Below, in pieces: positions 1-64,000 of a DNA stretch of 64,000 nucleotides. Made by a program: the position numbers and the translations under genes. The stretch comes from Saccharomonospora azurea NA-128 (GTDB lineage: Bacteria > Actinomycetota > Actinomycetes > Mycobacteriales > Pseudonocardiaceae): the NCBI RefSeq assembly GCF_000231055.2, contig NZ_CM001466.1, positions 1,768,898 to 1,832,897 on the forward strand, in the 5' to 3' direction. How positions within the stretch are numbered: position 1 is the stretch's first letter; each line of letters starts with the position of its first letter. The notes beneath the pieces were generated by a model. The model ran no database searches, had not been told where the DNA came from, and saw only the letters and a program-made list of their open reading frames with translations.

Positions 1-411
1 GGCGTGCGTGTGTAGGGCGGTGATCAGCGGCGGAAGGCGCCTGCCGACTTCGGCCATCTGGTTGGCCTGGCGCATCGCGGCGACGAGCTGCGTCTCAGCG
101 ATCAGCGGCGATAGCTCCCCCTGCGGCGGGCTGTCGTCGAGGTCGCTGTCGAGCAGGGCCGTGCGGATTGCCGGCACCGTGCTGTCGGCGTCCGGATCGC
201 GGATCTCCAGCCCGTCGCCGGTGATGTCGACGAGGCTGACCCGCAGCGCGTCCGCGATCGCGACGAGGGTGCTGCGCCGGTCGACGGCCGCCCTACCGTT
301 TTCGATCTTCGACAGGTAGCCCTTCGTGATCCCGGCGAGCCCGGCGGCCTGCTCCAGGGTGAGGCCGCGCCAGCGGCGGAGGCGGCGGATGGTTGCCCCG
401 ATCGTGTTCAT
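1..411 (-). CDS. XRE-family helix-turn-helix regulator, N-terminal part (3' end lies outside the window)
   Basis: Reading leftwards from ATG 409-411, the frame is open to the window edge (137 codons, no stop). Residues about 5-60 form a classic XRE helix-turn-helix with the recognisable elements RRLRRWRGLTLEQAAGLAG, TKGYLSKIENGR and LVAIADALRVS. The following 75 residues are hydrophilic and acidic and suggest a longer, two-domain regulator. A leaderless-type promoter is likely: a TACCGT -10 box (complement of 419-424) lies 7 nt from the ATG and there is no Shine-Dalgarno (SD) sequence. The gene is divergent from three small overlapping genes, and a perfect palindrome between them is a probable binding site for this protein (inference). 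The C-terminal effector domain is not visible. Confidence 0.85.
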   Translation of the reverse strand, partial: MNTIGATIRRLRRWRGLTLEQAAGLAGITKGYLSKIENGRAAVDRRSTLVAIADALRVSLVDITGDGLEIRDPDADSTVPAIRTALLDSDLDDSPPQGELSPLIAETQLVAAMRQANQMAEVGRRLPPLITALHTHA

Positions 412-418
412 GTCGACG

Positions 419-475
419 ACGGTACCTGCTGGGTTTCCTGTTTGGAAACCTCCGCTGTGATCGCGCGCATACGGT
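419..475. promoter_or_regulatory. Divergent promoter region with a central 19-bp operator-like palindrome (432-450)
   Basis: The palindrome GGTTTCC-TGTTT-GGAAACC occupies 432-450, with perfect 7-bp arms and a 5-nt spacer. On its left, TACCGT (complement of 419-424) is positioned as the -10 box of the regulator gene. On its right, TACGGT (470-475) sits 6 nt before the ATG at 482. With 17-nt spacers both -35 regions would fall at 442-452, inside or touching the palindrome. A protein bound there could therefore repress both promoters, as XRE regulators often do. The palindrome and boxes are seen directly; binding and promoter activity are inferred. Confidence 0.6.
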
Positions 476-481
476 CCGCCC

Positions 482-619
482 ATGAGCTGGAACAGCGGAT
501 CGTGCCGCGGCGGGGGCCGTGCTTTGTGGACGGGGCAGGAAACGACACCGGCCACGACGGAGAACGATCAGGAGAGCGCGGACACGAAGTCGTCGAGCGA
601 CGAGAGCGGTGACCAGTGA
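482..619 (+). CDS. Small hydrophilic protein, 45 aa, first gene of a three-gene overlapping operon
   Basis: ATG at 482 opens a 45-codon frame ending in TGA 617-619. This TGA overlaps the GTG start of the next gene (GTGA, 616-619), an arrangement typical of translational coupling. A TACGGT -10 box lies 6 nt upstream and no SD is present, so the message is probably leaderless. The product starts MSWNSGSCRGGG and then becomes Ser/Thr/Asp/Glu rich (ESADTKSSSDESGDQ at the end); it looks disordered. I do not recognise a family. The coupled overlap and the well-placed promoter are the reasons for calling it a gene despite its size. Confidence 0.5.
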   Translation: MSWNSGSCRGGGRALWTGQETTPATTENDQESADTKSSSDESGDQ

Positions 620-834
620 TCGCCCGCGACCGCGAGCTGTTGGCACGGCTCGGACAGGTGAACGCCAGCATCGGTGAGGTCGCGCTCGCGCTCATGGCGG
701 CGCAGGACGGTGGTGAACTCCCCGCCGACGGGCTCCGCGAGGTCGGCCAGGCGCTGCACACGCTCGCCGACGACATGGTCGCCCGCGCCGACGAGATCCA
801 GAGCCGCCCCGCGATCGAGGAGGCCCCGTGTTGA
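616..834 (+). CDS. Small helical hypothetical protein, 72 aa
   Basis: The GTG start at 616 overlaps the upstream stop by 4 bp, and the TGA at 832-834 overlaps the next gene's start at 828. The 72-residue product is amphipathic and predicted mostly alpha-helical (heptad-like Leu/Ala pattern in RELLARLGQVNASIGEVALA and in LREVGQALHTLADDMV), with no signal peptide or Cys motif. The only Cys is the last residue. The family is unknown. Its position between two other tiny genes, next to an XRE regulator, resembles the accessory small-gene operons of actinobacterial integrated elements or regulator-partner modules, but nothing here proves that. Confidence 0.6.
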   Translation: MIARDRELLARLGQVNASIGEVALALMAAQDGGELPADGLREVGQALHTLADDMVARADEIQSRPAIEEAPC

Positions 835-1037
835 CCGACTGCCCCGTCCTCGACCGCACGCCCGTCGACGACATCGAGCAGACCGCACAGATTCGACTGC
901 CCGGCCTGTGGCAATGGCCCGTCCGCGACCCCGACGACGTACTCGACGAAGCGCGCGCCGCGCTGCGCCACCCGACAGAGCCTGACCTGCCGATCCTCGA
1001 AGCCGTCCTCGCCGGGCTGCACCGCCTGGCCGCGTAG
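828..1037 (+). CDS. Small hypothetical protein, 69 aa, last gene of the overlapping trio
   Basis: GTG at 828 overlaps the preceding stop by 7 bp. The frame runs to TAG 1035-1037. The product begins with an acidic segment (TPVDDIEQTAQIRLPGLWQWP) and ends in a helical stretch (LDEARAALR, LEAVLAGLHRL). No family is recognised and no membrane segment is present. The next gene on the other strand ends only 66 bp away, so this operon stops here. Co-expression with the two preceding small genes is inferred from the overlaps. Confidence 0.6.
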   Translation: MLTDCPVLDRTPVDDIEQTAQIRLPGLWQWPVRDPDDVLDEARAALRHPTEPDLPILEAVLAGLHRLAA

Positions 1038-1103
1038 CCCCCGGTCGGCGCGGGTCGAGCCCCCTACCGCCGCGCTCCCCGCCGGCTCCCCGCGCCGACC
1101 GGG

Positions 1104-2990
1104 CTACTTCCAGTCCTTGTTCGACCAATCGCCGATCACCGGGGGCGCGACGACCTCCTCGGGGTTGAAGAGCCCGTCCTCGTCGGTCAGGTAACCCGCG
1201 ACGCGGTGCTCGTTGTCGCCCTCCTGCTGGCGGGCACCACCGGCAGGAGGCATCCCGCCGGCCATCGGCATCGCCGCCCCGCGTGCCCCCGGCCCCTGCT
1301 GTGCCGCGCGCATCGCCGCGTCGGCTGCTCCACCCGGCCCTCGCAGTGCCGCGGAGTTCTGGCCCGCAGCGCTGCCGCCCGACGCGGCGCCTCCGCCAGC
1401 CGCGCCTCCGCCGGCCGCGCCACCACCGGCCGCGCCACCACCGACACCGCCGGGCAGGCCCGCCGCGCCACCACCGGCTCCACCGCCGACGCCACCACCG
1501 ATGCCGGGCATCTTGGGTCGCGGGGCGCCCGAGTCGAGCGGCGGGACCGTCCCGGGAGCGCCGGGCGGGAACGCCGCCGGCGGCCCGAACCGCTGACTGG
1601 CGGGGTCGTTCGGGAAGTTCGGGACGGGGGGCACCGACATGCCCGGCACCCGGTTCGAGCCCGGCGACAGCTCGGGCGGCGTGTACGTCGAGGGTGCCGT
1701 GAACGTCGACGGAGACGTGCCGGAGTAGTCGGGGACCTCGTACTGGGGCAGCGGAGGCACGTCGCCGGGCGCGAACGACTGGCCACCGGGGGCCGCGCCA
1801 CCGGACGGGAGGTCGGGAACCTGCACAGGCGGCGGAACGTACTGCCCCTGCTGGCCCGCCCCCGGATAGGCCTGCCCACCGGGAACTCCGACGCCACCGG
1901 AGCCGCCCGCCCCGTACGGCGCATGGGGCTCGTACGCCGACACCGGGGACCCATCCGGCCCGACCCGCGGCGCCCCGAGGGCCACCTCGTGCTCGGCGGC
2001 GTGCTCGGCGGCGTGCTCGGCGGTGTTCTCGACGGTGTTCTCGGCGCTCCCCACGGTCTTGCCCGGGAGCCCTCGACTCATCATCGTCAGCGGGCTCAAC
2101 GGCTGCTCACCGCCTCCGGGCGAAGCGCCACCGCCTCCACCGCCCCCGAGCTTCGGCGGCGGAGTAAAGTAAGGCATGTCGGTGGCCTCGCCGATCGTGG
2201 CGTCGAACTGCTTCATCAACCGGGCCGCTTGTTCACGCGCCGCGCGCTGCTCCTCGGCCTTGGCCGCCACCACCGGCAGATACATGCCGTACGACACGGG
2301 ATCGACCGTCCGCAGCAGGTTGGCGTGGGCCGCCTCGACCGAGAAGTCCACGGGCGGGTTGGCCGCCATCTGCTTCTGGGTCTCGTTCAATGTCTGCGAG
2401 TGGATCTGCTGCTGCCGGCCGGTCAGCACCGACCCCTGAGCCGTCCGCCCCAACCACCGGGCCACCTCGGCGAGGTGCTCGCGTGCGGCGTCACCGCCCT
2501 CGCCGGCCCAGTCGCCCATGCTGTCCTCGATGGCCTCGGCCACGGCCTTCTGGTGCAGCGACAGCTCGTTGCCGAACCGCACCCACTCCTCGGACGTCTC
2601 GGCGATCGCCGCCGAGTCGGCGTTCGTGTTGAGCACCTCGACCATGTACTCGTGGGAGGCGTTGTCCCACAGCGTGTTCGGCGGCTCGTCCTTCGGTCGG
2701 AGGTCGAGGCCGTCCCCGAGGCCGTCCCGGAACGACTTCAGAGTCGCCGAGTAGGTCGCCTGGATGATCGCGTCCTGGACCTGCTCGTTCCCCGGCACGG
2801 GCGAGAAGATCTGCGCGAGAACCGTGGCCGCCGACCGGATGTCGTCGCCGGACAGAGCTTCGTCCCCCACCGGACCGACGTAGAACCGGGACGACGAGTC
2901 GGCGGTCACGTCGTAGTAGGAGCTGTCGGGGTCGTAGTCAGGGCTCGTGGGGTCCGACACCGCGCGGACCTTGTCGTCCGGAGTGGACAC
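1104..2990 (-). CDS. PPE/WXG-type putative type VII secretion substrate, 628 aa with Gly/Pro-rich tail
   Basis: GTG start at 2990. Residues about 90-265 are strongly helical and carry a W-x-G turn (SMGDWAGEGGDAA) like WXG100/PPE proteins. From about 280 to 580 the protein is a Gly/Pro/Ala-rich low-complexity linker, including a four-residue repeat encoded by a 12-bp tandem repeat and a GGGAA repeat. The last 35 residues (EHRVAGYLTDEDGLF, then VVAPPVIGDW) match the conserved C-terminal EHR...APPVIG signature I associate with actinomycete T7SS-linked PPE-like proteins. An EspG-type chaperone and a small helical protein lie immediately upstream in the same orientation, as expected for a PE/PPE-EspG set. 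No ESX core gene is in the window, so this is an orphan set. Export and function are inferred. Confidence 0.75.
   Translation of the reverse strand: MSTPDDKVRAVSDPTSPDYDPDSSYYDVTADSSSRFYVGPVGDEALSGDDIRSAATVLAQIFSPVPGNEQVQDAIIQATYSATLKSFRDGLGDGLDLRPKDEPPNTLWDNASHEYMVEVLNTNADSAAIAETSEEWVRFGNELSLHQKAVAEAIEDSMGDWAGEGGDAAREHLAEVARWLGRTAQGSVLTGRQQQIHSQTLNETQKQMAANPPVDFSVEAAHANLLRTVDPVSYGMYLPVVAAKAEEQRAAREQAARLMKQFDATIGEATDMPYFTPPPKLGGGGGGGASPGGGEQPLSPLTMMSRGLPGKTVGSAENTVENTAEHAAEHAAEHEVALGAPRVGPDGSPVSAYEPHAPYGAGGSGGVGVPGGQAYPGAGQQGQYVPPPVQVPDLPSGGAAPGGQSFAPGDVPPLPQYEVPDYSGTSPSTFTAPSTYTPPELSPGSNRVPGMSVPPVPNFPNDPASQRFGPPAAFPPGAPGTVPPLDSGAPRPKMPGIGGGVGGGAGGGAAGLPGGVGGGAAGGGAAGGGAAGGGAASGGSAAGQNSAALRGPGGAADAAMRAAQQGPGARGAAMPMAGGMPPAGGARQQEGDNEHRVAGYLTDEDGLFNPEEVVAPPVIGDWSNKDWK
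1989..2048. repeat. 12-bp tandem repeat, five units, inside the PPE-like gene
   Basis: Five consecutive 12-bp units (two identical copies of GTGCTCGGCGGC, then GTGCTCGGCGGT, GTTCTCGACGGT and GTTCTCGGCGCT) span 1989-2048. On the coding strand they give four-residue repeats of the AEHA / ENTV type. Because 12 is a multiple of 3, unit gain or loss would change linker length without a frameshift. Confidence 0.85.
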
Positions 2991-3029
2991 TCCAGTACTC
3001 CTCGTTCTCGTCGAGTGGATGGTGACGGA

Positions 3030-3431
3030 TCAGGACGGCGACAGGCCCTCGATCGACTTCTGATGTGCCGCCTCGGTCTCGCTGTAGCCACGTTTGGCCG
3101 CGCGGATCGCCTCGATGTACTGCGGAAGTTCGTCGCGCGCCGCCCTCAGCTGCGTGAGCAGGCCGTACTCGTCGGAGGCCGTGGCCACGGTGCGCTGCGC
3201 GGTCCACTGCGCCGTGGCGCTCACACTCAACGGAGGGTTCGTGGCGAGTTTCTCGAGCGTCGACCAGCGCTCTTCCAGCAGATCCACCATGTCCTGCAGG
3301 GCCCGGATCATGCGCTCGCCCGTGGTGTCGTCCACCGAGAAACCCTGGCCCGTGGCCATGCGTTTCAGTTCGAGCCCGCTCAGCGTCCTGGTGAAGACCA
3401 TCGCCTGGTCACCGTCGTCGTTCACGTTCAT
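3030..3431 (-). CDS. Small helical T7SS-associated protein (PE-like partner candidate), 133 aa
   Basis: The frame starts at 3431, with an alternative ATG 11 codons later at MVFTRTLSG. It is almost entirely helical (ERMIRALQDMVDLLEERW, YGLLTQLRAARDELPQYIEAIRAA) with no signal peptide and no Cys. It lies 17 bp downstream of the EspG-type gene and 39 bp upstream of the PPE-like gene, all on the minus strand. By position and size it is the probable heterodimer partner of the PPE-like protein, analogous to PE proteins, although the PE motif itself is not obvious. Function is therefore inferred from context; the gene call is secure. Confidence 0.65.
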   Translation of the reverse strand: MNVNDDGDQAMVFTRTLSGLELKRMATGQGFSVDDTTGERMIRALQDMVDLLEERWSTLEKLATNPPLSVSATAQWTAQRTVATASDEYGLLTQLRAARDELPQYIEAIRAAKRGYSETEAAHQKSIEGLSPS

Positions 3432-3448
3432 CTCACACTCCGGAGCTC

Positions 3449-4279
3449 TCAGTACGCCCGCGCGAGCCCGTCGCGGAAGGCGCCCGCGACGTCGGCCCGA
3501 CCCGCCGGCCTGTACGTGATGACCTGTTCGTCCTGCTCACGCTCCGACAGCACCAGGTAGCGCCCCTCCTCGGTGTCGAGCCAGCCCCAGGAGCGCGACA
3601 CGGTGCCACCGCGCCCGCTCACTCCGATCGCCCCACCACCGAGCCGCCGCCCTGCCATGGCCTGCCGCAGCCGGTCCTCGTCACCGGCCCGAAAGCCACG
3701 TCGCGCGCCGCGGGGAACGTCGACCCGGCCCGCGACTTGGAGGTTGCCGAAGGCGTCGGTCTCCTCCTCGTCCTCCGCCCGCTCGGCCGCCTTGCGCGCG
3801 TCCCAGGCGGTCGCGGGTGCGTCGGCGCGAGCGCGGAGGACGACCTCCGAGCCGGCCACGGGCGGCATGTCGGGCAGCACACCCGTCAGAACGTCGACGA
3901 TCTCGTCGTCGGAGAACAGGGAGAACAGCAGGTCGTCGGACTTGGCGTTCTGCGTGACGCCGAGCGCCTGGGCTCCGTCGGTGAGCACGAGGACGGCGAT
4001 GTCGTCACCGAAGCCGTCGACACCACTGATGCTTCCACTGACCCGGTGGTCGGCGAACAGGCCGAACGCCGTGCGCACGGCGGGGTGCAGCACCGTGCTC
4101 GTGGCCAGCCCCCGCTCGACGAGCTGCTCCGCGACGAGGATCGCCAGGCGGCGCCGTCTCGCCGGGTCAGTGGTCGTGTTACGCAGCTTCAAGGGGAAGC
4201 GGCGGACATTCACGCCGAGCGCCTGCCCGACGATGTCGGCCTCCACACTGCCCAACGTGAATTCGAAGGTTTCGGACAC
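3449..4279 (-). CDS. ESX secretion-associated protein of the EspG family (T7SS chaperone), 276 aa
   Basis: The product opens MSETFEFTLGSVEADIVGQA, followed by the alternating beta/alpha pattern of EspG proteins (VRRFPLKLRN, FGLFADHRVSGSISG, IAVLVLTDGAQALGV, and a C-terminal DTEEGRYLVLSERE ... VTYRPAGRADVAGAFRDGL). EspG proteins are cytosolic chaperones that bind PE/PPE pairs and deliver them to an ESX secretion system. Length fits the family (about 250-300 aa). It is the first gene of a three-gene minus-strand unit with the PE-like and PPE-like genes. The family assignment is by pattern recognition and has not been checked by a profile search. Confidence 0.75.
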   Translation of the reverse strand: MSETFEFTLGSVEADIVGQALGVNVRRFPLKLRNTTTDPARRRRLAILVAEQLVERGLATSTVLHPAVRTAFGLFADHRVSGSISGVDGFGDDIAVLVLTDGAQALGVTQNAKSDDLLFSLFSDDEIVDVLTGVLPDMPPVAGSEVVLRARADAPATAWDARKAAERAEDEEETDAFGNLQVAGRVDVPRGARRGFRAGDEDRLRQAMAGRRLGGGAIGVSGRGGTVSRSWGWLDTEEGRYLVLSEREQDEQVITYRPAGRADVAGAFRDGLARAY

Positions 4280-5017
4280 GGTGCCGAAAGCCGCCCTTCT
4301 GGGAACACCAAGTTGGATGAGAACACGAAGATGCCGCCTCGTTCGCGGACGCTCGACAGTGGATCACACCGCACTCCCCATGCACAATATGCGCCACTGA
4401 CATCGCTCATCTGAGCGCATGCCCGACGAATTCACTCCCCTCCCTGGACCACCCTCGACACGTGCCACTAGATTGAGCGAACAACGACGCACCCGCTCCC
4501 TCAGGCGGCAGACCCGGTTGCTTTTCGTGCCGATATGCGGACACCGACGTTCGCCGTTCTCGCCTGTCCGATGCCGTGACCGCACCGGGTCGACATCGAC
4601 GCTTCCCTTGGGGTGTCACGTTTGCCGGACTCGGTGGGCGGCCGCGCGCAGCGACAGGGTCGCCGACTCGGTGGCGTCCCGACGCTCGCGAACCACCTCG
4701 GTCACCTTCCTATTCCGCCCTCACCAAGGCAGGCAGAGGAAAGCCACTCGCGTGCGCGGTCAGACACTTATCCGGATCGCCTTCCCGCACCGGGCAATCC
4801 ACAAGGGACTGCTTTTTTGGCTCGATTTGCGGAACTGCTCGCTTTTCCTTTCTGGTCCACCCACCACAAGGCTCTCACCTTGCGATGCGGAATATGCGCC
4901 ACCATGCCGGCGGAGCGTGCCCCCAGAACACGGTCGGCTCGGCACTCGGCCGGTGACGGCGATGGGCACGGCGATCCAGCGTCGCCGCGCCCATCGAAGC
5001 GAACAGCACAACCGTCC
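4280..5017. other. 738-bp intergenic stretch without a convincing gene
   Basis: No frame here has plausible codon composition; the longest plus-strand frame (4419-5024) is Arg/Pro/Cys rich with no family resemblance. Local GC is lower than in the neighbouring genes. A 12-bp word AATATGCGCCAC occurs twice (4386-4397 and 4891-4902). The right-hand side presumably holds the terminator of the lysozyme gene and the left-hand side the promoter of the EspG-type gene. I see no tRNA, repeat array or IS end. Confidence 0.6.
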
Positions 5018-6007
5018 TCAGTAGATGAAATCGAGAGAACCGTAGTACTCGTAGCGACTGTCGGGTTTCGGGTACTCGTAGTACACCGCGCCGCTCGTGG
5101 CACCCTTGGGAATCTCCACCCTCCAGGGCCGCAGGCGGTGGATGGTCTTGCCGCCGTCCGGCGCCGGATTGCCCCGGAAGTCGAACTTCGGCATGCCGTC
5201 CTCGCCCTTGCCGTCCGGATACTTGTTCCCCACGAAGAACAGCGCCTTCACCTTGAGCTCGCCGTGTGGGCAGTTGATGGCGAGTTTCTCGGCTCCTTCG
5301 GGAATCTGGAAACTCTGGGCGTGCGTTCCCATGTTCAGCCTGAGCGGCATGGTGTCCTCCTGTTGCGGTCTCGACGGCCCTCCACCTGTCCCGTTGAACA
5401 GCGCCCGAAGTTGCGCGAGCGTGCCCCGGTAGGCGTTGCCGTCGATGGGGGAACGTCCGGCCACCCTGGCCGAACTCGTGAACTGAAGCACGGCGACCCG
5501 CAGACCGCCGTAGCCGTTCCAGTAGTGAGCGGGCACGTCGGCGTACTCGTCCTTGATGTCTCCGACGACGTTGTCCGGGTAGCGCGACGACCACAACGGC
5601 GGCAGACCGGACAGGGAGGGTGAACCGATCTGCTGCCAGTACCACCGCGGCATGTACAGCAGCGGCACGGAGTACCCCGCCGCCCGAAGCCGCTTCACGA
5701 TGTCGCGGGTGAGCGAGACGTTCCCGCTGTTCGCCTCGACGTCAGGGATGACGGGCACCGTTGTCGGCACCACCTTGCGAACGTGCGCCACCTGGGACGC
5801 CGCACTGATTCCGCTGCGCTGATAGTGGTAGGCGGCGTAGGGTTTCCCCGTCTTGCGTGCCTTCGCCACATTCTCGGCGAAGCGGGAGTCGGTGAAGCCG
5901 TTCCCCTCCGTGGCCTTGAAGATGAAGAAGTCGATGCCCTCTCTGGCTGCCCGTTCGACATCGAAGCTGCCCTGGTGGTGCGAGATGTCGATCCCGAATA
6001 TGGGCAT
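5018..6007 (-). CDS. GH25-family lysozyme (muramidase) with C-terminal beta-rich domain, 329 aa
   Basis: ATG at 6005-6007 was chosen over an upstream in-frame start because GGGGAG lies just upstream and the protein then begins MPIFGIDISHHQG, the canonical GH25 N-terminus. Residues 1-200 are the GH25 barrel: DISHHQG, FIFKATEG, AYHYQRSG, and DVEAN carrying the catalytic acidic pair. GH25 enzymes cleave the MurNAc-GlcNAc bond of peptidoglycan. Residues about 220-329 are a separate beta-rich domain (FQIPEGAEKLAINCPHGELKVKALFFV and onward) that I do not recognise. There is no signal peptide or transmembrane segment, which is odd for an extracytoplasmic enzyme. Export by T7SS or a lysis-dependent route is possible but unproven. 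Confidence 0.85.
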   Translation of the reverse strand: MPIFGIDISHHQGSFDVERAAREGIDFFIFKATEGNGFTDSRFAENVAKARKTGKPYAAYHYQRSGISAASQVAHVRKVVPTTVPVIPDVEANSGNVSLTRDIVKRLRAAGYSVPLLYMPRWYWQQIGSPSLSGLPPLWSSRYPDNVVGDIKDEYADVPAHYWNGYGGLRVAVLQFTSSARVAGRSPIDGNAYRGTLAQLRALFNGTGGGPSRPQQEDTMPLRLNMGTHAQSFQIPEGAEKLAINCPHGELKVKALFFVGNKYPDGKGEDGMPKFDFRGNPAPDGGKTIHRLRPWRVEIPKGATSGAVYYEYPKPDSRYEYYGSLDFIY

Positions 6008-6203
6008 TGGTTCACTCCCCACTTTTTCGGAACTTGCCCTTGCTGCGCCGCACACCTCCCTCGCTGCCTCAGCGGTTCGTCGTGTCCACTCTGTGATGTA
6101 ACCCGCACGGAGAGTGTCATCGCAAGACTGCTGTCTGGGTGAATACGGGGAATGGTCGCCGGAAAAATGTGAATTGCTTTTCTACCGCGCCGACGACGAT
6201 CAC

Positions 6204-7034
6204 TCAACGGGAACGACCGCGTACCACCAGAACGTCGGCCGGCGCGTACCGGAGCACGCTCTGCGCGACGCTGCCCAGCAGAACCCGTTCGAAGCGGGTA
6301 CTGGATCCGCTGCCCGTCACCACGAGGTCGGCGGCGTAGTGCGACACCAACTCCGGCAACGCCCGTTGCGGCGCGCCCGAGCCGACCACGACGGCGTCCG
6401 GGCGGGGAGTGAGCTGCTCGGCGAGAGCCTCGATCCGGGGACGGATCTCCGCGGTACTCGCTTCGCGTAGCCGTGCGAGGTCGGCCTCGTCCCGACCCTG
6501 CAGGCGCAGCAGCTGTTCGCCGATGACGACGCTCACGTGCGCGAGGAGGTGTGTGGCGGACGGCGTCAACGCGGTCCCGAACTCGGCGGCGCGCCGCGCG
6601 GGCTCGGTGTGGTCGACCGCCAACACCACGGTCCGGTAGTCGGCGACGGGGGTTCGGACCACCAGCACCGGAATACTGCTCGCGCGGGCGACGTTCTCCG
6701 TCGTCGGGCCGGTCAGGTTGCCCGCGAGGCCGCGGCCACCGTGGGCTCCGAGGACGAGCAGATCGGCCGAGCGCTCGGCCGCCATGGCGAGGATCGTGTC
6801 CGACACCGGACCCTGGCGGAGCACGAGCTCGGCCTCGTCACCGGCGTGGGTGGCAACATGCTCTTCGAACGCGTCGGCGGCGAAAGAGGAGAGCTCGTCC
6901 GCCAACGACGGCGACACGACGCTCACCACGATCAGCTGCGCGCCGTGCGCAGCGGCCAGCCGAGCTGCTCTGCGCACCGCCAGACCGGCCCCGACGGACA
7001 GGTCCGTGGCCGCCAGCACTCGACGCAGACGCAC
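6204..7034 (-). CDS. Universal stress protein, tandem UspA domains, 276 aa
   Basis: Two UspA folds in tandem. Domain 1 (about 1-135) begins RRVLAATDLSVGA and contains the nucleotide-binding loop GAHGGRGLAGNLTGPTTENV. Domain 2 (about 140-275) begins TVVLAVDHTE and contains TGSGSSTRFERVLLGSVAQS. Both match the G-2X-G-9X-G(S/T) ATP-binding pattern. Tandem Usp proteins are cytoplasmic ATP-binding stress proteins, common in actinobacteria under hypoxia or redox control. The gene is monocistronic, with 196 bp to the lysozyme gene downstream. The exact role is unknown. Confidence 0.9.
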   Translation of the reverse strand: MRLRRVLAATDLSVGAGLAVRRAARLAAAHGAQLIVVSVVSPSLADELSSFAADAFEEHVATHAGDEAELVLRQGPVSDTILAMAAERSADLLVLGAHGGRGLAGNLTGPTTENVARASSIPVLVVRTPVADYRTVVLAVDHTEPARRAAEFGTALTPSATHLLAHVSVVIGEQLLRLQGRDEADLARLREASTAEIRPRIEALAEQLTPRPDAVVVGSGAPQRALPELVSHYAADLVVTGSGSSTRFERVLLGSVAQSVLRYAPADVLVVRGRSR

Positions 7035-7138
7035 GCGGGCACCTCTTCCGACTCGCCAATGACCCGAGAGGCCAGGCTAACCGGAAATGCGGAGAACCAC
7101 TGGTTTCCTGCGATGCGCGGTGACGGCGCGTGGACTGC

Positions 7139-7462
7139 TCAGTGACGGCGCGACCGGGAACGGCGCGAACTCGACGAGCGATGCCGGTTGTTGTTCTTCC
7201 GATTGTTCGGACCGGCGGAGGACGGGGTACGTGACCCCGGAGAAGTCGACGACGGGGTCGTCGGTGCGGCGGCGGACGTCACCGCGGACGCGGGAGGCGC
7301 TTGGAAGAGAGCGGGGCCGCCGATGCCGGTCTCCCGCGGGTCTTCGAGCTCCCGGTAGTCGACCGGCTCTTCATGAACGATGTGGCTGAACGGAACCACG
7401 CCCGCGTCAGCCGAGTCATCGTGAGATGTTGCTTCGGGCATGGAATTGGACGATGAGTGCAA
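7139..7462 (-). CDS. Small protein with Arg/Ser/Asn-rich basic tail, downstream of the cold-shock gene, about 107 aa
   Basis: The best start is TTG at 7460-7462: AGGGAGAAG lies upstream with 6-nt spacing. The first ATG (7441) is 21 nt further on. The N-terminal half is acidic (HDDSADAGVVPFSHIVHEEP, DYRELEDPRETGIGG), the middle is Pro/Ser/Thr rich, and the end is an Arg/Asn/Ser tail (NNRKNNNRHRSSSSRRSRSR) resembling the basic RNA-binding tails of actinobacterial DEAD-box helicases. The cold-shock gene ends 82 bp upstream in the same direction, so co-transcription is likely. The family is not recognised; an RNA-related role is inference from tail and context. Confidence 0.55.
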   Translation of the reverse strand: MHSSSNSMPEATSHDDSADAGVVPFSHIVHEEPVDYRELEDPRETGIGGPALFQAPPASAVTSAAAPTTPSSTSPGSRTPSSAGPNNRKNNNRHRSSSSRRSRSRRH

Positions 7463-7544
7463 AAACTTCTCCCTGTGCGACACGGTGAGGTGGTCGCGAG
7501 CGCGGGACGCCGCGAAGTGACTCCGCGGCGTCCCGCAGGTGCAC

Positions 7545-7748
7545 TCAGAGCGCGCGCACTCCCGTGGCCTGCGGGCCCTTGTTGCCCTGCCCAACGGTGA
7601 AGGAGACGCGCTGGCCGTCCTCCAGGCTGCGGAAGCCGCGGCCGTCGATCTCGCTGTAGTGCACGAAGACGTCGGCGCTCCCGTCATCGGGGGCGATGAA
7701 GCCGAAGCCCTTCTCGCTGTTGAACCACTTCACGGTTCCCTCGGTCAT
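7545..7748 (-). CDS. Cold-shock-domain protein, 67 aa
   Basis: Complete single cold-shock domain: [18 protein letters not shown] (RNP1 KGFGFI) and VFVHYSEI (RNP2 VFVH). It ends at the usual length of 67 residues. CspA-type proteins are small cytoplasmic nucleic-acid chaperones that bind single-stranded RNA/DNA. A GGAG stretch precedes the ATG. The upstream gap (about 266 bp) leaves room for a long 5' leader, usual for csp genes. It is probably transcribed with the small Arg-rich gene downstream. Confidence 0.95.
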
Positions 7749-8014
7749 GTTGTCTCCTTCGTGAGAGGGTGTCGGCGGCCACACCGTGCGACCACCGCAC
7801 AGCCGCGGGGTCGAGCCAGCCACCGTTCCCACTGTCGCGAGGAGACGTGACACGCCCGCACCGATCTTTCGCGGACGTGCAAAACACGAACACGCAAAAC
7901 CTGCGACTGCCCAGGACAACGTCCTGGTGTACCGGTTCATTCCCGGGTACGCGACCACCCTACCGGACCCGATTCCGTCGTGGCGGTCGGCGGCCGCCCC
8001 GGCGCGGTGAGCGG

Positions 8015-9262
8015 TCAGTTCGACGTCGACGCTTGCTCGGTCCGCTCCGTCCGCAACGTGCCCGAGGGGTCGAAGCCGTAGACCGCGTACATCGCCTTAC
8101 CCGGCTCACCGCGCTCCACGAAGTCGAGCGGCCCACTGACACCGTCGTAGTCGATGTCGGTGCCCTGATCGAGCAGGCGCTTGCACTCGGCGAACGATCC
8201 GCACTTCTCACCGCCCGTCGTGACCCGGCCGACCTCGGCGGCGAACACGATCGGATCGTCGGTCTGCGCGGCCTGTGCCGCGAGCGCCACGACCGTCACG
8301 CAGTCGAACACCTGGGCGCCGTACTGCAGGTCCACCAGGTCGGGCGCGAACTTCCGGAGGCGCTCGGCGTACTCGTCGTCCGCGACGGCCGGGGCCGTGC
8401 CCTTCATACCCGCGAGCACTCCGGGATCGTCCGGCGACACCTCCGAGGCCAGCTCGGCCCGCCGCAGTCCGTCGGCACCGTAGACGTCGACCTGCTGCGG
8501 ACCGACGCCCGCACCGATCATCGCTCGGAGCAACGCGGCACCCTCGTCGAACGAGGCGAGGACGACGGCATCGACGTCGGCGTCCCTGAGCTGCCGCGCG
8601 AGCCGGTCGAAGTCCTTGGTGCCCGGCTCGTAGGTCTCCCCCAGCACGACGCCGGCTCCGGCGGCCTTCAGCTCCTTCGACGTCGCGTCCAGCAGTCCTG
8701 TGCCGTAGTCGTCTCCCCGGGCGACGATCCCGACCCGCTCGTTGTCGTCCTCCGTGACCAGCTTGCTCAGCACTTTCGCCTGCAGGGTGTCGTCCGGCGC
8801 GGTCCGGAAATACAGGCCGCTGTCGGGGTGATCGCGCAGCGCCGACGCCGTGTTGGAGCCCGAACACTGCAGGACTCCCGCCCCGGTCACGCTGTCGATG
8901 ACGGACAGCGACGCCTCCGAGGCCGAGGCGCCGATCACGGCGTCGACTCCGAGGGACAGCACGCGGTCGGCCGCCTGGGCCGCGGACCTGGCCGTGCCGC
9001 CCTCGTCGGCGCCCACGACCTCGGGGATCGGCTGCGTGAGCACGCCACCGGCGTCGTTGATGTCCTCGACGGCCAGCCTGACCGACTCGATCTGGGCGGG
9101 CCCGAAGGCGGCCAGCGGCCCCGTCTCCGGCAGCACGTAGCCGAGGTTCAGCACCCCGTCGCCGCCGTCGTCACTGCGGGGCACCTCGCCGCCCCCGCAC
9201 GCGGCGAGCACCAGAGCAGCGGCACTCGCCACGATCGCCGACCGCCACGCTGACGCTCGCAT
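8015..9262 (-). CDS. Amino-acid/branched-chain-type ABC transporter substrate-binding lipoprotein, 415 aa
   Basis: A lipoprotein signal peptide with lipobox LAAC (Cys about 22) is followed by a type-1 periplasmic-binding fold of the LivJ family ([60 protein letters not shown]). Such proteins bind amino acids or related small ligands outside the membrane and feed LivHMGF-type permeases. No permease or ATPase gene is nearby, so it is an orphan binding protein that either partners distant genes or acts as a sensor. The ligand cannot be told from sequence. Divergent from the small membrane gene at 9500, with a 237-bp intergenic region. Confidence 0.85.
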
Positions 9263-9499
9263 CGAGGAGCCTCCTTCGTCGGGTTGGCCCGCCCGGTCCG
9301 ACGCCGACTGCTGTGCGCGTCACCGGACGACCGTGGGATGACAACACCGTAGATCCTGTGCGTGATCCGCGAACAACGGCGCGTCGCCCGCGGCATCGAA
9401 GGAACCCGGCGGAAACCGCCTCCCCATGGCTTGCCTTCGACGTCGCCGACTTGAAGTATAGGAACGCCACACGCTGCGTGACGTGACGGAAGGTGACGC

Positions 9500-9682
9500 A
9501 TGGTCGGACGGCGCCTGCTCCGTTGGCCGGACCGATGGGCCGACTGGTTCGAGAAACGCGGCGTCTACGTGCCGGGGGAGGACAACCGTGTCGTGGACCC
9601 CTGGCGCGACTGGGGCTGGCTGATCGTGTTGTGGCTCGCGGGGCTCGCGGTTTTCATCCTGGTGTTCGCCATCGCCGTCTGA
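9500..9682 (+). CDS. Small single-pass membrane protein, 60 aa
   Basis: ATG at 9500 with SD GGAAGG about 8 nt upstream. The N-terminal 40 residues are Arg/Trp/Asp rich (RRLLRWPDRWADWFEKRGVY), followed by a single hydrophobic helix (WLIVLWLAGLAVFILVFAIA) that ends the protein. It is a conserved-looking actinobacterial small membrane protein with no assigned function. The clear SD and membrane helix support the call. Confidence 0.7.
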   Translation: MVGRRLLRWPDRWADWFEKRGVYVPGEDNRVVDPWRDWGWLIVLWLAGLAVFILVFAIAV

Positions 9683-9900
9683 GCGGGCGCCACGCTGCCG
9701 GTTCGCCCTCGACGCGGTGACCGTTCTCACCCCACCGTGGCCACCGCATCACGGCGAGGACACGAGCGGGCTCCGACTCCGCCTCAACCCGCCTTCCTGG
9801 GTGGCCTGCCCGGATCTCGATCGCCAGAGTGGACGGGGGCGAGAAGTGACGCGCCCGAACGGAGCAACCCCGCCCCGCGATCGGACCAAGGAGCCAGGCT

Positions 9901-10449
9901 GTGTCTACGGCGAGAGCAGTCACCGCGGCGATAGCCGCGTTCGCGCTGACCGCGTGTGGCACCTCCACAGCCGGGGACCACTCGGAAGCGGTCCCGACTC
10001 CGCCGCCCACCAGCGTCTCGACCACGCAGTCGTCGACGTCCGCCACCTCGTCGGTCAGGTCACTGCAGTTCGGGTCCGAACACCGGTTCCCGTCCGGCCT
10101 GGTGGTCACCGTCGCCTCACCGAGCGTCTTCGAACCCAGCGAGAGCGCCTATCCGCGGACCGACCGCGCCGCGGCCTTCGGCATCACGCTGTACAACGAG
10201 GGGCAGAAGCCCTACCGGATCTCCGACCTGTCGGCGCACGCGACCATCGACGGCGACGAACTGAAGCAGGTGCAGGACATCCCCCGCGGCTACAACGGCG
10301 TCGTCGGCGCCGATCGTGACCTCGTGGCGGGCGACTCGATGAAGATGACCCTCGCGTTCGCGCTGCCGGACGAGCCGGCCACGATCGAGCTGACTCTGCG
10401 CCCGGATTCGACCAAGACGACCAAGGTGGTGTTCGTCGGGCGGGCGTGA
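9901..10449 (+). CDS. Putative lipoprotein with immunoglobulin-like (DUF4352-type) domain, 182 aa
   Basis: GTG start at 9901 after an AAGGAG SD. A signal peptide ends in the lipobox LTACG (Cys about 19), and a Ser/Thr/Pro-rich linker runs to about residue 50. The mature domain (VVTVASPSVFEPSESA, AFGITLYNEGQKPYRISDLS, SMKMTLAFALPDEPATIELTL) has the alternating beta pattern of DUF4352-like extracellular Ig domains. It is probably anchored on the outer face of the membrane. The function is unknown. It precedes bcp by 21 bp, but bcp seems to have its own promoter. Confidence 0.8.
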   Translation: MSTARAVTAAIAAFALTACGTSTAGDHSEAVPTPPPTSVSTTQSSTSATSSVRSLQFGSEHRFPSGLVVTVASPSVFEPSESAYPRTDRAAAFGITLYNEGQKPYRISDLSAHATIDGDELKQVQDIPRGYNGVVGADRDLVAGDSMKMTLAFALPDEPATIELTLRPDSTKTTKVVFVGRA

Positions 10450-10470
10450 CCCGCGGGCTACGCTCGGGCC

Positions 10471-10950
10471 ATGACCGACCGCAACCGTCTCTCCCCCGGT
10501 GATTCGGCCCCCGACTTCACACTGCCGGACAGCGCGGGCAACACCGTGTCGCTGTCCGACTTCCGTGGCCAGTCCGTGGTGGTGTACTTCTACCCGGCCG
10601 CGGGCACGCCGGGCTGCACCAAACAGGCCTGCGACTTCCGCGACAACCTCGCCCAGCTGAACGACGCCGGATACCAGGTGTTGGGCATCTCGCCGGACAA
10701 GCCGGAGAAGCTCGCGACGTTCGTCGAGAACGAGAAGCTGACGTTCCCGCTGCTCGCCGACCCGGACAAGACCGTGCTCACCGAGTGGGGCGCGTTCGGC
10801 GAGAAGAAGAACTACGGACGCATCGTGCAGGGCGTGATCCGCTCGACCTTCGTCGTGGACCCCGAGGGCACCATCGCGGTGGCGCAGTACAACGTCCGCG
10901 CCACGGGCCACGTCGCCAAGCTGCTGAGGGACCTGAAGCTGGCGTCCTAG
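10471..10950 (+). CDS. bcp: Thioredoxin-dependent thiol peroxidase (Bcp/PrxQ family), 159 aa
   Basis: Atypical 2-Cys peroxiredoxin. The active-site segment AAGTPGCTKQACDFRD carries peroxidatic Cys49 and resolving Cys54 in the C-x4-C spacing of Bcp. The supporting PrxQ pattern is FTLPDSAGN ... VVVYFYPA ... GISPDKPEKL. It reduces hydrogen peroxide and organic hydroperoxides in the cytoplasm with thioredoxin as donor. A TACGCT -10 box (10459-10464) 6 nt before the ATG and the lack of an SD suggest a leaderless transcript. A 21-bp repeat array begins 5 bp after the stop. Confidence 0.95.
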   Translation: MTDRNRLSPGDSAPDFTLPDSAGNTVSLSDFRGQSVVVYFYPAAGTPGCTKQACDFRDNLAQLNDAGYQVLGISPDKPEKLATFVENEKLTFPLLADPDKTVLTEWGAFGEKKNYGRIVQGVIRSTFVVDPEGTIAVAQYNVRATGHVAKLLRDLKLAS

Positions 10951-10954
10951 GCAG

Positions 10955-11017
10955 CGTGTCCGCGCTTCCCGAACGCGTGTCCGCAGTCGGCGTACGTGTG
11001 TCTGCGGTTCCCGGACA
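10955..11017. repeat. 21-bp intergenic repeat, three tandem units (locus 1)
   Basis: Three adjacent 21-bp units lie at 10955-10975, 10976-10996 and 10997-11017. Each begins (C/T)GTGTC(C/T)GC. The first two end in (A/T)ACG and the third ends GGACA followed by CGG. It sits between the convergent ends of bcp and rdgB. The same unit, in the same threefold arrangement, recurs at 25363 and a degenerate form at 48393. Possible roles (terminator, binding site, transcribed hairpin) are inference. Confidence 0.8.
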
Positions 11018-11043
11018 CGGTTCGGCTCTCGCGCGAGGGTCCG

Positions 11044-11655
11044 CTACGTCTGAGCCAACCCACGCAGGTGCGGCACGAGGGCTCGCAGTGCCTGGCCTCG
11101 GTGGGAGGCGGCGTCCTTCTCCTGCGGCGCCAACTCCGCCGAGGTCCGGCTCTCGCCGTCGGGCACGAAGATCGGGTCGTAGCCGAAACCGTTGGTACCG
11201 CGGGGCTCGCGAACGAGGGACCCGCGCCACTCCCGCCGCAGCACGACGGGCTCGGCCCCCGGCACCACGAGCGCGACGGCACACGCGAACGCCGCGCCCC
11301 TGCGCTCGTCCGGGACGTCGGCGAGCTGCCCGAGCACCAACCGGAGGTTGGCGTCGTCGTCGCCGTGGACGCCCGCCCACCGCGCCGACAGCACGCCCGG
11401 CATCCCGTTCAGCGCGTCCACGGTCAGCCCGGAGTCGTCGGCCACCGCCGCGAGCCCGGTGGCGTCGGCCGCGTCCCGCGCCTTCGCCAGCGCGTTCTCC
11501 TCGAACGTCGCCCCCGTCTCGGGTGCTTCGTCGAACGGCTCGACGTCGGCCAGCCCGACGACCTCCAGTCCCGCCACGCCGGCGTCGGCGAGGATGCGCC
11601 GCAGCTCGTCGAGCTTCTTGGCGTTGCGGGTGGCCAGCAACACCCGCGTGGTCAC
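11044..11655 (-). CDS. rdgB: Non-canonical purine NTP pyrophosphatase (RdgB/HAM1), 203 aa
   Basis: Family signatures: [20 protein letters not shown] (substrate loop, T/S-x-N-x-K-x-x-E), [15 protein letters not shown], and [12 protein letters not shown] with the metal-binding acidic residues, then [14 protein letters not shown]. It hydrolyses dITP, ITP and XTP to monophosphates and keeps deaminated purines out of DNA and RNA. GTG start at 11655 overlaps the rph stop by 4 bp (GTGA), so the two are translationally coupled, as in the mycobacterial Rv1340-Rv1341 pair. Confidence 0.95.
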
Positions 11656-12428
11656 TTCGACCCCTTCTTCTTCGCGGGCGGCGGTTCCGGCAGCTCAGCG
11701 GGATACGGGGCCGCGAGCGCTTCGGCCTGGATTCGCGTGAGTTCCGCGCACCCCGCCTGCGCGAGGTCGAGCATCTTGTCCAGAGTGGACCGGGTGAACG
11801 TGGCGCCCTCGCCGGTGCCCTGCACCTCGATGAGCGTGCCCGCGTCGGTGGCGACGACGTTCATGTCCACCTCGGCCCGCGAGTCCTCCTCGTAGGGCAG
11901 GTCGAGCCGCACCCGGCCGTCCACGACGCCCACGCTGACCGCCGACACGGCCGCAGACAACGGCTGCGGGTCGGCCAGGCGCCCCGCGGCACCGAGCCAG
12001 GTGATGGCGTCGGCCAGGGCCACGTAGCCGCCCGTGATCGCGGCCGTGCGCGTGCCGCCGTCGGCCTGGATCACGTCACAGTCGATGACGATCGTGTTCT
12101 CCCCCAACGCGGCGAGGTCGATGCACGAGCGCAGCGAGCGCCCGATCAGCCTGCTGATCTCGTGGGTCCGTCCACCGACACGACCCTTGATCGACTCGCG
12201 GTCGCTGCGCGTGTGCGTGGCGGACGGGAGCATGGCGTACTCGGCCGTCACCCAACCCAGTCCGGAGCCGGCCCGCCACCGGGGCACTCCCTCGGTGACG
12301 CTGGCGGCGCACAACACCCTCGTGTCGCCGAACTCGACGAGCACCGAGCCCGCCGGCCATTGCTGGACACCGCGGGTGATGCGCACCTCGCGGAGCTGGT
12401 CGTCGTTCCTGCCGTCTTCTCGCACCAC
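11652..12428 (-). CDS. rph: Ribonuclease PH, 258 aa
   Basis: Phosphorolytic 3'-5' exoribonuclease that trims tRNA 3' ends. Visible signatures: [52 protein letters not shown], and [20 protein letters not shown]. The GTG at 12426-12428 was chosen because a TAGGCT -10 box (complement of 12436-12441) lies 7 nt upstream with no SD. It gives the usual RNase PH length; the upstream in-frame GTG would add 7 residues. In M. tuberculosis rph follows the Rv1339 gene directly; here three plus-strand genes intervene and rph has its own divergent promoter. Confidence 0.93.
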
Positions 12429-12572
12429 GCCTGGCAGCCTAGTGACCACACCCGAACGGCGGGTGACACGGGCATGACCTCGCCGTGGAACCCTCCGCCC
12501 GTCGGTGCGCAGCGCGAGAGCTTTCCGCGAAAGTGGGGCACGGGGGGTCGATGCGGTCTAAGGTCGCTCCGC

Positions 12573-13205
12573 GTGACCGACACCACCTCCCACCTGAGCA
12601 CGACAGCTCACGCCTACGACGCCGTCGCCGTGCAGTACGCGGAATTCGCCCGGACCGGACTCGACGACTTCCCCCTCGACCGCGGGATGTTCGCGGCCTT
12701 CGCCGAGTGCACGCCGTCCACGGGACCGGTGGCCGACGTCGGGTGCGGCCCCGGTTACGTCGCCGCACACCTGCGGGAGCTGGGGCTGGACGTCTTCGGC
12801 GTCGACCTCTCGCCGGCCATGATCGAGATCGCGCGCGAGCGGTACCCGCACCTGCGGTTCGAGGTCGGTTCGATGGACGCGCTGGCCGTGCCCGACGGCA
12901 GCCTGGGCGGGGTCGTGTCCGAGTACTCCCTCATCCACGTCCCGCCGCACGAGGTGCCGTCCTACCTCGCCGAGTTCCGGCGCGTGGTGGCGCGCGGCGG
13001 CACGCTGCTGCTGGCCTTCTTCGAGGCCGAGGGCGGGCCCGTGACCCCGTTCGACCACAAGGTGGTGACGGCCTATCGCTGGCCGATCGACGACCTCGCC
13101 GCCCTGGCCGCCGACGCCGGGTTCGACGAGATCGGCCGGATGCTGCGCGAGCCCCACGCCGACGAACGGTTCCGCCGAGGTCGACTCCTGTTGCGAGCCC
13201 GCTGA
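12573..13205 (+). CDS. Class I SAM-dependent methyltransferase, 210 aa
   Basis: GTG at 12573 with TAAGGT (12559-12564) 8 nt upstream, so probably leaderless. Motif I VADVGCGPGYVA, acidic motif II VFGVDLSPAMIEIAR, motif III-like VVSEYSLIHVPP, and post-motif RVVARGGTLLLAFF mark the Rossmann SAM-binding fold of the ubiquinone/menaquinone-type (Methyltransf_11/25) group. The acceptor substrate is unknown. It is the first gene of a plus-strand three-gene block inserted between rph and the Rv1339-type gene, and may act with the monooxygenase 78 bp downstream. Confidence 0.88.
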   Translation: MTDTTSHLSTTAHAYDAVAVQYAEFARTGLDDFPLDRGMFAAFAECTPSTGPVADVGCGPGYVAAHLRELGLDVFGVDLSPAMIEIARERYPHLRFEVGSMDALAVPDGSLGGVVSEYSLIHVPPHEVPSYLAEFRRVVARGGTLLLAFFEAEGGPVTPFDHKVVTAYRWPIDDLAALAADAGFDEIGRMLREPHADERFRRGRLLLRAR

Positions 13206-13245
13206 CCCGCACCGGTCGCGCTCGCGATCGGCCCGGTGCTATTTT

Positions 13246-13269
13246 CTATACGCAACCGTTCACGTATAG
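13246..13269. promoter_or_regulatory. Operator-like inverted repeat upstream of the monooxygenase-TetR operon
   Basis: CTATACG (13246-13252) and CGTATAG (13263-13269) form perfect 7-bp arms separated by 10 nt, ending 14 bp before the monooxygenase start. AT-rich arms in a 70% GC background and a TetR-family gene at the end of the operon make this the likely TetR operator and promoter region. The repeat is visible; binding is inferred. Confidence 0.55.
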
Positions 13270-13283
13270 GAATTGAGGCGGTC

Positions 13284-14801
13284 GTGGAACGGAACCCGGA
13301 CGTCCTGGTCGTGGGCGCGGGCCCGACCGGCCTGGCGGTCGCGTGCGCGCTCGCCGCGCAGGGCGTGGCCGTGCGCGTGGTCGACCGTGCGGACGGACCG
13401 GCCGCCACGTCCCGCGCGAACATCCTCCACGCCCGCGGGGTGGAGGTCCTTCGACGCCTCGGCGCGCTCGGCGACCTCCCGGAGCGGTCGCTCGCTCCCC
13501 AGGGGATCCGCATGCACGCGGGCTCCCGGCCGATCGCCACGATGCGCTTCACCCCGGACGATGCTGACGTCCAGGCGTTGTTCGTGTCGCAGGCCATGGT
13601 GGAACGACGGCTGCGCGACCGCCTCGCCGAACTCGACGTGCGGGTGGAGTGGGGTGTGGCCTGCACCGGCGTGACGCAGACCGGCGACGGCGTCACGGTC
13701 GAGTCGTCCGACGGTGCGCGTACGACGGCGGGCTGGGTCGTCGGCTGCGACGGCGCGCACAGCTCGGTGCGCTCGGCCGCCGGGATCGCCTTTCCCGGCG
13801 TGCCCGTCGTGGAGCAGTTCCTGCTGGCCGACGTCCACGCGGACTGGGCGCGGGACCGGAGCACCTCCTCGGGCTTCTTCCACCCGGACGGGCTCCTGCT
13901 GGCCATGCCGATGCCCGACCCGCACACCCGCACCGACGGGGGCGACCTGTGGCGGCTCATGGCCGAGGTCCCCGCCCTGGACCGCCGGATCGATGCCGGG
14001 GAGATCGTCGCGCGCTTCGCCGACCTCGTCCCGGCGCGGACGGGTGACCGCGACCTGCGCATCCGCGACGCGGTGTGGACGTCGGTGTTCCGCATTCACC
14101 GGCGGCTCGCGGAGCACTACCGCCGTGGCCGGGTCCTTCTCGCGGGCGACGCCGCCCACGTGCACAGCCCGATCGGCGGGCAGGGCATGAACACCGGCCT
14201 CGGCGACGCCGAGAACCTCGCGTGGAAACTGGCGCTCGTCGTCCACGGCAGAGCCGAGCAGACCTTGCTGGACACCTACGCGGCTGAACGGCGTCCGCCG
14301 GCGTCCGACGTGCTGCGCTACACGACGGCCAACACCCGCCTGTTGGTGGCCGACAGCGCGGTCGGCACCTTCCTCAGAGACCGCATCGTGGTCCCGCTCC
14401 TCGACTCGCCCCGCGTGCAGCGTGCGGCGACCCGGAAGGCATCGCAGCTGTGGGTCACCTACCGGCGCGGCCCGCTCGGCGGCCGAGGGCCCGCTCCACG
14501 CCCCGGCGACCGCGTGCCCGACCGGACCTGCCTGCGTGCCGACTCCGGCCCGGTCCGCCTGCACAGCGCACTCAACCCGGCCTGGGTGCTCCTCACCCCT
14601 CCCGGGACCACGACGGCGGACTCGCTCGTCCGCACCGCACGCGACCGTCTCGGGCCCGAGGTGAGCGGACTCACCGATCCCACCGCGACAGGGCCTGCCC
14701 TGCTGATCCGGCCGGACGCTCACCTCGCGTGGCGAGGTGACACACCCGACGCGTTGCACCGATGGTTCGGCGACGTCCTGCACGCCAGGATCGCCGCATG
14801 A
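13284..14801 (+). CDS. FAD-dependent aromatic-ring monooxygenase (PheA/TfdB-type), 505 aa
   Basis: The GTG at 13284 (SD GAGGCG) starts the protein directly at the FAD fold, ERNPDVLVVGAGPTGLAVA (GxGxxG). The DG motif is VGCDGAHSSVRSAAG, and the second FAD motif is VLLAGDAAHVHSPIGGQGMN followed by DAENLAWKLALV. This is the class A flavoprotein hydroxylase pattern. Such enzymes hydroxylate aromatic substrates with NAD(P)H and O2, in catabolism, antibiotic tailoring or antibiotic inactivation. The C-terminal about 130 residues correspond to the thioredoxin-like domain of phenol hydroxylases. The stop overlaps the TetR start (ATGA), so the pair is an autoregulated unit. The substrate is unknown. 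Confidence 0.9.
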   Translation: MERNPDVLVVGAGPTGLAVACALAAQGVAVRVVDRADGPAATSRANILHARGVEVLRRLGALGDLPERSLAPQGIRMHAGSRPIATMRFTPDDADVQALFVSQAMVERRLRDRLAELDVRVEWGVACTGVTQTGDGVTVESSDGARTTAGWVVGCDGAHSSVRSAAGIAFPGVPVVEQFLLADVHADWARDRSTSSGFFHPDGLLLAMPMPDPHTRTDGGDLWRLMAEVPALDRRIDAGEIVARFADLVPARTGDRDLRIRDAVWTSVFRIHRRLAEHYRRGRVLLAGDAAHVHSPIGGQGMNTGLGDAENLAWKLALVVHGRAEQTLLDTYAAERRPPASDVLRYTTANTRLLVADSAVGTFLRDRIVVPLLDSPRVQRAATRKASQLWVTYRRGPLGGRGPAPRPGDRVPDRTCLRADSGPVRLHSALNPAWVLLTPPGTTTADSLVRTARDRLGPEVSGLTDPTATGPALLIRPDAHLAWRGDTPDALHRWFGDVLHARIAA

Positions 14802-15469
14802 CCGACAGCACGACCCGCCGTGTCGGGCCGGGACGGCCCCGGGATCCCCGCGCCGACACCGCGATCCTGACCGCGGCCGTGGAGCTGCTCATCGAACGCG
14901 GTATCGCCCAGACCAGCATGGAAGGCATCGCGCGGCGCGCGGGCGTGGCGAAGGTGACCGTCTACAAGCGCTGGTCGTCGAAGGAGGAACTCCTCGCCGA
15001 GGCGATCGAGGCGGCACGCGAGGACATCCCGGCGATCGACGAGCAGGAGTGGAACCTCCCTCTGCCCGACCTCGTCGAGGCGATGCTGCCACGGTGGGGC
15101 GAGGCGCTCGCGAACCCGCGGTACCGGGCGCTCACCGCCCGCCTGGTCGGCGCGGGCCCCGACCATCCCGAGCTGTTGTCCGCGTACTGGCACCACCATG
15201 TCGCCCCTCGCCGCGAGCGGGCGAAAGCCGTGCTCCGCCACGCGCAGGACGTCGGTGCCCTCTCCCCGGACGCCGACCTCGACCTCCTCATCGACATGCT
15301 GATGGGCGCCATGATCCACCGCTTGGCGCTCGAACCGGACGAGTCGAGCGAGCCCGACTCCACCGCTCATGCCGACTACGTGCGGCGGCTGCTCCGGCAG
15401 GCCGGACTCTCGATCGGCGGCGGGGGCGGCGGCCGGAAGTCGGGTCGGAGTTCGAATCAGAGGTCGTAG
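14798..15469 (+). CDS. TetR-family transcriptional regulator, 223 aa
   Basis: ATG at 14798 overlaps the upstream stop by 4 bp. After a basic N-terminal arm (RRVGPGRPRDPRAD), residues about 20-65 form the TetR helix-turn-helix (AAVELLIERGIAQTSMEGIA, GVAKVTVYKRWSSKEELLAE). The rest is the helical ligand-binding domain, ending in a Gly-rich tail. It probably represses the monooxygenase operon through the inverted repeat at 13246-13269 and responds to a small molecule handled by the enzyme (inference). Its last 13 bp overlap the convergent hydrolase gene. Confidence 0.92.
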   Translation: MTDSTTRRVGPGRPRDPRADTAILTAAVELLIERGIAQTSMEGIARRAGVAKVTVYKRWSSKEELLAEAIEAAREDIPAIDEQEWNLPLPDLVEAMLPRWGEALANPRYRALTARLVGAGPDHPELLSAYWHHHVAPRRERAKAVLRHAQDVGALSPDADLDLLIDMLMGAMIHRLALEPDESSEPDSTAHADYVRRLLRQAGLSIGGGGGGRKSGRSSNQRS

Positions 15470-16236
15470 ACGGCGCCCTGCGCGACGCGCTCGACGGGAC
15501 CGTCGAACACGGCCCGCGCCTCGGCCAGGATGGCGTCACCGTCCGCCCACGGCGGCAGGTGGGTGAGCAGTAGCCGTCCCACTCCCGCGCGGGCGGCCAG
15601 CGCACCCGCCTGCGTCCCGGACAGGTGCAGCGCCTCGGGACGATCGGGGCCGTCGGTCCAGCTCGCCTCGCTGAGCAGCACGTCGACGCCGTCGGCGAGC
15701 TCGTCCAGCTCGGGACAGGGGCCGGTGTCTCCCGTGTAGGCGAGGGTGACGTCGCCGTGCGTGATGCGGACCCCGAACGACTCCGTCGGGTGGGCCACGG
15801 GTACCGGCGTCACCGTGAACGGGCCGAGCCTGCGCGGCTCCCGGCTCAGGGTGTGGAAGTCGAACACGTCGGACAGGTCGGTGTCGCGGCGCTCGGCCTC
15901 GTGCGGCGCGTAGGCGTTGGCGAGCCGGCCCGGCGCCTCCGACGGCGCGTGGACGCCCAGCCTGCGCTGCCGCGGGTCGTAGGGCGGTGCCGGATGGTAG
16001 CGGCGCAGCACGGTGAGCGCGCTGAAGTCCGCGCAGTGGTCGGGATGCAGGTGCGACAACACCAGCGCGTCCAGCTCGAACGGATCGCAGACCGTCTGCA
16101 GCTGCGCGAGTGTGCCGTTTCCGAGGTCCAGCCCCAGCCGGAAGCCCTCGGCCTCCACGAGGTAGCCGGACGCGGCCGCGTCGGGGCCGGGGATGCTGCC
16201 GCAACAGCCGAGGATCGTCAGTCGCACGATCAACAC
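15457..16236 (-). CDS. MBL-fold metallo-hydrolase, Rv1339/atypical cAMP phosphodiesterase type, 259 aa
   Basis: Metallo-beta-lactamase fold with the metal motif SHLHPDHCADF, later histidines VAHPTES and LTHLPP, and aspartate TGDTG. The Gly-rich N-terminus LTILGCCGSIPGP and GYLVEAEGFRLGLDLGNGT is typical of the RNase Z-like/phosphodiesterase branch. Gene order (murI-this-rph) matches M. tuberculosis Rv1338-Rv1339-Rv1340, where Rv1339 is an atypical cyclic-nucleotide phosphodiesterase. That function is transferred by synteny and motifs. The start may instead be the GTG three codons in. It lies 30 bp after murI, in the same operon. Confidence 0.85.
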   Translation of the reverse strand: MLIVRLTILGCCGSIPGPDAAASGYLVEAEGFRLGLDLGNGTLAQLQTVCDPFELDALVLSHLHPDHCADFSALTVLRRYHPAPPYDPRQRRLGVHAPSEAPGRLANAYAPHEAERRDTDLSDVFDFHTLSREPRRLGPFTVTPVPVAHPTESFGVRITHGDVTLAYTGDTGPCPELDELADGVDVLLSEASWTDGPDRPEALHLSGTQAGALAARAGVGRLLLTHLPPWADGDAILAEARAVFDGPVERVAQGAVYDL

Positions 16237-16266
16237 CTTGCCACGAGCGGAAGCGCCGTGCCCTCC

Positions 16267-17064
16267 TCACGTGGCGGCGAGCACTGTCCCGAATCCCATG
16301 AACCGCCGCGCCAGTTTGGCGAACGGCTCCTGCGGGCCCGTGGCGAGGAACTCGTGTCCCGGCGGCTCGCTTCGCTCGGCGAGCAGGTCCTGCTCGGTGA
16401 GCACGCGCACGACGTCCTTCGCCGTCTCCTCCGCGCTCGACACGAGCGTGACGTCGGGCCCCATGACCGCCTGGAGCACACCGGTGAGCAGCGGATAGTG
16501 GGTGCAGCCCAGGATGAGCGTGTCGACGCCGTCGCGCAGCAGCGGTTCGAGGTAGACCTGCGCGAGGCCCAGCACCTGCCTGCCCGAGGTGTTGCCGCGC
16601 TCGACGAACTCGACGAACCGCGGGCAGGCCACACTGCTGAGCGTGACGTCGGTGGCGGCCAGCGCGTCGTCGTAGGCGCCGGACCGGACGGTGCCCTCGG
16701 TGCCGATGAGGCCCACGCGCCCGTTGCGTGTGGTCGCCGCGGCGCGCCGCGCCGCCGGGAGCACCACCTCGAAGACCGGGATGTCGTAGCGTTCCCGGGC
16801 GTCCCGCAGGCACGCGGCGGAAGCGGTGTTGCAGGCGATCACGAGGGCCTTCACGCCGTCGGCGACGAGACCGTCGAGGGCCGCGAGTGCCAGCTCGCGC
16901 ACCCGCGCGATCGGCAGTGGGCCGTACGGTGCATGGCGGGTGTCGCCCACGTAGCGGAGGCGTTCGGCGGGCAGTTGGTCGGCCACGGCGCGCGCGACCG
17001 TCAACCCGCCGACTCCCGAGTCGAAGATCCCGATCGGAGCGGACTTGGAGCGGGGCGTGGTCAC
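16267..17064 (-). CDS. murI: Glutamate racemase, 265 aa
   Basis: Converts L- to D-glutamate for peptidoglycan. Catalytic pair: [12 protein letters not shown] (Cys78) and [12 protein letters not shown] (second Cys). Other signatures: [14 protein letters not shown] and [13 protein letters not shown]. The gene overlaps the rhomboid-type gene upstream by 4 bp (17061-17064) and is followed at 30 bp by the metallo-hydrolase. Cytoplasmic enzyme of the Rv1338 position in the conserved cluster. Confidence 0.96.
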
Positions 17065-17735
17065 GCGCCGAGACTACCCGGCGGCTTCGGCGACGCCGTC
17101 GACCTCGTCGAACGGTCGGCCCGCGCCACCAGCCAGGCCGCGAGCACACCGCCCGCCGCGCCGAACAGGTGCCCCTGCCACGACACGCCGGGCGTACCCG
17201 GGAACACGCCCCAGAGCATCCCGCCCCACAACGCGAGCAACACGACCGCCACCGCGAGTTGCGCGAGACTGCGCGAGAACACCCCGCGCACGAGCAGGAA
17301 CGCGAGCCAACCGAACGCCAGACCCGACGCGCCCACCGTCACGGTGTGCTCCGGCGACGTCAGCCACACGCCGAGCCCGCCCACGATCCAGATCGTGGCG
17401 GTCACCACCACCCACTGGCCGATCCCGCCCGCCATCGCGAGGAACGCGAACACGGCGACGGGCCACGTGTTGGCGAAGAGGTGCCCCCAGTCCGCGTGCA
17501 GCAGAGGCGCCCACACCACGCCGTCGAGCCCGTCGAGCGACCGCGCCTCGATGCCGTTGCGGTCGAGGTCCAGCGGCAGCACCACGTCGGCGAGCTCCAC
17601 GAGATAGAGGAGCACGACGAACGACAACGACACCAGCGCCGCCGTCAGCGGCTTGCGGGGCACCACCCGCTTGGCCGTGGCGCCCTTCGGCCGAGGAGCG
17701 GGCGGAGTCGGCGAGGATGCGCTGGAGAAGTCCAC
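17061..17735 (-). CDS. Rhomboid-family intramembrane serine protease, 224 aa
   Basis: After a proline-rich basic cytoplasmic tail there are six hydrophobic segments. The catalytic dyad is visible: GASGLAFG (Ser137) and WQGHLFGA (His189). The L1 signature [11 protein letters not shown] is also present, with H and N of the oxyanion site. Rhomboids cleave transmembrane substrates inside the bilayer; the substrate is unknown. It corresponds by order to Rv1337, lying between cysM and murI in one operon. Confidence 0.92.
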
Positions 17736-17792
17736 ATCGTGCAGGCTAACCCCGCCCCGCGGCGACGCGCCTCGGGTGAAAACCCTGAACCG

Positions 17793-18749
<957 letters not shown>

Positions 18750-18752
18750 CTA

Positions 18753-19031
18753 CTACCGTGCGCCGCCGGCGACGGCCGGGAGGATCGTGACGGTGTCACC
18801 GTCCGACACCTCGGCGTCGAGGCCGCCTTCGAACCGGACGTCCTCGTCGTTGACGTAGACGTTGATGAACCGGTGCAGCTTGTCGTCCTTGACCAGGCGC
18901 TCCTTGATGCCACCGTAGTTGGCGTCGAGGTCGTCGATCACCTCGGCCACGGTCTTGCCGGTCACCTGAACGGTCTTCGCACCGTCGGTGTGCGTGCGCA
19001 GGATCGTGGGGATGGAGACGGTCACGGACAT
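18753..19031 (-). CDS. cysO: Sulfur-carrier protein CysO (ubiquitin-like), 92 aa, with Gly-Gly-Ala-Arg end
   Basis: Beta-grasp sulfur carrier of the ThiS/MoaD superfamily: MSVTVSIPTILRTHT, VIDDLDANYGGIKERLV, HRFINVYVNDEDVRF, DGDTVTILPAVAGG. The C-terminal diglycine is converted to a thiocarboxylate that donates sulfur to CysM. Here two extra residues (Ala-Arg) follow the diglycine before the TAG stop, so the protein must be trimmed before it can be adenylated and thiolated. The JAMM peptidase Mec, encoded next door, is the obvious candidate (inference). Confidence 0.95.
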   Translation of the reverse strand: MSVTVSIPTILRTHTDGAKTVQVTGKTVAEVIDDLDANYGGIKERLVKDDKLHRFINVYVNDEDVRFEGGLDAEVSDGDTVTILPAVAGGAR

Positions 19032-19100
19032 CGGTTACCTCCACTCGGGGTTGACGACAGAACAGACGTTCCGGAGGGCAGAGCTATTCCCGCGAGTGAC

Positions 19101-19553
19101 TCAGCGCGCACCGTCGGCGCCGGCGGGCGGGTATTCGTCGACGATCTGCACTTCTTCCTCGGTGACCTCGCCGTCGACGATGCGGTACGACCGGAACTCG
19201 TACGTGTCCGGTTCCCGGGTCGACACCAGCACGTAGTGCGCGAACGGCTCCTGCGCCAGCTTGATGTCCGTGCGCGAGGGATAGGCCTCGGTCGCGGTGT
19301 GCGAGTGGTAGATCACCACGGGCTTCTCGTCCCGGGAGTCCATCTCCCGGTACAGCTTCAGCAGGTCACCCGAGTCGAACTCGTAGAAGGTCGGTGAGCG
19401 GGCGGCGTTGACCATGGGAATGAACCGCTCGGGACGGTCCGTGCCATCGTCCGGGCCGGCGATCACCCCACACGCCTCGTCCGGGTGGTCCCGGCGGGCA
19501 TGCTCGACGATCGCGTCCACGAGATCACGGCGAATCTGGAGCACGGCGCCCAT
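19101..19553 (-). CDS. mec: JAMM/MPN-domain zinc peptidase Mec (CysO-cysteine peptidase), 150 aa
   Basis: JAMM signature IYHSHTATEAYPSRTD (H-x-H-x10-D) with an upstream glutamate in DHPDEACGVIAG. Mec releases cysteine from the CysO-cysteine adduct, the last step of the CysO/CysM pathway. ATG 19551-19553 (MGAVLQIRR) is preferred to the in-frame start 9 codons upstream because it matches the usual family N-terminus. It is followed by cysO and cysM. Here it is preceded by the ClpS-like/DUF2017-like pair, not by the P1 peptidase as in M. tuberculosis. Confidence 0.94.
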   Translation of the reverse strand: MGAVLQIRRDLVDAIVEHARRDHPDEACGVIAGPDDGTDRPERFIPMVNAARSPTFYEFDSGDLLKLYREMDSRDEKPVVIYHSHTATEAYPSRTDIKLAQEPFAHYVLVSTREPDTYEFRSYRIVDGEVTEEEVQIVDEYPPAGADGAR

Positions 19554-19598
19554 TCTACGGCCGCTTTCGAAGCCGTTCACTGACTGGGAAACCGCTGC

Positions 19599-20144
19599 TC
19601 AGGACTGGTGTGCGGGTTCGTCGTCGCCCGCGGCGAAGGCCACCAGCGCCGCCTCGGCCAGCGCGGTCTGACAGGTCACCAGCCACGTCAGTTCCCGGCC
19701 GCCCTTGCGCAGCGTCACCGTCGGCCAGTCCACGAGAGCGTTCCACCGCGGCCGGGACACGAACAGCGCCTGAGCGTGCCCGAGTGCGCAGAACACGTCC
19801 GGCACCGCGACCTCCGGAATCGTCACCACGGCCGGATCGTCGCCACTGTCGTGGGCGTGGACGAACAGCACGGCGGTTCGCCGGACCGCGTCGAGCACCT
19901 GGCGCCGCATCGCCACGCCGTACCGGGCGCGGAAGGCGTCACTCGCCTCGCGATCGAAGTAGGCGTCCGGGAACAAGCGGCGGTCGGGCAGGGGACGCGG
20001 CCGGCGGGCGAAGCGCCTGCGCTGCCCGGTGAGCGCGCACTCGAGATCGTCGAGCACACCGACCAGGCCGGCCGCGACCGTGCGAGACACGCCCAGCCCC
20101 ACGCCCTGTCCGGCAGGCCACGCCCGGACGTACTCGCCCGTCAC
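19599..20144 (-). CDS. DUF2017-like protein, probable divergent paralogue of the clpS-linked DUF2017 protein, 181 aa
   Basis: GTG at 20142-20144 overlaps the preceding gene's stop by 4 bp (GTGA), exactly as the canonical DUF2017 gene overlaps clpS. By eye it lines up with the DUF2017 protein at 21541. Matching pieces are AAGLVGVLDDLE with [20 protein letters not shown] with [21 protein letters not shown] with [34 protein letters not shown] with the [18 protein letters not shown] region, and a final TW...LAEAALVAF with [11 protein letters not shown]. The function is unknown. The paralogy is my inference from a manual alignment and needs a profile comparison. Confidence 0.6.
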   Translation of the reverse strand: MTGEYVRAWPAGQGVGLGVSRTVAAGLVGVLDDLECALTGQRRRFARRPRPLPDRRLFPDAYFDREASDAFRARYGVAMRRQVLDAVRRTAVLFVHAHDSGDDPAVVTIPEVAVPDVFCALGHAQALFVSRPRWNALVDWPTVTLRKGGRELTWLVTCQTALAEAALVAFAAGDDEPAHQS

Positions 20145-20494
20145 TCGTCCTCCTCGTCGGTCCCGGTCCGCAGCGCCACGACCGCCGCCGTCCTCGCGTC
20201 GGGGTCAGCAGGGTCGACGGGGTCGGCGGAGTCATCGAGGTCGTCTCCGACGTCGGTCTCGGCGAGCGTGGCCCGCACACCGAGCACCTGGATCTCCGCC
20301 ACGACGCGCTCGGCCTCCTCGCGCGTGGCGTACGTCGCCACCCGCGCCGTCCCGTTCCGCTGCGCCTCGTCGGCCAGCGCGACCCCGCGCTGCTCGGCCA
20401 CCCCGCACACGTGCTGGAGCACGAACGCCACACCGGGGAAGCGGTTGACGTCGTCGTGATGCAGGTCGACGGCCCACCCGGATCGGTCAGCCAC
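20141..20494 (-). CDS. ClpS-like adaptor paralogue with acidic C-terminal tail, 117 aa
   Basis: GTG at 20492-20494 overlaps the P1 peptidase stop by 8 bp. Residues 5-81 align almost without gaps to the canonical ClpS at 22095. Shared positions include the Trp before strand 1, D-x-V-N, V-x-x-V-x-Q-x-x-x-G, the G of the H-x-x-G turn, and the ending V-A-x(6)-G-x-x-A-T. Two N-degron pocket residues differ: Asn28 of ClpS becomes His13 and His60 becomes Gln45, while Asp29 is kept as Asp14. A tail rich in Asp/Pro follows. This points to a ClpS fold with altered or lost N-end recognition. Inference from manual alignment. Confidence 0.65.
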   Translation of the reverse strand: MADRSGWAVDLHHDDVNRFPGVAFVLQHVCGVAEQRGVALADEAQRNGTARVATYATREEAERVVAEIQVLGVRATLAETDVGDDLDDSADPVDPADPDARTAAVVALRTGTDEEDE

Positions 20495-21530
20495 GGTCGA
20501 ACACCTCCGGCCAGACGTCGCGATAGGCGGGCAGTCCCGGCACGCCTGTCGCGGCCACCACACCGTGCACCATCGCGCGGGCGAACACCCGCGCCGCCGC
20601 AGCGCACACCCTGTCGAGCGCCGCGGCCGTTCCCGCCTCGCCCACGGGGCCCTCGACTCTCGGCAACGCCTTCTCCCCCGTGGCGAGAGCGAACACCGTG
20701 TCGCCGTCGAACATCGTGTGCGCGGGACGCACGGCCCACGCGATGCCGTCCTGCGCGGCGACGGCGAGCCGGCGACACTGCGCCTTCGACAACGCGGCGT
20801 CGACGGCCACGACACCGATCGTCGTGTTCAGCGGCGTTCCCTCCGGGGAAGAGGGTTCGCCCGGCCGATCCGGCCACCGGGACACGCCGAACTCGCCGTC
20901 GCGTCCGTGTTCGGCGGCGTAGGGAACGCCGGAGGACCGGCGCACCGCCTCACCGGACGCGTTCACCACGGCCAGGGCGCCCACGACCACCTCGCCGGAC
21001 CCGTCGGGATGGGCGACGACCTCGCTGGCCGTGCCGACACCGCCCTTGAGCGAACCGGCTTGAGCACCCGCTCCCGCACCGACCGAACCCTGCCTCACCG
21101 GACCGTCGGTCGCGGCCTCGCAGGCGGCGTACCCGAACGTCCCATCCGGACGGTTGCCCCACTCGCTGCGCGGTAGATCGAAGATCACGGCGGCGGGCAC
21201 GATCGGCACGACGTGCTCGGGCCGCGGGCCCACCGGGATGCCGCGATGCCGCTCGTCCAACCACCGCATCACGCCGTCCGCGGCGGCGAGCCCGAACGCA
21301 CTCCCACCGGACAGACACACGGCGTCCACCGTCTGCACGAGGTTCTCCGGCTCCAGCAGATCCGTCTCCCGCGTCCCCGGCGCACCACCGCGCTGATCCA
21401 CCGCGCCAACGGTGCCCTCCGGCGGCAACACCACCGTGGTCCCGGACGACCAGCCGTCGCCGATGCGGTCGTGGTGACCCACCCGGATCCCGCCCACGTC
21501 GGTGATCGAATTGGACCGCTCCGTCGTCAC
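20487..21530 (-). CDS. P1-family (DmpA/endo-type) peptidase, Rv1333-like, 347 aa
   Basis: N-terminal nucleophile aminopeptidase family: NSITDVGGIRVGHHDRIGDG, VDAVCLSGGSAFGLAAADGVM, GSVGAGAGAQAGSLKGGVG, and the autocleavage/nucleophile segment TPLNTTIGVVAVD where a Thr follows the scissile bond. P1 proteins self-process into two chains and act as aminopeptidases or amidases; the natural substrate is unknown. By order (DUF2017, P1 peptidase, mec) it matches M. tuberculosis Rv1332-Rv1333-Rv1334. It lies 10 bp after the DUF2017 gene and overlaps the ClpS-like gene by 8 bp. Confidence 0.9.
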   Translation of the reverse strand: MTTERSNSITDVGGIRVGHHDRIGDGWSSGTTVVLPPEGTVGAVDQRGGAPGTRETDLLEPENLVQTVDAVCLSGGSAFGLAAADGVMRWLDERHRGIPVGPRPEHVVPIVPAAVIFDLPRSEWGNRPDGTFGYAACEAATDGPVRQGSVGAGAGAQAGSLKGGVGTASEVVAHPDGSGEVVVGALAVVNASGEAVRRSSGVPYAAEHGRDGEFGVSRWPDRPGEPSSPEGTPLNTTIGVVAVDAALSKAQCRRLAVAAQDGIAWAVRPAHTMFDGDTVFALATGEKALPRVEGPVGEAGTAAALDRVCAAAARVFARAMVHGVVAATGVPGLPAYRDVWPEVFDRG

Positions 21531-21540
21531 CGGCCCCGCC

Positions 21541-22098
21541 TCACTCGGTGAGCGCCTGCACGAGCGTGTCCTGCACCCACGTCACCCAGTGGTAGACGCC
21601 CAGGTGCGGGGCGCGCGGATCGTCCTCCGGCAGCTCCTCGGGCATGTCCTCGGTGACATCGAGCGCGGTGCCGAGCGCGAGCCGCACGTCGTTCAACGCC
21701 GCCAGCCACGCGTCGGCCTGCTCGAACGTGAGCCGCACGTCGCCCCCGCGCGGCGGCATGGTCTGCAGCACCACGCGCGCCGCGCTGATCTTCGCGTCCA
21801 GCAGCGCGGGCTCGTGCAGCGACCGCAACGCCGCGGCGGAGTCGAGGGACTCCTTCGACGGGTTGTCCGGATCGAGCCGATGGAAGTCGGGCAGCAACCG
21901 GCCGAGCACCGGGTCGTCCGGCCCCTCGGAGGGACCGGTGCGGATACCGGTCAGCTCGGCGAGCTCGTCCTTCGGAGCCTCGTCGGCGCGCGCCGTCAGC
22001 ATGTCCTCGACCTGGCTCACCAGGCCGCGCACCACGGCGGCTTCCTGCTGCTCGAAACCGCCGACCAACGTGCCGCCCTTGCGGCGCCATTCCCTCAC
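21541..22098 (-). CDS. DUF2017 family protein (clpS-linked), 185 aa
   Basis: GTG at 22096-22098 overlaps the clpS stop by 4 bp. The sequence [20 protein letters not shown] with [49 protein letters not shown] and [15 protein letters not shown] is the typical actinobacterial DUF2017 protein (Rv1332 type) that always follows clpS. It is mostly helical and cytoplasmic. Its function is not established; strict linkage suggests a role with ClpS/ClpC. A second, divergent copy appears to be encoded at 19599. Confidence 0.9.
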
Positions 22099-22379
22099 GT
22101 CTGTTCCATGGTCGCCCACAGGCCCGCCGCGTGGAGTTTCGCGACGTCGCCTTCCACCTTCTCCTTCGTTCCCGACGACACGACGGCCCGACCCTTGTGG
22201 TGAACGTCGAGCATCAGCTTCGTGGCGTGGTCCCTGCTGTACCCGAAGATCCGCTGGAACACGTAGGTCACGTAGGACATCAGGTTGACCGGGTCGTTCC
22301 ACACGATCGTCTGCCACGGTCGGTCCTCGGCGCCGAGATCCGCACCGAGTGTTTCTTCGGCCTCGACGGGCGTGGTCAT
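22095..22379 (-). CDS. clpS: ATP-dependent Clp protease adaptor ClpS, 94 aa
   Basis: ClpS fold: [58 protein letters not shown]. It keeps the N-degron pocket residues (Asn28-Asp29, His60). ClpS binds substrates with N-terminal bulky hydrophobic residues and delivers them to the ClpC/ClpA unfoldase. First gene of the minus-strand operon, divergent from pncB across 133 bp, as in M. tuberculosis Rv1330c/Rv1331. Confidence 0.96.
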
Positions 22380-22512
22380 GTCCCCATGGTGTCACGCGGC
22401 ACAGTCGCGAGGTGCCGCAGGTAGGCCACGCGGGTGAGCACGCACGTCCGCGCGTGTCGCGCAGGCGGCCCACCCTGGCCGTGGCCGGTCGCGTGGCGAA
22501 TAATCTTGCGGC

Positions 22513-23808
22513 ATGTCCTCCTCGGCGAGCGGGAACAGCACCGCGCTGTTCACCGACCACTACGAGCTGACGATGCTTTCGAGCGCGCTCCGCGACGGCA
22601 CGGGCGACCGGAACTGCGTGTTCGAGGTCTTCGCCCGCAGACTGCCCGCCGGGCGGCGCTACGGCGTCGTCGCCGGAACACAACGCGTCCTCGACGCGAT
22701 CGCCGACTTCCGGTTCACCGAGTCCGAACTGGCTCAGCTGGAGCAGACGGCCGTCGTCGACTCGACGACCCTCGACTGGCTGGCGGACTACCGCTTCACC
22801 GGCGACATCGACGGCTACGCCGAGGGCGAGCTGTACTTCCCCGGCTCGCCGATCCTCACCGTGCGGGGCACCTTCGCCGAGAGCGTGCTCCTGGAGACCG
22901 TCGTGCTCTCGATCCTCAACCACGACAGCGCGATCGCCTCCGCCGCCGCCCGCATGTCGGGCGCCGCCAACGGCCGCCCGATCATCGAGATGGGCGGCCG
23001 GCGCACGCACGAACACGCCGCCGTCGCCGCCGCCCGCGCCTCCTACCTCGCGGGTTTCGCCACCACGTCGAACCTCGAAGCCGGGCGCCGCTACGGCATT
23101 CCCACCCGGGGCACGGTGGCCCACGCGTTCATGCTTCTGCACGACACCGAGGAAGCCGCGTTCCGCGCGCAGGTGGACCAGATGGGCACCGACACCACCC
23201 TGCTCGTGGACACCTACGACATCACCAAGGGCATCGACACCGCCGTACGGGTGGCCGGACCGGAACTCGGCGCCATCCGCATCGACTCCGGCGACGTGGG
23301 TGTGCTCGCCCGCCAGGCCCGCGAACAGCTCGACGCGCTCGGGGCCAAGGACACCCGGATCGTCGTCTCCGGCGACCTGGACGAACACGCGATCGCCGCC
23401 CTGCGGGCCGAACCCGTCGACGCCTACGGCGTGGGCACCTCCGTGGTCACCGGCTCCGGAGCCCCGACGGCGGGCATGGTCTACAAACTGGTCGAGGTGG
23501 ACGGTCGGCCCGTCGCCAAGCGCAGTGAGCACAAGGCGTCCCGCGGGGGCCGCAAGGCCGCGCTGCGCCGCCACAAGCCCACGGGAACCGCGCTCGAAGA
23601 GATCGTCTACCCGACCGCGAACCCGCCCGAGCCCGAGGAGCACGACCGGGAACTGCACATCCCCCTGCTGCGTGCTGGACAACCGGTGGACGACCTGCCC
23701 ACCCTGGAAGACGCACGGCAACGCCTGCGCCGCGGGCTCGTGAGCCTGCCGTGGGAAGGGCTGAAGTTGTCCAGCGGCGATCCCGCCATTCCCACGACCT
23801 TCCTGTAG
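22513..23808 (+). CDS. pncB: Nicotinate phosphoribosyltransferase, 431 aa
   Basis: Converts nicotinate, PRPP and ATP to nicotinate mononucleotide in NAD salvage. N-terminal FTDHYELTMLSSAL, catalytic region RRTHEHAAVAAARASYLAGF, FATTSNLEAG, GTVAHAFM (phosphorylatable His), DTYDITKG and RIDSGDVG are typical. A TAATCT -10 box (22501-22506) ends 6 nt before the ATG and there is no SD, suggesting a leaderless mRNA. Followed at 31 bp by pncA: together they turn nicotinamide into NaMN. Confidence 0.96.
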   Translation: MSSSASGNSTALFTDHYELTMLSSALRDGTGDRNCVFEVFARRLPAGRRYGVVAGTQRVLDAIADFRFTESELAQLEQTAVVDSTTLDWLADYRFTGDIDGYAEGELYFPGSPILTVRGTFAESVLLETVVLSILNHDSAIASAAARMSGAANGRPIIEMGGRRTHEHAAVAAARASYLAGFATTSNLEAGRRYGIPTRGTVAHAFMLLHDTEEAAFRAQVDQMGTDTTLLVDTYDITKGIDTAVRVAGPELGAIRIDSGDVGVLARQAREQLDALGAKDTRIVVSGDLDEHAIAALRAEPVDAYGVGTSVVTGSGAPTAGMVYKLVEVDGRPVAKRSEHKASRGGRKAALRRHKPTGTALEEIVYPTANPPEPEEHDRELHIPLLRAGQPVDDLPTLEDARQRLRRGLVSLPWEGLKLSSGDPAIPTTFL

Positions 23809-23839
23809 AAGGCACGCCGCGTCGATCCCGGAGGTGAAC

Positions 23840-24418
23840 ATGGCTACCGCACTGATCGTGGTGGACGTGCAGAACGACTTCTGCGAGGGAGGCTCGCTCG
23901 CGGTCGCCGGCGGAACCGCTGTCGCCGAGGCCATCTCGACCTACCTGCGCAGCGACGACGCCACGTACGACCACGTGGTCGCCACCCGCGACTACCACAT
24001 CGACCCCGGTGAGCACTTCAGCGACGAACCCGACTTCGTGCGCTCCTGGCCCCGGCACTGCGAGGCCGACACGCCGGGCGCCGCGTTCCACCCCCGGCTG
24101 GACGTCGCGCCCATCACCGCCGTCTTCTCGAAGGGCCACTACAGCCACGGCTACTCCGGGTTCGAGGGCGCGACCGACACCGGTGACGAACTCGTCGACT
24201 GGCTGCGGGCCCGCGACGTGACCGACGTGGACGTCGTCGGCATCGCCACCGACCACTGCGTCCGCGCCACGTCGCTCGACGCCGCCCGGCACGGCTTCTC
24301 GGTGCGCGTTCTCGCCGACCTCACCGCGGGCGTCTCGAAGTCCACTGTGGACAGCGCGCTCACGGAGCTGCGCGACGCCGGGGTCGACGTCGTCGGCAGT
24401 CCGAAGGTGGGTTCGTGA
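23840..24418 (+). CDS. pncA: Nicotinamidase/pyrazinamidase, 192 aa
   Basis: Isochorismatase-fold amidohydrolase. Catalytic triad Asp (LIVVDVQNDF), Lys (FSKGHYSHGYSGF) and Cys (GIATDHCVRATS); metal ligands in ATRDYHIDPGEHF. Converts nicotinamide to nicotinate; the same enzyme activates pyrazinamide. The ATG at 23840 after GGAGG is preferred to the GTG two codons earlier, which overlaps the SD. Its stop overlaps the next gene's GTG (GTGA). Confidence 0.96.
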   Translation: MATALIVVDVQNDFCEGGSLAVAGGTAVAEAISTYLRSDDATYDHVVATRDYHIDPGEHFSDEPDFVRSWPRHCEADTPGAAFHPRLDVAPITAVFSKGHYSHGYSGFEGATDTGDELVDWLRARDVTDVDVVGIATDHCVRATSLDAARHGFSVRVLADLTAGVSKSTVDSALTELRDAGVDVVGSPKVGS

Positions 24419-25350
24419 CCGGTACCGGGCTGCTGGCCTTCGGCGAGGCCCTCGCGGTGTTCAGCACCCAGGAAGGCAAACTCCGCCACGCCACCACCGT
24501 CGACGTCGGCATCGCGGGCACGGAGGCGATGGTGGCCATCGGGGTGTCTCGGCTGGGCACGCCCGCCGCGTGGGCGGGCCGGCTCGGAGCCGACGAACCG
24601 GGCGCACTCGTGCTGGCCCGGCTCCGGGAGGAGGGCGTCGACACCTCGGGTGTGCGCACCGACCGCCAGGCACCGACCGGGCTGATGATCAAGGACTTCC
24701 GCAACCCCGACGCCACGCGCTCCGCCTACTACCGGCACGGCAGCGCGGGAACCCGGCTGTCCCCCGAGGACATCCCGGAGGACCACATCCGCGCCGCCGG
24801 GGTGCTGCACCTCAGCGGACTCACCCCCGGACTGTCGGACTCGGCGGCCAAGACGATGTTCGTGGCGGCCGAGTTCGCGCGCGACGAGGGTGTGCCGGTG
24901 TCGATCGACATCGACTACACCCACGCCCTCTGGTACCCGGAGGACGCGGCCGACATCCTGTACGACCTCGTGTCGCTGTGCGACATCGTGTTCGCCGGGG
25001 AGGACGCGGCGCGGCTGCTCGGCCTCGACGGCGATCCGCAGGAGCTCGCCGCCGGGCTGTCGGAGCTCGGGCCGGAACAGGTGATCATCGAGCTCGGGCC
25101 GCGCGGCGCCGTGGCCGAGCTGCACGGGTCGCGCTACGACGTGCCGAGCTATCCGGTGCGGTCGGTGGACAACGAGGGCGCCGACGACGCGTTCGTCGCG
25201 GGTTTCCTGGCCGAGTTCCTCGCCGGAAGCCCGCCCGACCGCCGCCTGCGCACGGCCGCCGCCTGCCGCGCGTTCGCGCTGACCGTCCCCGGTGAGACCA
25301 CGGGCCTGCCCGACCGCGAGGAACTCCGCCAACTCACCCGCCCCCGCTGA
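24415..25350 (+). CDS. PfkB/ribokinase-family carbohydrate kinase-like protein with degenerate active-site motifs, 311 aa
   Basis: Overall PfkB fold, closest in appearance to 2-keto-3-deoxygluconate kinases (LLAFGEALAVFSTQEGKLRH, AWAGRLGADEPGALVLARLREEGVDTSGV, GLMIKDF). However, the diagnostic signature near the end, normally DTTGAGDAF, reads VDNEGADDAF. Gly255-Ala256 and Asp258 are kept, but the second anion-hole glycine is Asp257. The usual D-x-N-x-R motif is IDIDYTHALW. Activity may be altered or lost. It is coupled by a 4-bp overlap to pncA, so a role connected to NAD salvage is plausible but unproven. Confidence 0.75.
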   Translation: MTGTGLLAFGEALAVFSTQEGKLRHATTVDVGIAGTEAMVAIGVSRLGTPAAWAGRLGADEPGALVLARLREEGVDTSGVRTDRQAPTGLMIKDFRNPDATRSAYYRHGSAGTRLSPEDIPEDHIRAAGVLHLSGLTPGLSDSAAKTMFVAAEFARDEGVPVSIDIDYTHALWYPEDAADILYDLVSLCDIVFAGEDAARLLGLDGDPQELAAGLSELGPEQVIIELGPRGAVAELHGSRYDVPSYPVRSVDNEGADDAFVAGFLAEFLAGSPPDRRLRTAAACRAFALTVPGETTGLPDREELRQLTRPR

Positions 25351-25362
25351 CCAACCCACCGC

Positions 25363-25515
25363 CGTGTCCGCGGTCTGCGCACGCGTGTCCGCGGTTTGCG
25401 CACGCGTGTTCGCACTTCGTGGACACGGCCGTTCCCCGGCCGGATGAGCCTGCGCACGCGAACTGCGGACACACGTTCGGAAACTGCAGACACCCGTACG
25501 GGAAGCGCGGACACG
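25363..25515. repeat. 21-bp intergenic repeat, inverted 3+3 array (locus 2)
   Basis: Three direct 21-bp units lie at 25363-25383, 25384-25404 and 25405-25425. A 27-bp spacer (25426-25452) containing a CGGCCG/CCGGCCG mini-hairpin follows. Then come three units in inverted orientation at 25453-25473, 25474-25494 and 25495-25515. Forward units begin CGTGT(C/T)CGC; inverted units end G(C/A)(G/A)GACAC(A/C/G). The whole could fold into a long imperfect hairpin. It lies between the PfkB-type gene and dinG, both plus strand; long ORFs through it are artefacts of the 21-bp (7-codon) period. Confidence 0.85.
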
Positions 25516-25568
25516 ATGTGGCGGTGGTGCGGCGGGCACGACAGAGGTGGGCGGTAACGTTGCGGGTC

Positions 25569-27623
25569 GTGACCGGTGCCCGATCGGAGCTTCCCAGCGT
25601 CCGCGAACTTCTCACCCACGCCGTCGCCGCGGTCGGCGGAACCGAGCGAGACGGCCAGGTCCGCATGGCCGACGCCGTGGACCACGCCATCCGCACCGGC
25701 GAACACCTCGCCGTGCAGGCCGGGACGGGGACCGGGAAATCACTCGCCTACCTCGTGCCCGCCATCCGTCACGCCGTCGAGTCCGAGACCACGGTCGTGG
25801 TGTCCACGGCCACGATCGCGTTGCAACGCCAGCTCGTCGACCGCGACCTGCCGCGGCTGGCCAAGGCACTGAAGAAGCCGCTCGGCGCGGAACCGACGTT
25901 CGCGATCCTCAAGGGCCGGCGCAACTACCTGTGCCTGCACCGCGTGCACACCGGCGTGGAGGACGAGCCCGAGGACACCGCGCTGTTCGACCAGTTCGCC
26001 GTCTCCCGGCTCGGTCGGGAGGTGAAACGGCTCCACGAGTGGTCGTCGGACACCGAGACCGGCGACCGCGACGAGCTGGTCCCGGGCGTGTCCGAGCAGG
26101 CGTGGCGGCAGGTGTCGGTGACGGCGAAGGAGTGTCTGGGCGCGGGCCGCTGCCCCGTCGGCGACGACTGCTTCGCCGAGGTCGCCCGAGGGGAGGCCGG
26201 ACGGGCGAACATCGTGGTCACCAACCACGCGCTGCTGGCCATCGACGCGTTGCAGGAGTACCAGGTCCTGCCCGATCACGACGTCACGATCATCGACGAG
26301 GCCCACGAGCTGGTCGACCGCGTGACGTCCGCCGCGACGGCCGACCTCTCCCCCGCCATGATCTCGACGGCCACGCGGCGCTGCGCCCGGCTCATCGACG
26401 CCGACATCGCGGATCGTCTCCTGGAGACGGGCGAGGGCCTGTCGCTGATGCTCGAGGACGCCCCGGTGGGCCGGTTGGACACGCTCCCCGAGGCACTGGG
26501 CGCAGCGGTCGTCGCCGTGCGCGACGCCGCCCACGCGTGTCTGACGGCGCTGGGCTCCGACCGCCGCGAGGACCCGGAGGAGGCCACCAAGCGCAAGCTC
26601 GCCCGTTCCGCGCTGGACGACGTCCACGACACGGCGGTCCGGCTGCTGGAGGCATTCGACGAGGATCTCGCCGACCGCAAGGACGTGGTCTGGTCCACCG
26701 GCGACCGGTACTCCGCCAACCCGCGACCGCCCGCGCTGCACGTCGCTCCGCTGGGCGTCGGCGGGCTGCTGCGCGAGCGAGTGTTCGGCACGAGCACCAC
26801 GGTGCTCACGTCAGCGACGCTGGCGCTCGGCGGCACGTTCGACACGCTCGCCCGCCAGTGGGGCCTACCGCCTTCCCCCGAACGCGCCGAGAAGGCGGCG
26901 GGCACGGCGACGGACAAGGCCCCGCCCTCCGACACCGACACCGGCCCCCGCTGGACGGGGCTCGACGTCGGGTCACCGTTCGACTACCGCCGGAACGGCA
27001 TCCTGTACGTCGCCAAGCACCTGCCGCCGCCGGGGCGCGACGGACTCGGCGAGGCCACGCTCGACGAGATCGCCGAGCTCATCGAGGCGGCGGGCGGACG
27101 CACCCTCGGACTGTTCTCGTCGATGCGTGCCGCCAAGCAGGCCACCGAAGAACTCCGCGAGCGACTCGGCCATCCGATCCTGTGCCAGGGTGACGACTCG
27201 ACGTCGCTGCTGGTCAACAAGTTCGCCGAGGACACCCGCACGTGCCTGTTCGGCACGTTGTCACTGTGGCAGGGCGTCGACGTCCCCGGACCGTCGCTGT
27301 CGCTCGTCATCGTGGATCGTCTCCCGTTCCCGCGGCCGGACGATCCCGTGGCGTCGGCGCGCCAGCGCGCGGTCGAGGCGCGTGGTGGCAACGGCTTCCT
27401 CACCGTGGCCGCCACCCACGCGGCGCTCCTGCTGGCCCAGGGAGTCGGCAGGCTGCACCGCTCGACGAGCGACCGCGGCGTGGTCGCCGTGCTGGACTCG
27501 CGGCTGGCCACCGCCCGCTACGGCGGTTTCCTGCGCGCCTCCCTGCCACCGCTGTGGCCGACGCAACGACCCGACGTCGTCCGCGACGCCCTGCGCCGAC
27601 TCGACGCCGCCGCCCCCGCCTGA
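25569..27623 (+). CDS. dinG: DinG-type ATP-dependent DNA helicase (XPD-like, Fe-S), 684 aa
   Basis: Superfamily 2 helicase: Walker A QAGTGTGKSLAYL, DEAH box IIDEAHELVDR, motif IV-VI region LFGTLSLWQGVDVPG and QGVGRLHRSTSDRG. The four Cys of an XPD-type 4Fe-4S cluster appear in RRNYLCLHR and ECLGAGRCPVGDDC. Unwinds forked or damaged DNA. The GTG at 25569 was chosen because TAACGT (25555-25560) lies 8 nt upstream. TTG at 25560 after GAGGTGG is an alternative. The open frame extends upstream through the 21-bp repeats but that part is not coding. Matches Rv1329c beside pncB. Confidence 0.92.
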   Translation: MTGARSELPSVRELLTHAVAAVGGTERDGQVRMADAVDHAIRTGEHLAVQAGTGTGKSLAYLVPAIRHAVESETTVVVSTATIALQRQLVDRDLPRLAKALKKPLGAEPTFAILKGRRNYLCLHRVHTGVEDEPEDTALFDQFAVSRLGREVKRLHEWSSDTETGDRDELVPGVSEQAWRQVSVTAKECLGAGRCPVGDDCFAEVARGEAGRANIVVTNHALLAIDALQEYQVLPDHDVTIIDEAHELVDRVTSAATADLSPAMISTATRRCARLIDADIADRLLETGEGLSLMLEDAPVGRLDTLPEALGAAVVAVRDAAHACLTALGSDRREDPEEATKRKLARSALDDVHDTAVRLLEAFDEDLADRKDVVWSTGDRYSANPRPPALHVAPLGVGGLLRERVFGTSTTVLTSATLALGGTFDTLARQWGLPPSPERAEKAAGTATDKAPPSDTDTGPRWTGLDVGSPFDYRRNGILYVAKHLPPPGRDGLGEATLDEIAELIEAAGGRTLGLFSSMRAAKQATEELRERLGHPILCQGDDSTSLLVNKFAEDTRTCLFGTLSLWQGVDVPGPSLSLVIVDRLPFPRPDDPVASARQRAVEARGGNGFLTVAATHAALLLAQGVGRLHRSTSDRGVVAVLDSRLATARYGGFLRASLPPLWPTQRPDVVRDALRRLDAAAPA

Positions 27624-27673
27624 GCACACGGGGCGGAGGGACTACGGTGGACGCCAACCCGACACCGAGGGAG

Positions 27674-28015
27674 ATGTCGTTGCCGTCCGATTCGTCCAGC
27701 GCCCGTTCCCGCTCTATCAGCGTCGACGACGTCGGTGTTCGCCGCCTGTTGGCGGACGGTTCCGAGGAGTCGATCACGTGGGCCGATCTGGCCGCCGTCG
27801 TCGTGAGGGTGATCCCCGAGGGGCCGTGGAAGGAGGACGTCTTCCTCATGCTGGCCGCCTCCGACGGCACCGGGACGGCGGTGCCGAGTGGCGATCCGGC
27901 CGCCGACGCGCTGATCGAACGGCTCCAGACGCTGCCGGGATTCGACCACGACATGTTCGTGGAGGCGATGACGACCGACGCGGACAAGGCGTACGTCGTG
28001 TGGAAGGCGAGCTAG
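27674..28015 (+). CDS. Conserved small protein of unknown function, about 113 aa
   Basis: A compact alpha/beta protein: ISVDDVGVRRLLADGSEESI, WADLAAVVVRVIPEGPW, VFLMLAASDGTGTAVPSGDP, LIERLQTLPGFDHDMFVEAM, and a Trp-containing end. No membrane or metal motifs. I recognise the pattern from other actinobacterial hypothetical proteins but no function. The start is uncertain: GTG 27647 has GGAGGG 6 nt upstream, TTG 27680 has GAGGGAG 6 nt upstream, and ATG 27674 sits between them. It follows dinG by about 50 bp. Confidence 0.75.
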   Translation: MSLPSDSSSARSRSISVDDVGVRRLLADGSEESITWADLAAVVVRVIPEGPWKEDVFLMLAASDGTGTAVPSGDPAADALIERLQTLPGFDHDMFVEAMTTDADKAYVVWKAS

Positions 28016-28024
28016 GGCCCCGCG

Positions 28025-31858
<3,834 letters not shown>

Positions 31859-32113
31859 TGAAGCCTCCTGCACTCGAAACCCCGCGAACCTTGCTGTCGC
31901 CACGGGCGGGGACCCACGTTGGCTAAGGGGGATCGTATCCCTCTCGCATCCGGGGTTCGCGCACCGGGAGCACAGATCACGTTCCGGCCCGGGGCAACCA
32001 CGGCGCGCGCACCGGCACCCGAGGTGCCCGGAGTCGGAAAACCGCAGGTGACCGGCCATGTCTCAGCTCACACGATCACTGACTGAGACGCTGTTGGCTG
32101 CGTCACTCCCCTC

Positions 32114-32863
32114 TCAGCCGAGCACCCGCGACACCGCGTCGACCACCGGTTCCGGGGCTTCGAGGGGGATCAGATGACCGGCTTCAGGCACCACGACGAG
32201 CTCCGCGTTCGGCACCGTGTCGGCAAGATCACGCAGTACCTCCGGCGGCATCACCGCGTCCTCCTCCCCGGCGACCACCACGGTGGGCACGTCGACGGTG
32301 CGGAGCACGTCGGTGGAGTCCGGCCGCGCGGCCATCGCCCGCTGCGCCCACGCCACACCGGCCGGAGGCTGCCCGTCGACGATCTCGCGCACCCGCTCGA
32401 CCACCTCGGGACGACGGCGGCGTGTGGTCTCCCCCAGCAGCGTGGGCAACATCTCGTCGGCGAGCCACCCCGCCGTTCCCTCGGTCTCGGCGCGCCGAGC
32501 GACGTTCAGCCTGTTCTCCCTCGCCTCGGGGGTGTCGGCGGTGGCCTTGGTGCCGATGAACGCGAGACCGCCGATCCGTTCGGGCGCGAGCCGCAGCAGG
32601 GCCATCGCGACGTAGCCGCCCATCGAGCTTCCTCCGACGACGACCTTGTCCAGCTCCAGCCGGTCGAGCAGCGCCACCACGTCGCGGGCCGCGTGGTCGA
32701 GGCTGGGCGCGGCGGTGCCGCCCTCGGGCAGCGGGGTCCGCCCGAGCCCTCGCTGGTCCGGCGTGATCAGCCGGGTGCGTTCGGAGAGCGGCGCGCGGAC
32801 GGAGTCCCACATTCGCGCGTCGAGCGGGTAGGCGTGCAACAAGACCAGTGGCAGAGACGACAT
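32114..32863 (-). CDS. Alpha/beta-fold hydrolase, 249 aa
   Basis: Alpha/beta hydrolase: LVLLHAYPLDARMWD (oxyanion HxY loop), nucleophile elbow VVVGGSSMGGYVAMAL (G-x-S-x-G), acid VVVAGEEDAVMPP and catalytic His PEAGHLIPLEAPEPV. It resembles 3-oxoadipate enol-lactonase-like and haloperoxidase-like esterases; the substrate cannot be predicted. Two ATGs are possible (32872 and 32863); the second has GGGGGA just upstream and a GACAAT -10-like box. Divergent from the GNAT gene. Confidence 0.85.
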   Translation of the reverse strand: MSSLPLVLLHAYPLDARMWDSVRAPLSERTRLITPDQRGLGRTPLPEGGTAAPSLDHAARDVVALLDRLELDKVVVGGSSMGGYVAMALLRLAPERIGGLAFIGTKATADTPEARENRLNVARRAETEGTAGWLADEMLPTLLGETTRRRRPEVVERVREIVDGQPPAGVAWAQRAMAARPDSTDVLRTVDVPTVVVAGEEDAVMPPEVLRDLADTVPNAELVVVPEAGHLIPLEAPEPVVDAVSRVLG

Positions 32864-32901
32864 GTCCCCCATTGTCGGAGGAAGGCACTAGATTCGCGGG
32901 T

Positions 32902-33417
32902 ATGACACGGCTGGGGCCTGTGCGGACGCGGCGGCTGCTGCTGCGGCCGTTGAGCGACGACGACCTGCCCGCCGTGATCGGGCTGCAGTCCGCGAAGGCC
33001 ACCCACCCGCACGAGCCGGCTCCGGCGACGCCGACGGAGGCGCGCATCCAGTTCGAGACGTGGCGGCAACACTGGATCGACCACGGCTTCGGCTACGTGG
33101 TCGTCGAACACGCGGACGGGTTCATCGGTGTGGGCGGGCTCCAGAACAGCGAGCTCCACGGCGAGTCGGTGCTCAACCTCTTCTACCGCTTCCGCCCGGA
33201 CGCGTGGGGCCACGGCTACGCGTCGGAGATGGCGAGCGCCGTGCTCGCCTGGGCGGCGCGCGAGATCCCGGAGAAGCCGGTGGTGATCGTCACGAACGTC
33301 AGCAACACCGCCGCGCGGAGGGTGGCGGAGAAGCTGGCGTTCTCGGAGTACCGGCGGGATCTCTACCGCGGCACGCCCGCGGTGTACTACCGCAGGTCGG
33401 CCCGAAGCGACGGGTGA
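32902..33417 (+). CDS. GNAT-family N-acetyltransferase, RimJ/RimL type, 171 aa
   Basis: Begins TRLGPVRTRRLLLRPLSDDD as RimJ/L-like acetyltransferases do; the acetyl-CoA loop is RPDAWGHGYASEMASAVLAW and a conserved NVSNTAARRVAEKLAF follows. Cytoplasmic transfer of acetyl to an amine on a protein or small molecule; substrate unknown. TAGATT (32889-32894) lies 7 nt before the ATG without an SD, so the transcript is probably leaderless. Confidence 0.9.
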   Translation: MTRLGPVRTRRLLLRPLSDDDLPAVIGLQSAKATHPHEPAPATPTEARIQFETWRQHWIDHGFGYVVVEHADGFIGVGGLQNSELHGESVLNLFYRFRPDAWGHGYASEMASAVLAWAAREIPEKPVVIVTNVSNTAARRVAEKLAFSEYRRDLYRGTPAVYYRRSARSDG

Positions 33418-33421
33418 GCGT

Positions 33422-33712
33422 TCACCAACGACGTCGGGTCGGTCCCCGACGGGTGCGCGCCTGCCAGCAGCCGCGGTGCCAGTGGCGCCGCTCGGTGACC
33501 GAGCCGTACTCGTCCGCGGGCCAGGCCACGACGTGCGCGACTCCGGGCTGGATCTCGTGGTCGCAGCCCGGACACCGGTACGTCTTCGTGGCCTGTGCGC
33601 CGGGCACCGAACGCACCACCCAGTCACCGTCGGGGCCGGACTCCGATCGTGCCCAGCCCGCGGACGAACCCACTCGGGGCTCGATCCGGCGCGCGCGGTT
33701 ACGGCGAGGCAT
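33422..33712 (-). CDS. Conserved actinobacterial small zinc-finger-like protein, 96 aa
   Basis: A basic N-terminus (MPRRNRARRIEPR) is followed by a probable metal site: YRCPGCDHEI (C-x2-C), then HVVAWPADEYG and RRHWHRGCW (H-x2-H/C). A C-x2-C...H...C arrangement is typical of small zinc ribbons. It is widespread in actinobacteria and sometimes labelled ATP/GTP-binding protein without evidence. It ends 4 bp after the convergent GNAT stop and lies downstream of the phosphodiesterase-type gene. Role unknown. Confidence 0.8.
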   Translation of the reverse strand: MPRRNRARRIEPRVGSSAGWARSESGPDGDWVVRSVPGAQATKTYRCPGCDHEIQPGVAHVVAWPADEYGSVTERRHWHRGCWQARTRRGPTRRRW

Positions 33713-33768
33713 GACTCCACGGTACCGGCGGGCCGCACGGTCCCCGAGCCACGCCGCCCCGTCGTGCG

Positions 33769-34905
33769 TCAGTCGTTGACGGCCAGCGCGAACGGCACGA
33801 GTTGTTCGGCGGACGACAGCGACCCGTGCTGACCGACGAGCGCGGACTCCCGGGGCTCGTGCACCCGGCGCACCATCCCCGACCGGCCGCGCGCGGCCGC
33901 CACGACGTCGCCGATGCGCGGCAGCACCCGGTCGGCGACCACGGGCCCGAACCAGCCCGCCTCCACGGCCTGCGCCCGGGGCAGCACCCAGGCGCGCTCG
34001 CCGAGAATCTCCCGCCACGCCGCCAGCACGTCGTCCACGGCACCGTCCTCGACGTACACGTGCCGGGCCCGGGCCTCCCCCGCCAGCGCGCGCACGCCGT
34101 CCGTCAGGGCGGGTTCGGCGTCGAGGTCCACGACGCTGTCGTCGAGGGTGACCATGCCGTGGTCGGCCACGACGGCCAGCGCCGCGCCCCGCGGAAGGGC
34201 CTCGATCAGCGACTCCACCAGGCGATCGACCTGCCGCAGCTGCATCCGCCACGGGCTCGACCCGGGGCCGTGGAGGTGCCCCATCAGGTCCAGATCACCG
34301 TGGTAGGCGTAACAGAAGCTGCCCGCCGGGGCGAGCGCCGCGGGCACGGCCGCCGCGAGGTCGCCCAGCGCGAGCGTCCCGACGTACCTCCCGCCCGAGA
34401 GCACGGCCCGTGTCAGCGGTGTGTCGGCGAACTGCGCGGACGACACCACCGTGCTGTTCAGCCCCGCCTGCGCGGCCCGGGCGAACACCGTGGGCAGGCG
34501 TTGCACCTCGTCCGGAGACACGAGCGCGTGCAGGTCTTCGCCGTCGGGGTGCCTGCGCCAGCGCAACGCGTTGAGGACCCCCACGCCCGGCAGGTCGAAC
34601 GTGTACCCCACGAAGCCGTGCTCGCCCGAGGCGACACCGGTGCCGATGGCCGCGAGCCCCGCGGCCGTGGTGGCCGGGTATCCGACGCGCAGCGGCCGGC
34701 GCGGCACCTGTGACAGCACCGGGGCGTCGTCGGCGTGGGCGGCGAGCAGGTCCCATCCCAGGCCGTCGACCAACAGCACCGCCACCCGCGTGCGCGGACC
34801 GAAGCCGAGCGTGTCAGCGAAGGGCGCGACTCCCAGCGCGGACAGCGCCGACGGAGTCACCTCGGCCAGCAGGGGGGTCTCGGCGTCGAGCACGGGCGTG
34901 TCCAC
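33769..34905 (-). CDS. Alkaline-phosphatase-superfamily phosphodiesterase (nucleotide pyrophosphatase type), 378 aa
   Basis: Type I phosphodiesterase/nucleotide pyrophosphatase fold with the metal and nucleophile motifs VAVLLVDGLGWDLL (first Asp), GYPATTAAGLAAIGTG (Thr nucleophile), YHGDLDLMGHLHGPGS, VVADHGMV and LVGQHGSL. No signal peptide or membrane helix is present, so it is likely cytoplasmic, unlike secreted members. Hydrolyses phosphodiester or phosphate monoester bonds; substrate unknown. GTG start at 34905; divergent from the FmdB-type gene by 47 bp. Confidence 0.88.
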   Translation of the reverse strand: MDTPVLDAETPLLAEVTPSALSALGVAPFADTLGFGPRTRVAVLLVDGLGWDLLAAHADDAPVLSQVPRRPLRVGYPATTAAGLAAIGTGVASGEHGFVGYTFDLPGVGVLNALRWRRHPDGEDLHALVSPDEVQRLPTVFARAAQAGLNSTVVSSAQFADTPLTRAVLSGGRYVGTLALGDLAAAVPAALAPAGSFCYAYHGDLDLMGHLHGPGSSPWRMQLRQVDRLVESLIEALPRGAALAVVADHGMVTLDDSVVDLDAEPALTDGVRALAGEARARHVYVEDGAVDDVLAAWREILGERAWVLPRAQAVEAGWFGPVVADRVLPRIGDVVAAARGRSGMVRRVHEPRESALVGQHGSLSSAEQLVPFALAVND

Positions 34906-34952
34906 CGCGCCAGCCTCCCACGAAGTCGCGGGGACACGCGATAATCGGAGCC

Positions 34953-35159
34953 ATGCCGACCTACGCCTATCGCTGTCGCGTGTGTGCCGACTCCTTCGAG
35001 CTGCACCGTCCCATGAGCGAGTCCGGTGCTCCCGCGCCCTGCCCGCGGGGACACGACGACACTGTGAAGCTGCTGACCACGGTGGCGCTGACCGGCTCGG
35101 CGCAGGCTCCCGCCCCGTCGGGCGGCGGCTGCTGCGGTGGCGCCTGCGGCTGCGGCTGA
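34953..35159 (+). CDS. FmdB-type zinc-ribbon protein, 68 aa
   Basis: MPTYAYRCRVCADSFELHRP is the FmdB/CxxC zinc-ribbon signature (C-x2-C ... C-PRGH). The C-terminus is unusually Cys/Gly rich (GGGCCGGACGCG). Such proteins are small putative regulators. GATAAT (34940-34945) lies 7 nt before the ATG and a CGGAG lies between them. The plus-strand frame is open well upstream, but homology starts at this ATG. Confidence 0.85.
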   Translation: MPTYAYRCRVCADSFELHRPMSESGAPAPCPRGHDDTVKLLTTVALTGSAQAPAPSGGGCCGGACGCG

Positions 35160-35183
35160 CGGCGCGGCGCCCGGCGAGCGACG

Positions 35184-36152
35184 TCAGCCCTCACCCTCGT
35201 ACTCGGGCAGCCGGGGCCAGACGAGCTCGGCCAGTTCGGTGGCCTTGTCGCAGGCCGCGGTCTCGGCGTAGACGTAGAGACTCACGACCTCCCAGTCGGT
35301 GGGCACCTCGGCGGGCACGCGCATGTGCGGGGTGTCGATCACGCACTGCCCCTCGCTGACGAAGGAGCGTGTCGGTCTCCCGCCGAGGGTGTCGTCGTAG
35401 TGATCGGAGACGAGGGGACCGAAGTGGACCACCTCGAAGTCGAGGTCCACGCCCGCGTACGGCTCCCCGAGCCACCACCACGAACACCCACCGCCCCCGA
35501 TGGCGTCCTCGAAGAGCACGCTGTCCACCCGCAGCACGTCGGCTGCCTCGTCCATCGTGAGCAGGGAGCACGGCGCCAGCTCGGCGAGCGACCCGTCCGC
35601 GAAGGTCATCACCTCGCGGGTCCCGGAGGAGAAGACGAGCTGCTGCACGCCGTCGGTGACGAGATCGGCCACGGTGCACATCTCGGCGTCGCCCGCGTCG
35701 CCCGCGATGTCGCCGTACGACTGGTACGCCGCGATCTCGAGGCCCACCTCGTCGGAGAAGACGAGCTGCTGCCAGCAGGCCCACTCGTCCTCGAAGTGTC
35801 GGCGGGTGACCGAACGCGCGAGCTTCGTCGACTCGTCGGCCTGGACGAACGGCGTGGCCCAGTGGAGGTCTCCGATCGACACGGCCAACCCGGCCGTTCC
35901 GATCTCGACCTCGGCGTCGCACCGGAGGAACCCGGATGTCGTGCGCTCGACCGACGCGCCGGCCTCCCGGAGCCGCCGGGTGTCGAGCAGGCTGCAGAAG
36001 TCCACCGTGTCGAGGTCACCGAGTGCCGCCGTGCTCGTCAACGGCGGCACGTCGGCGGCGTCGGCCACACCGTCGACGGTCGGCGCGCACGAGGTCAGGA
36101 GCAGAGCCAGGACGAAGAGGACTCCGAGGCGTTGACTGGACACAGGAGACAC
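35184..36152 (-). CDS. Tandem-domain cysteine-rich lipoprotein (DUF3558-like), 322 aa
   Basis: Lipoprotein signal peptide LGVLFVLALLLTSC (lipobox LTSC). The mature part has two related halves, each starting with a C-x-LL segment (VDFCSLLDTRRLREAG and LAPCSLLTMDEAADVL), containing an internal Cys partner and ending in a helix (TELAELVWPRL). This is the architecture of DUF3558-type actinobacterial surface lipoproteins, here doubled. No function is known. A related 330-aa lipoprotein is encoded at 38653, on the other side of dhaKLM. Confidence 0.75.
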   Translation of the reverse strand: MSPVSSQRLGVLFVLALLLTSCAPTVDGVADAADVPPLTSTAALGDLDTVDFCSLLDTRRLREAGASVERTTSGFLRCDAEVEIGTAGLAVSIGDLHWATPFVQADESTKLARSVTRRHFEDEWACWQQLVFSDEVGLEIAAYQSYGDIAGDAGDAEMCTVADLVTDGVQQLVFSSGTREVMTFADGSLAELAPCSLLTMDEAADVLRVDSVLFEDAIGGGGCSWWWLGEPYAGVDLDFEVVHFGPLVSDHYDDTLGGRPTRSFVSEGQCVIDTPHMRVPAEVPTDWEVVSLYVYAETAACDKATELAELVWPRLPEYEGEG

Positions 36153-36284
36153 ATCGTCGTCCGGCCCCTCGGCGTCACCCGTTCGGTCGACTCGTGATCA
36201 GGACGTGAGCAAGTCGTGGCCTGGCCGTCAGCGCGCGGGCAGTTTCTCCCACGCCGCCGCGGCCAGCCCCCAGAGTGTTCTCAT

Positions 36285-36971
36285 TCAACCCTCGTCGAAA
36301 TGTCGTTTCGCCAGCGCCTCGATCCGGTCGACCGCTTCCTGAGCCTGCGGCCCCGAGGCCTCCACGACGACCCGGTCGCCCTGGCGCGCACCCAGCGACA
36401 TGATCGCGAGCACGCTGTGGCCGTCGGCCTCGTCAGCACCGAAGCGTATCCGCACGTCGGCGTCGACCCCTGCGATGGCCCGCACCAGCAATGCCGCGGG
36501 TCGCGCGTGCAGTCCGGCCTCGTTCTCCAGCACGAACTCGGTCCGCACCGCGCCGGCCTCGACCGCGGCAGCCTCCTCCGCTGCCGTGGCCTCGCCACCG
36601 CCCCGGGCCTCCATCGCGGCCTGTGCGACCGCGGCCCGGTCGGCGCCACCCTGCGCGGCCACGGCCGCGGCCACGGCACCTTCCACGAGGGGAGCGTCCA
36701 CCACCACGGCGGTACCGGGGTCGTCGAGGGTCTCCACGACCATTTCGGCCGTCATCTGCGCACTGCCGAGGTCGTAGAGCACGACGGCTCCCGCACCGGA
36801 GTTCGCGCGCTCGACCGCGGCGGACACGGCGTCGTAGTCGGTGCCGATCCCGCCGTCGGCCGCTCCGCCCGCGGGCACGACCGTGACCTCCGGGGCCATC
36901 TGCGCGGCCACCTCGACGATCCCCTCGGCGAGCTTGGCGCTGTGGGACACGACGACCAGTCCGACCCTCAT
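36285..36971 (-). CDS. dhaM: PTS-dependent dihydroxyacetone kinase phosphotransfer subunit DhaM, EIIA-HPr fusion, 228 aa
   Basis: N-terminal EIIA-mannose-like domain MRVGLVVVSHSAKLAEG (His10 is the phosphorylated residue) with YDLGSAQMTAEM. After an Ala/Glu-rich linker (about 125-140) comes an HPr domain: FVLENEAGLHARPAALLV (phospho-His in GLHARPAA) and SIMSLGARQGD-like region. DhaM relays phosphate from the PTS to DhaL-bound ADP. No Enzyme I domain is fused, so EI must come from elsewhere. ATG overlaps the dhaL stop by 4 bp; operon dhaK-dhaL-dhaM. Confidence 0.94.
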   Translation of the reverse strand: MRVGLVVVSHSAKLAEGIVEVAAQMAPEVTVVPAGGAADGGIGTDYDAVSAAVERANSGAGAVVLYDLGSAQMTAEMVVETLDDPGTAVVVDAPLVEGAVAAAVAAQGGADRAAVAQAAMEARGGGEATAAEEAAAVEAGAVRTEFVLENEAGLHARPAALLVRAIAGVDADVRIRFGADEADGHSVLAIMSLGARQGDRVVVEASGPQAQEAVDRIEALAKRHFDEG

Positions 36972-37591
36972 CGCGCCGCCTCGGCGAACGTCCGCAACAA
37001 CAGGGCGGTGGACCGAGCGCCCGGGTCGAGGTGCCCGACGCTGCGTTCACCGAGGTAGGAGGCCCGGCCCTTCCTGGCCACGAGCGGCGTCGTGGAGTTC
37101 GCTCCCTCGTCGGCCGCGTCCGCCGCGGCGGCCAGCACCTCCGCCACGTCGTCGGCGTCGACCCGGTCGGCGGCCTCCACGGCGGGCGCCAACGCGTCGA
37201 CCATCGTGGCGTCACCCACCTCGGCCTTACCGCGCGCCACCACGCCGTCGAGGCCGGCTCGCAGCGCCTTCTTCACCGCGGCCGCGTCCAACTCCTGTTC
37301 CTGCCCCAGCGCCGTGGCCGCCCGGAGCAACGCGGTGCCGTACAGCGGTCCCGCGGCCCCGCCCACCTTCGAGATGAGCGTGGTGGCGGCCAGCTTCAGC
37401 ACCGCACCCGGCGTTTCGGGCACCGCCTCGGCCAGCGAGGCCGTCAGGGCGGTGAACCCGCGGTGCATGTTCTCGCCGTGGTCACCGTCCCCGATGGGCC
37501 GATCGAGGTCGGTCAGCTCGCTCTTGTGTTCGGCGACCGTCTCGGCCGCGGCACGCAACGCCGCCGCCACGTCCTCCGCGGTGCACCCCAT
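36968..37591 (-). CDS. dhaL: Dihydroxyacetone kinase ADP-binding subunit DhaL, 207 aa
   Basis: Helical-barrel nucleotide subunit: DRPIGDGDHGENMHRGF carries the Asp-rich Mg-ADP site, with TLISKVGGAAGPLYGT and ARGKAEVGDATMVDALAPAV. DhaL holds ADP permanently; it is rephosphorylated by DhaM and phosphorylates dihydroxyacetone bound to DhaK. The ATG at 37589-37591 touches the dhaK stop (TGATG), indicating coupling; the in-frame upstream start would add 15 residues inside dhaK. Confidence 0.95.
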   Translation of the reverse strand: MGCTAEDVAAALRAAAETVAEHKSELTDLDRPIGDGDHGENMHRGFTALTASLAEAVPETPGAVLKLAATTLISKVGGAAGPLYGTALLRAATALGQEQELDAAAVKKALRAGLDGVVARGKAEVGDATMVDALAPAVEAADRVDADDVAEVLAAAADAADEGANSTTPLVARKGRASYLGERSVGHLDPGARSTALLLRTFAEAAR

Positions 37592-38589
37592 CACATCCCC
37601 CAACGCAGAGCCGGGGTCCTGACGGGGGCGTCCCACAACTCGGTCAGCCGGTCGTCCATCCGCAGGATCGTGAGGCTGATGCCCTGCATCTCCAGACTCG
37701 TGATGTAGGGGCCGACGAGCCTGCGCACCACGGTGACGCCCCGGTCGGCGAGCGCGCGCTCGGCGATGCCGTGAGCGAGGTAGGTCTCCAGCAGCGGGGT
37801 CCCACCCATCGAGTTGGTGAACAGCAGCACGTCGTCCCCGCGCTCCAGCGGGAAGTCCTCCGCCACCGCCGACACCATCCGCTCCACGAGCTCCGACGCG
37901 GGTTCCACCCGACGCCGCTCGCGACCCGGCTCCCCGTGGATGCCGATGCCGAACTCCACCTCGTCGTCCCCGAGTTCGAAGCTCGGTTCACCGACGTGGG
38001 GCACGGTCGGCGCGGTCAGCGCCACGCCGATCGACCGCACGCGCTCCACCACGCTGCGGGCCACGGACTCCACGGTGTCGAGGTCGTCGCCGCGTTCGGC
38101 CGCCGCCCCGACGATCTTCTCCAGGAGGACGGTGCCACCCACACCGCGACGTCCCGCCGTGAAGGTGGAGTCCGCCACCGCCACGTCGTCGTCGATGACC
38201 ACCGTGCGGACGTCGAGCCCCTCCGCGGACGCCAGCTCGGCGGCGGTCTCGAAGTTCAACACGTCGCCGGTGTAGTTCTTCACCAGCAGCAGGGCACCCG
38301 CGTCACCGGTCGTGGCGGAGATCGCCGCCTGCACCCCGTCGGGAGTCGGCGAGGTGAACACCGCGCCCGGCACGGCCCCGTGCAGCATGCCCGGGCCGAC
38401 GAATCCGACGTGCAGCGGTTCGTGCCCCGATCCGCCACCGGAAATGACCGACACCCCGCTCGCGGGCGAATCCGCCCGCACCACGATGTCGGGGTCGTAC
38501 TCCACGCGCACCAGATCGGCGTGGGCGGCGGCGAGACCCGCCAGTGAGTCGGCGACCACCGTCGCCGGATCGTTGATGATCTTTTTCAC
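37591..38589 (-). CDS. dhaK: Dihydroxyacetone kinase substrate-binding subunit DhaK, 332 aa
   Basis: KKIINDPATVVADSLAGLAA, the ligand loop VISGGGSGHEPLHVGFVG, LLVKNYTGDVLNF, and GIGIHGEPGRER with the His that binds dihydroxyacetone as a hemiaminal. Together with DhaL/DhaM it makes dihydroxyacetone phosphate for glycolysis. GTG 38587-38589 with SD GGAGG 5 nt upstream was chosen over a start 18 codons earlier. Confidence 0.96.
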   Translation of the reverse strand: MKKIINDPATVVADSLAGLAAAHADLVRVEYDPDIVVRADSPASGVSVISGGGSGHEPLHVGFVGPGMLHGAVPGAVFTSPTPDGVQAAISATTGDAGALLLVKNYTGDVLNFETAAELASAEGLDVRTVVIDDDVAVADSTFTAGRRGVGGTVLLEKIVGAAAERGDDLDTVESVARSVVERVRSIGVALTAPTVPHVGEPSFELGDDEVEFGIGIHGEPGRERRRVEPASELVERMVSAVAEDFPLERGDDVLLFTNSMGGTPLLETYLAHGIAERALADRGVTVVRRLVGPYITSLEMQGISLTILRMDDRLTELWDAPVRTPALRWGM

Positions 38590-38652
38590 TGCTACCTCCG
38601 AGCGCGGCGATGCGTTGGCAGGCCCGGTTCTCAACCTAACCAACTTCCGCTG

Positions 38653-39645
38653 CTACGGCAGGGTCTTCACCATCGCCTTCGCCAGCTCCGTCACGCGACT
38701 ACACGCGGTGTCGACGGAGGCCTCGCCCGCGTAGTCGTAGTAACTCAGCGTCATGAGCTCGGCCTCGTGCTCGGTGAGCCCGAGGTGGTTCCACGACACG
38801 TCGCACTCGGCCGTGTCGGTCGTCCCCGCCTCCCGGAAGGCCGGGACGTCCTTCGCGAGCTCGATCTCCTCCACACCGTCGGTCGCCGACACGGGGTATC
38901 CGAGGCGAGCGTGGGCGTACACGACGACGTCGTCGTACGACAGCTGGCAGAAGTGCAGACCGCTGGGCAGGACGCGCAGCTCCTCGTCGGTGTCGAGCAC
39001 ACCGGAGACCTCGTCGGAGCCGAGAACCTCGCAGACGTCCACGGTCATCATCGAGCCGTCCCGCTGCTCCATCGTCGGCGGATCCGACCTCAGCCCCTCC
39101 ACGATCCCTTCGAGCGCCAGGTAGCTGCTCTGACACGGATCGCCGCCACCCTGATCGTGCGTGGCGAGCACGCTGATCCCGATGTCGGGATCGCGTTGTG
39201 TCACAGCGGTGGAGAAGCACGACGTCTCGTCGGCGCTGCGCTGCACCAGTGGCAGCCCGCCGACGTTGCCCGTGGCCTGGTCGGCGAAGACGTTGCCCTC
39301 ACCGAGTTCGAGCATCACGCGGATCGGCTTGCCCCCGACGTCCACGTAGGAGCGGGCGCACCGACCCCAGTCACTGCCGAGCGCCTCCCCCTCGGGAGTG
39401 AACGTGCCGACGAGGTCGTCGCCCAACAGGCCACAGGCGTCGATCGTGCGCAGAGTGGTCAACTCGAAAGCGGGATCGTCGATCGGGCCGGAGGGGACCT
39501 GCCCCTCACCGTTGCCCGGCTCCGCCTTCACCGTGGTGCGCTCGAAGTTCTCCTTCGCCAGGTCCTCGCCTGCGCACCCGGCGAGCAGACTCAGTCCAGC
39601 GATCCAGCACACGATCATCCGACGTGTAACAGCACGACTCAGCAC
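38653..39645 (-). CDS. Tandem-domain cysteine-rich lipoprotein (DUF3558-like), 330 aa, paralogue of the protein at 35184
   Basis: Signal peptide VCWIAGLSLLAGC (lipobox LAGC). Two halves, each with a conserved N-terminal Cys segment (TIDACGLLGDDLVGTF; TVDVCEVLGSDEVSGVL), a partner Cys (GRCARSY; FCQLSY) and a C-terminal DTACSRVTELAKAMVKTLP helix. The helix matches ACDKATELAELVWPRLP of the lipoprotein on the other side of dhaKLM. Surface-anchored, function unknown. 63 bp upstream of dhaK, and possibly co-transcribed. Confidence 0.75.
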   Translation of the reverse strand: MLSRAVTRRMIVCWIAGLSLLAGCAGEDLAKENFERTTVKAEPGNGEGQVPSGPIDDPAFELTTLRTIDACGLLGDDLVGTFTPEGEALGSDWGRCARSYVDVGGKPIRVMLELGEGNVFADQATGNVGGLPLVQRSADETSCFSTAVTQRDPDIGISVLATHDQGGGDPCQSSYLALEGIVEGLRSDPPTMEQRDGSMMTVDVCEVLGSDEVSGVLDTDEELRVLPSGLHFCQLSYDDVVVYAHARLGYPVSATDGVEEIELAKDVPAFREAGTTDTAECDVSWNHLGLTEHEAELMTLSYYDYAGEASVDTACSRVTELAKAMVKTLP

Positions 39646-39725
39646 GGGAGAACGGTATCGGCCGCCCGGTCGGGGCCGTGCAGGGTTCCCGGCATCGTGA
39701 CCTTGCCGTCGCCCGGCCCCGGCCT

Positions 39726-40385
39726 TCAGAACAGGGTGAGGTCGTTGCTCTGGATTCCGCGCAGCTTGTCGTAGTCCAAGGTCACGCAGCGGATGCCCCG
39801 GTCCTCGGCGAGCGTGCGCGCCTGGGGCTTGATCTGCTGGGCCGCGAAGACACCCTGCACCGGCGCCAGCAGAGGATCACGATTCAGCAACTCCAGGTAC
39901 CGCGTGAGCTGCTCGACACCGTCGATCTCGCCCCGCCGCTTGATCTCCACCGCCACGGTGCCTCCGTCGGCGTCGCGCGCGAGGATGTCCACCGGGCCGA
40001 TCGCGGTCATGTACTCCCGGCGCACCAACGTGTAGCCGTCGCCCAGCGTGGTGATGTGCTCGGCGAGCAGCTCCTGCAGGTGCGCCTCGACGCCGTCCTT
40101 CACGAGCCCCGGTTCGGCCCCGAGATCGTGCTCGACCTCGTCGATGACCTGCTCGATCGTGATGACGAGTTTCTCGCCCGCCTTGTTCTCGACGATCCAC
40201 AGGTTGCCGTCCTCGATCAGCCAGCACGGCGGGCTCATCCAGTTCAACGGTTTGTAGGCGCGGTCGTCGGAGTGCACCGACACCGAGCCGTCGGCCTTGA
40301 CGAGCAGCAGACGTGTGGCCATCGGCAGATGGGCCGTCAAGCGGCCCGCATAGTCCACCTGACACCGGGCGATCACTAAGCGCAC
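39726..40385 (-). CDS. nucS: Mismatch-specific endonuclease NucS (EndoMS), 219 aa
   Basis: Begins [20 protein letters not shown], nearly as in mycobacterial NucS, followed by [19 protein letters not shown]. The nuclease core [23 protein letters not shown] holds the catalytic Asp, Glu and Lys. NucS cleaves mismatched DNA and replaces MutS/MutL in actinobacteria. The last residues, IQSNDLTLF, look like a sliding-clamp-binding motif. GTG 40383-40385 was chosen: TACTCT (complement of 40392-40397) is 6 nt away, and the extra upstream residues are not family-like. Confidence 0.95.
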
Positions 40386-40444
40386 GACGGAAGAGTAGGC
40401 GACTCCGGCTCGCCGGTACTCGCCACCCGTGACCATCCCCCGTT

Positions 40445-40464
40445 AGGGTCACCCACCTGACCCT
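40445..40464. promoter_or_regulatory. Inverted repeat upstream of the second ehuC-ehuD pair
   Basis: AGGGTCA-CCCACC-TGACCCT, perfect 7-bp arms with a 6-nt spacer, 17 bp before the ehuC-like start. It overlaps a TAGGGT -10-like box (40444-40449). Probable operator for a repressor of the second transporter; no cognate regulator gene is in the window. A dyad of the same 7-6-7 geometry but different sequence lies before ehuB at 47403. Confidence 0.45.
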
Positions 40465-40481
40465 GACGAGAGGTTCATCGA

Positions 40482-41204
40482 GTGAATGACAATCCGACGC
40501 TGTTCGACTGGACGGACAACCTCGTTCGTGGACTCGGCGTCACACTCCTCGTGACCATTCTGGGCACCGTTCTGATGCTCGTCGTGTCGGTGCTGCTTGG
40601 TCTCATGGCTCGGTCGTCCGTGCTCGCCGTACGCGGTTTCGCGCGCGTCGTCATCGAGTTCTTCCGCGGCACGTCCCTGCCGATCCAGCTGTGGTGGCTG
40701 TTCTTCGCGCTTCCACTGCTCGGAATCAAGTTCGATCCGCTGCTGGTCGGCGTTCTCGCGTTCGGCCTGAACTACGGCGCGTACGGGGCGGAGGTCGTCC
40801 GAGGCTCGATCGAGGCCGTGCCGAAGCCCCAGTGGGAGGCCGCGATCGCGCTGAATCTGTCGCCGTCGCAACGCATGCGGCGCGTCGTCTGGCCACAGGC
40901 GACGGCCCTGATGATCCCGTCGATGAACAACCTGTTCATCCAGCTGCTGAAGAGCACTCCGCTGCTCTACACGATCTCGCTGGTCGACCTCATGAACATG
41001 GGTGAGGCGTTCCGCTTCGCGGGCGGTGACCAGACCGTCATGTACCTGGCGCTGATGGTCATCTACTTCGTGCTCGCGTACGCCGTGACGATGCTGTCCA
41101 ATGTGGCCGAAGTAGCCGCCAAGGCGAAGCTGGGCAGGCACGAGGGTGTGCGCAGCGTCTTCCGGTTCCGCAAGCCCACCCCCGAGGAGGTGCCGGCCCC
41201 ATGA
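40482..41204 (+). CDS. Amino-acid/ectoine ABC transporter permease, EhuC-like (second set), 240 aa
   Basis: Polar amino-acid permease of the HisM/GlnP family with five membrane helices. VVIEFFRGTSLPIQLWWLFF and the EAA loop EAAIALNLSPSQRMRRVVWPQA are diagnostic. Strong resemblance to the EhuC at 45736 (LNYGAYGAEVVRGSIEAVPK versus LNFGAYGAEIVRGSVQSVPK). GTG start at 40482. It overlaps the next permease gene by 4 bp. No ATPase or binding protein is in this plus-strand unit. Confidence 0.88.
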   Translation: MNDNPTLFDWTDNLVRGLGVTLLVTILGTVLMLVVSVLLGLMARSSVLAVRGFARVVIEFFRGTSLPIQLWWLFFALPLLGIKFDPLLVGVLAFGLNYGAYGAEVVRGSIEAVPKPQWEAAIALNLSPSQRMRRVVWPQATALMIPSMNNLFIQLLKSTPLLYTISLVDLMNMGEAFRFAGGDQTVMYLALMVIYFVLAYAVTMLSNVAEVAAKAKLGRHEGVRSVFRFRKPTPEEVPAP

Positions 41205-41860
41205 GTTGGGACTGGGACTACACGTTCGCCATCCTTCCCGAGCTGCTGCAGCACTTCGTCCAGTACACGCTGGTCGCCACCGTGCTCGGGATCGCGGTCG
41301 CCGCGACGCTGGGGCTGGCCTTCGCGATCGTGCGACAGCTGCGCATTCCCGTGCTCTCGCAGCTGACCACGGCCTTCATCGAGTTCATCCGCAGCACACC
41401 GCTGCTGATCCAGCTGTTCTTCCTCTTCTACGCGCTGCCGGGGATGGGCATCACGCTCGCCCCGATGACCGCGGGTGTGATCGGACTCGGCGTGCACTAC
41501 GCGTGCTACTGCGCCGACGTGTACCGGTCGGGCATCGACGCCGTACCGAAGGGACAGTGGGAAGCCACCGTCGCCCTGCAACTGCCGCCGCACGTCACGT
41601 GGGGCCGGGTGATCCTGCCGCAGGCCGTCCGCAACGTGCTGCCCGCGCTCGGCAACTACGCCATCGCCATGTTCAAGGAGACGCCGTTCCTCGCGCTCAT
41701 CACGGTTCCCGAACTCCTGCGCACCGCCCGCACCATCGGCGGTGACACCTACGAGTACCTGGAGCCGCTGACGCTGGCGGGGCTCATCTTCCTGGCCGCC
41801 AGCTACCCGACCGCGTTGTTGCTGCGCCGGATGGAACGCCGGCTGAAGCCGGCAGGGTGA
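41201..41860 (+). CDS. Amino-acid/ectoine ABC transporter permease, EhuD-like (second set), 219 aa
   Basis: Membrane permease with the EAA loop ATVALQLPPHVTWGRVILPQA and conserved FIEFIRSTPLLIQLFFLFYALPGMG. It closely parallels the EhuD at 45077 (LGVHYACYCADVYRSGIDAVPKGQWEA versus the same region there). The start overlaps ehuC-like by 4 bp. Probably forms a heterodimeric channel with the preceding permease and receives substrate from the EhuB-like protein encoded convergently at 41920. Confidence 0.88.
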   Translation: MSWDWDYTFAILPELLQHFVQYTLVATVLGIAVAATLGLAFAIVRQLRIPVLSQLTTAFIEFIRSTPLLIQLFFLFYALPGMGITLAPMTAGVIGLGVHYACYCADVYRSGIDAVPKGQWEATVALQLPPHVTWGRVILPQAVRNVLPALGNYAIAMFKETPFLALITVPELLRTARTIGGDTYEYLEPLTLAGLIFLAASYPTALLLRRMERRLKPAG

Positions 41861-41919
41861 TCGGGGCGCGGCCGTGACCGGTGTCGTCTTCACCACTCAC
41901 GGCCGCGTCCCGGCTCACG

Positions 41920-42819
41920 TCAGCCCTCGGTCTTGCAGAGCTGTTCGGTGGTGGCTTCGCGGGAGGCGTCCGCGTCGAAGCCCCACTCCTCGAGGAGCTG
42001 TGCGAACTCGTCGGTCTCCTTGAACTTCTTGAGCTCCGCGTCGAACTTGGCATGGAAGTCCTTGTCCGACTTGCGGAACGCCGCACCCGCGCCGGTGGTG
42101 GGAATCTCGTCCAGCGGCTCGGTGATGTCGAAGTCGCCCCCGTACTGCGCCTTGTGCGATTCCAGCGTCAACGTGGGCAGCAGCACCGCGTCGACCCGGC
42201 CGTCGCTCATACCCTGCATGGCATCCGGTGCCTTGGGGTAGGTCTGCAGCTGCGAGTCCGGCACGCCGAGCGACGAGGCCGTCTTCAGCTCGTAACTGCC
42301 CGCGAGCACGGCCACGACCGCACCGGAGTCCAGCACCGCGTCCACAGAGGTCAGCTTCTTCGGGTTGCCCGCCGGCACCGCGAACGACTCCGTCGACACG
42401 ATGTCCGGCGCCGCGTACAGCACCTTGGAACAGCGGGTCGTGTTCATGAACAGGCCCGCGCTCACGATGTCCCACCGGTCGGCTTCGAGCCCGGGGATCA
42501 TCGAGTCGTAGTCGGTCTGGACGCCCTCGACCTCGGTGATGCCCATGCGTTCGAGCACTGCCTTGGTGATGTCGGGGGAGGCACCCGTGAGCTCACCGTT
42601 GGCCTCCAGTTTCGTGTACGGCGGCTCGTTCGCCACCGCCACCCGAACCGGTTGACCCGCGTCGATGCGCTGCTGAAGGCCCGATCCCTCGACCTGTCCG
42701 GTCTCCGGATTCGTCGTCTGGCACGCGGCGAGCAATGACCCACCGCCTACCGCCGCGAGGCCCACGGCCGAGTATCGAAGCAATGCGCGACGGGAAAGAT
42801 TGAACTCACGTTTCGACAA
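41920..42819 (-). CDS. Ectoine/hydroxyectoine-type substrate-binding lipoprotein, EhuB-like (second set), 299 aa
   Basis: Twin-arginine-like, lipidated signal (NLSRRALLRYSAVG, lipobox LLAAC, Cys about 33). Family 3 solute-binding fold: VRVAVANEPPYTKLEANGEL, TGASPDITKAVLERMGI, DRWDIVSAGLFMNTTRCSKV. It resembles EhuB proteins. It sits tail-to-tail with the two EhuC/D-like permease genes (59 bp apart), so it is not in their operon. SBP ligand prediction (ectoine versus amino acid) is moderate. Confidence 0.85.
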   Translation of the reverse strand: MSKREFNLSRRALLRYSAVGLAAVGGGSLLAACQTTNPETGQVEGSGLQQRIDAGQPVRVAVANEPPYTKLEANGELTGASPDITKAVLERMGITEVEGVQTDYDSMIPGLEADRWDIVSAGLFMNTTRCSKVLYAAPDIVSTESFAVPAGNPKKLTSVDAVLDSGAVVAVLAGSYELKTASSLGVPDSQLQTYPKAPDAMQGMSDGRVDAVLLPTLTLESHKAQYGGDFDITEPLDEIPTTGAGAAFRKSDKDFHAKFDAELKKFKETDEFAQLLEEWGFDADASREATTEQLCKTEG

Positions 42820-42892
42820 GAGTAACTCCGTTCACGAGACGCCAGGTCGTGCGACCCTAACCCAATCGGGTGACTAAAGGAGAATGTCGCGA

Positions 42893-43429
42893 ATGAAGAG
42901 ACTCGACTCACGGCAGGTGTACGCCAACAATTGGATGACGGTCCGCGAAGACAGTATTCGCAGGCCGGACGGCTCCGACGGCATCTACGGCGTCGTCGAC
43001 AAACCCGACTACGCGCTCGTGATCCCCCTCGACGGCGACAAGATCAAGCTTGTCGAACAATTTCGTTACCCACTCGGAATCCGCCGGTGGGAGTTCCCTC
43101 AGGGCACCGCGCCCGAACGCGCCGAGCTGCCCACGTCCGAGCTCGCCGCCCGCGAGCTCCGCGAGGAGACCGGACTGTCGGCGGGCAGGCTGGTGGACCT
43201 TGGCCTGCTCGACGTGGCCCCGGGGCTGACCAGCCAGCGGGGTCGCGTCTACCTCGCGACCGACCTCACCGAGGGCGAGCCGGACCGCGAGCACGAGGAA
43301 CAGGACATGCGGGCGGAGTGGTTCGACCGCGCGCAGGTGGAACGGATGATCGTCGAGCACGAGATCACGGACGCGCAGTCCGTCGCCGCCTACACTCTCC
43401 TGCTGCTCTGGGAGCGGCGCAACGCCTGA
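42893..43429 (+). CDS. Nudix hydrolase, ADP-ribose pyrophosphatase-like, 178 aa
   Basis: Nudix box SELAARELREETGLSAGRL (REUxEExGU) preceded by RRWEFPQGTAPERAE. The layout GVVDKPDYALVIPLDGDKI, LVEQFRYPLG matches ADP-sugar pyrophosphatases. It hydrolyses nucleoside diphosphate derivatives; exact substrate unknown. Of two nearby ATGs, 42893 has the proper 10-nt spacing from AAGGAG (42877-42882); the first (42884) is only 1 nt from it. Confidence 0.9.
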   Translation: MKRLDSRQVYANNWMTVREDSIRRPDGSDGIYGVVDKPDYALVIPLDGDKIKLVEQFRYPLGIRRWEFPQGTAPERAELPTSELAARELREETGLSAGRLVDLGLLDVAPGLTSQRGRVYLATDLTEGEPDREHEEQDMRAEWFDRAQVERMIVEHEITDAQSVAAYTLLLLWERRNA

Positions 43430-43440
43430 CCTCGGCCGGA

Positions 43441-44214
43441 TCAGTCGGGCCAGTCGGGGCGACGCTTCTCGAGAAACGCCGCCATGCCCTCCCTGGCTCC
43501 GGGCAGCTGTGAGGCCGAGGCCATCACCTCCACGGCCAGTGCGTAGGCGTCCTGTTCCGGCCGGTCGAGCTGCGCGTACAGCGTCCGCTTGCCCAGTGCC
43601 TTCGACGCCCGGCTCCCGCGGGTGGCCCTCGCCAGCAGATCCGACACGGCCTGGTCCAGCGCCTCATCCGGGACGACGCGGTTGACCAGTCCCCAGTCCA
43701 GCGCGGTCGCGGCGTCGATGACGTCGCCGGTCAACGCCAGCTCCATCAGCCGCTTGCGGCCGACCGCGCGGGCGACGGGGACGGCGGGCGTGTGGCAGAA
43801 CCAGCCGCCCTTCCCGCCCGGCAGCGCGAATCCCGCGGACTCCGCGGCCACGGCCAGGTCGCACGACGCCACGAGCTGGCACCCGGCCGCCGTCGCGAGG
43901 CCGTGGACGCGCGCCACCACCACCTGCGGCACCGACTGCAGGGTGCCCATGAGGTCGGTGCACAGCCGCAGCAGGTCCCGCACGCCGGTGAGGTCGCGGG
44001 CCGCGACGTCGGCGAAGTCGTGTCCCGCCGAGAACACGGGACCCGCACCCGCCAGGACGATGCCGGTCGCGCTCGACTCGCCCGCCTCGGTGAACGCCGC
44101 GAGCAACTCCCGCAGGTGCGGCTCGGACAGCGAGTTGCGCCGCGCCGGGCGGTTCATGGTGATCGTGACGGTGTCGCCCTCCTGCTTGACGAGGAGGTGT
44201 TCGTAGTCACCCAT
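43441..44214 (-). CDS. Enoyl-CoA hydratase/isomerase family protein, 257 aa
   Basis: Crotonase fold: TVTITMNRPARRNSLSEPHL, first oxyanion loop VFSAGHDFADVAA, second ARVHGLATAAGCQLVASCDLAVA, C-terminal EGMAAFLEKRRPDW typical of crotonases. The first catalytic Glu position could not be confirmed by eye, so hydratase versus another crotonase activity is open. ATG 44212-44214 has TACGGT (complement of 44221-44226) 6 nt away with no SD, suggesting a leaderless message. Confidence 0.9.
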   Translation of the reverse strand: MGDYEHLLVKQEGDTVTITMNRPARRNSLSEPHLRELLAAFTEAGESSATGIVLAGAGPVFSAGHDFADVAARDLTGVRDLLRLCTDLMGTLQSVPQVVVARVHGLATAAGCQLVASCDLAVAAESAGFALPGGKGGWFCHTPAVPVARAVGRKRLMELALTGDVIDAATALDWGLVNRVVPDEALDQAVSDLLARATRGSRASKALGKRTLYAQLDRPEQDAYALAVEVMASASQLPGAREGMAAFLEKRRPDWPD

Positions 44215-44283
44215 GCTGCGACCGTAAGCCCGCGGCAGCGGTGAACCAAGCGCGTCGGCCACCGCATCGCCGCCGGGACCGGC

Positions 44284-45048
44284 TCAGGCCCTGTCGAGCA
44301 CGGCCTTGAGGAACTCCCGCGTCCGGGCGTTCTCCGGCTCGGTGAACAGCTTCTCCGGGTCCGCCGCCTCGACCACATGCCCCTGGTCGAACATCACCAC
44401 GCGGTCCGACACGTCCCGCGCGAACTGCATCTCGTGGGTGACGCACAGGAACGTGATGTCCGTGGTCTCGGCGAGCTGCCGCAGCACCGCGAGCACCCCC
44501 GCCACGAGTTCAGGGTCCAGTGCCGAGGTCACCTCGTCCAGCAGGAGAACGTCGGGCTCCATGGCCAACGCCCGCGCGATGGCCACCCGCTGCTGCTGAC
44601 CACCGGAAAGCTGCGACGGATGGGCGTCGATCTTGTCGCTCAGTCCCACCATCTCCAGCAGCGATTCCGCCTTGGCCTCGGCCTCCGCGCGCGGCGTGCC
44701 GAGGACGCGGATCGGTGCCTCGGTGATGTTCTGCAGCACCTTCATGTTCGGGAACAGGTTGAACTGCTGGAACACCATGCCGATCCGCTTGCGGACCTGC
44801 CGCAGGTGCTTCTCGTCGGCGGGAACGAGCTTGCCGCCCTTCTCCATGTGGCTGAGGTATTCACCGCCCACCTGGATGGTTCCGCTGGTGACCCGTTCCA
44901 ACGTCATCAGCAGGCGCAGGATCGTCGTCTTGCCCGAACCGCTCGGACCGATCAGCGTGACGAATTCGCCGGGATCGACCTCGAAGCTCAGATCACTGAG
45001 CACGACGTTGTCACCGAACTTCTTCACCACTTGGTCGAAGCGAATCAT
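44284..45048 (-). CDS. ehuA: Ectoine/hydroxyectoine ABC transporter ATP-binding protein EhuA, about 254 aa
   Basis: ABC ATPase of the polar amino-acid class: Walker A LIGPSGSGKTTILR, Q-loop GMVFQQFNLFPNM, signature LSGGQQQRVAIARAL, Walker B DVLLLDEVTSALDPE, H-loop VTHEMQFA. Last gene of ehuBCDA. The ATG 45046-45048 (MIRFDQVVKKFG) is the normal family start; an in-frame TTG at 45093 would overlap ehuD by 17 bp. It is the only ATPase for two transporter sets in this window and may serve both. Confidence 0.92.
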   Translation of the reverse strand: MIRFDQVVKKFGDNVVLSDLSFEVDPGEFVTLIGPSGSGKTTILRLLMTLERVTSGTIQVGGEYLSHMEKGGKLVPADEKHLRQVRKRIGMVFQQFNLFPNMKVLQNITEAPIRVLGTPRAEAEAKAESLLEMVGLSDKIDAHPSQLSGGQQQRVAIARALAMEPDVLLLDEVTSALDPELVAGVLAVLRQLAETTDITFLCVTHEMQFARDVSDRVVMFDQGHVVEAADPEKLFTEPENARTREFLKAVLDRA

Positions 45049-45076
45049 CACGTCGGGTACAGGACGGGCCGACGGA

Positions 45077-45739
45077 TTACTGTGCGAGTCCAAAACGACG
45101 CTCCAAGTATCGAACGAGTAGAGAGGCAGGGTAACTCAAAAGGAGGAACAAAACCCCGGCGATGGTGATCGGTTCGACATACCGGAAAGCCAGGGAAGCC
45201 TCCTCCTCTGCCGCTCCCACGATGTCCAGCACACCGATGGCCAGAAGCAGCGGTGTCTCCTTGAACATCGAAATCGTGTAGTTGCCGAGCGCGGGCAGCA
45301 CCCGCGGGATCGCCTGGGGCAGGATCACCGCCGTCCACACTCGACGGGTCGGCAGGCTCAACGCGGTGGCCGCCTCCCACTGCCCCTTCGGGACGGCCTC
45401 GATGCCCGCCCGGTACACCTCGGCGGTGTACGTCGCGTAGTGCAGACCCAACCCCAGCACGCCGGTCACCATCGGCGACAGCGTGACCCCCACCAGAGGC
45501 AGGACGTAGAACAGGAAGAACAGCTGCACCAGCAGAGGCGTGCTGCGCACGAACTCCATCACGAGCCACACCGCTGTGCTGACCACCCGGATGGGAGATC
45601 GGCGCAGCAGTGCGAACACGAGACCGAGCACGTACGCGAGCAGGGCACCGAGGACGGTGGCCTGCAAGGTGATCAACAGCCCTTCGAGGATCGCAGGCAG
45701 CACCTCGAAGGCGAAGTTCCAGTCCCACACGGCGTTCAC
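45077..45739 (-). CDS. ehuD: Ectoine/hydroxyectoine ABC transporter permease EhuD, 220 aa
   Basis: Five-helix permease: LVMEFVRSTPLLVQLFFLFYV and EAA loop AATALSLPTRRVWTAVILPQA; ends with a basic RYLERRFGLAQ. Overlaps ehuC by 4 bp upstream, and ehuA begins shortly downstream. Forms the membrane channel with EhuC for compatible-solute uptake as an osmoprotectant or carbon/nitrogen source (family knowledge). Confidence 0.92.
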   Translation of the reverse strand: MNAVWDWNFAFEVLPAILEGLLITLQATVLGALLAYVLGLVFALLRRSPIRVVSTAVWLVMEFVRSTPLLVQLFFLFYVLPLVGVTLSPMVTGVLGLGLHYATYTAEVYRAGIEAVPKGQWEAATALSLPTRRVWTAVILPQAIPRVLPALGNYTISMFKETPLLLAIGVLDIVGAAEEEASLAFRYVEPITIAGVLFLLLSYPASLLVRYLERRFGLAQ

Positions 45740-46446
45740 GCCACACCACCGCCCGTCGCGACCGCCTGGTCCCGCTTGGCAGGCGTCCTACCGACCTTCC
45801 GTGCCGCCCACCGTTCCAGCAGCCGCATCAGGAAGGTGATCACAATGGACAGTACGAGGTAGAACAACAGCAGCAGCGTGAAGATCAGCGCGACCTCGCT
45901 CGTGAAGGCCGGAACGAGGATCACCGTGGCCTGGTGCGTCATCTCGGGCACCGTGATGAACGTCAGCAGGGCCGTGCCCTTGAGCAGTTGGATGAACAGG
46001 TTGTTGAACGGCGGAACCATCTCCACCAGCGCCTGCGGCAGGATGATCCGCCGCAAGCGCTGGGCCGAGCTGAAGTTGAGCGCCACCCCGCCCTCGTGCT
46101 GTTCCTTGGGCACCGACTGGACGGAACCTCGCACGATCTCGGCACCGTAGGCACCGAAGTTCAGGCCGAGCACGAGAATTCCCGCCCACAGCGGCAGGAG
46201 CTGGAAGCCGGTCAGCACGGGGAGCACGAAGTAGAGCCAGAAGAGCTGGACCACCTCGGACGTGCCCCGCCAGATCTCGATGTACACCCGCGCGACCGTC
46301 CGCACGGCGACGCGGTGCGACAGTATCGCGAGGCCGGCCACGAAGGACAGCACCGTGGCCAGGATGATGCCGCCGACGGTCGCCTGGACCGTGACCAGGA
46401 GGCCGTCGGCGATGACGGAGACGAAATGGGGAACGTCGTCGAACAT
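45736..46446 (-). CDS. ehuC: Ectoine/hydroxyectoine ABC transporter permease EhuC, 236 aa
   Basis: ARVYIEIWRGTSEVVQLFWLYFVLP and EAA loop GGVALNFSSAQRLRRIILPQA identify the EhuC permease. Five hydrophobic helices; a basic tail (RWAARKVGRTPAKRDQ) faces the cytoplasm. 23 bp after ehuB and overlapping ehuD by 4 bp. Confidence 0.92.
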   Translation of the reverse strand: MFDDVPHFVSVIADGLLVTVQATVGGIILATVLSFVAGLAILSHRVAVRTVARVYIEIWRGTSEVVQLFWLYFVLPVLTGFQLLPLWAGILVLGLNFGAYGAEIVRGSVQSVPKEQHEGGVALNFSSAQRLRRIILPQALVEMVPPFNNLFIQLLKGTALLTFITVPEMTHQATVILVPAFTSEVALIFTLLLLFYLVLSIVITFLMRLLERWAARKVGRTPAKRDQAVATGGGVA

Positions 46447-46469
46447 GGTGGGTCACCGCTCCCTCGGCA

Positions 46470-47375
46470 TCACTCGCTCGCGCACAGCCTCTGCGTGGTG
46501 ACGTCTGCGGGGGGCAGGTTGTCCTCCGTGAAGCCGAAAGGCCGGACGATCTCGAGCCACTGCCCGTTCTGGTGCAGCTTCTGCAGCTCCTGGTTGAAGG
46601 CGTTGACGAGGTCGTCGTCCCCCTTGCGGAACACGAAGCCACCCGCCTGGATCTGCTCCTTGCCGTCCACGACCGGCACGAAGCCCTCGGTGATCTCCAG
46701 TCCCGAGTCGGGGTTCTGGTCGAGCAGGGCGCGCAGTGAGATGTCGGTGAGAGCTCCCGCGTACGCGCGGCCTGCCTGCAGCGCCTGGACCATGTCGGCC
46801 TGGCCGCCGTAGGTCTGCACGTTGGCGATGCCCAACGCCTCGGCCACCTGCTGCTCGATCGTGCCGGAGAGCACGGCGAGGTTGACGCCCTTCGCCTTGA
46901 CGTCGTCGAAGTTGTTGATGCCTTCCGGGTTGCCCTGCGGCACGAGGAACGCGGTGTTGGTGACGTAGTCGACCGCCGAGAACTGGGCCTGCTGGCACCG
47001 CTTGGGGATGATCGCCATCCCCGCGGCCACCATGTCGTACTGCACGGCGTTGAGCCCCGGAATCAGCTGGTTGAAATCGACCTGCTGCGAATCGACGTTC
47101 GGCACGCCGATCGCCTGGAACACGGCCTTGGCGACCTCGGGAGACTCACCGGTGAGCTTGCCGTCCCGCGTGAATCCGTACGGGATTTCGCCCGCGATAC
47201 CGACCTTCACGGTTCCGGCGTCGCGAAGCCTCTGCAGAGTGTTCCCACCACCCTGGGAACCTGTCTGCGGCGCTTCGGTGCACGCCGCGAGTGTCGCGGT
47301 GGCGCCCACGACAAGCGCCGATTTCAGGGCAGAACGTCGGGACAAAGCCCGTTGTGCCCACTCACCCTGAGCCAT
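46470..47375 (-). CDS. ehuB: Ectoine/hydroxyectoine-binding lipoprotein EhuB, 301 aa
   Basis: Signal region ALSRRSALKSALVVGATATL with lipobox LAAC; the paired arginines may make it Tat-dependent. Family 3 binding fold: VKVGIAGEIPYGFTRDGKL, TGESPEVAKAVFQAIGV, YDMVAAGMAIIPKRCQQAQF as in EhuB. First gene of the ehuBCDA operon. A dyad GTTCGCC-GACTCA-GGCGAAC lies 28 bp upstream. Confidence 0.92.
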   Translation of the reverse strand: MAQGEWAQRALSRRSALKSALVVGATATLAACTEAPQTGSQGGGNTLQRLRDAGTVKVGIAGEIPYGFTRDGKLTGESPEVAKAVFQAIGVPNVDSQQVDFNQLIPGLNAVQYDMVAAGMAIIPKRCQQAQFSAVDYVTNTAFLVPQGNPEGINNFDDVKAKGVNLAVLSGTIEQQVAEALGIANVQTYGGQADMVQALQAGRAYAGALTDISLRALLDQNPDSGLEITEGFVPVVDGKEQIQAGGFVFRKGDDDLVNAFNQELQKLHQNGQWLEIVRPFGFTEDNLPPADVTTQRLCASE

Positions 47376-47751
47376 GATCGCACCCTTCTATTCCCGGGGT
47401 CTGTTCGCCGACTCAGGCGAACGATCATCTCTACATGGTCACCGAACGTAGGGGCTCCGCCCGATCGGGTCAAAACCACGATGACCGTCCGTTACCAGAA
47501 AGAAATCAACGTGACGAGACGTCGAACCGGCGAAAAGATCCCCTGCGTACAGCGCCGACCAATATGAAATGGCTGATTCACATCAACTCCCGGCGGCGCA
47601 CGCTCCCTATACCGACCGTATGTCTGTACCCACGATTCGGCAGCTCAACGACGCGTCACGGGGGTTGTCGCACCACCTGGTGGTCCACCGATCCGGCGGC
47701 ACGGAGCGTGCGGATACGACGACTGAACGCGTCCGGTTACGCTGACGCGAC
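47376..47751. other. 376-bp divergent intergenic region between ehuB and the LysE gene
   Basis: No gene recognised. It holds the likely ehu promoter (with the dyad at 47403-47422) on the left and a TACGCT -10 box (47738-47743) 8 nt before the LysE start on the right. The middle (about 47480-47600) is distinctly AT-richer than the surroundings. Confidence 0.6.
47403..47422. promoter_or_regulatory. Inverted repeat in the ehuB leader
   Basis: GTTCGCC-GACTCA-GGCGAAC: perfect 7-bp arms around a 6-nt spacer, 28-47 bp upstream of the ehuB start. It could be an operator for an ectoine-responsive repressor or an RNA hairpin in the leader. No regulator gene is adjacent. Role inferred from position only. 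Confidence 0.45.
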
Positions 47752-48375
47752 GTGACCTGGAGTACGTACGCCAGCTACCTCGTTCTGGTGATCTTCGTTG
47801 TCCTCGCTCCCGGGCCGGACACCGTCGTCACACTCAAGAACTCGTTCGCGGGCGGGTTCCGTGGCGGCCTGGTGGCCACGGCGGGGATCGCGACGGGCAA
47901 CGTCATCCAGGGCACGGCCGTCGCGTTCGGTCTCGGCACCCTCATCGTGCAGTCGCAGACCGTCTTCCAGACTCTCCGCTGGCTCGGGGTGGCCTACCTC
48001 TGCTACCTCGGGGTCCAGGCGCTGCGCTCGGCGTACCGGGGCGACTACGCGGCCATCGACGAGGCCGGCGTCCAACACGGCGCCCTGCGGCGGTTCCGGG
48101 AGGGACTGCTCTCGAACGTCACCAACCCGAAGGTGCTCGCGCTCTACCTCTCGGTGCTTCCCCAGTTCATCGACCCGGCGCACAACTCGCTCGGCGACAC
48201 GCTGCTGCTGGCGTACACGGTGGCCGTGCTGGGCGCGATCTGGCTGGTGCTGCTCGTGGCCTTCGTGCACTCGGTGCGGGCGTGGCTGCAGCGCAGAAGC
48301 GTGCGCCGAGGCCTCGACACCGCCACCGGCACGACCCTCATCGGATTCGGCGCCGCCCTCGCCCTCGACGGCTGA
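47752..48375 (+). CDS. LysE/RhtB-family amino-acid exporter, 207 aa
   Basis: Six-helix translocator: YLVLVIFVVLAPGPDTVVTL is the RhtB/LysE N-terminal signature, followed by GFRGGLVATAGIATGNVIQG, WLGVAYLCYLGVQALRSA, and RREGLLSNVTNPKVLALYLSVLPQF-like motif at about residue 125-145. Exports amino acids or homoserine-lactone-like solutes. GTG at 47752 with TACGCT (47738-47743) 8 nt upstream and no SD. Confidence 0.9.
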   Translation: MTWSTYASYLVLVIFVVLAPGPDTVVTLKNSFAGGFRGGLVATAGIATGNVIQGTAVAFGLGTLIVQSQTVFQTLRWLGVAYLCYLGVQALRSAYRGDYAAIDEAGVQHGALRRFREGLLSNVTNPKVLALYLSVLPQFIDPAHNSLGDTLLLAYTVAVLGAIWLVLLVAFVHSVRAWLQRRSVRRGLDTATGTTLIGFGAALALDG

Positions 48376-48392
48376 GCCAGTGCGCCCGACAT

Positions 48393-48475
48393 CGTGTCCG
48401 CCGCCTGCGTACGCGAGTTCGCACTTCACGTACGCCCGGCAGAATGCCTGCCGGCGTGTCCGCCGGCAGGGGATC
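48393..48475. terminator. Degenerate 21-bp repeats (locus 3) followed by two hairpins, between convergent genes
   Basis: Two 21-bp repeat units lie at 48393-48413 and 48414-48434. The next stretch forms two stem-loops: CCGGCAG/CTGCCGG (in 48436-48454) and CTGCCGGC-GTGTCC-GCCGGCAG (about 48448-48469), the latter with the repeat core GTGTCC as its loop. No U-tract follows. The position between the convergent lysE and murA stops supports a bidirectional terminator. Confidence 0.6.
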
Positions 48476-48476
48476 G

Positions 48477-49760
48477 TCAGTCGGAAGCGGCGCGGTCCGG
48501 CTCACCCGCCACGCGCTCGATATGCGCGCCCAGGCGGTTGAGGTTCTCGACGAAGGACGGATAGCCCCGGTCGATGTGGAAGACGTCCCACACCGTGGTG
48601 ACGCCCTCCGCGCACAGGCCCGCGAGCACGAGCCCCGCGCCCGCCCTGATGTCGGAAGCCCACACGGGCGCGCTCGACAGCCGCTCGACACCGCGGACGA
48701 CGGCGTGGTGGCCGTCGGTGCGCGCGTCCGCACCGAGCCGGACCATCTCCTCGATGAAGCGGAACCGCGCCTCGTAGACGTTCTCCGTGATCATCGACGT
48801 GCCGTCGGACACCGACGACAGGGCGACCGCGAACGGCTGGAGGTCGGTCGCGAAACCCGGGTACGGCAGGGTCACGAAGTCGACGGCCTTCGGCCGGTCG
48901 TCCTGGACGACACGGAAGCCCTTCTCGCCGAAGGTCGTCACGTCGGCTCCGGCCAACCGCAGCTTGTCCAGCACGAGGTCGAGGTGGTGCGGGTCCACGC
49001 CCGTCACGGTCACGTCGCCCCTCGTCATGGCTGCGGCGAACGCCCAGGTGGCCCCGACGATGCGGTCGCCGATGACGTAGTGCTCCGTGGGGTGCAGCGT
49101 TTCGACACCCTCGACCGTCAGCGTCGACGTGCCCGCGCCCTCGATGCGTGCTCCCATCTCGGTGAGCATCGTGCACAGGTCGATGATCTCGGGTTCGCGT
49201 GCGGCGTTGTCGATCACCGTGGTGCCCTTCGCGAGGACCGCGGCCATCAGGATGTTCTCGGTGGCTCCCACGCTCGGGAAGTCGAGCCAGATCTGCGCAC
49301 CGTGCAGCCCTTCGGCCTCGGCCACCACGCACCCGTGCTCGATCGCGCTCGTCGCACCGAGCTTGCGCAGCCCGTTCTGGTGCATGTCCAACGGCCTCGA
49401 TCCGATGGCGTCTCCACCCGGGAGTGCGACCACCGCGCGCTTCAGCCGCCCGACCAGCGGACCGAGCACACACACGGACGCCCGCAGCTTGCCCATCGCG
49501 GGCGAATCCGCACGGTGCGACAACTCCGCGGGCGTCGTGATGTGCGTGACGTCGCCGTCCATCTCGACCGTGCAGCCCACACTGCGCAGCACGTCCGCCA
49601 TCAGCGGCACGTCCAGGATCTGCGGGCAGTTACGGATCGTGGTGGTTCCCTCGGCGAGCAACGCAGCTGCCATCAGCTTCAGAACGCTGTTCTTGGCCCC
49701 GACAACCTCGACCTCGCCGACCAGACGCGCACCGCCGTACACGTCGAAGTGCTCGCTCAT
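48477..49760 (-). CDS. murA: UDP-N-acetylglucosamine 1-carboxyvinyltransferase MurA, 427 aa, with Asp in place of the catalytic Cys
   Basis: First committed step of peptidoglycan synthesis. [59 protein letters not shown] and TDLQPFAVA are conserved. The active-site loop reads [15 protein letters not shown]: residue 117 is Asp instead of the Cys attacked by fosfomycin, exactly the M. tuberculosis situation. The enzyme should be naturally fosfomycin insensitive (established for the Asp form). Cytoplasmic; corresponds to Rv1315. Confidence 0.97.
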
Positions 49761-49943
49761 GGTCGCCCATCATGCCCGGCTCGGTCACAGCCTGTGCGCT
49801 GGGGCACGTTAGCGACCAACCGGGTCACAAGATCGCTTGTAGTGAAACATTCGGCCACTCCAGGACGATAGGTCGCCGTCCACCATGGTCACATCTCGAT
49901 GTGGCCGGTACCTCCGCCCCGAGCGTGGCCGTAGACTGCCGCC

Positions 49944-50516
49944 ATGTCCGTACGGATCAACCGCGTTTACACCCGGGTCGGCGACAACGGCACGACAGCG
50001 CTGGGGGACGGCACACGAGTGCCCAAGACCGATCCCCGGCTCGGGGCGTACGCCGACGTCGACGAGACGAACTCCGTCGTCGGCGTGGCGATCGCGCTGG
50101 GCTCGCTGCCCGACGAGATCACGACGGTGCTCCGGACGGTCCAGAACGATCTGTTCGACGTGGGCGCCGACCTCAGCACGCCGGTGGCCGAGAACCCGCC
50201 GTACCCGCCGTTGCGCATCACGCAGGACTACGTCGACCGGCTCGAAGGCTGGTGCGACGAGTTCAACGAACGGGTCGGCAAGCTGAACTCGTTCATCCTC
50301 CCCGGAGGCACTGCGGGCGCCGCGCTGCTGCACCAGGCTCGGACGGTGGCCCGCCGAGCGGAGCGATCGGCCTGGCTCCTCGTGGAAGCCGACCGCGAGG
50401 GCACGAACCCGCTCGCGGTCACCTACCTGAACCGGCTGTCGGACCTGCTGTTCATCCTCGCCCGGGTCGCCAACCCCGACGGCGACGTGCTGTGGAAGCC
50501 GGGCGGCGATCGCTGA
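49944..50516 (+). CDS. ATP:cob(I)alamin adenosyltransferase, PduO type, 190 aa
   Basis: INRVYTRVGDNGTTALGDGTRVPKTDPRLGAYADVDETNSV is the PduO-type ATP-binding N-terminus; LNSFILPGGTAGAALLHQARTVARRAERSAWLL is the corrinoid-binding helix region. It makes adenosylcobalamin for B12-dependent mutases. TAGACT (49932-49937) lies 6 nt before the ATG, no SD. Corresponds in position to Rv1314c. Confidence 0.94.
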   Translation: MSVRINRVYTRVGDNGTTALGDGTRVPKTDPRLGAYADVDETNSVVGVAIALGSLPDEITTVLRTVQNDLFDVGADLSTPVAENPPYPPLRITQDYVDRLEGWCDEFNERVGKLNSFILPGGTAGAALLHQARTVARRAERSAWLLVEADREGTNPLAVTYLNRLSDLLFILARVANPDGDVLWKPGGDR

Positions 50517-50525
50517 GGCCGACGC

Positions 50526-50960
50526 TCAGCTGGCCCGGGGCAGCTTCCGTCCGGGAGGCGCCGACTCCAACCACGACAGGAAGCCGGTCAACGCACCGGG
50601 CCCCATGGCGATCTCGATGGGCTCGTCCTCGCCGGGACGGCACCGCAACACGCGAGCACCCGGGGGCACGGCGTACGACTCCGTCCCCACCGGGTCACGA
50701 CGAGCGATGATCTGAAGAGTGTCCCTGCGGAACACGCGGCTCGGCCCGATTCGCAGGCTCCACACGCGGTACCACACGAACTCCTCACCGCGGTAGCGGC
50801 CTACGCCCAGGTGCCAGCCGGACCTCTCCCGGTCCGGCTGCCACCGCAGAGCGACACTGACGCCGCCGTGGCGGCGCATGTACACCCACCGCAGTGTGTA
50901 GGCCAACGCGACGGCGAGCAGCACGAGCAGGAGTCCCAGGACCAGCGTTGCGATGTCCAT
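50526..50960 (-). CDS. DUF2550 membrane-anchored protein, 144 aa
   Basis: One N-terminal transmembrane helix (LVLGLLLVLLAVALAYTLRWVYM), then a soluble beta-rich domain with many Trp/Arg residues (SVALRWQPDRERSGWHLGVG, YRVWSLRIGPSRVFRRDTL). This is the actinobacterial DUF2550 protein that follows atpC (Rv1312 in M. tuberculosis). Function unknown. 24 bp after atpC, likely co-transcribed with the ATP synthase genes. Confidence 0.9.
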   Translation of the reverse strand: MDIATLVLGLLLVLLAVALAYTLRWVYMRRHGGVSVALRWQPDRERSGWHLGVGRYRGEEFVWYRVWSLRIGPSRVFRRDTLQIIARRDPVGTESYAVPPGARVLRCRPGEDEPIEIAMGPGALTGFLSWLESAPPGRKLPRAS

Positions 50961-50984
50961 GGTCGGCTCCCGCTCGTTCCCCGG

Positions 50985-51350
50985 TCAGACCGATTGACCA
51001 GCCGCTCGAAGCCTGGCCGCGGCCCTCGCGCGCTCGGTCTCGTCCTCCTCGGCCAGCGCACGACGCGCCTGCTCGACGTCGACCTCCTCGCCCAGCTCGG
51101 CCGACTCCGCGAGCACACTGACCGCGTCGGCGGTGACCGACAGGAAGCCCCCATGCACGGCCGCCGTCACGGTCTCGTCGTCCGTGGTCGTCACCTTGAC
51201 GATTCCACCCTCAACGAGCTGCCCCAGGACCGGCTCGTGGCCGGGCAGGATGCCGATCTCGCCCTCGGTGGTCTGCGCGGCGACGAACTTGGCCGTCCCC
51301 GACCACAGGCGGCGTTCGACAGCCACCAGCTCGACGGACATCTCAGCCAC
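50985..51350 (-). CDS. atpC: F1Fo ATP synthase epsilon subunit, 121 aa
   Basis: Beta-sandwich [37 protein letters not shown], followed by the C-terminal helices [22 protein letters not shown]. Regulatory rotor subunit. GTG 51348-51350 has AAGGAG with 6-nt spacing and was preferred over the ATG 5 codons upstream, which overlaps that SD. An unusually long 131-bp gap with a hairpin separates it from atpD. Confidence 0.95.
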
Positions 51351-51434
51351 GTAGCTCTCCTTCATGCCTCACGCGCGTTCCGCCCAGTGTAGCTTGGGGC
51401 CACCGAGACACGGTCGCACCCGTTGATACACGAA

Positions 51435-51471
51435 CGACGGGGCCACATCCACAGTGGACGTCACCCCGTCG
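51435..51471. other. Hairpin in the atpD-atpC gap
   Basis: CGACGGGG (51435-51442) pairs with CCCCGTCG (51464-51471), with an inner CCAC/GTGG pair, starting 10 bp after the atpD stop. No U-run follows, so it is not a textbook terminator. A partial terminator, RNA-stability element or processing site that lowers epsilon expression is possible (inference). Confidence 0.5.
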
Positions 51472-51481
51472 CTCACGGAAC

Positions 51482-52918
<1,437 letters not shown>

Positions 52919-53854
52919 TTACACATCACTTCCTGTGGCGGCGAGCGCGTCCGCCCCACCGACGATTTCGCTGATCTCCTGGGTGATCTGGGCCTGGCGG
53001 GCCTGGTTCGCCAGTCGGGTGTACGTCTCGACCAGCTCCTGGGCGTTGTCCGACGCCGACTTCATGGCGTTGCGCTGCGCCGCCAGTTCGGATGCCGCCG
53101 ACTCCAGCAACGCCGCGTAGATCCGCGTGTTGATGTACTTCGGCAGCAGCGCGCCCAGCAACTGCTCGGCACTCGGCTCGAACTCGTACGCCGGGGGGAT
53201 GCCCGCGGGGGCCTCCTCGGTGTACTCGACCTCGAGCGGAGCGATACGACGCGCGACCGGAGTCTGCGTGAGCATCGAACGGAACTCCGTGTAGACGATG
53301 TGCAACTCGTCCACACCCAGCACACCGTCCGCACCCGCGTCGGTGCCCTGGTCGTCCGCTCCAGCGAGGAACGCCTTCACCAGCGTCTCGCCCACCTCGG
53401 CGGCGTTCTCGTAGTGCGGCTGCTGCGAGAACCCGGTCCAGCTGCCCGCGATCTCGCGGTCGCGGAACCGGTAGAAGTTCACGCCCTTACCGCCGATCAC
53501 GTAAAGCTGCGGGTCCTTGCCCTGCTCTCGGAGCAGGGCAAGCAGCTCCTCCGTCGCACGCAGCGCGTTGGCGTTGTAGCCCCCGACCAGACCCCGGTCA
53601 CTGGTGACCACCAGCACCGCGACCCGGGAGGGGTTCGGACGCTCGACCAGCAGCGGGTGGTCGAGACTCGTGCTGGCCCCGGCCAGGGCGGAGAGCACGT
53701 TGGTGATCTCCGTGGCGTAGGGGCGCGACGCCTCGACCCGTGCCTGCGCCTTGCTGATGCGGGAGGTGGCGATGAGCTCCATCGCCTTCGTGATCTTCCC
53801 GATCGACTTGGTTGCCCGGACCTTCTGCCGGAGCTCGCGAAGCTGAGCGGCCAT
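52919..53854 (-). CDS. atpG: F1Fo ATP synthase gamma subunit, 311 aa
   Basis: Central stalk: [28 protein letters not shown] at the N-terminus and [22 protein letters not shown] at the C-terminus form the coiled coil; [14 protein letters not shown] lies between. Contains the actinobacterial insertion ([20 protein letters not shown], about residues 165-185), a gamma-loop extension characteristic of mycobacteria and relatives. 10 bp after atpA. Confidence 0.97.
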
Positions 53855-53864
53855 TACTCGCGCC

Positions 53865-55511
<1,647 letters not shown>

Positions 55512-55574
55512 GTCGTTCCCGCTCTCACTTCGTTCTTGCCAGTGTGCAAAGTATGTGTCATGTCGCCGACTCGC

Positions 55575-56396
55575 TCACCCGGCCAGTCGCCTGCGGAGGG
55601 CTTCCAGCCTGCCGGCGGCACTGCCGTCGATCACCTCGTCGCCGATCCGGACCACCAGACCGGCGCCCAGCGAGCGATCGAGGGCCACGTGCAACGCGAT
55701 CGGTCGCCCGTAGAGCCGCTCCAGCTGACCCGAGAGGCGTTCCCGCTGCTCGGCAGTGAGTTCCGTCGCGCTGGTGACCTGCGCCACGGAACGATCGCTG
55801 CGGGCGGCGGCCAACTCGACCAGCCGGTCGACGCCGTGTGCGGCACTGCGGCCCCTCGGGCGGATGAGGGCCTGTTCGATCAGCACCTTCGTGATCGGGT
55901 CGACCTTGTCCGCGACGAGCTGGCGAGTGAGACCGCGCTTGGCCTCGGTGGGCGCCGTCCGGTCGGACAGCGCCCGCTCCAGTTCGGGCCTGTTGTCCAG
56001 GATACGAGCGAACTGGAACAGTTCGTCCTCGACGGCGCCCAGTTTGCCCGCTTTTTCCGCACCGGCGAGCAGTGCGGTGAAGCCGAGGTGTTCGAGGCCG
56101 TCCACCAGCTCACGCGGGTTCGACCACCGTGCGCCCACCACGGCTTCCAGCACCGACAGTGCGGGGGCCGAGAGCTTGTCCCGCAGCAGGGAGGAGACCA
56201 GCTGCTTGCGGGCCTCGGGATCCGACGAACCGTCCGACACGGCCCGCCGCAACCCGATCTCCCTGGTGAGCAGATCCACCACGGAGAGCAGCTCCTCCCC
56301 GACTGCGGACGGATCGGCGCCCGCGTCGCCGAGCACTCCGTCGAGACGGGTCTCGGCGTAGCTCAGAGCCTCGCGACTCGCAGCATGCAGCGTCAT
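55575..56396 (-). CDS. atpH: F1Fo ATP synthase delta subunit, 273 aa
   Basis: Delta/OSCP-type peripheral stalk subunit: helical N-terminal domain (GEELLSVVDLLTREIGLRRA, EARKQLVSSLLRDKLSAPAL) and C-terminal AQVTSATELTAEQRERLSGQL ... LGAGLVVRIGDEVIDGSA. Unlike in mycobacteria, where delta is fused to a second b subunit, here it is a stand-alone protein, and longer than the E. coli one by about 95 residues at the N-terminus. 7 bp after atpF. Confidence 0.95.
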   Translation of the reverse strand: MTLHAASREALSYAETRLDGVLGDAGADPSAVGEELLSVVDLLTREIGLRRAVSDGSSDPEARKQLVSSLLRDKLSAPALSVLEAVVGARWSNPRELVDGLEHLGFTALLAGAEKAGKLGAVEDELFQFARILDNRPELERALSDRTAPTEAKRGLTRQLVADKVDPITKVLIEQALIRPRGRSAAHGVDRLVELAAARSDRSVAQVTSATELTAEQRERLSGQLERLYGRPIALHVALDRSLGAGLVVRIGDEVIDGSAAGRLEALRRRLAG

Positions 56397-56403
56397 CTAG
56401 GCC

Positions 56404-56961
56404 CTACTTCCTTGCTCCGGCCGCACCAGCCGCACCACTGGCTTCGAGCTCACTCAGGAACCGGTCGACAGTGCCGCGGCGCCGTGCCTCGTCCTCGAGC
56501 GACTCGCCCACGATCCGCCCGGCAAGCAGGACGGCGTTGCGTCCGAGATCGTCTCGAAGCTCGGCCACCAGCTGGGCCCGCTGGGCCTGCAGCTGCGCCT
56601 CGCCCTGCGCGACGATGCGTCGCGCCTCTTCCTCGGCCTGTGCCCGCAGCTCTTCCTTGATCTGTTCGGCCTCGGCCCGCGCATCGTCGCGGATCTTGGC
56701 CGCCTCGGTCCGAGCCTCGGCGAGCTGCGCCTTGTACTGCGCCAGCGCCTGCTCCGCCTCGGCCTGAGCCTTCTCGGCCTTCTCGATGCCGCCCTCGATC
56801 TTGGCTGCCCGCTCCTCGTACAGCTTCTCGAAGCGCGGTTTGACGAACTTCGTCATGACGAACAGCAGGAGGAGGAAAGCGATAAGACCGATGATGATCT
56901 CGGAGGTGTGCGGAAGAACAGGGTTGTACTCTTCCTGCGCCAGAATCATCGCCGTCTCCAC
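56404..56961 (-). CDS. atpF: F1Fo ATP synthase b subunit, 185 aa
   Basis: One N-terminal membrane helix (EIIIGLIAFLLLLFVMTKFV) then a long charged right-handed coiled-coil helix (KIEGGIEKAEKAQAEAEQAL, EEARRIVAQGEAQLQAQRAQ) ending in an Ala/Gly tail. Peripheral stalk dimer. 35 bp after atpE. Confidence 0.96.
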   Translation of the reverse strand: METAMILAQEEYNPVLPHTSEIIIGLIAFLLLLFVMTKFVKPRFEKLYEERAAKIEGGIEKAEKAQAEAEQALAQYKAQLAEARTEAAKIRDDARAEAEQIKEELRAQAEEEARRIVAQGEAQLQAQRAQLVAELRDDLGRNAVLLAGRIVGESLEDEARRRGTVDRFLSELEASGAAGAAGARK

Positions 56962-56996
56962 TTCGTCTGGTTACTCAAGCAGTCGGTGGAGGGACG

Positions 56997-57245
56997 TCAG
57001 CCCGCGAGGAAGAAGAGCACGAAGCCGAGCAGCGCGAGCACCTCGACCAGGGCGAACGTGGTGAAGCCGATGTTCATCAGCTTGCCCTGAGCCTCGGGCT
57101 GACGGGCGGTGCCGCTGATGACCGACGAGAAGATCATGCCCACGCCGATACCACCACCGATGGCACCGAGGCCGTAGCCGATGACGGCGAGACCCGGGGT
57201 GATGTCGATCTCGGCGGCCTGCTGAGCAAGAAGCATGGAGCTCAC
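56997..57245 (-). CDS. atpE: F1Fo ATP synthase c subunit, 82 aa
   Basis: Two-helix proteolipid: [20 protein letters not shown], the polar loop with RQPEAQG, and the second helix [20 protein letters not shown] with the proton-carrying Glu in ALVEVL. It is the diarylquinoline (bedaquiline) target in mycobacteria. GTG start at 57245 with AAGGGAAA about 8 nt upstream. Confidence 0.97.
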
Positions 57246-57354
57246 GTGATTTCCCTTTCCAACTTCGTCCGTGTTCGGTTAACGGAGCATTTGCCTTGGG
57301 GTTGAACGGACGTCACCTTCGCGTAGGCCGTCCGCCGGTCTTTCTGGGGTCGAC

Positions 57355-58137
57355 TCAGTGCTCGTCGGCGAGAGCCGCCCCGATGTAGTTGGCCGACAAC
57401 AACGCGAAGATGAACGCCTGGATCACCATGATGAGCGCCTCGATGAACGTGATTGCCAAGGCACCCGCGAACGAGAACGCGGAAACCGCCTTCACCAGCC
57501 CCTCGCCATGCAGCAGCAGGTACTCGGCCGAGATCCCGAACAGCATGATCAACAAGTGGCCTGCGAACATGGCGGCGAACACTCGGATCGCCAGTGTGAT
57601 CGGGTTCATCACGAACTTGGTGAAGAACTCGATCGGCGTCAGCAGGATGTACACGAACTTCGGCGCACCGGGGGGAACAAGCTGGTTCCTGAGGTAGCCG
57701 CCGAGCCCGTGCTTCCGGATACCCGCGTAGTGGTAGACCGGGTAGACCACCAGCACCGACAGGGCCAGCGGGAACCCGATGTGGGACATCGTCGGGAACT
57801 GCAGGATCGGCACGAGCCCGAAGAGGTTGTTCACCAGGATGAAGGTGAACAGGCTCAGCACCAGCGGCACGAAACGGAGGAAGTCCTTCGCGCCGATCTG
57901 CTCACGAGCGATGTTGTTGCGCCCGAAGTCGTAGAGCGATTCGACGAGGAACTGCCCTTTGCCCGGGACGACGCTCATCTTCCTGGTGGTCAGCAGGAAG
58001 AAGGCCACGATGATGACGACCGAGAGCACGGCAAGCAGCATGGGTTTCGTGACCCAGCCGAAGATTGCCGGCAGATTGAATGCTTCTGCCGTCGGCGGTG
58101 TGAATTCGTCACCTGCGGCTACTACCAGCGCGCCCAA
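57355..58137 (-). CDS. atpB: F1Fo ATP synthase a subunit, 260 aa
   Basis: Membrane proton channel: the essential Arg lies in NPITLAIRVFAAMFAGHLLIM; other conserved segments GQFLVESLYDFGRNNI, LVNNLFGLVPILQFPTMSHI and FIFALLSANYIGAALADEH. Five to six membrane helices. Separated from the atpI-like gene by 202 bp and from atpE by 109 bp. Confidence 0.97.
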   Translation of the reverse strand: MGALVVAAGDEFTPPTAEAFNLPAIFGWVTKPMLLAVLSVVIIVAFFLLTTRKMSVVPGKGQFLVESLYDFGRNNIAREQIGAKDFLRFVPLVLSLFTFILVNNLFGLVPILQFPTMSHIGFPLALSVLVVYPVYHYAGIRKHGLGGYLRNQLVPPGAPKFVYILLTPIEFFTKFVMNPITLAIRVFAAMFAGHLLIMLFGISAEYLLLHGEGLVKAVSAFSFAGALAITFIEALIMVIQAFIFALLSANYIGAALADEH

Positions 58138-58339
58138 CTGGGCTCCTTCCGGTTCTCCCGGCCGGCGTTCACTCCGCCGGGGGAATCGTCACAAACCTGG
58201 ACTTAACGTACCGGATACAGATCCAGCACCGTACAGGGCATCCCCGGAACGGGAATGGGACCTTGTCGCGGACGATACCAGGGGGTACTCAGGCATTCCG
58301 TACGGGCGTACTTCTCAGTCCCCGTTCGGGAGCGCTGCC

Positions 58340-58915
58340 TTACTCCTGAGTAGTGCGCTGGGCCGAACGGGCGACGACGAGCGTCGGGGTCTTGGTGGTC
58401 CGGAAGGCGACCACCTCGGCCGCGGCCCACGCGACGACGGTCGTCAGCATGCCGAACGCCAGGGTGGGCCGCGAGAACGTGTCGACGTCCCGTAGCAGCA
58501 GCATGACCACGAGCAGCGCCGTCATCTTCACGGCGTAACCGCCGAGGGCGAGGCTCATCAACGCGCTCGGCGGGCGGGTGGCGGCGATGCGCATCATCGT
58601 GATCGTCACCAGCGAGGAGCCGTACCCGAGCACCGCGCCGAACCCGGCACCGATCAACCCGGGTTGACCGGCCGACACGGTGGCGACCCCTACGGTGACC
58701 AGCACGAACGGCAGCGACAGGCGCATGCCCCACCGCAGCATCGCGTCGGCCAGCGCGTGCACCGACCGAGCGTGGGCGGCACGGACCTCGGCGTCGGCGT
58801 CCTCGGCGAGGGCGGCCGCGTCGGCGGGGACGTCGTCGGCGCCGGAGCCGACAGGCGTGGCGTCGGACGTCGAGTCGGCGGCCTTCTCGTCCGCGCCACC
58901 GTCCACTGCGTTCAT
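58340..58915 (-). CDS. AtpI-like membrane protein upstream of the ATP synthase operon, 191 aa
   Basis: A long acidic Ala/Asp-rich N-terminal tail (about 1-60: STSDATPVGSGADDVPADAA) is followed by four membrane helices (LPFVLVTVGVATVSAGQPG, GAVLGYGSSLVTITMMRIAA, GGYAVKMTALLVVMLLL, AFGMLTTVVAWAAAEVVAF). It occupies the position of the AtpI/Rv1303 assembly-related protein. No catalytic motif; assignment is by position and topology. Downstream of wecA by about 90 bp. Confidence 0.8.
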   Translation of the reverse strand: MNAVDGGADEKAADSTSDATPVGSGADDVPADAAALAEDADAEVRAAHARSVHALADAMLRWGMRLSLPFVLVTVGVATVSAGQPGLIGAGFGAVLGYGSSLVTITMMRIAATRPPSALMSLALGGYAVKMTALLVVMLLLRDVDTFSRPTLAFGMLTTVVAWAAAEVVAFRTTKTPTLVVARSAQRTTQE

Positions 58916-59008
58916 TCGCCTCGCCCTTCGGTCAACTCCAGCGGTCGACCACGTCGACCCGGTCGGCCTGCTATGCCTGAGTCACTCAGGCCCCCAGCCG
59001 CGACCAGC

Positions 59009-60172
59009 CTAGGTGGTGGTCTTCTCCCGCTGCCGCCGGAGGCGGGGAACGAACGAGACGAGCGCGGCGATCACGAGACCGCCACACGTGATCCAGAACA
59101 CGGCGGCGGTGTCGAACATCGCCACCGCGACGGCTCCGAAGGCGAGCAGCGCGGCCCACAGGTAGATGAGCAGGACGGCACGACGCTGCGAGTGCCCGAT
59201 CTCCAGCAACCGGTGGTGCAGGTGCATCTTGTCCGCGGCGAACGGACTCTCGCCGCGGCGCGTGCGGCGGACGACGGCCGACACCAGGTCGAGCAGCGGG
59301 AGGAACAGCACCGCCGCCACCACGAACAGCGGCGAGAGCAGGGCGACGACGTCCGTGGCGTCGAACGACGTGTAGACGATCCGGCCCGACGCCGACGTGC
59401 TCGCCGCCGCCAGCATCAGACCGATCATCATCGAGCCCGAGTCGCCCATGAAGATCTTGGCGGGCTGGAAGTTGTGCGGCAGAAAGCCGAGACAGGCTCC
59501 GGCGAGCGTCGCCGCGATCAGCGCGGGCGGGTAGGTACTGACTTCCCCGCCGGAGGAGTGGAGCAGCCACAGGGTGAACGTGCACGTCGCCGCGGCCGCG
59601 ATCAGGCCGAGCCCACTGGCGAGCCCGTCGAGGCCGTCGACGAAGTTCATGGCGTTCACCATGACGACGACGAGCAGCACGACCAGCAGTCCGCCCTGGT
59701 TGCGGTCGAACATGAGCACGTTGCCCACCGCGTCGGCGTCACCGCCCCACGGCACCCACAGCGAGACCCACTGCACACCGAACAGCACGAGAATGCCCGC
59801 GCACAGCACCTGACCCGCGAGCTTGGTCCACGCGTCGATCTCGAACCGGTCGTCGAGAGCGCCGATCAGCACGATCACCCCACCGCCGATGAGGACGGCC
59901 ACGGGGTCGTAGGAGTACTCGAACGCCCGCCGCAGCACCGGCAGCTGGTGGGCGAGCGCCATGCCGCCCACGACGCCGAAGTACATCGCGACGCCGCCCA
60001 TCCTCGGGATCGGGACGACATGGACGTCTCGTTTCCGCGGAACGGCGACGGCCTTCACCTTGATGGCGAAGCGGCGCACCACGGCGGTCAGCAGGTAGGT
60101 GAGCGCGGCGGAGACGAGGGCGACGAGCAGGTACTCGCGGATGGGGAGGCCGGTGGGGACGGCGGAGTTCAC
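59009..60172 (-). CDS. wecA: Polyprenyl-phosphate GlcNAc-1-phosphate transferase, WecA/Rfe type, 387 aa
   Basis: PNPT-family integral membrane transferase with about 11 helices. Catalytic motifs: LIGALDDRFEID (DD), VNAMNFVDGLDGLASG (NxxNxxDGxDGL), KIFMGDSGSMMIG and cytoplasmic HLHHRLLEIGHSQRR. Transfers GlcNAc-1-P to decaprenyl/undecaprenyl phosphate, starting arabinogalactan linker or other cell-wall glycan synthesis; same position as Rv1302. GTG at 60170-60172 with GGAGGG upstream was chosen over a TTG 9 codons earlier. Confidence 0.94.
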   Translation of the reverse strand: MNSAVPTGLPIREYLLVALVSAALTYLLTAVVRRFAIKVKAVAVPRKRDVHVVPIPRMGGVAMYFGVVGGMALAHQLPVLRRAFEYSYDPVAVLIGGGVIVLIGALDDRFEIDAWTKLAGQVLCAGILVLFGVQWVSLWVPWGGDADAVGNVLMFDRNQGGLLVVLLVVVMVNAMNFVDGLDGLASGLGLIAAAATCTFTLWLLHSSGGEVSTYPPALIAATLAGACLGFLPHNFQPAKIFMGDSGSMMIGLMLAAASTSASGRIVYTSFDATDVVALLSPLFVVAAVLFLPLLDLVSAVVRRTRRGESPFAADKMHLHHRLLEIGHSQRRAVLLIYLWAALLAFGAVAVAMFDTAAVFWITCGGLVIAALVSFVPRLRRQREKTTT

Positions 60173-60242
60173 GGCCGCGTCACCCTCCGAAGGACACAAA
60201 CGGGTGGTTCACAGTGCGCAACGGTACCGCTACAGTCCACGC

Positions 60243-60893
60243 TCACTGTTCCCGGCCGATCTCCATGCCCAGGGCCTCCGACACCGCCTCGGTGCTCACC
60301 GCACCCTCACGCAACACCGACGGACGCTCACCCGTGAGATCCACGATGGTCGACGGGACGGGATCGCCGCTGGGACCACCGTCGAGATAGACCGCGACGG
60401 ACTCCGCCAACTGCTCACGGGCGTCCTGCGCCGTCGACGCCGGCGGCCTCCCGGAGACGTTGGCGCTCGACACCGCCAGGGGCCCGACCTCACGCAGCAG
60501 TTCGAGCGCCACCGGGTGCAGCGGCATGCGCAACATCACAGTGCCGCGGGTCGAACCGAGGTTCCACTGCAAGCTCGGCGCGTGCGGGACGACGATCGAC
60601 AGGTCGCCGGGCCAGAACGCCTCGATCAGCGATCTCGCCTGCGGTGAGAGGCCGAGCACCAGTCCGTCGATGGTGGACCAGGAACCCACGAGAACGCCGA
60701 CCGGCATGTCGGGCCCCCGGTTCTTGGCCCTGAGGAGAGCCGCCACGGCATCCGGGTCGAACGCGTCGGCACCGATTCCGTAGACGGTGTCAGTCGGAAA
60801 GACAACGAGTCTGCCGGACCGCACCGCCGAAGCCGCGGCTTTCAATCCGTCGGACCTCGTGTGCGGCTCACCGCAGTCGTACACCGCGCTCAT
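60243..60893 (-). CDS. L-threonylcarbamoyladenylate synthase (TsaC/Sua5/YrdC), 216 aa
   Basis: YrdC fold: SGRLVVFPTDTVYGIGADAF, the K-x-R-x-x-x-x-P motif LLRAKNRGPDMPVGVLVGS, FWPGDLSIVV, and PLAVSSANVSGRPPA. Makes threonylcarbamoyl-AMP for t6A37 modification of tRNAs. ATG 60891-60893 (MSAVYDC) has TAAGCT (complement of 60902-60907) 8 nt away. Rv1301 position, followed by wecA. Confidence 0.95.
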   Translation of the reverse strand: MSAVYDCGEPHTRSDGLKAAASAVRSGRLVVFPTDTVYGIGADAFDPDAVAALLRAKNRGPDMPVGVLVGSWSTIDGLVLGLSPQARSLIEAFWPGDLSIVVPHAPSLQWNLGSTRGTVMLRMPLHPVALELLREVGPLAVSSANVSGRPPASTAQDAREQLAESVAVYLDGGPSGDPVPSTIVDLTGERPSVLREGAVSTEAVSEALGMEIGREQ

Positions 60894-60942
60894 GCGCGCC
60901 AAGCTTAGCGATGCCCTCGGCCGGGGCCGCGCCCCACGGCGG

Positions 60943-61806
60943 TCAAGCCCGCCGAGCCGTGACGAACCGGGGACGCCCGGTGAGATCCGGGTGGTCGGCG
61001 ACGTCGGTCAGCACCCGGCGCGCCTCCAGCAGAGGCGGCACCGCGTGTGCGTGGGTGTCGTCGTGCTCGATCGCGACCCCACCGCCGGGCTTGAGCAGGC
61101 GCGCCGCCATGGTGACGACGTGCCGGATCACCTCCAGCCCGCCGTGTGCGGCGAACACCGCCTGGGGAGGGTCGTAGTCGGCCACCTCGGGCGGCACCGG
61201 CGTGCCCTGCGGCACGTACGGCGGGTTGCAGAGCACGAGATCGACCAGACCGTCGAGCTCGGCGAACACCGTGTCGTCGGTCACGTCGCCCGAGTAGAGG
61301 CGGATCGGTGTGTCCCCCGCCTCCGCCCGCAGATCGGCGTTGTGGCGCGCCCAGGCGAGCGCGTCGGGGTCGTTGTCGACCGCGTAGACGACCGCGTCGG
61401 GCCGGGCATGAGCCACGGCCAGCGCCAGGGCTCCCGACCCGGTGCACAGGTCGACGACCACGGGGTACTCGCGCCCCTTCAGCAGGGTCAGCCCCCACTC
61501 CAGCAACAGCTCGGTCTCGGGACGCGGCACGAACACACCCGGACCGACTCGGACACTGACCGCGCCCATCACAGCCCCACCGAGGAGGTACTGCAGGGGC
61601 ACCCGCGTGGCACGTTCGTTGACCACACGGCCGATGGCGTCCACGACGGGGGGATCGACGAGCGGAACCAGCGGCAACCGTCCACGGTCGACGCCCAGCA
61701 CGTGGGCGGCGATGAGTTCGGCTTCGGTCCGCGGTGACGCGACGCCGGCCTCCTCCAGGATTCGAGCAGCCTCCAACAGCGCCAGTCGTAGGGGCATTCT
61801 CTTCAC
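60943..61806 (-). CDS. prmC: Peptide chain release factor N(5)-glutamine methyltransferase (PrmC/HemK), 287 aa
   Basis: SAM methyltransferase with the substrate motif LVLCNPPYVPQG (NPPY), motif I VVDLCTGSGALALAVA, and a helical N-terminal domain (LEAARILEEAGVASPRTEAE). Methylates the GGQ glutamine of release factors; its target prfA is just upstream. The start is uncertain: GTG 61804-61806 (used here) or ATG 61795-61797 three codons later. The last residues (RPRFVTARRA) are usual. Confidence 0.95.
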   Translation of the reverse strand: MKRMPLRLALLEAARILEEAGVASPRTEAELIAAHVLGVDRGRLPLVPLVDPPVVDAIGRVVNERATRVPLQYLLGGAVMGAVSVRVGPGVFVPRPETELLLEWGLTLLKGREYPVVVDLCTGSGALALAVAHARPDAVVYAVDNDPDALAWARHNADLRAEAGDTPIRLYSGDVTDDTVFAELDGLVDLVLCNPPYVPQGTPVPPEVADYDPPQAVFAAHGGLEVIRHVVTMAARLLKPGGGVAIEHDDTHAHAVPPLLEARRVLTDVADHPDLTGRPRFVTARRA

Positions 61807-62029
61807 GGCGTCAAGACTTGCACATGTGTCGGACGACGGGGACCAAGCCCACACCGTGCCTCCGGATGCCGTCCGGTCGGGTCAACGCCGAGGCGGTTTT
61901 CGGATCAGCACTCCAACGCCGTCCGCAGGCACTGGGAGCTCGCCGACCCGTACATCCGGAGGTGAGGAGCACGGCCGGGGCGAACGCTTCGAGGTGTTCG
62001 GTGAGCCGGACGCGGACGTGGTCGACCGC

Positions 62030-63106
62030 TCACGCGCCGGACTGCGCCTGCGCCATCCGCTCCTCCCGGTCGGCGGCGCGCAGCGCGTCCAGCACGCCCG
62101 TCAACTCTCCGTCCAGCACCTGGTCGAGGTTGTAGGCCTTGTAGTTGACGCGGTGGTCCGAGATGCGGTTCTCCGGGAAGTTGTACGTGCGCACGCGTTC
62201 CGAGCGGTCCACCGTGCGCACCTGCGAGCGGCGGGCGTCGGCGGCCTTGGCCGCCGCCTCCTCCTCGGCCAGCGCCTGCAACCGCGCCTGCAACACCTGG
62301 ATGGCCCGGGCCCGGTTCTGGATCTGCGACTTCTCGTTCTGGCACGACACCACGATCCCGGTGGGCAGGTGCGTGACCCGCACCGCCGAGTCGGTGGTGT
62401 TGACGCTCTGCCCTCCGGGGCCCGACGACCGGAACACGTCGATGCGCAGATCGTTCGGATCGATCTCGACCTCGATCTCCTCGGGCTCGGGATAGATCAG
62501 CACTCCCGCCGCCGAGGTGTGGATACGGCCCTGCGACTCCGTCGCCGGAACCCGCTGCACCCGGTGCACGCCGCCCTCGTACTTGAGCCGCGCCCACACG
62601 CCGTCGACGTCCGTGCCCTTGCTCTTGATGGCCACGGTGACGTCCTTGTAGCCGCCGAGGTCGGACGGCGTGGCGTCGAGGACCTCGGTCGTCCAGCCCT
62701 GCCGCTCGGCGAACCGCAGGTACATGCGCAGGAGATCGCCGGCGAACAAGGCCGACTCCTCGCCACCCTCCCCCGACTTGATCTCCATCACGACGTCCGA
62801 ACCGTCGTACTGGTCGCGCGGCAGCAGCAGCTCCGTGAGCCGCGACTCCAACGCGGGAACGCGCTCGGCCAGGCGGTCGGCCTCCTCGGCGAACGACTCG
62901 TCCTCGACCGCCAGCTCCCGGGCCGCCGCGAGGTCGGAGCGCGTGGCCTCCAGCTCGTTGACGGTCTTCACGACAGGCGCCAACTCGGCGTAGCGGCGCC
63001 CCAGCTTGCGGGCCCGGGCCTGATCGGCATGCACTGCCGGGTCTGCCAACTGCTCTTCGAGCTCGGCGTACTCGTCGAGCAACCCTCGCAGCGATTCCGA
63101 CTCCAC
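62030..63106 (-). CDS. prfA: Peptide chain release factor 1, 358 aa
   Basis: Codon-recognition PxT tripeptide in [16 protein letters not shown] (reads UAG/UAA) and the catalytic GGQ in [36 protein letters not shown] lies upstream. Class I release factor of the ribosome. GTG start. Downstream of rpmE by about 110 bp and upstream of prmC, matching Rv1299. Confidence 0.98.
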
Positions 63107-63215
63107 GGCCCTTACCTTCCTCGAACGCCTACCTCACCGACACGGGTGCACCGCGTGAAACGCGAACGGCGCCCGCTCCCGCCGCGTGAGCAGGGAGCGA
63201 GCGCCGTGCACGAAG

Positions 63216-63428
63216 CTACTTCTTGCGCTTGCCGTAGCGAGCCTCGAAGCGCGCCACCCGACCACCGGTGTCGAGGATCTTCTGCTTGCCCGTGTAGAAC
63301 GGGTGGCAGTTCGAGCAGACCTCGACGTGGATCGAGTCCGACGCGGCGGTGCTGCGGGTGGTGAAGGTGTTGCCACAACCGCAAGTCACCGTGGTGACGT
63401 GGTAGTCAGGGTGAATACCGCTCTTCAT
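63216..63428 (-). CDS. rpmE: 50S ribosomal protein L31, zinc-binding (C+) form, 70 aa
   Basis: [20 protein letters not shown], then [16 protein letters not shown]: the Cys residues (C-x-C and C-x2-C) mark the zinc-containing L31. This is the form normally used in zinc sufficiency; a Cys-free paralogue is often encoded elsewhere under Zur control. ATG 63426-63428 with GAGAGGA SD. Lies between rho and prfA as in Rv1297-Rv1299. Confidence 0.97.
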
Positions 63429-63673
63429 GGTGTCCTCTCTCAACTGGCCGCCGGATCCCCACGCCACCGCGTGAGGTGAACCGGAGCCGGACGTCAGCGG
63501 AACAAGTCTGCCAGAGCAACAGACGCGTCCTTCAACGCACCCTGACGGGTGGCTATTCCACCGGCGAGCCGCGACGAACGAGGTCGGCGCCCTCACCGAT
63601 GACGAGGGCCTGTCCGGCGTCGGTCGACAGCCCGGGCAGGCCCTGACGTCACGGGATCGGCGGAAGCCGACGC

Positions 63674-64000
63674 TCAGTCGTCGTCCGCGCCCGGTGCGGT
63701 CTTGGAGACCTGCATCAGGAACTCGATGTTGGTCTTCGTCTTCCGCAGCCGGTCGAGCAGCAGATCGATCGCCTGCTGCGAGTCGAGCGCGTGCAGCACC
63801 CGGTGCAGCTTGTGGGTCACCGCCAGCTCGTCGGGGGAGAGCAGCAGCTCTTCCTTACGAGTACCCGACGGGTTGACGTCCACGGCCGGGAACACCCGAC
63901 GCTCGGCGATCTTGCGGTCGAGCTTGAGCTCGGCGTTACCGGTGCCCTTGAACTCCTCGAAGATCACCGTGTCGCCCGTGGAGCCCGTCTCCACCATCGC
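63674..64000 (-). CDS. rho: Transcription termination factor Rho, C-terminal part (5' end lies outside the window)
   Basis: The open frame continues to the window edge. The visible 109 C-terminal codons contain [42 protein letters not shown] and [11 protein letters not shown]-type end: the R-loop/hexamer interface and arginine-finger region of Rho. Rho is the RNA-dependent ATPase that ends transcription. Followed by rpmE and prfA downstream. Confidence 0.95.

Follow-up and report, generated by a model that had tools for sequence, protein, structure and literature searches.

A second, diverged ClpS–DUF2017 gene pair beside the CysO/Mec genes of Saccharomonospora azurea

In E. coli, the N-terminal extension of ClpS enters the ClpA channel and is engaged by the pore loops, and delivery is inhibited when this is blocked (PMC9663308). 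In E. coli ClpS numbering, used throughout, amine binding falls to Asn34, Asp36 and His66 (by mapping from Asn47, Asp49 and His79 of Caulobacter), the gatekeeper is Met40, and docking on ClpA involves Glu79, Glu82 and Lys84 (PMC12493166). Divergent second ClpS proteins have been described elsewhere. Leptospira ClpS1 (LinClpS1), which is changed at the equivalents of Met40, Met62, His66 and Lys84, binds ClpA with a Kd of 0.44 uM and inhibits it (PMC12493166). Cyanobacterial cells likewise have a second ClpS paralogue, ClpS2; it associates with ClpC, and its binding of N-terminal residues has been measured (PMC7966870). The excerpts of these two papers on which we draw mention no DUF2017 partner for either protein. 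The binary adaptor of chloroplasts, in which a ClpS1 core joins an unrelated partner, ClpF, on ClpC (PMC7966870, excerpt), would be the closest analogue of a ClpS that has a fixed partner. The analogy is a functional one: ClpF has UVR and YccV domains, whereas neither DUF2017-like protein described below has such a Pfam match.

In the actinobacterial loci examined, a DUF2017 gene lies beside or near clpS. This canonical pair has the same two families, gene order and overlap as the second pair described here, and belongs to the same block with genes for an S58 peptidase, mec, cysO and cysM.

Layout of the locus and identity of the second pair

The window, a stretch of 64,000 nucleotides from the soil actinobacterium Saccharomonospora azurea NA-128, contains the following genes:

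22095..22379, minus strand: canonical clpS (94 aa); 86.1 bits against Pfam ClpS and 150 bits against NCBIfam NF000668 (cut-off 86)
21541..22098, minus strand: canonical DUF2017/AosR-like gene (185 aa, protein P0003); GTGA overlap with clpS
20487..21530, minus strand: gene for an S58-family peptidase (347 aa), separating the two pairs; Pfam Peptidase_S58 232.8 bits
20141..20494, minus strand: second ClpS-like gene, here clpSx (117 aa, protein P0001); Pfam ClpS, blastp and AlphaFold model
19599..20144, minus strand: second DUF2017-like gene, here P2x (181 aa, protein P0002); GTGA overlap with clpSx; profile–profile comparison and intermediates
19101..19553, minus strand: mec (JAB/MPN peptidase), start uncertain; Pfam Prok-JAB 106.9 bits
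18753..19031, minus strand: cysO (presumed ubiquitin-fold sulfur carrier); open reading frame with homologues in the same order in relatives
17793..18743, minus strand: cysM (presumed); open reading frame with homologues in the same order in relatives

The names cysO and cysM, and the role given for cysO, are assumed by analogy with the Mycobacterium locus. For both pairs the original prediction had the coordinates, strands and GTGA overlaps right. It also placed the second pair in one gene block with the CysO/Mec genes, and the pair does adjoin mec-cysO-cysM, lying between these and the S58 gene. clpSx starts at 20494 and shares its first 8 nt with the S58 gene, whose stop codon is at 20487–20489, and mec begins about 50 nt after P2x; with these short distances and the GTGA overlap, one message could serve translation of S58, clpSx, P2x and mec. 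The canonical partner P0003 matches Pfam DUF2017 with 186 bits, and its closest NCBIfam family is AosR (NF051854), an oxidative-stress transcriptional regulator, at 236.9 bits, under the cut-off of 260.

The 117-aa protein is a ClpS paralogue. It scores 32 bits against Pfam ClpS (cut-off 23), and blastp aligns it with the window's canonical ClpS over 21/74 identities (28%) with one gap (E 4e-9), much as in the original alignment. All 18 rows of an alignment of clpSx and its relatives match Pfam ClpS at E ≤ 1. Chance similarity was ruled out with a profile built from 25 canonical ClpS sequences only, against which the window's clpSx scores 21.0 bits compared with a maximum of 8.9 bits among 1900 shuffles; 35 of 38 extra ClpS rows score above all shuffles. 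The protein falls below the NCBIfam ClpS equivalog cut-off (29.3 bits vs 86). A ClpS core occupies approximately residues 5–81 and is followed by an acidic tail; the AlphaFold model has pLDDT values of 94–98 over residues 11–80 and low confidence in the tail. A ClpS fold, as anticipated for this product, is what the model predicts: Foldseek ranks 1–38 against the PDB are all ClpS, and the match to M. smegmatis ClpS has an rmsd of 1.1 and a TM-score of 0.90 (by target length). Going by PDB titles, the M. smegmatis protein has been solved with Ni2+ or Mg2+ and with dipeptides.

On sequence evidence, the 181-aa P2x product is a remote DUF2017 homologue, linked to that family through its relatives alone. 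The original prediction had aligned it directly with DUF2017. Homology stands by way of the relatives; pairwise comparison with the window's canonical DUF2017 protein finds no similarity (E 2.1), and P0002 has no match at E ≤ 10 in Pfam, DUF2017 (PF09438) included, or in NCBIfam, the AosR equivalog (NF051854) included. Profile–profile comparison (hhalign) of the P2x relatives with DUF2017 gives E 8.1e-7 over 153 columns (probability 91.6). In that profile 13/16 rows match Pfam DUF2017 at E ≤ 1 (best 2.8e-18), P0002 itself being among the other three. A two-step chain leads the same way: P0002 has a match in genome G057 (E 2.7e-6) to a site that in its turn scores 51.4 bits against DUF2017 (cut-off 25). 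In a 44-row alignment of DUF2017-type proteins, 37 rows match DUF2017 at E ≤ 1e-5; 33 of the 44 are extra-pair rows, of which at least 26 must therefore match. Profile comparison thus recovers both expected families, ClpS for the 117-aa product and DUF2017 for the family of the 181-aa product. A canonical-only DUF2017 profile, however, separates just 8/38 extra rows from shuffles and gives the window's P2x −0.4 bits, indistinct from shuffles, which makes P2x the weaker half of the pair claim. In the rows shown, P2x lacks the canonical D-E-L-x-x-L-T-G-I stretch. Its predicted structure (pLDDT 90) has no convincing match in the PDB, and a sequence comparison of DUF2017 with solved structures found no relative.

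Both genes of the second pair are under purifying selection, with dN/dS of about 0.17. Medians over core stretches in eight Saccharomonospora genomes are 0.167 for clpSx and 0.172 for P2x, compared with 0.201 for S58, 0.132 for aosR, 0.101 for mec and, in seven genomes, 0.079 for clpS; the core stretches contain no internal stops.

Extension, pocket and docking helix of the second ClpS

Compared with canonical ClpS, clpSx has H-H-D-D in place of W-N-D-P, an extra residue at position 76, Gln in place of His66 and no N-terminal extension. Canonical ClpS of the family have Asn34, Pro36, His66 and Met40 in 25/25 sequences each. At the amine-binding positions 34, 36 and 66 the window's clpSx has His, Asp and Gln, so that two of the three are changed; the alignment agrees with the pocket as first read, with His13 for Asn, Gln45 for His and Asp14 retained. 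In the second ClpS of all eight genus members examined His66 is replaced by Gln, Met40 by Phe or Tyr and Met62 by Ala, and Asn34 is replaced by His (six), Asp (one) or Ala (one). Among all 38 extra ClpS, Asp35 is invariant, Asp or Glu occupies position 36 in 31, Asn or Asp position 34 in 29 and His position 66 in 17, and Met62 is replaced by Ala or Thr in 29. M. smegmatis ClpS also has Asp at position 34. Asn/Asp34 and His66 are both retained in 15/38, and pocket loss is therefore not general for extra ClpS.

Thirteen residues precede the conserved Asp in clpSx, compared with 28 in the window's ClpS. These counts use predicted start codons, and the clpSx frame stays open upstream inside S58. 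Assuming an overlap of at most 20 nt, the 18 second ClpS genes bounded by S58 could encode at most 23 residues before this Asp. The 21 extra ClpS without such a boundary say little about extension length, because starts far upstream are possible in several.

In the docking helix, the window's clpSx has Glu, Glu and Val at positions 79, 82 and 84. Glu82 is retained in all 37 readable extra ClpS, and Glu79 in 6/8 genus members (the window's clpSx included) but in only 18/37 overall. Position 84 is aliphatic in 8/8 genus members and is never Lys or Asp in the 37. Docking of clpSx may accordingly be weak or lost, given position 84 and the loss of Glu79 in many extra ClpS. LinClpS1 resembles clpSx in its changed His66, aromatic gatekeeper, replacement of Lys84 by Val and Ala at the Met62 equivalent (this last residue matched by list order), and, unlike clpSx, it retains a 22-residue N-terminal domain (PMC12493166, excerpt). 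A ClpS with altered pocket and Lys84 can thus still bind and inhibit an unfoldase, as LinClpS1 does, albeit with its extension.

Saccharomonospora clpSx has thus lost the parts for classical delivery but retains its fold and some of the docking helix. The original prediction of a second adaptor–partner module with different or lost degron recognition holds for a second, diverged pair with an altered pocket; a delivering role is doubtful, because the extension used in delivery is missing.

Distribution, co-divergence and origin of the extra pairs

We surveyed 120 Pseudonocardiaceae genomes from 46 genera and 394 genomes of the class, three of which are family members, leaving 391 others. ClpS was found in 119/120 family genomes and in 373/391 of the others. 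At least two ClpS occur in 30/120 family genomes, spread over 16 of the 46 genera, but in 1/391 genomes outside the family (G244, 68% complete), where both copies are canonical-like (85.0 and 79.9 bits). Extra pairs are thus nearly restricted to Pseudonocardiaceae in the genomes sampled, the family in which the original prediction had suggested looking. The P2x profile has matches in 223/394 class genomes, almost always one per genome; that P2x proper is widespread in the class was rejected, as 29 inspected loci from this set, all outside the window's genome, hold one ClpS and one DUF2017 in the canonical arrangement.

In 21/120 family genomes, about 1.7 to 3.3 kb separate an extra ClpS from the canonical clpS, with both genes on one strand. 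The genes directly after the pair are mec-cysO-cysM in the window and in most relatives shown; mec is more than 4 kb away in L058 and L060, and for eight extra pairs no mec, cysO or cysM was found in the stretches fetched (L055, L061, L064, L065, L069, L100, L106 and L118). Occurrence of the pair is patchy: within one other genus of the family, mec comes straight after S58 in G489 (L120), while G027 and G519 carry the pair (L101, L103). Two extra pairs stand in tandem in G491 (L102). In the window's genome a third pair lies at a separate place (G000:C1, 750.4–751.1 kb), close to a gene that we take from its sequence to be htpG-like.

The two members of an extra pair occur together. The counts cover 65 ClpS stretches from the window and 39 loci, 40 sequences in all, with L049 (on the same contig as L050), L066, L067 and L068 excluded. 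A same-strand DUF2017 homologue no more than 200 bp away accompanies 63 of the 65, namely 25/26 canonical and 38/39 extra ClpS. The exceptions are L057, a scaffold with N runs, and L059, where the canonical pair is 1.4 kb apart. Assembly N runs are present in L057, L066, L067 and L068. In three of the 63 pairs, all extra (L109, L112 and L115), the DUF2017 part is fragmentary or broken, and these were excluded from trees and distances.

The two members also diverge together, as shown with 25 canonical and 35 extra pairs. In both partner trees one branch splits off the canonical rows (100/100), and an identical 14-row clade of mec-locus pairs including the window is recovered (100/99 and 96/90). 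Outside this clade the ClpS and DUF2017 trees disagree and many ClpS forks are open; neither tree unites the mec-locus extra pairs, which need 3 and 5 label changes. Partner distances correlate with r 0.89 over 35 pairs and r 0.60 over 23 representatives, and with a partial Mantel r of 0.66 (p 4e-4; 13 representatives) after removal of the canonical-DUF2017 distance, a proxy for species divergence. That extra pairs nearly always retain both genes argues that the ClpS and DUF2017 products act together. From this pattern, the two proteins would seem to function as one unit, of which a single bacterial family has built extra versions.

The original prediction described the pair as duplicated and diverged inside one operon. 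A diverged second pair in the block is confirmed, but in the best trees the second pairs branch off outside the clade of canonical genes from the family. The window's clpSx lacks two features of the canonical actinobacterial ClpS compared here, Pro36 and a one-residue deletion. In other actinobacterial families (six, mostly one, from the loci with the best P2x-profile matches), N-D-P is present in 28/28 ClpS. Judged by eye, their spacing equals that of the 25 canonical ClpS of the family, with no residue at position 76; extra ClpS mostly carry Asp or Glu at 36 and retain the residue at 76. In wider trees of the 35 extra pairs with 9/25 canonical family rows and 13 rows from other families, the extra pairs fall on one side of a branch (100/100 for DUF2017, 97/91 for ClpS). 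The ClpS tree also includes E. coli and Caulobacter, both on the canonical side, and sets canonical actinobacterial ClpS alone with 94/90. Forcing the extra pairs into one group with the canonical genes of the family lowers the log-likelihood by 6.1 units for DUF2017 (AU p 0.247) and by 10.6 for ClpS (AU p 0.222), values that do not reject an origin within the family. The ClpS alignment has just 72 columns, and the long branches in both sets could produce the tree picture. With these p values and long branches, tandem duplication inside the operon is possible; an older paralogue, or acquisition of the pair as a unit, would fit as well.

Possible roles of the second pair

The window's second ClpS looks like a non-delivering adaptor or competitor with its own partner, a mechanism that we infer. 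In the reading that we prefer, and to which we give an even chance, clpSx would compete for or share the N-domain of ClpC and work only with P2x, as client or co-adaptor, without the usual N-degron delivery. The protein would still dock on the N-domain of a ClpC-type unfoldase, for which the window's genome has a candidate, an 893-codon open frame with two Clp_N repeats that we take to be ClpC. Without an extension and, in Saccharomonospora, without the amine-binding Asn and His, it would not deliver N-degron substrates in the usual way. It may instead carry P2x, a relative of the regulator AosR, to ClpC or keep it away, or P2x may act as its co-adaptor; meanwhile clpSx would compete with ordinary ClpS for ClpC. 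These roles of P2x are a guess, because its DUF2017 match runs through relatives and its model has no convincing match in the PDB. The pair is probably co-translated with mec-cysO-cysM from one message, which would tie a branch of proteolysis to sulfur and redox metabolism.

Could clpSx instead be an adaptor that does deliver, only with another N-degron specificity, P2x merely tuning it? The conserved acidic positions (Asp35 in 38/38, Asp/Glu36 in 31/38) and the 15/38 extra ClpS with both Asn/Asp34 and His66 would suit such a role, as would the differing N-terminal residue preferences of cyanobacterial ClpS1 and ClpS2 (PMC7966870, excerpt). We consider it unlikely, however, as the extension is short in the window and in the 18 S58-bounded genes, the window's genus has two of the three amine-binding residues altered and, in 8/8 members, an aromatic gatekeeper, and the leucyl/phenylalanyl transferase family is unmatched in the window's genome. 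It is similarly improbable that the ClpS fold has left proteolysis altogether and that clpSx joins P2x in a complex regulating the cysteine operon, with P2x acting like AosR. The invariant Glu82 of the docking helix speaks against this, as do the eight extra pairs without mec, cysO and cysM in the stretch and the two with mec more than 4 kb off, although AosR is the closest NCBIfam family of the canonical partner (under its cut-off) and mec-cysO-cysM directly follow the pair in the window and most relatives shown.

That the extra copies are decaying and functionless is very improbable, and for the mec-locus copy this reading is largely refuted by the dN/dS of about 0.17, the core stretches free of internal stops in eight genomes and the joint retention of both genes. 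Some copies outside the mec locus do look broken or fragmentary (L109, L112 and L115), and a single genus includes both an empty site (G489) and sites with the pair (G027 and G519).

If the preferred reading of a ClpC-sharing clpSx with its own partner is extended to the family, actinobacterial ClpS and DUF2017 might form one two-part machine, an adaptor with a co-adaptor or client of its own, which Pseudonocardiaceae would have multiplied into parallel pairs insulated from each other, up to three per cell, each steering ClpC to another job without classical N-degron delivery; we offer this broader picture tentatively, as somewhat short of probable. The extra pairs provide a natural set of variants for finding the contact surface between ClpS and DUF2017 and their joint job. 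In the second ClpS, selection has kept the ClpS core after loss of the parts for classical delivery, and gene context ties the second pair to CysO/Mec cysteine synthesis.

An H-H-D-D motif at the pocket of the second ClpS

The 117-aa second ClpS of the window carries four acidic or histidine residues in a row at its pocket:

window 20450-20461, minus strand: H-H-D-D motif, residues 12-15

Within the Pseudonocardiaceae, His occupies the position equivalent to E. coli residue 33 in 24 of the 38 extra ClpS sequences, versus none of the 25 canonical ones. The H-H-D-D motif may be a metal site.

Variation between S58 and mec, and DUF2017 apart from ClpS

In some relatives of the window's gene block, further genes lie between the S58 peptidase gene and mec:

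L104:3799-4890, ThiF/MoeB/E1-like gene between S58 and the second ClpS
L063:6895-8001, the same
L105:3977-5074, the same
L102:3289-4713, tandem of two extra ClpS-DUF2017 pairs between S58 and mec (one genome)

The three loci with the ThiF/MoeB/E1-like gene belong to one genus, and the gene sits in the block that also encodes Mec, a JAB peptidase, and CysO, which is ubiquitin-like. In an NCBIfam scan of the L104 copy, the one scanned of the three, the top match scored 107 bits, below that family's cut-off.

DUF2017 also occurs by itself:

L119:3745-4335, DUF2017 homologue with no adjoining ClpS

The family scan lists more extra DUF2017 genes in single-ClpS genomes. In loci of another actinobacterial family, f32 (L079, L081, L082, L092 and others), the sole DUF2017 gene does not overlap clpS but follows it downstream at a distance of about 0.1 to 1.3 kb.

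Other Clp-related genes of S. azurea NA-128

Three further features lie elsewhere in the window's own genome, on contig C1:

about 750.4-751.1 kb (L100:6393-7123), third ClpS-DUF2017 pair
934360-934722, 241-aa open frame, tandem Clp_N domains
3205816-3206280, 241-aa open frame, tandem Clp_N domains

About 2 kb from the third pair lies an htpG-like gene. ClpS-DUF2017 pairs likewise neighbor an htpG-like gene in L055 and L115, the DUF2017 part of the latter appearing broken. Neither Clp_N frame is long enough to include ClpC's ATPase parts, and both are possibly ClpC2-like.
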